Of a DNA stretch of 28,985 nucleotides, positions 1 to 28,985 are shown in pieces. Under the pieces are notes generated by a model. That model was not told the DNA's origin. It worked only from the letters and a program-made list of their open reading frames with translations, and did no database searches. The stretch is from a virus. Within the stretch, counting starts at the first letter, position 1, and each line of letters starts with the position of its first letter. The stretch spans positions 1-28,985 of IMG/VR virus record IMGVR_UViG_3300028866_000072. The stretch is one strand, 5' to 3'. The position numbers and the translations under genes are program-made.

Positions 1-3000
1 GACCAGGGTTACGTCTCCTACCGGGGACAGGCTTTTGGAGGAGAGGAACATCACTTCGGAGCGGCTATGGCCCCCGATGGAACCTACGGGGTATATCGCC
101 GGACGCCGGACGGGATTGAATACCTTAGCGCCGGGGGGATCTTCGAGGAAGAGCCAACAGAGGGGTTCAGGGCTCCAGATCAAGAGACGGCAGAGACACT
201 GGCTCAGATCAAATCCCTTCGGGTAAATGCCGACTACGCTCTTGAGGAGCATGGCTCGACGCCGGAGCGAGAAGCGGAACGCACGCTACTCCGAAATTTG
301 GAGCGGCAACTGGTAGACGGCGAGATTACCGGGGAGCAGGCGCGGAAGGGAGCCGGTCTGCCGGAAGAGAAGTCGGAAGAGGAAGAGCGGAGGTCCACCA
401 CATATCAGGAGATCGAGGCCGCCAGAGCAGGGGCATTGTATGGGCTTCTTTATGGACGGACGATAGCGCAGTTTGAGGACGATTTCCTTTCCGAACTGGA
501 GAGTGCCGGCTGGAATCCCGAAGACATCGAAGCAGCTATCGACACCATTGGTCCCACTCTTCGGATGGAGGCCGAGAACAACCTGCACTACGTAGGAAAA
601 TCTGGAGACTACATTGTTTCCAAGAAGGGCGTCACCTGGAGACTCGACAAATACGGGATGCTTCAGCCGGACGGTTTTGCGGTTGCGCCGATTCCGTTGA
701 TGAAGAATGGCCGATACACGGCACAGGCGATCGACCTTGCAATGTCGGGGAAGGTTGGTTTTGGTCGTAGCCCCCTAGAGGAACAGAGAGTAGAGGTGGC
801 GAAGGAACACACGGCCGCCCAGATGCTCGACAATCTTTCACAGGCCGAGAAAGATGAACTTGAAAGGGCCGTCAGACTGTCGCAGCAAAACGAAGGGTTG
901 CTACTGGAAGCAGGCGAACTGCCGGCGGAGAAACCAGTTCCGAACAGGAAGAAGGGATTCGCTCCTCCAGTTGAGCGTCCGACTCCAGAGATGGAGGAGG
1001 ATCGCACCGTAGACGAAGGTTATGATCCACTGATCGAAGCCATTGGCTCCCAGATAGAGAACCCTGAATCTCACGCGAAGGGGCCGGGAATTATTGCGCG
1101 GATAGCGAAGAATAGCGGCCTGACTCCAGCGCAGGTCGTTGGATTGTTCCGTGAATCGGAGGCCAAGCCGGACACTCTGAAAGGGAAGATCGAGTGGCTG
1201 CGGGTTGGAGACACTATCTCCGACAAGATGGGACTCCCTTGGGTAGTGGAGGGTGACGCGAACGGGAAGTTGTATCTCCGCAAAGGTGAGGGCGGAGCCA
1301 GAATCCCATTTGACAAGGACAAGCCGAGCGATACCGTGCGAAGAATAGTCGGCAACGGTGAAGTGCAATCTACGGCCCGTACACAGTACACACCAGAGGA
1401 CGCACGTCGCATTGTGTTTGAATCCTCGATCGTCATTGCTCAGAATGAGGCGATAGAGAGAGTCAAGGAATTGGCGGAGAACCCACCTCCACCGCCACGG
1501 ACGCAGGAGCAGGCTGAAGAGCAGGTCAAGCAGGCAGAGGCCCGTGAGGCACAAGTCAACGACGCAGCCGTGGAAGCTATTGCGGCGGCGGTTGACCCTA
1601 CCCCAAAGGCGACCGACGAAGAGATCGACAAGGCTGTTGCGAAGGCCGAGGAGTTGCGAAAGGTAGCCGAGGCTGCGGCGAAGCAGACGGCGGAAGCGCA
1701 GGGTCGTGCCGCAGGTCCGGGAGACTATCCTCAGAAAGCTCCGATCACCTCGAAGCGAGTCCCACGGATGGCGTGGGCAGTCGGGCATGAAGGGTATATC
1801 CAGACGAACGCCAGCAAGATCCCCATGCACCGCGAACTCGTCAAGTTGAGCCAACTCACCCCGTCTTTTAGGTGGAACGGGAATATGTTGGAGCGGGTTC
1901 CTGAGTACCCGGAACAGATGCAGGACGTTCCACCGGACGAAGCGACACGCCAGCAAGTTTTGGCAGATGCTCAGCCTGTTCGGTACGACGTTGACCATTA
2001 TCTCGATCCTGGTCATGGCCCAGAGCGGGGACCGGCCATTGTCGATGGTGGCGGCGACGTGGCGGGAGGGAATCGCCGTCTGTTGAGGATGATGAAGTAT
2101 CTGGAGTTGATACAAGACGACAAGGTTGCTCTTGCTCAGTTCCGTGCGAAGATGGCCGATTACGCCCAAAAGAACGGGATGATTTACCCGGAGGGAGATG
2201 AAATCTACATCCCAGTCAGGATGATGGATGAACCTATTGGCACTATAGCCAAGGCGACTAAGTTAGGAAACCTGTTCAACAAGAAAGCATCGCACGGCAT
2301 TGACGAGAACGCGAAGTCGATCACTTACGGACGGATGCTCTACGAGGCCCAAAGGGCTGAAGAGGCAGTAGGGCGCAATGGAGTTTTGGATCGTATCGCC
2401 GATGAGTTCAACAGCGCCGACACGCCGCGAGACGCAATGGCAAACAGACCTGAATTCTTTGCCAACATAGTGCGTAAAGAACTTGGGATCGGCGGTGAGG
2501 ATCAAGCAGACTGGTTTAACAAGAACGCACAGGGAGAGTATGAATTCTTGAGTACAAACGGCAAGGAGAAGTTAGAGAAAGCCCTGCTTGCTACGGTACT
2601 GAAGAATCCTTCCACGCTCGATACGTTGGGAACCTCGACGGCCTACGATTCTCTGTTGAAGTCGATCGGCCCAATGACCCGGCTTCGCGCCGTGCCGGAC
2701 AAGGACATCACCGGAATCATCGAACAGGCGATTCAGGCGACGGCGGTCACGGAGAGAATGAAGGCCGCGGGAGACTCGCCGAGGGCGCGGTGGAACAAGG
2801 CGTTTGCTGAGCATGATTTCTTTTCTGAAGACCCACAACTGCCGGAGCCGGACAGGATGGTGGAAGCTGTCTGGAGGTCGCTGCATGATCGAAAGACGAC
2901 CCGCTTCAAAAACGCTCTTAATGATTATCTGGTTGGAGAGGGAATCCAGAAGGGTTTCTTTGATCCGGCAGAGCATGGCCTGAATACGCCTGCTGATTTG

Positions 3001-6000
3001 TTCAACGCAGCCTTCGAGGACGAACTGAAGGACGTGAAAGATTCGCGTGGCGTAAATAGTGAAGAGGCTCGTGGCAAGAAGGGCCATGATGCTATGCAGG
3101 AATATCTGAAGTCTCTTCCGTGGGAGTTAACTCAAGACCAGTTTGACGCGGCGATGCGGAATCAGCCGGAGGCGGGCGACCCGATTGCGAAGCCGATTGA
3201 AACGAAAGTTCGAGAAGGAAAGATCGGTGATATGCTCGGAGCCGGGGAAACGCGACTCACGGCAACAGGGCGCGAGACGACTCCGTTCCCGAAGATCGAT
3301 ACGACCACCAACGGAAAAGCTACCAATACGGTGAAGCGCGTCGATCAGTGGCTCATGGATAATGCCATCGCTGAGGCGAAGGCGAGAGGGGACCATTTCG
3401 CGCAGCGGCAGTTTGAGGCAGGCCGTGATAAGCCACAACAGGCAGACAAAGATTCTGCCGAGATTTACCTTTTCGACAAGGAAATCATCCAGCCGATCCC
3501 GCGGCCGTTCACGAAGCCTCTTGTTGCAGAGAAGCCCGGCGCACTCACTCCTCCACCGGAGCCTCCAAGTGCAGCCCCAGCGGTCGAGGTTGGGCAGCGT
3601 GTCACGTTCACCCCGAATAACTTCAATCACAACGATGTGGTTGGGGTGGTGCGCGATGTCATCACCAACACTTCTGGAGCTAAGGGCTATCAGATTATCG
3701 ATGATGCTGGTGTCGAGCACAGAGTATGGGAGAGGGATGGAACTATCGGCTCAGAGACGAAGGCGGTCGATCAGAAAGCCATCAACTCTCTGAATGATGA
3801 AGAGCGCAAACTGCGGAAGAGACAGGCAACTCTGGAAGCGGAAGTCAAGAAGCCTTCCGGCATGGTTCCACCGGCCATCTCATCGGAGTTGAACTCTAAG
3901 CGCGGTGTTGAGTTGAACGATATTCGGAAGCGTCTCGACGCTATCGTAGATGAACGGCGCAGGTTGATGCAGGGTGGAGATGGAGATTCTAAACTCGCCG
4001 CGGCTAAAGCCGAGAAGGGCTACGTCACCCCCGACGAGTTGCGCCGCTATCTGGAATTCGATCCTGAAACAAAAGGTCACGTAGACGAAAATATGTGGAC
4101 GGCTCAGATGTTGGCCGAGCGCGTCTACGATGCAGACCCTCCAGTGGGAGTAGACCGCAAGGATGCGCTGGCATGGGTGTTGGAGAGAAGGGTATCTGGT
4201 ATTGGAAGGGAATCAGGCTCCAAGGGCGGAGCTTTCATGGCGGAGACAAGGCTCGGTAGAGGGTACATACTTCTTTATGACAACGCTCATGCAGGAACCT
4301 TCACACACGAGTTTGCACACGCTATCTTCCCATTGCTGAGTGCGGAGGATATGAAGGCGATCAACAGCATCGAAGTGGACACAACCGCGTGGGAAAAACT
4401 GTACGGGAAAAAGTGGAACTTCCCTGAGTGGGACGGCAGACAAGAATCCCTGAAAGGGGAAGTCTTTGATGGTGTGACCGAGAAGCTCGCCTACGGCCTT
4501 GAGAAGTTCAGACGCGATGAGAAGCCTACCGGATTCAACGCGCAGGTCGGTATAGTTCTCACTAAAATCTGGAATATGTTCCGTGACACCTATCGGGAGA
4601 TAATCAAGCGCACAAAGACAGACCCTCTAAGTCCTTTCAAGTTGAGTGACGATGCGCGTCAATTCCTTATGGACACGTTTCACATTGAGGAGACGGACAA
4701 CTTCAATGCTGCGGAGGACTGGAAAAAGAAGGTTGATGCCGCCCGAAAAGCGGAGGCCAAGCAGAAGAAAGGCATGGTGAAGCCGGAAGAGGTATTACAT
4801 TCGATTATTCAGATCGCCAAAGATCTAGGCCCGACGCCCACCCACGTTTCACGCGGGAGTGACTGGCCCATAATTGAGACGGCGAATGACCGTGTGGACC
4901 CGTCCAAGACAGAGAATACGGTTGTGCTTGAGTACCCTGACAGAGATAAAGCCGCCGCTGCTTTTGTTCAGGCGTACATGGAAGGTAGCGGAATATCTGG
5001 AGTTGAATATCTGGAAGGCCCAGACGGGAAGGGTGCGATTCGTTTTAACTGGGGTCTGCCCGAAAAGGGGTCGAAAGAAAAGCCCAAGGAGATTCCAAAC
5101 AGCATCCTCTACCAAGAGGTTCCGAAGCGGAATGAGCAACTTCAGATTGAGAAGTTGGAAGATTTGCTCAAGAAGACCTCAGCCCCTTTCATGCAGCAAT
5201 TCGTGAGAACGCAGATTAAGAAGTTAGAGTCAGAGATTCGCGCCAAGTACGGGGTAGAGAGCCCAAAAATTGGACTCGACCCGGAGGCAGCGAGAAAAGC
5301 AATAGCGGAGGTGAAGCGTGGCACAGCAGGGAGAACGTCAGACGCAGGAAGAGAGAGGGTATCCGACTTACGAGGAGTACCTGATGGACCTCTTGGGGAT
5401 GGAAAGCAAAGCGGAGTTGGACGCCTTTCTAAACCGCCCGTCATGGGGATGCCTGGATATGCAGGTGCCAGAGGTGCCACCGATCGAACTGGACCCGGAA
5501 GAGGAAATGCTCAACCAGTTAACCTCGCAAACGTAGCGCCGGTCAAGCTGAATCCATTACCGGAGCGCGGGGCGCCGGTAGGGATCATGGCGGGTGAAGC
5601 GTTCGACGAGAAGGCATGGAGGGACGGACTGAAGAGGGCTGGACTCCCGGAGAATATGCCTGCGCCGACAGTGACGCTCTCTCCAGAAGTTGCCCGGACG
5701 TTAAAGTATGCAGGTCAGAAGCAAATTGTCCAGACGGTTCTCTCCGCATTGGAGCAGGGCGACGGGGCTGTGATCGCTTCCGTGGCGGGTTCAGGCAAGA
5801 CTTGGACCGAGATGGGTGTGGTGAAGGAGACGATCCTTCGGAACCCCGATGCGAAGATTCTTGTCGTTACGATGAATCGGGGACTACTCGAAGATGGCGA
5901 CGATGCCGTTAGGCAGGTTGCGAAGAACGGCTATGATCTGAAGGTAGAAACCGACATCATCGACAAGCCTCCAGAGCCGGGAGTCTACGGGGCAACATAT

Positions 6001-9000
6001 CAGCGGTTGCTTAACAACTCCATCTACTCGAAAACTCCATGGGACTTGGTGATTGCTGACGAAGCCGGAGCAGCACGCAACTGGTACAGAGACGAAAACC
6101 AGCAAGGCAAACTTTTGAAGGTTGTGATGGAAAACTCCAAAAAGGGAGTTTACGTTTCAGCTACTCCATTCCATTCTCCCAACGAGTACGGCTATGCGGA
6201 GAAGTTGAACCTGTGGCCGAAGGGCGGTTTTGAGGGATGGATAAAAGAAAACTTTGCTCACGAGAAGGTGGGCGACAAGATCGTTGCGAAGCTCGACCCG
6301 GCGAAGCAGGCAAAACTACGTGAGCAGATGGTTGAGCGTGGACAGTTCATCTCGCAGCAAATCTCCTATGATGGATTTTCTGTTCACTTTGGAGTGGTCC
6401 CTGTAACCGACGTGGTGGAACGGAAGTTGGACCGCATTCATCAAGGTGTAGCGGTGATGAAGAGGGAGTTATTGAAGCAAGGAAAGAAGGGACTCTCCGA
6501 GAGAGTATCTGCTTTTGAGGCGACATACACGAAAGCCTACCTTGAGAGGTCGAGACTGCCAGAAGCAATCCAACTTATCAAGAGAGCGAGAGCGCAGGGT
6601 TGGCAAGTCGCGGTATTCTCAGAGACCACATCGGAGGACTTGTTCCGTCGGCCGGTTGGACCAAAAGAAGAGCCGGGAACGTATCGGTTGCTTGATGAAG
6701 AGACTGGTGGGCAGATAGGGCGCATCATGCCGGAGTTCGTAAACATTGCAGATCAACTTCGCGCAGAGTTTGGCGACGAGATGGGCGACTACAGTGGAGT
6801 AGGAAACACCGACGCACAGCGCGAAGAGGCAAAACAGGCTTTCTTGAAGGGAGAAAAGAAGATACTGTACACGTCCTATGCCGCAGGAGGAATAGGGATA
6901 AACTTGCAGGACAAAGACGGAGATAAACCGCGGTTGTCGATATTCCTTGGACCACCGTATTCTGGTATCTTGCTTGAGCAATCATTGGCGAGGACGTGGC
7001 GGCTTGGCGTGAAGTCGAACGCGAGGGCGGTATTCCTTGCGACAGACTCAGAGCCGGATATTCGCCTTATGTCAACCAAGATTGGGCCTCGCATGAGGGC
7101 GTTAAGCGCGGCGGTTCTAGGAGATAGAGATTCATTGGCTTCGGTCATGTCGAACTACTCCGACGAAGAGAAGATGCGCGAACATCAGGACATGATGGCG
7201 TTCGACCAAGGCAACGAAATAAAAGTCGATGCTCAAGGATTCCAAGTCCGCAGCAAGCGCAAGGTCAACTTCGACAACTGGAGTTCGATCACCTTCCCGA
7301 ACGCGGAAGAGGCAAAGAACAAGGGGATGCAGGTAGAGATGTCCGGCGGCGGGAAGGGAAGTGACTGGGCTACGCTCTATCAGGAGAAGCCGAAGCGGTG
7401 GGAGCCGCCGAACAGACCTTTGACGATTGAGGACATTCGCATCCGGCGGGCGGTGAACGCGGCGGCGGACAAGGCGGCGGCGAACCCTCAGATTCCCCAT
7501 GAAGAGATCACGATGACGGCTGTGAGGGCCGAGGAAGTGGCGAAGGCCGCGCCGGAGGGTGTGGACAAGGAAGCGGCGGCCGAAGGTGTGATGAAAACCT
7601 TGTTCCGTGGGGAAGTTGCTCTCCAAGGCGAAGGGGGTGGATGGACCGTTGCTCACGATGCAGTCAAGAACATGGCCCAGGGCGTGAGAGTAGACGATGA
7701 GAGGCCATGGAAGAAGCGGCTATGGGATTACCAGTTCTCTCAAGACTCGAACATCGTCCACACGCTCAGGAAGCTAGGGAAAGAGGGTGTTGGTTGGAAT
7801 ATCGTCAATATGCGGGAGGACTTCTACCAGAAGGAGGACCAGTACGACGCCGACCACCTCCATGATCTTCTTGGCATATTCACCGGCAACAAGTTGAACC
7901 CTCACGATGAAAACACCGTGAGAAAGATTATTGACGTAGTGGAGGGTCATCAGGCAGTCGCGGACCCGGCTATCAATAAAGCCGCGGGTGAACTCTCGGA
8001 ATTCATGAAGAGGATGCGCGACTTTATGGCAGAGAAGAACGTGTCTCTGGTGGCGAAAGACGGGACCAAAGTACCCTACAAGAATATCGCCGCGGACCCA
8101 AAACATATTCCCCACTTCATTAACTACGACGCGAAACTGACGGACCCAAAAACCGGAGAGACAAAGACTCTGCGCGAGGTGATGGGACATACTTTCGGGG
8201 AACTCAATCGTCTTCGGTACATGGAGGAGTACGCTCGGAAGATTGGAAAGCCGGTCGAAGAGGCCCGCGTATGGATCGCGGACCTTGAGAAAAGGATGAA
8301 GGGAGCACGTCTTGGGCAGGTGAGGGCAGAGCGTTCAGTGAATATTCCTTTCTACTACAAAGACTTTAAACACCTCGTCAAGTATGTTGAGCAAGTCTCC
8401 ACTGCGGCGTCTATGGAAGAGACATTTGGCGGTGAGATGGAGAATCTGAAGAAGGAGATTGCAAAAGTCCCCAACGAACAAGCCAGAAAGGACATCTTAA
8501 CTGGATTCACTACGATGTTCGAGGTGCCTGATTGGAACACCTCGGCAGGCAAGATAGTTCGGAAGGGGCAGGGATTTGAAGCTCTGACCAAAATGCCTCT
8601 ATCTGTTTTGAAAGTTCCTTTTCATTTGGTCCACGCGACAATGAAGGTGGGATTAAAGAGCGTGGGGAAAGCCGGGATAGAGTGGCTGAAGAACCCTAAC
8701 GAATTCAGAGATGAGAAGTTCCAGTTGGGTGTTACCGGAGGCCGCACAGACAATGCGTGGATTCTTGAGGGAGGGGGAGATCACGGACTCGGAGGAGCAG
8801 TCTTCAAGGGGACTGGGTTCGATATAGCCTACAGGTGGGTTCGCGGGATTGCCGGAGAATCGGCCAAAGTCTACATGGAGCAACGCGCTCTTGGCGGCCT
8901 AAAAAAAGGCGGCAGCATAGCCGAAGAGGTTCGCCGCATCTTGAAGCACACCATGCTGATAGGAGACCACGCGATTGACGAGGCTGTGAGGACCGGCAAG

Positions 9001-9873
9001 TGGTCTGAAGACGACTTGGAGAAGGCGCAGAGGGCGTTCGCCAATAAGGTGACATTCAACTCCCGCAATCCAGGTCAGATGCCAGAGTTGGCTCGGATGA
9101 GCATGGCGAAAGATTTGAGTACGGCACAGAAGAACCTCAACACGTCTCTGCGGGGAACCTATGCTCTACAGAGTTTTACGATCAAGACGTACTCGTTCCT
9201 ACGGGATGCTCTCTATGACGAGGTAGTGATTCATCACAACCTGAAGCCTTTGATTCCTTTCCTGCTTTTATATCCGGTCGCCGGCCAGTTGATTACCGGA
9301 ACGACTTCCGGGACGAAGCACATCTTCAACTTGACGAGCGAGAAAATCCAAGACAAAGAACACGTCCACGATTCTTGGGATACATGGTTGCAGCAATTCG
9401 ACAACATTGAACATCACCCTGTTATCGGAGCTTTGAAGTTTTGGATTGATGGGGCTTGTGTGGCGGCGGCGATGGAACGCACGAAGCGCGTGGCGGACCT
9501 CGTGTTGCTAATGTCCGAGGGCCACAAGAAGCAAGCCGACGACATGATGAAGTATTGGATTGATGACGAACTGGAGCAGGATTTCGGTTCGATCTACACC
9601 GATATGCTCTATTTCGCCAAGGCAGGGACAGATGAGGTTCGTGACCTGTGGAAGTATACCGAGGATCACGCGAAGCAACTGACAGCCACAGAGAAGCACG
9701 TCTTTGGAGAACTAGAGAAGCTGGTTCCTTTGTCAAAGGATATGCCCTACGTGGACGATCTGGCGCATCAATACATCAAGACAGGGCCGAAGAAGTGGGC
9801 TGTTGAAGGGGGTGACGACGAGCCGCCGAAGGAGAAGCGGAAAAAGTGGGCGGCGCCGACGCCTTGGGATTGA
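1..9873 (+). CDS. Giant phage polyvalent protein (ParB-like, metallopeptidase, SF2 helicase, virion C-terminus), 5' partial
   Basis: The frame is open to the left edge; the first ATG is at 67 (GGAG 5 nt upstream), but the codons before it read as ordinary protein, so the true start may lie outside. Numbering from 67, at least 3268 residues. Around 590-790 lies a DdrB/ParB-like segment (VDGGGDVAGGNRR). Residues 1414-1418 are HEFAH, a zinc metallopeptidase signature. Residues about 1885-2370 form an SF2 helicase: GSGKT 1908-1912, DEAG 1998-2001, SAT 2031-2033 and QSLARTWR 2305-2312. The last 700 residues, with FNSRNPGQMPELARM and a hydrophobic PLIPFLLLYPVAG stretch, resemble the C-terminus of large polyvalent (PLxRFG-type) proteins. 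Such proteins are thought to be packaged in the virion and injected to protect or reprogram incoming DNA. Linker 1751-1824 is rich in Gly and Arg, with codon use unlike the rest. Domain calls are by eye. Confidence 0.88.
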   Translation, partial: DQGYVSYRGQAFGGEEHHFGAAMAPDGTYGVYRRTPDGIEYLSAGGIFEEEPTEGFRAPDQETAETLAQIKSLRVNADYALEEHGSTPEREAERTLLRNLERQLVDGEITGEQARKGAGLPEEKSEEEERRSTTYQEIEAARAGALYGLLYGRTIAQFEDDFLSELESAGWNPEDIEAAIDTIGPTLRMEAENNLHYVGKSGDYIVSKKGVTWRLDKYGMLQPDGFAVAPIPLMKNGRYTAQAIDLAMSGKVGFGRSPLEEQRVEVAKEHTAAQMLDNLSQAEKDELERAVRLSQQNEGLLLEAGELPAEKPVPNRKKGFAPPVERPTPEMEEDRTVDEGYDPLIEAIGSQIENPESHAKGPGIIARIAKNSGLTPAQVVGLFRESEAKPDTLKGKIEWLRVGDTISDKMGLPWVVEGDANGKLYLRKGEGGARIPFDKDKPSDTVRRIVGNGEVQSTARTQYTPEDARRIVFESSIVIAQNEAIERVKELAENPPPPPRTQEQAEEQVKQAEAREAQVNDAAVEAIAAAVDPTPKATDEEIDKAVAKAEELRKVAEAAAKQTAEAQGRAAGPGDYPQKAPITSKRVPRMAWAVGHEGYIQTNASKIPMHRELVKLSQLTPSFRWNGNMLERVPEYPEQMQDVPPDEATRQQVLADAQPVRYDVDHYLDPGHGPERGPAIVDGGGDVAGGNRRLLRMMKYLELIQDDKVALAQFRAKMADYAQKNGMIYPEGDEIYIPVRMMDEPIGTIAKATKLGNLFNKKASHGIDENAKSITYGRMLYEAQRAEEAVGRNGVLDRIADEFNSADTPRDAMANRPEFFANIVRKELGIGGEDQADWFNKNAQGEYEFLSTNGKEKLEKALLATVLKNPSTLDTLGTSTAYDSLLKSIGPMTRLRAVPDKDITGIIEQAIQATAVTERMKAAGDSPRARWNKAFAEHDFFSEDPQLPEPDRMVEAVWRSLHDRKTTRFKNALNDYLVGEGIQKGFFDPAEHGLNTPADLFNAAFEDELKDVKDSRGVNSEEARGKKGHDAMQEYLKSLPWELTQDQFDAAMRNQPEAGDPIAKPIETKVREGKIGDMLGAGETRLTATGRETTPFPKIDTTTNGKATNTVKRVDQWLMDNAIAEAKARGDHFAQRQFEAGRDKPQQADKDSAEIYLFDKEIIQPIPRPFTKPLVAEKPGALTPPPEPPSAAPAVEVGQRVTFTPNNFNHNDVVGVVRDVITNTSGAKGYQIIDDAGVEHRVWERDGTIGSETKAVDQKAINSLNDEERKLRKRQATLEAEVKKPSGMVPPAISSELNSKRGVELNDIRKRLDAIVDERRRLMQGGDGDSKLAAAKAEKGYVTPDELRRYLEFDPETKGHVDENMWTAQMLAERVYDADPPVGVDRKDALAWVLERRVSGIGRESGSKGGAFMAETRLGRGYILLYDNAHAGTFTHEFAHAIFPLLSAEDMKAINSIEVDTTAWEKLYGKKWNFPEWDGRQESLKGEVFDGVTEKLAYGLEKFRRDEKPTGFNAQVGIVLTKIWNMFRDTYREIIKRTKTDPLSPFKLSDDARQFLMDTFHIEETDNFNAAEDWKKKVDAARKAEAKQKKGMVKPEEVLHSIIQIAKDLGPTPTHVSRGSDWPIIETANDRVDPSKTENTVVLEYPDRDKAAAAFVQAYMEGSGISGVEYLEGPDGKGAIRFNWGLPEKGSKEKPKEIPNSILYQEVPKRNEQLQIEKLEDLLKKTSAPFMQQFVRTQIKKLESEIRAKYGVESPKIGLDPEAARKAIAEVKRGTAGRTSDAGRERVSDLRGVPDGPLGDGKQSGVGRLSKPPVMGMPGYAGARGATDRTGPGRGNAQPVNLANVAPVKLNPLPERGAPVGIMAGEAFDEKAWRDGLKRAGLPENMPAPTVTLSPEVARTLKYAGQKQIVQTVLSALEQGDGAVIASVAGSGKTWTEMGVVKETILRNPDAKILVVTMNRGLLEDGDDAVRQVAKNGYDLKVETDIIDKPPEPGVYGATYQRLLNNSIYSKTPWDLVIADEAGAARNWYRDENQQGKLLKVVMENSKKGVYVSATPFHSPNEYGYAEKLNLWPKGGFEGWIKENFAHEKVGDKIVAKLDPAKQAKLREQMVERGQFISQQISYDGFSVHFGVVPVTDVVERKLDRIHQGVAVMKRELLKQGKKGLSERVSAFEATYTKAYLERSRLPEAIQLIKRARAQGWQVAVFSETTSEDLFRRPVGPKEEPGTYRLLDEETGGQIGRIMPEFVNIADQLRAEFGDEMGDYSGVGNTDAQREEAKQAFLKGEKKILYTSYAAGGIGINLQDKDGDKPRLSIFLGPPYSGILLEQSLARTWRLGVKSNARAVFLATDSEPDIRLMSTKIGPRMRALSAAVLGDRDSLASVMSNYSDEEKMREHQDMMAFDQGNEIKVDAQGFQVRSKRKVNFDNWSSITFPNAEEAKNKGMQVEMSGGGKGSDWATLYQEKPKRWEPPNRPLTIEDIRIRRAVNAAADKAAANPQIPHEEITMTAVRAEEVAKAAPEGVDKEAAAEGVMKTLFRGEVALQGEGGGWTVAHDAVKNMAQGVRVDDERPWKKRLWDYQFSQDSNIVHTLRKLGKEGVGWNIVNMREDFYQKEDQYDADHLHDLLGIFTGNKLNPHDENTVRKIIDVVEGHQAVADPAINKAAGELSEFMKRMRDFMAEKNVSLVAKDGTKVPYKNIAADPKHIPHFINYDAKLTDPKTGETKTLREVMGHTFGELNRLRYMEEYARKIGKPVEEARVWIADLEKRMKGARLGQVRAERSVNIPFYYKDFKHLVKYVEQVSTAASMEETFGGEMENLKKEIAKVPNEQARKDILTGFTTMFEVPDWNTSAGKIVRKGQGFEALTKMPLSVLKVPFHLVHATMKVGLKSVGKAGIEWLKNPNEFRDEKFQLGVTGGRTDNAWILEGGGDHGLGGAVFKGTGFDIAYRWVRGIAGESAKVYMEQRALGGLKKGGSIAEEVRRILKHTMLIGDHAIDEAVRTGKWSEDDLEKAQRAFANKVTFNSRNPGQMPELARMSMAKDLSTAQKNLNTSLRGTYALQSFTIKTYSFLRDALYDEVVIHHNLKPLIPFLLLYPVAGQLITGTTSGTKHIFNLTSEKIQDKEHVHDSWDTWLQQFDNIEHHPVIGALKFWIDGACVAAAMERTKRVADLVLLMSEGHKKQADDMMKYWIDDELEQDFGSIYTDMLYFAKAGTDEVRDLWKYTEDHAKQLTATEKHVFGELEKLVPLSKDMPYVDDLAHQYIKTGPKKWAVEGGDDEPPKEKRKKWAAPTPWD
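5318..5536 (+). CDS. Nested small protein inside the giant gene (different frame)
   Basis: A 72-codon frame starts with GTG at 5318, preceded by GGAGG with a 6 nt spacer, and lies wholly inside the polyvalent gene in another frame. Its product reads like a normal acidic protein (YPTYEEYLMDLLGMESKAEL, later PEVPPIELDPEEEML). Over the same bases the giant gene encodes a Gly/Arg/Pro-rich stretch with unusual codons (AGA, CGA, TTA, CTT). Either this is a true overlapping gene, or it is a former stand-alone gene between two genes that later became fused. No family is recognised. The start signal and protein-like composition are seen; expression is inferred. Confidence 0.5.
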   Translation: MAQQGERQTQEERGYPTYEEYLMDLLGMESKAELDAFLNRPSWGCLDMQVPEVPPIELDPEEEMLNQLTSQT

Positions 9874-9927
9874 GTAGCGGGTGTATACTTCGAGTATCTC
9901 CAAACAGGAGACGAGGAGGTAATGGGG

Positions 9928-10251
9928 ATGGCAAACAATCGGATGTACATGGTGTGTCTGCATTGCATGTGGGACGCCGAGATTCCTTTGGACGACTGTC
10001 GGGAATATGTCGCAAAGTATTATCCGCCACCGACCGGATGGTACACGACGCGGGATGATGTGAAGGGAAGCCTCGACGCCTTTTTCGACAAGCATCAACA
10101 CAAGGAGACATGGGAGCAGTCGATGTTTGGGGACCACTTCACCGTGATGACGGAATCTCTTCTAAAGGCCGGGGATGACATGGTAGCCGCCAAGAGGGAA
10201 GTCTTGGGTATCATTCAAAAGGGAACCGAAGAAGGAAGAATGGGCCGATAG
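9928..10251 (+). CDS. Hypothetical phage protein with CxxC motif
   Basis: 107 residues. Start placed at the ATG at 9928, which has GAGGAGG 8 nt upstream; the in-frame ATG at 9922 is only 2 nt from that site. The N-terminus has CLHC and a third Cys at DDC (residue about 23), possibly a partial metal site. The rest is mixed charged and helical (LDAFFDKHQHKETW) and ends in a basic tail. It is the first gene after the giant polyvalent gene. No function can be assigned. Confidence 0.75.
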   Translation: MANNRMYMVCLHCMWDAEIPLDDCREYVAKYYPPPTGWYTTRDDVKGSLDAFFDKHQHKETWEQSMFGDHFTVMTESLLKAGDDMVAAKREVLGIIQKGTEEGRMGR

Positions 10252-10276
10252 TTAAAATCTGGAGTGAGGAGGAAGC

Positions 10277-10462
10277 ATGGGAATAAGGATAACCAAAGAG
10301 GAAGTGGATCACGGGGACGGGAAGTGCTGGCGGATTATGGCGACTTGGGACTCGAAGCACGGAGGAACGGAATCAGCAGTGAGGTTCTGCAAGACGCTTG
10401 CCGCTCAGAGGCGAATCGTTTACGGGTTTAAGATGAAGTGGAGAATGGGAGAGTACGACTAA
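10277..10462 (+). CDS. Small hypothetical protein
   Basis: 61 residues, basic, with two Cys and several Trp (CWRIMATWDSKHGG, MKWRMGEYD at the end). GAGGAGG lies just before the ATG. It follows the previous gene by 25 nt and is likely in the same transcript. Not recognised. Confidence 0.65.
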   Translation: MGIRITKEEVDHGDGKCWRIMATWDSKHGGTESAVRFCKTLAAQRRIVYGFKMKWRMGEYD

Positions 10463-10482
10463 CCGTGTAACAAGAAGGGAGT

Positions 10483-10734
10483 ATGAACATGGAACAAACA
10501 GAAAGAACGATCAAACGTGGACTGCCGGTAGGTATGAGAATTATTTCCGAGCACAAGGTTGTTGGGATATGGAGAAGCGAGATCCAGAAAAACAAAGGGG
10601 AAGTTGTTTCTGAGTATTATGTTGAGGTTGACCACAATCGAGTCGGCAACAAACTCCACATCTCCAAAGACGAGTACGACGGGACAAATGTGGGCGACAT
10701 TTTTCAAGTAGCTAAGTTGACGGAGAAGGCATAA
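10483..10734 (+). CDS. Small hypothetical protein
   Basis: 83 residues; AAGGGAG sits 6 nt before the ATG. The sequence alternates beta-like and charged stretches (VGIWRSEIQKNKGEV, YYVEVDHNRVG) and ends LTEKA. No motif is recognised. It is followed by a 208 nt gene-free stretch that contains a foldable element at 10821-10920. Confidence 0.65.
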   Translation: MNMEQTERTIKRGLPVGMRIISEHKVVGIWRSEIQKNKGEVVSEYYVEVDHNRVGNKLHISKDEYDGTNVGDIFQVAKLTEKA

Positions 10735-10820
10735 CGATCTCCTCGTTCCGCAACCGGAGGGTGTAGGGGCTTCGCCTAAGAAGAAGACCGGGAAGTGGCA
10801 GGTTCCGTAGTATGATGTAC

Positions 10821-10920
10821 GTGAGCGGAGGCGCATAATTCACTGGCGGTATGGGAAAGCTAAGACTACCCAGACGTGCAGAACTCGCCGAAAGGTTAGC
10901 CGTTGCAGTGGTCCGCTCAC
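10821..10920 (+). ncRNA. Candidate structured RNA with possible pseudoknot
   Basis: The gap 10735-10942 has no credible gene. GTGAGCGGA at 10821-10829 pairs perfectly with TCCGCTCAC at 10912-10920. Inside, CACTG (10841-10845) pairs CAGTG (10906-10910) and TGGG (10852-10855) pairs CCCA (10869-10872). The loop of that hairpin carries GCTAA (10859-10863), which can pair with TTAGC at 10896-10900 to form a pseudoknot. A CC-GAAA-GG tetraloop lies at 10888-10895. It may be a leader of the next gene, which starts 22 nt later. It matches no RNA class I can name. Confidence 0.4.
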
Positions 10921-10942
10921 TTAATTCAAACGAGGAGGATGT

Positions 10943-11245
10943 ATGAGAGAAGTAATGTCAAGAACCAACAGCGAACAATCAGGTGCTCCGCTCGGCGATG
11001 GGTGGGTTCGAGCCATTTGGCTGCGTATCGAGAAGGATAGTAATTGTGGTGTGATTTACCGGCAGGGTCATCACTATCTGGTTCAATCTGATAACCAAAT
11101 CGACCTTTTGATTGCTGAGAACGGTCGTCTTGTCCACACGGCCAGCGTCAACGATGTGCGGAGTTTTGAAGAGGTTGTTGCCCCACCGTCCTTGGATTCA
11201 CCAGATAACCCTGTTGATGGACCGAAGAATGATGAGATCTTCTAA
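10943..11245 (+). CDS. Hypothetical protein
   Basis: 100 residues; GAGGAGG lies 4-5 nt before the ATG. The N-terminal two thirds looks like a small beta-rich fold (GWVRAIWLRIEKDSNCG), the C-terminus is acidic and Pro-rich. It ends just before a bidirectional-looking terminator and faces the leftward gene at 11278. Not recognised. Confidence 0.65.
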   Translation: MREVMSRTNSEQSGAPLGDGWVRAIWLRIEKDSNCGVIYRQGHHYLVQSDNQIDLLIAENGRLVHTASVNDVRSFEEVVAPPSLDSPDNPVDGPKNDEIF

Positions 11246-11268
11246 CCTGACACCTGCGAGATGAAGGC

Positions 11269-11296
11269 AAGGCCCAGCTAGTTCAGTGGGCCTTTT
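11269..11296 (+). terminator. Hairpin terminator between convergent genes
   Basis: AAGGCCCA (11269-11276) and TGGGCCTT (11287-11294) form an 8 bp stem with a 10 nt loop, followed by T residues for rightward transcription. The stop codon of the leftward gene is inside the loop, so the hairpin ends the rightward operon and may also act on the leftward one. Confidence 0.7.
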
Positions 11297-11946
11297 CCTC
11301 GCCCCAAAATTTGGACTATTTGCTGTGCTAGTTTTACCTTCTGAGCGAAGTCGGATTTCTGTGATTGAGTGACGATCTTTGAAAGCCGCTTCTGGAGGGA
11401 TTCGTCTGCGAGGAACTCTTTATCTGTGGGGATGCTGGAGACCTCTTCCGACAGGCGGGACCGGAATAACTCCACGAGTTCAGGAATCAGGAACGGAGCG
11501 AGTTTGGAACTGAGCGGTTCTTTATCCTTCCAATACCGTTCACCGGATCGCCGTTGCAGCATAATCTTTCTGACCATCACGGGGGAGTACAGGAAATGAC
11601 TCCTATCTACTCGGATAGCGGGAGGGAAGAAGTTCTTCTTCACGTAGTCGTCCAACGTCTTCAATTTCATGTTGAGGAGTTCAGCGCACTCAGCGCGGGT
11701 GAGGAGGGCTTTCTCGGAGAGGCCGGCGGGGATGGGAAAGTGTCTTTGGTGGATGATGGCGCCCAGGCGAAGCTGTTCGGCATATTCGGGAGTAGGGTCC
11801 AAGAACCGATCAGCAACCCGCATCTTCCCTTTGATGATGGCGAGGCACCCCTTCTTGGCAAGAGTTTTGACTTGATACGGGGAGAGCCGGAGCTTATCGC
11901 AGATACCAGAGAGGGAGAGCCATTGCTGGGGTTCATGGTTTGACAT
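11278..11946 (-). CDS. Helix-turn-helix DNA-binding protein, two excisionase/MerR-like HTH segments
   Basis: 222 residues on the minus strand; GGAGG lies 7 nt before its ATG. Two helix-turn-helix-like stretches are visible: residues about 10-33 (LSLSGICDKLRLSPYQVKTL) and about 81-105 (LTRAECAELLNMKLKTLDDY). The C-terminal third is a charged helix. It overlaps the end of the gene at 12136 by 14 nt, so the two are co-translated. It is one of only two leftward genes and lies opposite an HTH gene, which suggests a repressor or control role; this is inference from position. Confidence 0.75.
   Translation of the reverse strand: MSNHEPQQWLSLSGICDKLRLSPYQVKTLAKKGCLAIIKGKMRVADRFLDPTPEYAEQLRLGAIIHQRHFPIPAGLSEKALLTRAECAELLNMKLKTLDDYVKKNFFPPAIRVDRSHFLYSPVMVRKIMLQRRSGERYWKDKEPLSSKLAPFLIPELVELFRSRLSEEVSSIPTDKEFLADESLQKRLSKIVTQSQKSDFAQKVKLAQQIVQILGRGKGPLN
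11304..11317 (-). repeat. 14-base dispersed motif AGTCCAAATTTTGG, copy 1
   Basis: An exact copy read on the minus strand, inside the 3' end of the leftward HTH gene. It points the same way as transcription, like the other exact copies. Confidence 0.8.
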
Positions 11947-12136
11947 GGAGGTTCCTCCGAGGATGGGAAGCTGAAGCCATTGCGCTGAAGGTATCCGAAG
12001 GCAGGTTGCGCTTGGCGGCGGACACCTCGCCGAGCTTGCGAAAGAAGTTAGGGTCGGCCTTGGTCAGCTTCACCTTTGGTTTGGAAGGGGCTTCTTTGAC
12101 GAGCGGGGGTGGGGTTAGAACTCGGATGCGCTTCAT
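11933..12136 (-). CDS. Small basic hypothetical protein, apparently leaderless
   Basis: 67 residues, Pro/Lys-rich (MKRIRVLTPPPLVKEAPSKP, KADPNFFRKLGEVSAAKR). The ATG at 12136 is chosen over the upstream in-frame TTG at 12178, because a TATTAT box ends 6 nt before it and no Shine-Dalgarno is present. It is the first gene of the leftward pair. Family unknown; a small partner of the HTH protein is possible. Confidence 0.6.
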   Translation of the reverse strand: MKRIRVLTPPPLVKEAPSKPKVKLTKADPNFFRKLGEVSAAKRNLPSDTFSAMASASHPRRNLHVKP

Positions 12137-12198
12137 GTGAAAATAATATCTCAGATGGGGGTTGACAAACGTTCGCAACTTAGCTTACAGTTTTGTTC
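12137..12198. promoter_or_regulatory. Divergent control region with two start-proximal promoters
   Basis: Rightward: TTGACA (12162-12167), 18 nt spacer, TACAGT (12186-12191), ATG at 12199, so the transcript would begin at or next to the start codon. Leftward: TATTAT (12148-12143 on the minus strand), then 6 nt to the ATG at 12136. An imperfect inverted repeat GTTG...CAAC (12161-12179) covers the rightward -35 box and could be an operator. Neither gene has a Shine-Dalgarno, which fits leaderless mRNAs as known for lambda cI. Confidence 0.6.
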
Positions 12199-12414
12199 AT
12201 GGGAAAAACGTACCTGACAGAAAACGAAGTTCGGGAAGAAATCCGCGAGAAGACGAAGGCCAGTTCCTTGCGTCGGACAGCCAAGGAGTATGGCTTGAGT
12301 GCGGCTTACCTTTCGGACATTCTTGCGGATCAAAGGGACGTGAGCGAGCGCGTGGCTGGCCTGTTTGGGTTTGACAAGTTGGTTACGACCGAAGTTAAGT
12401 TCCAGAGGAAATAG
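12199..12414 (+). CDS. Small HTH regulator (XRE/repressor-like)
   Basis: 71 residues. The central part (SLRRTAKEYGLSAAYLSDIL) is a helix-turn-helix, followed by a DQRDVSERVAGLFGF segment typical of small Cro/XRE-like proteins. The ATG at 12199 lies 7 nt after a TACAGT box, with no ribosome-binding site. It is divergent from the leftward HTH gene, so the pair may form a genetic switch. The fold is fairly clear; the role is inferred. Confidence 0.7.
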   Translation: MGKTYLTENEVREEIREKTKASSLRRTAKEYGLSAAYLSDILADQRDVSERVAGLFGFDKLVTTEVKFQRK

Positions 12415-12423
12415 GAGGGCGGG

Positions 12424-12645
12424 ATGCAGGTAGACCGCAAGTGCGAGAACAAGAAGTGCGGGATGCCTTTCAAGGCTCGTTCTGCTGATGTGAAGAGGGG
12501 TTGGGCGCGGTTCTGCTCGAAGTCTTGCAAGGCGACGGCGCAGGAGGCGAGGACGGGGCAGTTTGCGCGAGTCCTGGCTGGTGGGTCTGGTGGAGAGGAT
12601 ATTGATTACGAGGGTGGGGGATGGGACGCCCACAAAAACGCATAA
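12424..12645 (+). CDS. Small zinc-finger protein
   Basis: 73 residues; AGGAGGGCGGG precedes the ATG. CENKKC near the N-terminus and CSKSC about 20 residues later give a four-Cys zinc-ribbon-like site with basic residues between (ADVKRGWARF). The C-terminus is Gly/Asp-rich. Such small zinc-binding proteins are common in phages and usually of unknown role. Confidence 0.7.
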   Translation: MQVDRKCENKKCGMPFKARSADVKRGWARFCSKSCKATAQEARTGQFARVLAGGSGGEDIDYEGGGWDAHKNA

Positions 12646-12678
12646 CCGGCCTCCGCAGAGGCAAGAGAGCAGGGAAAG

Positions 12679-13002
12679 ATGGCAGAAGTGAAGGCAGTAC
12701 CGGCGAAGCGGATCGTGAGAAAACGAGCAGGCTACAGGCGTGTGATGGTGACATTGACTGAGGAGCGGGCGAAGGTGTTGGACGAACTGGCGGCGGCGGA
12801 TATGCGCCAGGGCGGGGCGACGGAAATTTTGTCGGTCATGGTCGCTCGGAACTTCGATGCTTTGGTGAGGGCAACCGCTCCAGTGCAGGCGCAGTTCACG
12901 GGGTTCAAGCAACCCATTCCCAAGAACCCGAACGTGACCCTACTTTCCACCATTGGAAGTACGGACGACAAACCGTACACGATCAACGACCCGAAGGAGT
13001 AA
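12679..13002 (+). CDS. Small basic protein, possibly ribbon-helix-helix-like
   Basis: 107 residues; AGGGAAAG precedes the ATG. The basic N-terminus (VPAKRIVRKRAGYRRVMVTL) leads into a strand-helix-helix-like segment (TEERAKVLDELAAADMRQGG), which could be a ribbon-helix-helix fold. The C-terminus is extended and Pro-rich. The assignment is weak; it could be any small DNA-associated protein. Confidence 0.65.
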   Translation: MAEVKAVPAKRIVRKRAGYRRVMVTLTEERAKVLDELAAADMRQGGATEILSVMVARNFDALVRATAPVQAQFTGFKQPIPKNPNVTLLSTIGSTDDKPYTINDPKE

Positions 13003-13005
13003 CCC

Positions 13006-13386
13006 ATGTGGACAGAGCTTTACTGGTATTGGAGGGCTGTTCTGTGGGGACTCTTCCATCCCTTTGCTACGGAGGAGCAGCACCTTCGTAGGGCGCAGTG
13101 GGCGGCTCGTGAGCAGGAGAAGAGGAACCCTCCAGATGACGACGGCTTCGAGACGGCCTGGGCATTGCGCCGTTGCATCGAAGGATGGACGTGCTGGCGG
13201 TATCATATTCCACCGCGGGGAGTTCTGATTCAGGTGTGGAGGTTTGAGTGGCCGGAGCCGAGGATGGTGACGACCGAAAAATTTGGGAACAGGTTGCAGG
13301 AAATGAACACTTGCGGTATGTACTGGCGGTTGACGGGGATCGGGAAGGAGTCGTTATATGGGGCTTTGGGAAGCATACGAACCTGA
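13006..13386 (+). CDS. Trp-rich hypothetical protein
   Basis: 126 residues; AAGGAG lies 6 nt before the ATG and the previous stop is 1 nt away from the coupling zone. The N-terminus is Trp-rich (MWTELYWYWRAVLWGLFHPF) and may be membrane-associated. Its last 29 nt overlap the start of the next gene. Not recognised. Confidence 0.55.
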   Translation: MWTELYWYWRAVLWGLFHPFATEEQHLRRAQWAAREQEKRNPPDDDGFETAWALRRCIEGWTCWRYHIPPRGVLIQVWRFEWPEPRMVTTEKFGNRLQEMNTCGMYWRLTGIGKESLYGALGSIRT

Positions 13387-13585
13387 AGAAGACAGCGACG
13401 AGGACGAGTTTGAAGATGATCTTGAAGAGGACGACGACGACCTGGACATAGATCAGCTTTACGCAGCCTGTCCTGAGTGCGGTAGCGACGATCTGGAGTA
13501 CCTCGATTCAACGGAAGATGGGGACGAGTATCTCTGCAATGATTGTGGGGAGAGATTCGTGGAGGGGGAGGAAGACGATGAGTAA
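13358..13585 (+). CDS. Acidic zinc-ribbon protein
   Basis: 75 residues; AAGGAG lies 7 nt before the ATG. The first half is very acidic, the second half has CPECGSDDLEYL and CNDCGERF, a clear CxxC...CxxC zinc ribbon. The stop overlaps the next start in ATGAGTAA. It may bind a protein partner rather than DNA because of its charge; that is inference. Confidence 0.75.
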   Translation: MGLWEAYEPEEDSDEDEFEDDLEEDDDDLDIDQLYAACPECGSDDLEYLDSTEDGDEYLCNDCGERFVEGEEDDE

Positions 13586-13775
13586 GATTCGCAAATTTCT
13601 GAGTGCTCCTGAACTTGCTGCACTGCTGAAGGACAAGGCGGACGTGGAGGTGGTGGATTGGGCTGTTACAAGAGAGCAGAGTCCACGTCATTGCCAAGGC
13701 GGATCGCGTTACGTGGATGTACTTGCTGGCGCGACAATCGAGATGGACGGCGAAGAGGAGGGTGAAGATGCCTGA
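13578..13775 (+). CDS. Small hypothetical protein
   Basis: 65 residues; GGGGAGG lies about 5 nt before the ATG, which overlaps the preceding stop, so translation is coupled. Sequence starts MSKIRKFLSAPELAALLKDK and ends in an acidic tail. Not recognised. Confidence 0.65.
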   Translation: MSKIRKFLSAPELAALLKDKADVEVVDWAVTREQSPRHCQGGSRYVDVLAGATIEMDGEEEGEDA

Positions 13776-13998
13776 GATATGGTTGACGGACATCGAGCAG
13801 ACGAAGAAGATACTTGTTTTGGAGGAGTCTATCAAGGAACTCCGGGCCGAGTTGAAGCAGCTTCGCACGGACTACGGGCGGACGCGGGAGATCGTGGACG
13901 AGTTGGTGGTGAAGTTCCTGGGGCACGCTCACGCATACGCGGCAGACTTTCAAGGCAACACGAAGTTGATACACTTCACATTACCGCCTGTGAAGTAA
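13768..13998 (+). CDS. Small coiled-coil protein
   Basis: 76 residues starting MPEIWLTDIEQTKKILVLEE; GAGGAGGG lies 5 nt before the ATG, and the start overlaps the previous stop. Residues about 8-45 form a charged helical, coiled-coil-like segment. The upstream in-frame start at 13717 is rejected because it lies deep in the previous gene without a ribosome-binding site. Confidence 0.65.
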   Translation: MPEIWLTDIEQTKKILVLEESIKELRAELKQLRTDYGRTREIVDELVVKFLGHAHAYAADFQGNTKLIHFTLPPVK

Positions 13999-14011
13999 GT
14001 CCAAAATTCGG
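13998..14011 (+). repeat. Degenerate copy of the 14-base motif
   Basis: AGTCCAAAATTCGG differs from the exact motif at two bases. It lies directly after a stop codon and before the ribosome-binding site of the exonuclease gene, the same placement as the copy at 17716. Confidence 0.5.
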
Positions 14012-14028
14012 AGTAAGAGGAGAGTGCG

Positions 14029-14745
14029 ATGGGGAAGTTAGTCGTTGGGATCGATCTGGAGACCACAGGATTGTCGGCCACGGATGATCGGATCACGGAA
14101 ATTGGCGGGGCGCTTGTTGATTGGGATACTCAGACCCCGTTGAAGGTTATGTCCACATTGGTCAACCCAGGGCGCCCGATACCGGAGGAGATAACGAAGC
14201 TCACTGATATCACCGACGAGATGGTGGACCTGTACGGGAAGTCGGAGAAGGTGGCGTTCGCGGAACTGCATGACCTGATGAGCTACGCGGACTATGCGGC
14301 CGCGTTCAACGGTTCCAGGTTCGACCAACCGTTTTATTTGGCGGCTTGCGCGAGGTTGAAAGTGGAGCCTTCGGGTATATTCTGGCTTGACTTGAGTTCG
14401 GATGTGAAGTACCCGCCGGAGATTAAGACTCGCAACCTGAATCATCTGGCGAGTGAGTTTGGATTTTGCAATCCCTTCCGTCACAGATCTTTATTTGATG
14501 TTATGACGATGTTCAAGATTGCGAAGAACTACGACCTAGACAGCATCATTGCACGAGCGCAGGAGCCTACGGTTTACGTTCAGGCGATGGTTGACTTCAA
14601 CAACAACCAGAAGGCGAAGGATTTCTCTTTCAGGTGGAACCCTGACCAGAAAAAGTGGTGGAAAGCGTACAAGCTTTCCGACTATGAGGCAGAGAAGAGC
14701 CTTTGGCAATTCACATCGCGGATGCTGGATGGGCCGCTGGAGTAG
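14029..14745 (+). CDS. DnaQ-like 3'-5' exonuclease (DEDDh)
   Basis: 238 residues; GAGGAG lies 7 nt before the ATG. Exo I is IDLETTG (D9, E11), Exo II includes NGSRFD (D99), and Exo III is HRSLFD (H152, D157), the DEDDh pattern of DnaQ/RNase T proteins that remove nucleotides from 3' ends. Residues about 178-235 (FNNNQKAKDFSFRWNPDQKK) form a C-terminal extension with Trp and Lys that may bind nucleic acid. It lies upstream of the annealing protein and is probably part of the replication/recombination cluster. Confidence 0.85.
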   Translation: MGKLVVGIDLETTGLSATDDRITEIGGALVDWDTQTPLKVMSTLVNPGRPIPEEITKLTDITDEMVDLYGKSEKVAFAELHDLMSYADYAAAFNGSRFDQPFYLAACARLKVEPSGIFWLDLSSDVKYPPEIKTRNLNHLASEFGFCNPFRHRSLFDVMTMFKIAKNYDLDSIIARAQEPTVYVQAMVDFNNNQKAKDFSFRWNPDQKKWWKAYKLSDYEAEKSLWQFTSRMLDGPLE

Positions 14746-14747
14746 GG

Positions 14748-14972
14748 ATGAGCACATCAAGGATGGAGCTATTACGAAGAGCGATAGGCAATCACCTTGC
14801 CGACATTGCAGACCTGTTACCGAAGGAGTACAAGTTGACTCTGGTAGCACGACACACAACGGATTCCAGGAGCCATATCATCATCGGTGATGACGACGCG
14901 GCTGGAGATGTGGTGAAAATTCTTGAGCACCCGGAGATGACTCCGGTAGTGGTCGATGGGAAACAGGGATGA
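14748..14972 (+). CDS. Small hypothetical protein
   Basis: 74 residues (MSTSRMELLRRAIGNHLADI...). The ATG follows the previous stop by 2 nt, with GGAG upstream in the end of that gene. Its TGA overlaps the next ATG (ATGA). The central part alternates strand and helix (YKLTLVARHTTDSRSHIIIG). Not recognised. Confidence 0.65.
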   Translation: MSTSRMELLRRAIGNHLADIADLLPKEYKLTLVARHTTDSRSHIIIGDDDAAGDVVKILEHPEMTPVVVDGKQG

Positions 14973-15175
14973 AGACACTTTTCACAGTAGACGGCGCTAA
15001 ACTGACGACCGCGAGGATCGAGGCGGGGATGTCAATGGAGGATGTGGCGGCCAAGATCGGCGGGAACAAGAGCAGCCTGTCGAGGTGGGAGCGGGGTATT
15101 GTGCATCCTTCAGAACGTGCTATTGTGAAGTTGGCGATGTTACTAAATCGCGGGGATTTTATCAAAGAGAGGTAA
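14969..15175 (+). CDS. XRE-family HTH regulator
   Basis: 68 residues with a full Cro/C1-type helix-turn-helix: ARIEAGMSMEDVAAKIGGNK then SSLSRWERGIVHPSERAIVK. Its start overlaps the upstream stop by ATGA, so it is translated with that gene. It precedes the recombination genes and could regulate them; target unknown. Confidence 0.8.
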   Translation: MKTLFTVDGAKLTTARIEAGMSMEDVAAKIGGNKSSLSRWERGIVHPSERAIVKLAMLLNRGDFIKER

Positions 15176-15186
15176 TGGAGGGGATC

Positions 15187-16584
15187 ATGGGAAATGAATT
15201 GGCAGTACAGAAGGAGACCCGGCTGGCGAAGCCGGTTGCAGAGTTCTCGAACGAACAGATTAGACTCTTGGGCGAGACGGTGGCGAAGGGGTGCGACCAG
15301 AACGAACTGGCGTTCTTTTTGCAGGTGGCGAAGCTGAAGCGGCTGGACCCGTTCACCGGACAGATCCATGTGGTGAAGCGGTGGGACTCCTCGGCCGGCA
15401 AAGATAAGATGGTGATACAGACCGGAATCGACGGCTACAGAGTGGTGGCCGCGAGGACCAACGAGCTTGCTGGTATCGACGAACCCGAATACGACAGCGA
15501 GGATGGAGAGCATCCGAACACGGCAAAGGTGACGGTCTACCGTTACGGGCGCGGTGACGAGAAGGTTCCCTACAAGGCGACGGCGCGGTGGGGGGAGTAT
15601 GTCCAGACCTACAAGGACAAGCAGACCGGAGAACTCAAGGCAAATCCGATGTGGAGGCGGATGCCGTACCTGATGTTGGGGAAAGTGGCCGAAGCCTTAG
15701 CTCTACGCAAGGCGTTTCCTGATGAACTGAGTGGCGTCTACACGAACGAGGAGATGGATCAGGCTGACAACGAACCCCGCGGCGTTACTCCTGATTCAGT
15801 GATGGGCAAGCCGCAGGTTCAGATGCCGAAGAGCACGGACGAGAAGAAGCCTCCGGTGCAGACCGGGAAGGCGGAGACAGTCCAGCAGACGCAGCAGGTG
15901 GCCGCCCAGGGGCAGCAGCAGACGAAGCCGGAGGAGATCAGCGGTGAGATCACCAATGCCAAGTTTGGAACCGGGAGCGCGGAGGGTATTCTGTTTCTGG
16001 TCGTCAACGGCAAGGTGGTGAGTGTCCCGAAGCACCTGATCGATGCCGAGATGGTGGTGGGCGCGAAGGTACTCATCACAGCCACGAAGCGCACGGTCGG
16101 CAAGACGGACCAGTACATGACCTCCACGGTGGAGATGTTGGTGGCGCCGGTTCAGGAAGGTGAGGTAATCGACGCCGAGTACGAGGACGTGAAGCCGACA
16201 GAGGAGAAGCGAGAACCTGGTCAACCAGACCCTATTTTGGAAGAGTATCGGGCGGCTGGGTTGGGTGGGATCTTTGACGATGCTCCGCCGAAGGCGAAGG
16301 TGGAAGCGGCGCCAGCGGCTCAGGCGGCACCGGCAGAGGATTCTACCAGTCCGGGGACAGCGGGAATGAAGAGAGCGAAGCGCCTTCATACCCTGATTAC
16401 TCAGAACCACAAGAACACTCTCTTCACAGAAGACCTCTTGAAGAAGTATCTTGCGACCCAGCGGATTGAACACGCACGGGATCTGGCTTGCCCACCGAAG
16501 GGATCTGAGGCGTTCAACGCTTACGAGTACGCCTGCTCGATGGCTGTGGGCGAGGTGGACTGGCACGAAGTTTTGGACGATTAA
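15187..16584 (+). CDS. bet: Bet/RecT-family single-strand annealing protein with long C-terminal extension
   Basis: 465 residues. Start set at the ATG at 15187 (GGAGGGG just upstream) rather than the in-frame starts at 15085 or 15175. Residues about 1-215 match the lambda Bet family: LQVAKLKRLDPFTGQIHVVK, then IQTGIDGYRVVAARTNEL and RRMPYLMLGKVAEALALRKA. These proteins anneal complementary single strands produced by a 5'-3' exonuclease, here probably the PD-(D/E)XK enzyme at 17741. Bet proteins are usually near 260 residues; the extra half holds a small beta-rich segment (about 255-330) and an Ala/Pro linker followed by a helical C-terminus. The extension is unusual and its role unknown. Confidence 0.9.
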   Translation: MGNELAVQKETRLAKPVAEFSNEQIRLLGETVAKGCDQNELAFFLQVAKLKRLDPFTGQIHVVKRWDSSAGKDKMVIQTGIDGYRVVAARTNELAGIDEPEYDSEDGEHPNTAKVTVYRYGRGDEKVPYKATARWGEYVQTYKDKQTGELKANPMWRRMPYLMLGKVAEALALRKAFPDELSGVYTNEEMDQADNEPRGVTPDSVMGKPQVQMPKSTDEKKPPVQTGKAETVQQTQQVAAQGQQQTKPEEISGEITNAKFGTGSAEGILFLVVNGKVVSVPKHLIDAEMVVGAKVLITATKRTVGKTDQYMTSTVEMLVAPVQEGEVIDAEYEDVKPTEEKREPGQPDPILEEYRAAGLGGIFDDAPPKAKVEAAPAAQAAPAEDSTSPGTAGMKRAKRLHTLITQNHKNTLFTEDLLKKYLATQRIEHARDLACPPKGSEAFNAYEYACSMAVGEVDWHEVLDD

Positions 16585-16586
16585 GT

Positions 16587-16869
16587 TTCCACCCGGTAAG
16601 GTTCACAACGATGACGAGCGCCGTAACATTCCGGAGAGGGATACTCTTAGGAGTTGGCAGCAGCCGATCGCAAGGGGCCGGGTGGGAGATGCGGAGAGTC
16701 ATCTGGAGGGTAATTTATTCCCGACTGAGGTGCTGGTCGTCATGGGCCACTCTCCGTATTAAGTTTTTGGCACAGGTTCAAGTTGGCCTGATACGAACCG
16801 TGGGGTGCGGGGCGGGGGACCAGAACGCACAATGGGGACCACTTGCAATTACGAGTTACTTGGAGTAAC
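16587..16869 (+). ncRNA. Candidate multi-helix noncoding RNA
   Basis: No credible gene occupies 16585-16877. Five consecutive stems are visible: 16587-16596 with 16678-16687 (10 bp, TTCCACCCGG/CCGGGTGGGA); directly abutting it, 16688-16699 with 16749-16760 (12 bp with two G-U pairs, core CGGAGAGT/ACTCTCCG); GGTTC/GAACC at 16775-16799 extended by CAC/GTG; GTGCG/CGCAC at 16805-16830; and GTTACT-TGG-AGTAAC at 16855-16869. An inner hairpin TTGGC-AGCA-GCCGA lies near 16655-16668. The second stem is followed by a T-run. This may be one ornate RNA or a series of regulatory hairpins; I cannot place it in a known class. Confidence 0.45.
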
Positions 16870-16877
16870 ATAAAAAC

Positions 16878-17018
16878 ATGGCAAAAGAGAAGGCAGTATC
16901 GCAAACGTCCACGCGGGTCTTGACCGAAGAGGGAAGGGCACGTATCGCAGCCGCTCAAACGAAGCGGTGGAAGAAGTTCCGCAAGGAAAAGAAGGCGGCC
17001 GAGAAGGCTGCGAAGTAG
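16878..17018 (+). CDS. Short basic peptide (46 aa) with ARIAAAQ motif
   Basis: 46 residues: MAKEKAVSQTSTRVLTEEGR, then ARIAAAQTKRWKKFRKEKKA and a Lys/Ala tail. The ARIAAAQ..RW..(R/K) pattern is common in short basic bacterial proteins or C-terminal tails and suggests nucleic-acid binding. GGAG lies 12 nt upstream, inside a small palindrome (16855-16869), so initiation could be controlled. Because of its length it is easily missed. Confidence 0.65.
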   Translation: MAKEKAVSQTSTRVLTEEGRARIAAAQTKRWKKFRKEKKAAEKAAK

Positions 17019-17024
17019 AAGCAT

Positions 17025-17113
17025 GGCAGGGTGTCCTGCCTAAACCCGTCCGCTCCGCTAGGCTAACGTCAAACGACGCTCTAGCAGCGGGACATTCTTC
17101 TAGGACGGGTTTA
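17025..17113 (+). ncRNA. Two adjoining hairpins, the second long and imperfect
   Basis: GGCAGG-GTGT-CCTGCC forms a 6 bp hairpin at 17025-17040. It abuts TAAACCCGTCC (17041-17051), which pairs perfectly with GGACGGGTTTA (17103-17113). Inside, CCGCT pairs AGCGG (17050-17054/17086-17090, competing for two bases with the outer stem), GCTAG pairs CTAGC (17057-17061/17081-17085) and CGTC-AAAC-GACG caps it. The element ends 21 nt before the tRNA. It may be part of a tRNA precursor, a processing signal or a separate small RNA. There is no T-run after it, so a simple terminator is unlikely. Confidence 0.45.
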
Positions 17114-17134
17114 GACAGCACATTCAAACCAAAA

Positions 17135-17231
17135 GCGGGGATAGCTCAGGGGTAGAGCAGCGGAAAAGTCCGGCATCGAAACCGGATACCTAATCCGCAG
17201 GTGAATGGTTCGAGTCCTTTTCCCCGCTCCA
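17135..17231 (+). tRNA. tRNA-like gene, Gly-like body, aberrant anticodon region
   Basis: Acceptor GCGGGGA (17135-17141) pairs TCCCCGC (17221-17227), followed by discriminator T and an encoded CCA (17229-17231). The D arm GCTC-AGGGGTA-GAGC and T loop TTCGAGT are canonical; the T stem has one T-T mismatch. GCGGA (17160-17164) pairs TCCGC (17194-17198) where an anticodon stem belongs, followed by a 5 nt variable loop, but the loop is 29 nt instead of 7. Within it TCCGG/CCGGA forms an extra hairpin whose loop includes ATCGAAA. Acceptor, discriminator U and D arm resemble bacterial tRNA-Gly. No way of shortening the loop to 7 nt restores U33. The alternative class II folding with anticodon CGA leaves 10 extra bases after the D arm. 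Isotype is undecided. Confidence 0.7.
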
Positions 17232-17263
17232 ACATCAACAATCAACCGGAGGAGGAGAATAAC

Positions 17264-17497
17264 ATGGCAATCAACTGGACAGATGTGGATAGCACGCAAA
17301 TCGTTAGGGTGGGTTACGACGCGGAGACGCTGAAGGCGTATGTCGCGTTCAAGGATCGCAAGACGGGCGACGTTCAGAGTACCTATGAATACAGCAACTG
17401 CCCAGAGCAGGTGGTGACGGACATCATCAACGCGGACAGCGCCGGCCGGCAATTTGGAGCCACTCTGAAGTTCGGATTCAATTACCGAAAAATCTAA
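17264..17497 (+). CDS. KTSC-domain protein
   Basis: 77 residues; GGAGGAGGAG lies about 8 nt before the ATG. VDSTQIVRVGYDAETLKAYV near the start, YEYSNCPEQVV in the middle and ADSAGRQFGATLKFGFNYRK at the end match the KTSC domain, a small domain often found next to lysyl-tRNA synthetase or in phage and mobile proteins. Its biochemical role is not settled. It lies just after the tRNA-like gene. Confidence 0.8.
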   Translation: MAINWTDVDSTQIVRVGYDAETLKAYVAFKDRKTGDVQSTYEYSNCPEQVVTDIINADSAGRQFGATLKFGFNYRKI

Positions 17498-17512
17498 CCA
17501 CGGGAGGTGGAG

Positions 17513-17716
17513 ATGGCACTTACAAAGAAGTCGAAAGTGATCGCAAGTGGAATGTCGCCTAATCTGCAAAAGGCGTTCGATTCCGAGTGGACCGCAACGG
17601 AGCGGTCTGACGATGCAGAAGCTGCTGTGCTTCGGGAGTATCATTATCATCTTCTACGCTGTGAGGAGTTGAAGATATTCCTGAAGAATTGTGGTTTCAG
17701 CGTTGACGGCGATTAA
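17513..17716 (+). CDS. Small hypothetical protein
   Basis: 67 residues (MALTKKSKVIASGMSPNLQK...); GGGAGG lies 5 nt before the ATG at 17513, preferred over the in-frame GTG at 17507 that overlaps the ribosome-binding site. Helical and charged, ends CGFSVDGD. The stop runs directly into a copy of the 14-base motif. Confidence 0.65.
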   Translation: MALTKKSKVIASGMSPNLQKAFDSEWTATERSDDAEAAVLREYHYHLLRCEELKIFLKNCGFSVDGD

Positions 17717-17729
17717 GTCCAAATTTTGG
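17716..17729 (+). repeat. 14-base dispersed motif, copy 2
   Basis: Exact AGTCCAAATTTTGG between the stop of the small gene and the exonuclease gene. Its final GG begins the GGAGGGG ribosome-binding site of the exonuclease, so a protein bound here could affect transcription, and the same bases in RNA lie at the translation start. Confidence 0.8.
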
Positions 17730-17740
17730 AGGGGATGGGG

Positions 17741-18406
17741 ATGGGGAGTGAGGCGTGGGGACAAGCAATCGAGGGAGGATTCTATCAGGAATCGAACCAT
17801 TGTTATCGTGATTCGTCAGGGGTAGTGATTCCTTCGGTTACGGGCGTCTTCGGGGCTCTTGGCCTGAGCGACTTCTCGATGATTGCCCCCGACGTTTTGG
17901 AGTGGAAGCGCGGTTTTGGAAACGCCGTTCACAAGGCTGTCGAGTATCTCGTCTTCGGGAAGTTGGATTGGGAATCCTGCCCTGATGAAATCATCCCAGC
18001 GGTTGTCGGCATTGAAAGTTGGTTGAAGTTGGTCGAGTATCAACCTTTAGCCGTGGAGGAGAAGAAGATCATCGTCCTCAACGGAATGCGGGTTGGTGGA
18101 ACTCTCGACCATCGTGGGAGTTTGATCTACAAAGGAAAGCGTCGGCCCTGCATCCTCGATCTGAAGACCGGCAGTAAGGCTTCAGAGACTTGGGCATGGC
18201 AGACGGGGGCTTACACGGGAGGGGCACCGAAGCTGGAGGGCGATGTTTACGTTGGATGCGCTCTTCAGGTTGACAAAGATGGGCGAGTTACTCCATTCTG
18301 GGTAGACACTCTGAAGGCGAAGAGTAACTTCATTATCCTGTTGGCGGCGGCGAATCTGGCAGTCAACGCAAAATTGGCGAAGTTCAGAAATCAAGAGGAG
18401 GAGTAA
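17741..18406 (+). CDS. PD-(D/E)XK exonuclease (RecB/Cas4-like), partner of Bet
   Basis: 221 residues; the ATG at 17741 has GGAGGGG 6 nt upstream and is chosen over the ATG at 17735 and the TTG at 17726. Visible motifs: GNAVHKAVEYL (H64), GGTLDHRG (D123), CILDLKTGS (D140, K142) and WAWQTGAY (Q154, Y158), the usual active-site order of RecB/Cas4-type PD-(D/E)XK nucleases. It probably resects 5' ends to load the Bet protein for strand annealing. It lies 1.2 kb downstream of bet, with the tRNA-like region between them. Confidence 0.85.
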   Translation: MGSEAWGQAIEGGFYQESNHCYRDSSGVVIPSVTGVFGALGLSDFSMIAPDVLEWKRGFGNAVHKAVEYLVFGKLDWESCPDEIIPAVVGIESWLKLVEYQPLAVEEKKIIVLNGMRVGGTLDHRGSLIYKGKRRPCILDLKTGSKASETWAWQTGAYTGGAPKLEGDVYVGCALQVDKDGRVTPFWVDTLKAKSNFIILLAAANLAVNAKLAKFRNQEEE

Positions 18407-18408
18407 TC

Positions 18409-19149
18409 ATGGGGACAGCAGCAACAGCATTGGCATTGCCGAGGATCATCGAGATCCTTGGACCGAGTGGCGAGTACGAGACCAAGCGTATCGCCTTGCG
18501 TAACGAGTACGGGACGATTGTTTTGGCGTCGAAGAAGTTGACGGTCGTCGAGACGACGGAACAGGCAGAGACGGCCACGCAGTACGGCCGGTTGCTTCAG
18601 ACGGCGGCGAAGGAGACGGAGACTTTTTTCAAGGGCGTGAAGTCTCAGATCGACGACATCAAGAAGCCGGTTTTGCAAGCCGAGAAGGACGACACAGGAC
18701 CGTACAACACGGAGAAGACTCGTCTGGGCGGATTGCTAACGGCGTATCAGGCTGTGGAGCGCCGGAAGCGGGAAGAGGAAGAGCGTCTTGCCCGTGAGGT
18801 GGCTCAGAAGCAGGCGGAGGAGGATGCACTCCAACGGGCGCTTGAACTCGCAGCAGCGGGGGAATCTGAGGCGGCGGATGCAGTGCTGGAGGAGGAGGTC
18901 ATCGCGGCTCCGGTGGTGATTCAGGCCGCGGCGCCCAAGCCGACAGGAAGCGTGGCGCGGAAGAACTATCAGATCGAGGTTACGGACCTGAAGGCGCTTG
19001 TCACGGCGGTAGTAGCAGGACAAGTGCCGTTGATGGCGGTTGTTGCGAACGAGAGCTTTTTGGGGCAGATGGCGAAGAGCATGAAGGAAAGTTTCTCTTA
19101 TCCTGGCGTGAAGCTCATCGTTACCGAGTCCACCTCGTTCCGGGCGTAG
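18409..19149 (+). CDS. Coiled-coil phage protein of the recombination cluster
   Basis: 246 residues; GAGGAGGAG lies 5 nt before the ATG, 2 nt after the exonuclease stop. Residues about 50-165 form a long charged helix (AVERRKREEEERLAREVAQK). An Ala/Pro linker leads to a C-terminal domain (NYQIEVTDLKALVTAVVAGQ ... SYPGVKLIVTES) that recurs in phage proteins beside RecT/exonuclease pairs. No enzymatic motif. It may be a structural or regulatory partner of the nuclease; that is inferred from position. Confidence 0.75.
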   Translation: MGTAATALALPRIIEILGPSGEYETKRIALRNEYGTIVLASKKLTVVETTEQAETATQYGRLLQTAAKETETFFKGVKSQIDDIKKPVLQAEKDDTGPYNTEKTRLGGLLTAYQAVERRKREEEERLAREVAQKQAEEDALQRALELAAAGESEAADAVLEEEVIAAPVVIQAAAPKPTGSVARKNYQIEVTDLKALVTAVVAGQVPLMAVVANESFLGQMAKSMKESFSYPGVKLIVTESTSFRA

Positions 19150-19150
19150 C

Positions 19151-19546
19151 ATGGCCGGAAGCTCAAACATCCAACACTGCAACGAGAAGGCGAGGGAGTT
19201 CTATGGGGACTCCCCGCTTCTCCAGAGGATATGCACCGCGCACGGAATCACCTTGCGGGACTTCGCAGCGATCTTCGGTATCGGAAAGAGTCTGGCGGGG
19301 GAGATTTTGAATCACCAAACCCTCCCGAAACTAGAGTTGGCGGTACAGATTGCGCGGTACTTCGAGTGTACGGTTGAGGAATTGTTTGGATGGCGGATTG
19401 ACGATGATGGGAAGCGGAGACCGTTGCTGGTGATCGACCAGGAGACGGGTCAGGTTATGAAGTTGGTGGGGAAAAACAGGGTGGGTTCAATCGAGTTGGC
19501 AGTGGGGAAAGAATCGGGTTGCGGAGACGAAGGGGAGTTGTTATAG
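19151..19546 (+). CDS. XRE-family transcriptional regulator
   Basis: 131 residues with a Cro/C1-type HTH: TLRDFAAIFGIGKSLAGEIL then HQTLPKLELAVQIARYFECT and VEELFGWR, a usual XRE ending. The C-terminal 50 residues are a small extension without a known fold. It begins 1 nt after the preceding stop with no strong ribosome-binding site, so it probably relies on coupling. Confidence 0.75.
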   Translation: MAGSSNIQHCNEKAREFYGDSPLLQRICTAHGITLRDFAAIFGIGKSLAGEILNHQTLPKLELAVQIARYFECTVEELFGWRIDDDGKRRPLLVIDQETGQVMKLVGKNRVGSIELAVGKESGCGDEGELL

Positions 19547-19661
19547 TCTCTGTAGCCGACACCCCATGTCGGTTAGTCCGGCTCCCCAGTCGGACGCCTC
19601 CTCCCAGGGAGGGTGTTACGGCATCCTCCCTGGCCTCCTCCGACCGTAAACGGAGATGAAC
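19547..19661 (+). promoter_or_regulatory. Structured leader of the first HNH-AP2 gene, Shine-Dalgarno sequestered
   Basis: Three hairpins follow each other: CCGACA/TGTCGG (19556-19572), GTCCG/CGGAC (19576-19595) and CCAGGGAGG/CCTCCCTGG (19604-19633, 9 bp). The first two loops both contain CCCCA. Immediately after, CTCCG (19638-19642) can pair with CGGAG (19651-19655), the ribosome-binding site of the HNH gene, over an 8 nt loop. This would keep the nuclease poorly translated from long transcripts, as is known for phage homing endonucleases. The first hairpins may also end upstream transcription. Confidence 0.6.
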
Positions 19662-20165
19662 ATGAAGGATGATGAGAAGTGTTACGAATTGCCGATAGGG
19701 AGAGGTCTTGTTACCATTGTTGACAGTGGAGACTACGAGAAGTGTTCCAATCTAAAACTTGGTTCCAAGTGGGACAGTAAAAAGAAATGTTTTTACGCTA
19801 CTGCATGGTTTCGAGGAGGTAAGTGCGGACACAAGATTCCGCTTGCGCGTGTAATCCTTGGACTCGATATGTTCGATCTGCGAGAGGTTGACCATATCGA
19901 CAACAAGAACACTCTCGATAATCGACATTCAAATCTTCGTGTAGGGACAACATCTCAGAACCAAGCGAATGCCGTCAGAAGGGTTGATAATACATCTGGA
20001 TTCAAGGGTGTGTATTGGAATAAAAAGAGGAAGCGATGGGTCGCGTTGATAAGGGTGAAAGGAAGACGTTATGGGTTAGGAGGATTTGTTACTCCACAAG
20101 ATGCTCATGTGGCATATTGTAAAGCTGCGGTGAAGCATTTCGGAGAATTTGCGAGGTTTGAATAG
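19662..20165 (+). CDS. HNH homing-type endonuclease with AP2 DNA-binding domain
   Basis: 167 residues from the ATG at 19662 (CGGAG 6 nt upstream); the in-frame ATG at 19656 touches that site. HNH core: ARVILGLDMFDLREVDHIDN (D77-H78) and NRHSNLRVGTTSQNQANAVR, followed by an AP2 domain from about 105 (SGFKGVYWNKKRKRWVALIR ... AHVAYCKAAVKHFGEFARF). Free-standing HNH-AP2 enzymes cut relatives lacking the gene and spread by repair. It sits between an XRE regulator and a replication gene. A second, diverged copy of the same architecture is at 24316. Confidence 0.9.
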   Translation: MKDDEKCYELPIGRGLVTIVDSGDYEKCSNLKLGSKWDSKKKCFYATAWFRGGKCGHKIPLARVILGLDMFDLREVDHIDNKNTLDNRHSNLRVGTTSQNQANAVRRVDNTSGFKGVYWNKKRKRWVALIRVKGRRYGLGGFVTPQDAHVAYCKAAVKHFGEFARFE

Positions 20166-20173
20166 GGGTGAGT

Positions 20174-20812
20174 ATGAAGATAATCATTGACAGTGATTTT
20201 CTCGAAGGTTTGACGTACAGAGGCGTGTTGGCTCTTGTGGCGGTGAACGCGCTCGGCGACGGGTCTTGGACAACCGCACAGTTGAGTCAGGCGGTGTCGT
20301 GCAACTCATCCCTCATGTTGGAAGGCATGGGGGAGTTGCATACGCTATGTCCGGAGTTCATTGGGAAGCAGACGAAAAACAAGTGGCCTCTGGGGACGGG
20401 AGTGGCATCTACGGAGAAAGTCCAAATTTTGGAATCGGATTCGACCTGTAGGCAGGACTTCTTGGATGACGTGAAGAAGGCTTATGAATTCGTCAACAAG
20501 GGATTGCCATTCACGATGGGTTCCGCGGACGGGGCGGCGGTGAAGCGTTGGCTCAAGCAGAACAAGGAAGTGACGCGGGAGGAGTGGAGACGCGCCCTGG
20601 GCAACCGTTACAAGTCAGAGGGTGTGGTGAAGACTCAGGCTTTGTATCTGTGGATTGGGAGGCTTCTGGAGTATCTGGAAGCGCCGCTGGACCGCTATGG
20701 GAAGACGATGCCGAACGGGATTGGAGGGAAGCATGGTGAAGCGCTTGGGCGGGAGCAAGGCAATTACGCTGCAAGGCAATCAGCAGTTGCAGCCGCAGGA
20801 GTTCAATCCTAA
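20174..20812 (+). CDS. Putative replication initiator-like protein
   Basis: 212 residues; AGGGG lies 5 nt before the ATG at 20174 (GTG at 20168 is the alternative). The N-terminus (LTYRGVLALVAVNALGDGSW, TTAQLSQAVSCNSSLMLEGM) looks like a winged helix. The C-terminal half is helical (FTMGSADGAAVKRWLKQNKE). Its position directly before a loader-like protein and DnaB suggests a lambda O-like or DnaD-like role. No diagnostic motif, so this is inference. An exact 14-base motif lies inside it, and its end overlaps the next gene by 80 nt. Confidence 0.6.
   Translation: MKIIIDSDFLEGLTYRGVLALVAVNALGDGSWTTAQLSQAVSCNSSLMLEGMGELHTLCPEFIGKQTKNKWPLGTGVASTEKVQILESDSTCRQDFLDDVKKAYEFVNKGLPFTMGSADGAAVKRWLKQNKEVTREEWRRALGNRYKSEGVVKTQALYLWIGRLLEYLEAPLDRYGKTMPNGIGGKHGEALGREQGNYAARQSAVAAAGVQS
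20419..20432 (+). repeat. 14-base dispersed motif, copy 3
   Basis: Exact AGTCCAAATTTTGG within the coding region of the initiator-like gene, in the direction of transcription. Confidence 0.8.
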
Positions 20813-21020
20813 GCAGATCCGGGTTGACCTGATAGGCTCATGGCTGGAGAAGTTTGGGTCGATAGCAGGGAAGGCGATCACGCCACAGTTGATAGCGGTC
20901 TACGTGGAAGCGTTGGCGGACATTGACGAGCGACGGCTTACGGCGGGGTTTGAAGAGTGCTTGAGGACGGTTACAGGTTGGCCGTGGCCCAGCACGGTGC
21001 GCGAAGCAAGCGAGTTGTGA
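20733..21020 (+). CDS. Putative helicase loader-like protein
   Basis: 95 residues from the ATG at 20733, which has GGAGGG just upstream. It overlaps the previous gene by 80 nt. The segment WLEKFGSIAGKAITPQLIAV, YVEALADIDERRLTAGFEEC and WPWPSTVREASEL has the pattern of small phage helicase-loader or P-like proteins, in which a four-helix bundle carries a final Pro-(S/T)-x-x-E-(I/A)-R/E. It is 1 kb upstream of dnaB. The upstream in-frame start at 20655 lacks a ribosome-binding site. Confidence 0.65.
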   Translation: MVKRLGGSKAITLQGNQQLQPQEFNPKQIRVDLIGSWLEKFGSIAGKAITPQLIAVYVEALADIDERRLTAGFEECLRTVTGWPWPSTVREASEL

Positions 21021-21030
21021 GGAGGGTTAC

Positions 21031-22050
21031 ATGGGGTTGGTAAAAATTGCAAAGAGGACGACGAAGCTACTGGTTTCGACTCCTAATCTTTCGGTGATGC
21101 TACCAGGGGCATGTAACGCTAAGTGCGAGTTCTGCTTTTGGAACCGTGACCAAGATGCGAACAAGTTTCCGATGATGAAGTTTGGTGAGCGGCTGGCTGC
21201 AATTCTCGATGCTCTACCGAAAGAGTTTTCGCACGTTAGCGTGACTGGAGGGGAGCCTACCATCTCTCCGGTTCTTGAAGATGTGATGGAGGTTCTGAGG
21301 AAAAGAAAGAAGCGTTTCCCGAAAGTTGTTCTGACGACAAACGGTGTTCGTCTTCGGAAGCAAGAGGTAATCCTCTCTGGAGTTGTGAAACATATTAACA
21401 TCAGCCGTCACCACGCCTCCGATACTCTCAACGAGAATATATTCAAGACGAAGAGTGTTCCATCAACCAGAGAACTTCGCGGCCTGATTGATGACATTCA
21501 ATGGGCCGACATCTGTTTCAACTGCGTGGTGCCTCCAGATGTTTCTGTGAATTTCTGCCGGGAGTTCATTGACTACTCCAAGAACTTCAAGAATCTGGCG
21601 GCTGTCAACTTCCGTATCTACCACGATTCGATGGAAGATTGTCCGGCGATGGAGATGTTTGGGCGCGACTGGGGATTCAGGGATGTGAGTACCTGCCCGG
21701 TCTGTAAGGTGGCGCGAATGCAGGTTGGCGAGATGCAGGTCAACTGGAAGTATTCCGTCATGGAGCCGACGCAGCACTGGGATGGGATCTATGAGTTGGT
21801 AGTTCAGCCGGACGGACGGTTGACGGCGGATTGGGCTGGATTGTTGGAAGTAAAACCGGAGGAGATTCAAGGAGGAGTTATGGCAAAGTCGAAACGGGAG
21901 TTGGCGGAAGAACTTATCGAACTAGCGAAGCGTTTGCTTGAGGAAGACGACTCCAAGAAGCCCATCAATAAGCTCCGCGAGAAGCCCAGCCATCGTGTTG
22001 AGTATTCAGGTGGAAGTTGCCATTCACCGAGCGGCGGAGGGTGCCACTAA
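21031..22050 (+). CDS. Radical SAM enzyme with His/Cys-rich C-terminal tail
   Basis: 339 residues; GGAGGG lies 5 nt before the ATG. CNAKCEFC (C28, C32, C35) is the radical SAM 4Fe-4S site and TGGEPT (73-77) the SAM-contact motif; LTTNG at 101-105 fits the barrel. CPVC (222-225) may belong to a further metal site. The end of the domain (YELVVQPDGRLTADW) resembles MoaA-like enzymes. Substrate unknown. Residues 284-339 begin with Met preceded by an excellent internal ribosome-binding site, form a charged helix and end SGGSCHSPSGGGCH. It sits between replication genes, where such an enzyme is unexpected. Confidence 0.85.
   Translation: MGLVKIAKRTTKLLVSTPNLSVMLPGACNAKCEFCFWNRDQDANKFPMMKFGERLAAILDALPKEFSHVSVTGGEPTISPVLEDVMEVLRKRKKRFPKVVLTTNGVRLRKQEVILSGVVKHINISRHHASDTLNENIFKTKSVPSTRELRGLIDDIQWADICFNCVVPPDVSVNFCREFIDYSKNFKNLAAVNFRIYHDSMEDCPAMEMFGRDWGFRDVSTCPVCKVARMQVGEMQVNWKYSVMEPTQHWDGIYELVVQPDGRLTADWAGLLEVKPEEIQGGVMAKSKRELAEELIELAKRLLEEDDSKKPINKLREKPSHRVEYSGGSCHSPSGGGCH
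21880..22050 (+). CDS. Possible internal in-frame gene: 56-residue peptide with Gly/Cys/His core
   Basis: Within the radical SAM gene, GGAGGAG at 21871-21877 precedes an in-frame ATG at 21880. The predicted peptide begins MAKSKRELAEELIELAKRLL, a leader-like amphipathic helix, and ends YSGGSCHSPSGGGCH, a glycine-rich core with two Cys and two His. It has the general shape of a RiPP precursor fused to, or separately translated from, its radical SAM enzyme. The internal start and the shape are seen; a modified-peptide role is speculative. It may also simply be a metal-binding tail. Confidence 0.4.
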   Translation: MAKSKRELAEELIELAKRLLEEDDSKKPINKLREKPSHRVEYSGGSCHSPSGGGCH

Positions 22051-22051
22051 A

Positions 22052-23479
22052 ATGGGGAAGCCAGTCAAGCAGTTGGGGAGCGGAGTGCCGGCGGACGCGC
22101 AGGCAGAACTCGCTATATTGGGGACGTTGCTTATAGAGAACGATACCTATTTTGACGCGATCGGCGACCTTTCAACGGAAGACTTCAGCCTCGACTCGCA
22201 CAGGATCATCTTTGGCGCCATCGCTTCAATTATGGATGGGCTGGAGGAGGGGGTTCATCACGCGGACATTGTGACCCTTTCTCACGTTCTCCGCAAGCGC
22301 GGAGAGTTGGGAAGCGTAGGAGGCCAAGCGTATCTTGCGGGGCTGACAGAGGGAATCCCTCGCAGGTTGAATATCGAGGAGCACGTTAAGATCGTTCGAG
22401 AGAAGGCGAAGCTCCGGTTGTTGATGGAGGTGGGTAAGGGTCTGTACCAGTCAGCCGAGGCGCAGGGTATCAATTCCAGCATTCTGATTGAGGGAGTTCA
22501 GGAGAGGCTGATTCGGTCGGTGGCCGATGAGAAGTCGGATGCGATAAGTGCAGCGGAGGTGGTAGGGGCGATTGAAGCGGCCATTCTTTCCAAGCGGAAC
22601 CAGAATCTTGAGAAGACGGCGCTGGACATGACCTGGGGGATTGAAGACCTCGACAAGAAGACGAAGGGGATTTACGGTGGGGAACTGACGATACTTGCGG
22701 CCGACAGCGGCAGCGGGAAAACTCAAGCAATGATGCAGATGGTTTTAGCGAACGCATTGGAGGGAATTCCGGTCGGGATATTCTCATGCGAGATGCCGAA
22801 AGAGAAATTGCTCCAGAGGCTCTACCCGTTGATGTCAGACATTCTGACGGCGGACCACATGAGAGATCCGCGGTTGATGAACATTCACACACACGTTCCT
22901 GAGTTGAAACGCATCTCGGCGGAGATTGCGAAGTTGCCAATCTGGATTGACGATACTTCTCCACTGTCAATTCAGAAGTTGAGGGCCAGGGCTAAGATGA
23001 TGCGGCGCCGGCACGGGGTTAGAATCATTGCAGTGGATTACCTTCAATTATTGGAAAATCCGGGGAAGGTTGGGCCGGAGGAGACGCGAGGGGTGGTATT
23101 TGGACTGCGAGATCTGGCGAAAGGTGAACCGAACTGTGCTGTGATTGCGCTCAGTCAGTTCTCGAAAGAGCAGGGGGTCGTTAAAAAGAGGCACCGGACG
23201 AAGGGAGATCTTTACGGTGGGTCGGCAATCCATCATGCTGCTCAAAACATCGTCATCATCACGATGGAGGATTCGGAGAAGCGAGATCCGGGTGACGACC
23301 TCGATGTGGAGATCATGGTTGACAAGAGCAGAGAGGGAACGCGGGGACGAGTAACCTGCGTTTACAACAGGAAGAAGTTGAAGTTTGAGAACGCAATTCA
23401 GAAGGAGATGAAGTATGGCAATAGCGGAAGTTCTACAAATGCCGAAAGCTACAAAGACAGGTCAGCCGGCAGAGATTGA
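22052..23479 (+). CDS. dnaB: Replicative DNA helicase DnaB
   Basis: 475 residues from the ATG at 22052, with GGAGG 11 nt upstream; the earlier in-frame ATG at 21938 lies in the radical SAM gene. The N-terminal domain (LAILGTLLIENDTYFDAIGD) is DnaB-like. Walker A is GSGKT (220-224), Walker B-like IIAVDYLQLLENP, then VIALSQFSKEQ (H4) and DKSREGTRG with the arginine-finger region. It forms a hexamer that unwinds the replication fork. Its last 65 nt overlap the next gene. Length is normal for the family. Confidence 0.95.
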   Translation: MGKPVKQLGSGVPADAQAELAILGTLLIENDTYFDAIGDLSTEDFSLDSHRIIFGAIASIMDGLEEGVHHADIVTLSHVLRKRGELGSVGGQAYLAGLTEGIPRRLNIEEHVKIVREKAKLRLLMEVGKGLYQSAEAQGINSSILIEGVQERLIRSVADEKSDAISAAEVVGAIEAAILSKRNQNLEKTALDMTWGIEDLDKKTKGIYGGELTILAADSGSGKTQAMMQMVLANALEGIPVGIFSCEMPKEKLLQRLYPLMSDILTADHMRDPRLMNIHTHVPELKRISAEIAKLPIWIDDTSPLSIQKLRARAKMMRRRHGVRIIAVDYLQLLENPGKVGPEETRGVVFGLRDLAKGEPNCAVIALSQFSKEQGVVKKRHRTKGDLYGGSAIHHAAQNIVIITMEDSEKRDPGDDLDVEIMVDKSREGTRGRVTCVYNRKKLKFENAIQKEMKYGNSGSSTNAESYKDRSAGRD

Positions 23480-24251
23480 TCCGGCTCAACGTGAACGGGA
23501 AGAGCAGGAGATCAAGGCTCGGAAGGAAGAGGCCACTTTCCACTACAAGCAGATCAAGCAGGCGTCGGTCTTGCAGTCGAGGAACAGCCTTCGGATTGGC
23601 TACCACGCCTTCGCCCTCAAGGAGAAGTCTTTGTGGGGGATGCTGGGCTTCAGGGACGAGCAGGAGGCGCGTGAGGCGGCCGGCGTTAAGGAAAGCACTT
23701 GGCACAACGTCATTCGCTTGGCCGAGTCTTTCAGGGGTTTGCCGGAGGAACTTTTCACCAGTATGAAGCTGGCAAATTGCAGCGAATTGGCGGACCTTCC
23801 AGAAGCGAAGCGGTTGGACAGGGAGTGGGTAGGGTGGGCGGCTGATGAGTCGATGAGAGTGTTCTCTGATCGGGTCGCTAAGGAGATGAACGGCAAGCAG
23901 AGAGATTCGGCCACCAAAGAACCCATCATCACCATGAAAATGTCGATGCCCGAAAGCCGCAGGACAGTGATTGAGGACGGGGCAAAGAAGTTTGCCGAGA
24001 AGCACGGTATGGACACTTCGGATGTGAGTAGGGTAATCGAGGTTATGGTGGTGGAGCAGTCGGAGGGTAAAACCCTCATCGGAGCCATCATAGGGGCCAT
24101 CCAGAGCCTCAAGAGGGCAAAGGATGTAGCTGACTCAGGATTGAGTGTAGAGGAAGCTCTGGAGAAGGTTCTAGAGATCAACGACGCTATCATTTTGGAG
24201 TTCAGTGAGGTTTTGTCTCAGGCAGAACAAAAGAATAGCATAGCGGCGTAA
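23415..24251 (+). CDS. Hypothetical helical phage protein
   Basis: 278 residues; AAGGAG lies 7 nt before the ATG, within the end of dnaB. Mostly helical and charged. Segments include EAREAAGVKESTWHNVIRLA and MKLANCSELADLPEAKRLDR, the kind of phage protein that carries a HTH-like region, and a C-terminus that is coiled-coil-like (KRAKDVADSGLSVEEALEKV). Possibly DNA-binding; no catalytic motif is visible. Confidence 0.75.
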   Translation: MAIAEVLQMPKATKTGQPAEIDPAQREREEQEIKARKEEATFHYKQIKQASVLQSRNSLRIGYHAFALKEKSLWGMLGFRDEQEAREAAGVKESTWHNVIRLAESFRGLPEELFTSMKLANCSELADLPEAKRLDREWVGWAADESMRVFSDRVAKEMNGKQRDSATKEPIITMKMSMPESRRTVIEDGAKKFAEKHGMDTSDVSRVIEVMVVEQSEGKTLIGAIIGAIQSLKRAKDVADSGLSVEEALEKVLEINDAIILEFSEVLSQAEQKNSIAA

Positions 24252-24315
24252 ACGGCTGTAGAATGGAGGTATCGGGCTTGCAGGCCCGTCAATCGCCGCA
24301 AAGGAGGCGGCAACC
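24252..24315 (+). promoter_or_regulatory. Three-way-junction leader of the second HNH-AP2 gene
   Basis: TGGAGGTATC (24264-24273) pairs with GATACCTCCA (24318-24327), which contains the last base of the TTG start codon. The enclosed bases form two hairpins: GGGC-TTGCAG-GCCC (24274-24287) and GCCGC/GCGGC (24295-24311), whose loop AAAGGAG presents the Shine-Dalgarno. The fold places the ribosome-binding site in a loop and buries the start region in a stem, so it is a likely translational switch for the nuclease. Confidence 0.6.
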
Positions 24316-24834
24316 TTGATACCTCCACCTCAAGTAGAATACCGCACAATCTTGTTGACGCAGGAGCAAGTAGCTTACGTCAGCCCTCATCGTTACGAAG
24401 AACTCAATCAATTCAAATGGAGAGCGTTACGAAGGAAGAAGTTGAAGGGTGTATTTTACGCGGTTCGTCACTCTCCGATGATCGGTGGAATACAGGGACC
24501 AATGGTATTCATGCACCGCCAAATCCTCGGCCTTCAGCGTTACGATCCGCGAGAAGGGGACCACAAGGACCATCTGCGTACCCTTGATAACACGGACGAG
24601 AATCTGAGGGTTGCCGACGACACGCAACAGGGACAGAATACCGGACTTCGAGACTCAAGCACCAGCGGCTACAAGGGTGTGAGTTGGCATAAAAGGCGCA
24701 AGGCATGGCAGGCTTACATCAACGTCGATCGAAAGAACAAGCATCTTGGGTATTACAAGACGGCTTATGAGGCTCACTTGGCCTACTGCTATGCGGCAGC
24801 GTATCACTTCGGAGAGTTTGCTTGTTTTGAATAG
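24316..24834 (+). CDS. HNH homing-type endonuclease with AP2 domain, second copy
   Basis: 172 residues with a TTG start at 24316, AAGGAGG 8 nt upstream. HNH core: HRQILGLQRYDPREGDHKDH (D82-H83) and TDENLRVADDTQQGQNTG, then an AP2 domain from about 112 (SGYKGVSWHKRRKAWQAYIN ... AHLAYCYAAAYHFGEFACF). Same layout as the protein at 19662 but clearly diverged, and with a different N-terminus, so the two are probably separate acquisitions. The rare start codon and folded leader suggest low, controlled synthesis. Confidence 0.9.
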   Translation: MIPPPQVEYRTILLTQEQVAYVSPHRYEELNQFKWRALRRKKLKGVFYAVRHSPMIGGIQGPMVFMHRQILGLQRYDPREGDHKDHLRTLDNTDENLRVADDTQQGQNTGLRDSSTSGYKGVSWHKRRKAWQAYINVDRKNKHLGYYKTAYEAHLAYCYAAAYHFGEFACFE

Positions 24835-24843
24835 GGAGGCAGC

Positions 24844-25038
24844 ATGACGAGGAAGTACCCATACGGTCGTGTAGCTCAGGACTCGGTGTGTCGTCCGTTC
24901 ACGAAGGAGGATGATGCACGTGCCACCGCCTCGGTCCTGGAGCGCATGACCGGGGATATGTGTGTTGTTCAATCACGGGGAGCTTCATGGCACATTATTG
25001 AGCGGCACACGCCGGAGGGAAAGGTGGTGAGGGGATGA
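24844..25038 (+). CDS. Small hypothetical protein
   Basis: 64 residues; GGGAGGCAGC precedes the ATG. Contains two or three Cys and a WHIIERHTPEGK ending. Its TGA overlaps the ATG of the HNH gene (ATGA). Not recognised. Confidence 0.65.
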   Translation: MTRKYPYGRVAQDSVCRPFTKEDDARATASVLERMTGDMCVVQSRGASWHIIERHTPEGKVVRG

Positions 25039-25364
25039 CGATGTTTCCGAAGCCTAAAGACATCAAGAAGTCTCCCGTTGCAGTGCGGGTGTTCAAGGAC
25101 GGCCGCGAGGCGTGTAACCTGCTTTGCAAGGCCGGGTCAGACGAGTACCAGAGACGGAAGCGGGTGGCGTGGGAGGCGCAGGGAAGGCTCTGTGGGATCT
25201 GCAAGCTGCCGCTCAGGTGGGCCGACTCTACAGTGGACCACATCAAACCAAGAAAATCGGGAGGGTCAGAGAGAGACGATCGGCAGTTCAACATAGCTGC
25301 GGCTCACGCGATTTGCAACAGTCAACGAGGTTCAAGACGGAGCGGGTTCTACGACGTTCCGTAG
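25035..25364 (+). CDS. HNH endonuclease
   Basis: 109 residues. CGICKLPL (C53, C56), TVDHIKPRKSGG (D68-H69), FNIAAAHAICN (N86, H91, C94) give a complete HNH nuclease core with a zinc site. Unlike the AP2 enzymes it is embedded in the operon by a 4 nt start overlap. This suggests a genuine phage function, such as packaging-linked or host-DNA cleavage, rather than a homing element; that is inference. Confidence 0.85.
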   Translation: MTMFPKPKDIKKSPVAVRVFKDGREACNLLCKAGSDEYQRRKRVAWEAQGRLCGICKLPLRWADSTVDHIKPRKSGGSERDDRQFNIAAAHAICNSQRGSRRSGFYDVP

Positions 25365-25376
25365 GAGGAGGGGAAG

Positions 25377-25922
25377 ATGGTATTTTTGGGGATAGATCCG
25401 GGATTGACGGGCTGCGTTTGTGCGCTTGATCCAGAGGCGAACGAAGTGCAGTTTTTTGATGCTCCCGTTTTGGAAGTGGTGGTCAACAAGAAGACAAAGC
25501 ACGTTTTGGATGCCTACCGGATGGTACAGGTACTCAAAGACGCTGCGGCAGGTAGGCAGGTGATGGTGACGATCGAGAAGGTCCAGGCCATGCCGGGAGG
25601 TGGGGAGCGGACGATGGGCGCCACCTCAGCTTTCAACTTCGGAATGGGCTACGGACTTTGGCTTGGGATATTGGCTGCTCTGGCTATCCCGTACCAGACG
25701 GTTCATCCGGCGACGTGGAAGGCCCGCTGCATGGCCGGCTGCTCCAAAGAGAAGGATGCCAGCAGAGCGGTTGCGATGCAGCACTATCCGCACTCAGCCA
25801 AGTACCTGACGAGGAAGAAAGACAACGGGAGGTCCGATAGTGCGCTTATTGCCCGTTGGGGCTGGTTGACCTACGGCGGCCAGCAGGAGAAGCCGAAGGG
25901 AAATAATCTCTTCGAGGAATAG
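25377..25922 (+). CDS. RuvC-like Holliday junction resolvase
   Basis: 181 residues; GAGGAGGGG lies before the ATG. FLGIDPGLTG (D7), VTIEKVQ (E67) and KKDNGRSDSALIA (D149, D154) are the RNase H-fold catalytic acids of RuvC-type resolvases. The loop PGGGERTMGATSAFNFG is typical of phage RuvC-like enzymes. It likely resolves branched DNA made by the recombination system before packaging. It is the last gene before the CRISPR repeat. Confidence 0.88.
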   Translation: MVFLGIDPGLTGCVCALDPEANEVQFFDAPVLEVVVNKKTKHVLDAYRMVQVLKDAAAGRQVMVTIEKVQAMPGGGERTMGATSAFNFGMGYGLWLGILAALAIPYQTVHPATWKARCMAGCSKEKDASRAVAMQHYPHSAKYLTRKKDNGRSDSALIARWGWLTYGGQQEKPKGNNLFEE

Positions 25923-25931
25923 TAGCTCCGT

Positions 25932-25937
25932 TACTGT
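25932..25937 (+). promoter_or_regulatory. Possible -10 box for the solitary CRISPR repeat
   Basis: TACTGT lies 3 nt before the repeat, after the resolvase stop. It fits the TAnnnT form seen in front of other start-proximal promoters here. A good -35 is not visible, so transcription could also come by readthrough. Confidence 0.3.
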
Positions 25938-25940
25938 AGA

Positions 25941-25973
25941 GTCGCTCCCCATGTGGGGGGTGTGGATTGAAAC
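25941..25973 (+). CRISPR. Solitary type I-C CRISPR repeat (candidate RNA anti-CRISPR)
   Basis: A single 33 nt unit begins GTCGCTCCCC and ends GTGGATTGAAAC, the type I-C repeat layout. CGCTCCCC (25943-25950) folds with GGGGGGTG (25955-25962) over an ATGT loop; two differences from the usual I-C stem are both tolerated as G-U pairs. The final 11 bases TGGATTGAAAC match the Cas5 (I-C) 5' handle. About 34 bases later there is no second repeat, and no cas genes are present in the window. Downstream CTGAA/TTCAG (25979-26004) can form a weak A/T hairpin. Single repeats in phages are known to produce RNA anti-CRISPRs (Racr) that capture Cas proteins. Confidence 0.85.
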
Positions 25974-26038
25974 GAGGTCTGAATTGAACATCTTAAAATT
26001 TCAGTGTAGTGTTTAATCATTACGCCGGGAGGAACAGT

Positions 26039-26563
26039 ATGTTTGGATTTTTTCGCAAAGAAAAGGAGATGCTCAGAGAGTCTCTCCGCCTCCAGCGTGA
26101 AGCTCTCCACCGTCTCGAAGAAGTGGAACGCATCCAGTGGCGTATTGAGGATGAGATTGTTCATCTCAAACCACGCCTCTCTTTCGTCCAAATCGCATTC
26201 ACCGCACCATCAACCAAAGGAGAAAACCTCATGTCAGTTCAAGGACCAGTCACTCTCACCAGCGCCGGCCAAGTCACCATTGCCTCCATCAACGGCTTTG
26301 ACCAGTTCGGCAACGCTTGGACGGGGACCATCCCGCCCGTCACCTTCACCATCGACAATTCGGCATTTGCGACCAGTGTACCCAACGCCGATGGCATCAC
26401 CGACACCGTGACCGCGGTTGCAAACGGCGTGGCAAACCTGACTGCCTCGCTCACCACGGCCGAGGGAATTGCGCTGACCGATGTCGAGGCCGTCACGGTC
26501 AACATCCCGGTTGTTCCGCCTCCGGTTCCGGTTCTATCGAGCATCAAGATCGCATTCGCTTAG
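26039..26563 (+). CDS. Coiled-coil plus Ig-like small protein, with internal start
   Basis: 174 residues; GGGAGG lies 6 nt before the ATG at 26039. Residues 1-50 are a charged helix (EKEMLRESLRLQREALHRLE). Residues about 68-155 look like a bacterial Ig-like domain (VTFTIDNSAFATSVPNADGI, then VTAVANGVANLTASLTTAEG). An internal in-frame ATG at 26231 has AAGGAG about 8 nt upstream and could give a 110-residue Ig-only form. Such proteins often decorate phage particles or bind surfaces. It ends 20 nt before a strong terminator. Confidence 0.75.
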   Translation: MFGFFRKEKEMLRESLRLQREALHRLEEVERIQWRIEDEIVHLKPRLSFVQIAFTAPSTKGENLMSVQGPVTLTSAGQVTIASINGFDQFGNAWTGTIPPVTFTIDNSAFATSVPNADGITDTVTAVANGVANLTASLTTAEGIALTDVEAVTVNIPVVPPPVPVLSSIKIAFA

Positions 26564-26582
26564 ACAGTCGCCGGCAGGAAGG

Positions 26583-26616
26583 GAAGCTCAGTCTTCGGAC
26601 TGGGCTTCTTGTTTTT
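26583..26616 (+). terminator. Strong rho-independent terminator
   Basis: GAAGCTCAGTC (26583-26593), TTCG tetraloop and GACTGGGCTTC (26598-26608) form an 11 bp stem with one G-U pair, followed by TTGTTTTT. It closes the replication/recombination transcript and insulates the tail-fibre gene. Confidence 0.92.
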
Positions 26617-26618
26617 AG

Positions 26619-26632
26619 AGTCCAAATTTTGG
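26619..26632 (+). repeat. 14-base dispersed motif, copy 4
   Basis: Exact AGTCCAAATTTTGG just after the terminator and about 40 nt before the -10 box of the tail-fibre gene, so it is placed where a repressor would act. Confidence 0.8.
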
Positions 26633-26672
26633 GGTGGATTTGAAAAACAGGTAGAAGAAAACGTCAAACCTT

Positions 26673-26687
26673 GCTACGATTCCTTTT
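26673..26687 (+). promoter_or_regulatory. Extended -10 promoter, probably leaderless
   Basis: TGC precedes TACGAT (26675-26680), an extended -10 arrangement; the ATG follows 7 nt later and no Shine-Dalgarno is present. No good -35 is seen. A transcript would begin at or next to the start codon. Confidence 0.5.
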
Positions 26688-28985
26688 ATGAGCAGGTTGG
26701 CGAAGTTCTGTGTGGCAATGATTATCGGCTCCTCCCTGTCGGCAGCAGGTCAGGTCGTCATCAGTGGACAGGTGAACTATCAGGGGAACTCGACTCCCTT
26801 TGCCCCTATCCAAGTCTGTGCGGTGACCTCGACCGGGACTCCTTGCACTCCGACTGCGGCGATCTACTACGACTACGCTCTATCTCATGCGGCTCCAAAC
26901 CCAACGGCAGCAGACCAGTACGGGAACTACACGTTCTATGCACCAACGTTGTCATCGCCGAGTTTTTACGTGGTGCAAGTGACTCCGATAGCAGGAACGA
27001 TATGGTCGTATGTGGTGAATGGAGGGTCCGGGGCCAGCACTGGAAACTCCTTGTTGGCTTGCGTAGACTCTTCAGGGAGTGGGACGGCCTATGTATGTTC
27101 TACGACCCCCTCCACGGCGCCGACCAGCAACATGACGATTCTCTTCCGGGCAGGAACGGTGTCGGGGTCTGCCCCGACTTTGGCGGTGAACGGGGCGGCT
27201 GCGGCCAGTATTCTGACACAGGGCGGGAACAACGTAGGAGCCAGCCAGATTGCTGCGGGGAACCCTTTGGTGCTGACCTACAACGGGACGGCGTGGGTGA
27301 TTTCTGGGACGACTTCGATCATTCAGATCAGCGGCGGCGGGACCGGCGGAGGAACGGCGGCACAGGGGTTGGCGAACCTTGGTGGTGTGGCTCTCAATCC
27401 TTCAGGAACGCAGACGGTCACACAGCCGGCGGCCACGAACCTCAACGTGGTAACGAGTGGGGGTGGGAAGCATCAGTACAACGGGAGTGAAGTCTGTACG
27501 TCGGGAAACGGATTGTGTGCGGCGGGAGGGGCGGTCACCTCTGTCACAGCAACGGCTCCGGTTACATCTACCTTGGGGACGACTCCGAACATAGCGATGA
27601 CGCAATCTTCGGGGTCTGTGAATGGATGGCTATCGAGTACCGATTGGACCACGTTTAACGGCAAGCAGGCGGCTCTTGGGTATACTCCGGCGGACAGTGG
27701 TGCCAATGCCGACATTACATCATTGACGGGTCTAACGACTCCCCTCTCGGCTCTTCAGGGAGGGACAGGTGAGGCGGGAACGCTGACAGGGATACTCTAC
27801 GGAAACGGGAGCAGTCCTCATACAGTGGCGACGGCTGCACAACTCGGAACACTTTTCAATTCCTACGTCGGTGGACTGGCAGGTTGCTCTACTTCGGGGT
27901 ATGTTTATACTCCACAGGGAGTGAATTGTGTAGCGCAGACAACCGCGAATGTGCTTATTGCGGCGACGACTGGCGGTGCGGCTCCAGGGAGCACGTTCAA
28001 TGGCAGCGCAGTGGTTGCATTCGACTACCATTCGTTTGGAGCGGAGGCGTCACTTGGCAATCCCGGCACGAATGGATACGTTCTATCATCAACGACTTCT
28101 GGGGTCAGGAGTTGGATTGCACCCGGCAGCGGATCGATGATCTACCCCGGCGCGGGGGTTCCACTATCAACCGGGAGCGCGTGGGGAACTTCGTTCACCG
28201 CTCCGACAGGAAATATAGTAGGCACCGGACAGGCTAATACCTACACCACCGGATTGCAGGATTTTTCGGCTCTTGCGCAGATCAAACTTCCGGTTGGAGC
28301 AGGCTACGCGAGCGCGGCCAACGGCGAGATCGGGTACGACACGACCAGCCTTAACTGGCACGGGTGGGTCAACGGCTCGGACCTTTACGCAGCTTTTCTG
28401 CCGAAGACAGGAATCACGAATGGTGATTGCGTAAACTTCGCTGTTTCAGGGACCACGATTACGCTGAATGACGCCGGCGGAACTTGCATCACGGGTGGAT
28501 CGATGGTTTGGCCCAGCACGGCTGGTATTGCCTACTGGACAAGTGGCACGAGTTGGGGCGGTGCGTACAACTCTTCAACACCTATTCCGGCCAACTATCT
28601 GCCGTTGGCGTTGTCGAGTAGCACGAGCGTCAACGGTACGCCAATCCCGGCATCTTCTACGCTCGTCACATCCGGGAACAACTCCAGCATCACATCACTA
28701 TCGGGCCTCACCACGCCTCTGACCGTCGGGCAGGGTGGCACGGGCGCGTCGAGCACCTCGCAGAACTATATTTTTGCTGGTCCGACAAGCGGCAGCGGAG
28801 CGCCGGGCTTCCGCGTATTGGTTTCAGGAGATATTCCTAGTAATGCCGCGAATACCACAGGCACAGCGGCCGGCTTTACCGGCTCATTGGCGGGCGATGT
28901 TACGGGCCCGCAATCGGCGACGACGGTTGGCAAGGTGAACGGTGCGGCGGTGCCAGCAAGCAAATCAGTTGTTGGGACCAACAGC
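26688..28985 (+). CDS. Tail-fibre-like repeat protein with signal-peptide-like N-terminus, 3' partial
   Basis: 766 residues, open to the right edge. The N-terminus MSRLAKFCVAMIIGSSLSAA resembles a signal peptide, followed by a carboxypeptidase-regulatory-like or Ig-like strand region (QVVISGQVNYQGNSTPFAPI). The rest is Gly/Ser/Thr/Ala-rich with tail-fibre hallmarks: WLSSTDWTTFNGKQAALGYT and two copies of a block like ITSL(T/S)GLTTPL..(L/V).QGGTG, near 27716 and 28689, plus a TGSLAGDVTGPQSATTVGKV segment. Such repeats build trimeric fibres for host contact. A signal peptide on a fibre is odd. Short frames in other registers here are shadows. Confidence 0.85.
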   Translation, partial: MSRLAKFCVAMIIGSSLSAAGQVVISGQVNYQGNSTPFAPIQVCAVTSTGTPCTPTAAIYYDYALSHAAPNPTAADQYGNYTFYAPTLSSPSFYVVQVTPIAGTIWSYVVNGGSGASTGNSLLACVDSSGSGTAYVCSTTPSTAPTSNMTILFRAGTVSGSAPTLAVNGAAAASILTQGGNNVGASQIAAGNPLVLTYNGTAWVISGTTSIIQISGGGTGGGTAAQGLANLGGVALNPSGTQTVTQPAATNLNVVTSGGGKHQYNGSEVCTSGNGLCAAGGAVTSVTATAPVTSTLGTTPNIAMTQSSGSVNGWLSSTDWTTFNGKQAALGYTPADSGANADITSLTGLTTPLSALQGGTGEAGTLTGILYGNGSSPHTVATAAQLGTLFNSYVGGLAGCSTSGYVYTPQGVNCVAQTTANVLIAATTGGAAPGSTFNGSAVVAFDYHSFGAEASLGNPGTNGYVLSSTTSGVRSWIAPGSGSMIYPGAGVPLSTGSAWGTSFTAPTGNIVGTGQANTYTTGLQDFSALAQIKLPVGAGYASAANGEIGYDTTSLNWHGWVNGSDLYAAFLPKTGITNGDCVNFAVSGTTITLNDAGGTCITGGSMVWPSTAGIAYWTSGTSWGGAYNSSTPIPANYLPLALSSSTSVNGTPIPASSTLVTSGNNSSITSLSGLTTPLTVGQGGTGASSTSQNYIFAGPTSGSGAPGFRVLVSGDIPSNAANTTGTAAGFTGSLAGDVTGPQSATTVGKVNGAAVPASKSVVGTNS

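Follow-up and report, generated by a model that had tools for sequence, protein, structure and literature searches.

A three-way-junction element shared by unrelated phage nuclease genes: a probable portable start-site control module and a possible cis-antisense RNA brake

Introduction

What is the role of the folded stretch of DNA that surrounds the start site of a homing nuclease gene in a viral genome, and on which strand does it act? The question is raised by a locus of IMG/VR record IMGVR_UViG_3300028866_000072, of which positions 1 to 28,985 were analysed (28,985 nucleotides, hereafter the window). A first-pass annotation of the sequence had described a leader in front of an HNH nuclease gene as a 10-bp stem holding two hairpins of 4-5 bp, with the Shine-Dalgarno sequence as the loop of one of them and the TTG start codon touching the outer stem. 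Structured leaders of homing endonuclease genes have so far been known gene by gene in T4-like phages. According to the extracts of PMC2988022, RNA structures with an embedded late promoter precede I-TevI, I-TevII, I-TevIII, segB and Aeh1 mobE, and in T4 long transcripts hide the ribosome site while late transcripts are devoid of the 5' part of the fold. As for the element described here, in the open-licence literature, which leaves most subscription journals outside the scope, we found no paper whose title or beginning of abstract describes it.

Results

Fold of the leader

The features of the leader and its gene are as follows.

24264-24273, + strand: 5' arm of the outer stem (sequence, fold and relatives)
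24274-24287, + strand: hairpin 1 (GGGCT-TGCA-GGCCC), 5 bp with a TGCA loop (sequence, fold and relatives)
24295-24311, + strand: hairpin 2 (GCCGC-AAAGGAG-GCGGC), 5 bp with the Shine-Dalgarno in its loop (sequence and fold)
24300-24307, + strand: Shine-Dalgarno AAAGGAGG (sequence; predicted probability of being unpaired 0.96 in the full transcript)
24318-24327, + strand: 3' arm of the outer stem, formed by the final base of the TTG and codons 2-4 (sequence, fold and relatives)
24316-24834, + strand: HNH-AP2 homing endonuclease of 172 aa with a TTG start (phrog_99, AP2 and alignments)
24249-24834, + strand: inserted cassette of leader and HNH-AP2 gene (left edge around 24245-24252, right edge around 24834; absent from L005 and L006)

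Both sequence and predicted fold bear out the architecture of the first-pass annotation. The outer stem (TGGAGGTATC/GATACCTCCA) pairs 24264-24273 with 24318-24327 over 10 bp and encloses the two hairpins, both of 5 bp; AAAGGAG is the loop of hairpin 2, and G24318, the last base of the TTG start at 24316-24318, opens the 3' arm. Perfect 10-bp inverted repeats with a spacing of 3-60 nt occur at only two places in the window, the leader and 17040-17114. The minimum free energy (MFE) of the leader is -32.8 kcal/mol on the + strand (z -2.75; one of 200 shuffled sequences equally good) and -36.2 on the complementary strand (z -3.45). As 31 of the 5782 segments of 79 nt in the record fold as well as the leader or better (12 of 1611 when GC-matched), its fold energy is no proof of function: taken by itself, it is only moderately unusual, and it is not unique in the window.

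Relatives and covariation

We compared 80 HNH-AP2 loci in viral contigs, the best 80 of 562, and the same leader was seen in a subset of them: 15 of these best 80 have it by model match, including one at E 0.064 (L083). A first pattern scan yielded 19 stretches, 17 of which have a leader followed by an open frame; the other two are chance matches without a model match. Model R1, built from seven relatives with the window left out, scores the window at 30.6 bits with filters off (the default filters missed it) and also found further members. With a second model, R2, and a second pattern scan (46 stretches, 17 already known; six of the 29 new loci are chance matches without a model match), 50 matches were obtained at E <= 0.05, corresponding to 34 distinct leaders with an open frame. 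A 30-nt match (L245 4479-4508) was removed before counts of 34, which include a decayed copy (L214) that is excluded from counts of 33.

Members occur in viral contigs and in two acidobacterial assemblies, and one acidobacterial metagenome assembly (L128) has two copies on one contig. The decayed copy, at L144 1927-2002 in Acidobacterium sp. S8, scores 26 bits and precedes a broken HNH-AP2 frame; it is what remains, in an isolate genome, of an insertion into a named host. R2 matched only one of 396 Acidobacteriota genomes and, in the family of Acidobacterium sp. S8, one of 41, the decayed copy of S8 itself, with the filters being strict for sets above 40 genomes. A genome scan with the exact leader core gave no match, and the phage collection gave no DNA match to the region of the window or to the leader of one relative. 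Outer stems of the GGAG type, like that of the window, were found in 15 stretches, one being the twin of the window; none of the other 14 reached E 0.05 with R2. No Rfam 15 family reached its gathering score for the leader, the only match in the window being a tRNA elsewhere; the matches within 24150-24450 are at chance level, and 10 relatives gave none.

The near-identical records L002-L004 and L013 yielded no covariation. In 18 sequences fitted to the model, 92.0% of the cells pair, 13 of 21 pairs show changes on both sides, and the covariation score is 0.324 versus 0.098 for shuffled data; sliding by 1-3 columns leaves 39-50% pairing. Likewise, 37 distinct rows, also fitted to the model and including two - strand matches of known members, one 30-nt chance match and the decayed copy, give 90.8% pairing, 13 of 21 double-changed pairs and a score of 0.312 versus 0.100, with at most 52% pairing in the slid controls. 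Unaided, RNAalifold recovered the same junction from alignment A7, with 17 pairs, 11 of them with compensatory changes; the MAFFT alignments A3 and A4 misplace hairpin 2 and were excluded from the counts. All five pairs of hairpin 2 have both-side changes among relatives, and the outer stem of the window has double changes of its own (GGAGGTATC/GATACCTCC versus the common GGGGTTGTC/GACAACCCC). The first-pass annotation had staked its reading on this comparison, which came out clearly in its favour, with compensatory changes across 34 distinct leaders. The strong support for the fold is comparative, not energetic. It is this covariation that excludes a chance fold, and the three-way junction at the start of the HNH-AP2 gene is confirmed as real. 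In a comparison with riboswitches, no strongly conserved unpaired core besides the Shine-Dalgarno was seen in A7 and the list of members.

The genes behind the element and its joint insertion

The nuclease of the window matches phrog_99, an HNH endonuclease, in PHROGs (5.8e-34), and its AP2 domain match in Pfam is weak (2.6e-6, 28.1 bits for a cut-off of 33.3). With residues H83, N92 and N96 conserved in the alignment, it is by sequence a standard HNH-AP2 protein. Elsewhere, the element precedes genes for HNH-AP2 proteins, for HNH-AP2 proteins with a zinc-finger-like N-terminus, for an HNH_3 domain fused to HNH-AP2 (L211), for endonuclease VII (L215, L230), DUF559 (L244) and PDDEXK_5 (L118), for a phrog_374 HNH protein (L110) and for other phrog HNH proteins (L234, L235). 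Ten proteins were examined, and all except L244 match a nuclease in Pfam or PHROGs. L244 has DUF559, which we take to be a nuclease-like fold, a weak REase_MTES_1575 match and an unnamed phrog. As for L221, Pfam gives only a weak AP2 match; it was placed by alignment to other members and lies outside the PHROGs comparison. The initial description of the element as a leader of HNH-AP2 genes holds for some of them but proved too narrow, as most HNH-AP2 genes are without it and unrelated nuclease families have it. Some contigs carry two or three copies before different nuclease genes (L220 and L245; L209/L215 in G009; L212/L216 in G004:C111). Since the element is common, with matching changes of paired bases, to the starts of unrelated nuclease genes, it looks like a portable control cassette travelling with phage nuclease genes.

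In L005 and L006 the neighbouring genes are present without leader or nuclease. The sequence is continuous there (...GAGGCGGCATGACGAG), the upstream gene joining the downstream ATG directly, and the flanks match the window at 98.2% (7414 bases) and 99.7% (3915 bases) identity. This empty site in a near-identical phage shows that leader and gene entered together, as a free-standing homing endonuclease inserted between host genes. The exchanged patch, 23957-24832, also includes the 3' part of the upstream gene. Its mosaic borders are sharp, with flanks near-identical to L011/L012, and the 3' part of the 278-aa gene was replaced along with the nuclease insertion, as in co-conversion.

Two convergent hexamers

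The junction is flanked by two -10-like hexamers that face each other.

24259-24264, + strand: TAGAAT, -10-like hexamer adjoining the 5' arm (TANNNT in 34 of 34 members)
24336-24341, - strand: TATTCT, -10-like hexamer inside codons 6-9, directed at the stem (TANNNT in 31 of 34 members)
24264-24330, - strand: putative antisense RNA of about 65 nt or longer with the same three-way junction (suggested by folds, mismatches and hexamer)

On the + strand, the TANNNT adjoining the 5' arm, which was demanded by one pattern scan and not by the earlier ones, reads TATAAT in 15 of the 34 members; an mRNA started from it would begin inside the stem. TANAAT lies 45-80 nt upstream in 28 of 34 members versus 2 of 62 HNH-AP2 genes without the leader, and among the 34 members nothing is conserved more than about 5 bases further upstream of the hexamer. 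On the - strand, TANNNT stands at offset 14-19 past the start codon and occurs in all three codon phases; the exceptions have it at offset 11 (L075, L211) or not at all (L235). Counted by 13 N-terminal clusters, it is observed 10.9 times versus 1.0 expected (P ~1e-9), and it is present in six of the 62 HNH-AP2 control genes without leader. Mostly 6-10 bases separate it from the first G of the - strand stem, a distance past a -10 hexamer at which a start of the sigma-70 type is expected, and the antisense start is predicted at around 24327-24330. The two flanks have GnGGTANNNT in common, in inverted orientation. Neither strand has a conserved -35 among the 34 members, in the member sequences the - strand stem is not followed by a terminator-like run of U, and in the main protein cluster the - strand hexamer falls in a conserved Tyr-Arg codon pair.

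Which strand folds

Among the 34 members, the outer-stem mismatches read on the + strand are 15 CA, 13 AC and six others, with no G.U, these being counts of non-independent events (about eleven lineages, judged by eye). In the model alignment, + strand sequences have 28 C.A and four G.U in the outer stem, 11 C.A and 23 U.G in hairpin 1, mostly at one loop-closing pair, and one C.A and no G.U in hairpin 2, which is almost free of wobble pairs on both strands. A C.A mismatch on the + strand is a G.U pair on the - strand, so the outer-stem mismatches are tolerated by the - strand only. The fold energy is lower on the - strand in 27 of 34 members and in 15 of the 18-sequence set (mean z -4.02 versus -3.17 on the + strand). 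The mean pair probability of the outer stem is 0.93 on the - strand and 0.76 on the + strand, and all three helices exceed a pair probability of 0.5 in 27 of 33 members on the former and 22 of 33 on the latter; the outer stem also forms on the + strand in 30 of 33. As codons make up the 3' arm and the 5' arm is G/U-rich, free change of the 5' arm would itself give mostly C.A mismatches. With this bias and the non-independence of the counts, the data favour a selected fold on the - strand rather than on the mRNA, as support and not as proof. The proposal that the fold holds the start signals of the gene thus stands in part: the places of the Shine-Dalgarno in or at hairpin 2 and of the start codon at the outer stem are conserved, but a fold on the mRNA itself is doubtful, as mismatches, energies and the - strand hexamer favour the opposite strand.

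Discussion

The element is very probably a conserved, portable module that controls the start site. The control region would consist of the conserved three-way junction, to which a further small hairpin is often added, covering the Shine-Dalgarno, the start codon and the first codons between the two convergent hexamers. The + strand hexamer would drive an mRNA that starts within the 5' arm and is thus devoid of the outer stem, and the - strand hexamer a short antisense RNA, which would begin at the stem and form the complete junction. It is tempting to speculate that the anti-Shine-Dalgarno loop of the antisense RNA (CUCCUUU) pairs with the Shine-Dalgarno loop of the mRNA and holds back translation, each incoming nuclease thereby bringing its own brake. 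For the antisense step, control by a - strand RNA over the start site, the scales tip slightly to the unfavourable side in our view; taken as a whole, the reading of the element as the region that controls a mobile nuclease cassette, with this mechanism included, is finely balanced. More tentatively, being rather more inclined to doubt than to trust it, we propose that unrelated phage homing nucleases (HNH-AP2, HNH_3, endonuclease VII, DUF559, PDDEXK_5) share a portable cis-antisense RNA brake, in which convergent -35-less promoters flank a three-way-junction RNA covering the ribosome site, with exchange of the nuclease genes that follow. If so, the leader and not the nuclease would be the conserved part of the mobile unit.

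A close rival places the junction fold on the mRNA itself, where it would set translation, with the full fold in read-through transcripts and the 5' arm missing from transcripts of the abutting promoter, as for T4 I-TevI and mobE. The extracts of PMC2988022 offer this precedent, and the fixed places of Shine-Dalgarno and start codon among members, the + strand hexamer adjoining the stem, the U.G pairs of hairpin 1 on the + strand and the + strand outer stem of 30 of 33 members agree with it. The comparison with T4-like promoters finds the -10-like hexamer rightly placed, but a predicted gain in opening of the start codon in only 16 of 34 members, the mean going from 0.44 to 0.41 without the 5' arm. 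Ribosome-site sequestration in the manner of T4 found no support: the Shine-Dalgarno lies in a loop and is predicted open with or without the 5' arm (means 0.66 and 0.58 over 34). With an open Shine-Dalgarno in the complete fold and no overall gain in predicted opening of the start codon once the 5' arm is removed, sequestration is unsupported and an antisense RNA favoured. The mRNA reading, which also leaves the - strand hexamer unexplained and faces outer-stem mismatches of a type that only the - strand tolerates, is in our opinion possible but distinctly doubtful. Given the - strand hexamer, the C.A mismatches of the outer stem and the better - strand folds in 27 of 34 members, we prefer a cis-antisense RNA to a simple mRNA leader, though not with certainty; the missing -35 and U run, the U.G pairs of hairpin 1, the near absence of wobble in hairpin 2, the four G.U of the outer stem on the + strand in the model alignment, the + strand outer stem of 30 of 33 members, the C.A bias expected from free change of the 5' arm and the Tyr-Arg codon pair count against it.

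It is unlikely that the element acts as DNA, the inverted repeat, together with GnGGTANNNT flanks that are themselves inverted, serving as the site of a DNA-binding protein, for instance in nuclease autorepression, or in module exchange between nuclease genes. Autorepression of I-TevI is described in the extracts of PMC2988022, and both the inverted flanks and a hairpin 2 nearly free of wobble pairs on either strand would suit a DNA site. Nevertheless, a sequence-specific site needs no covariation in three helices of changing sequence, the position of the Shine-Dalgarno is tied to hairpin 2, and one operator common to unrelated nucleases is not expected. As for a functionless chance inverted repeat, it would accord with a fold energy that is only moderately extreme by itself, but it is refuted, and made extremely improbable, by the recurrence of the fold, compensatory changes included, in 34 distinct leaders.

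Cis-antisense RNAs such as CopA/CopT, RNAI/RNAII and Sok are short and structured, lie on the opposite strand over a leader and have a loop complementary to the ribosome site. The RNA proposed here would resemble them in being a structured opposite-strand RNA with such a loop; it differs in being predicted, terminator-less and located beside homing nucleases. With the leaders of T4-type phages, as they appear in the extracts of PMC2988022, the element has in common that the start site of a homing nuclease gene lies within a structured leader and that the transcript of a promoter hexamer omits the 5' part of the fold. Unlike in those extracts, it has a three-way junction with an unsequestered Shine-Dalgarno in a loop; the fold is conserved, with covariation, among nuclease families that are unrelated, and the opposite strand bears a second hexamer facing the first. 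In the same extracts, seg43(25) of Aeromonas phage 25 also combines a stable fold with an open ribosome site (PMC2988022), which is located just below the base of a simple stem, whereas in the window it lies in a loop inside a junction that includes the start codon as well.

At least five nuclease families use one and the same covarying element, in several copies in some phages, which suggests a common expression module exchanged among selfish nucleases. The element provides a search model for homing genes that lack annotation and allows a direct test, in a reporter strain, of how invading nucleases are restrained.

Other features of the window

A second HNH-AP2 gene is located at 19656-20165 and has no match to the leader model. 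It is preceded by the strongest fold of the window (19547-19665, MFE -55.8, z -5.2), which consists of three hairpins in tandem and a fourth in which the Shine-Dalgarno is paired, and which differs from the junction at 24264-24327. Over 200 bases around this fold, L011, L012 and L013 show no difference, which leaves no room for covariation. At 17135-17228, Rfam identifies a tRNA (48 bits) unreported by ARAGORN, directly after a 20-nt inverted repeat of 90% identity (17032-17051/17103-17122; region 17032-17228). Finally, the word AGTCCAAATTTTGG occurs four times, at 11302-11317 (- strand), 17716-17736, 20419-20439 and 26619-26639, and is a possible phage operator or promoter motif.
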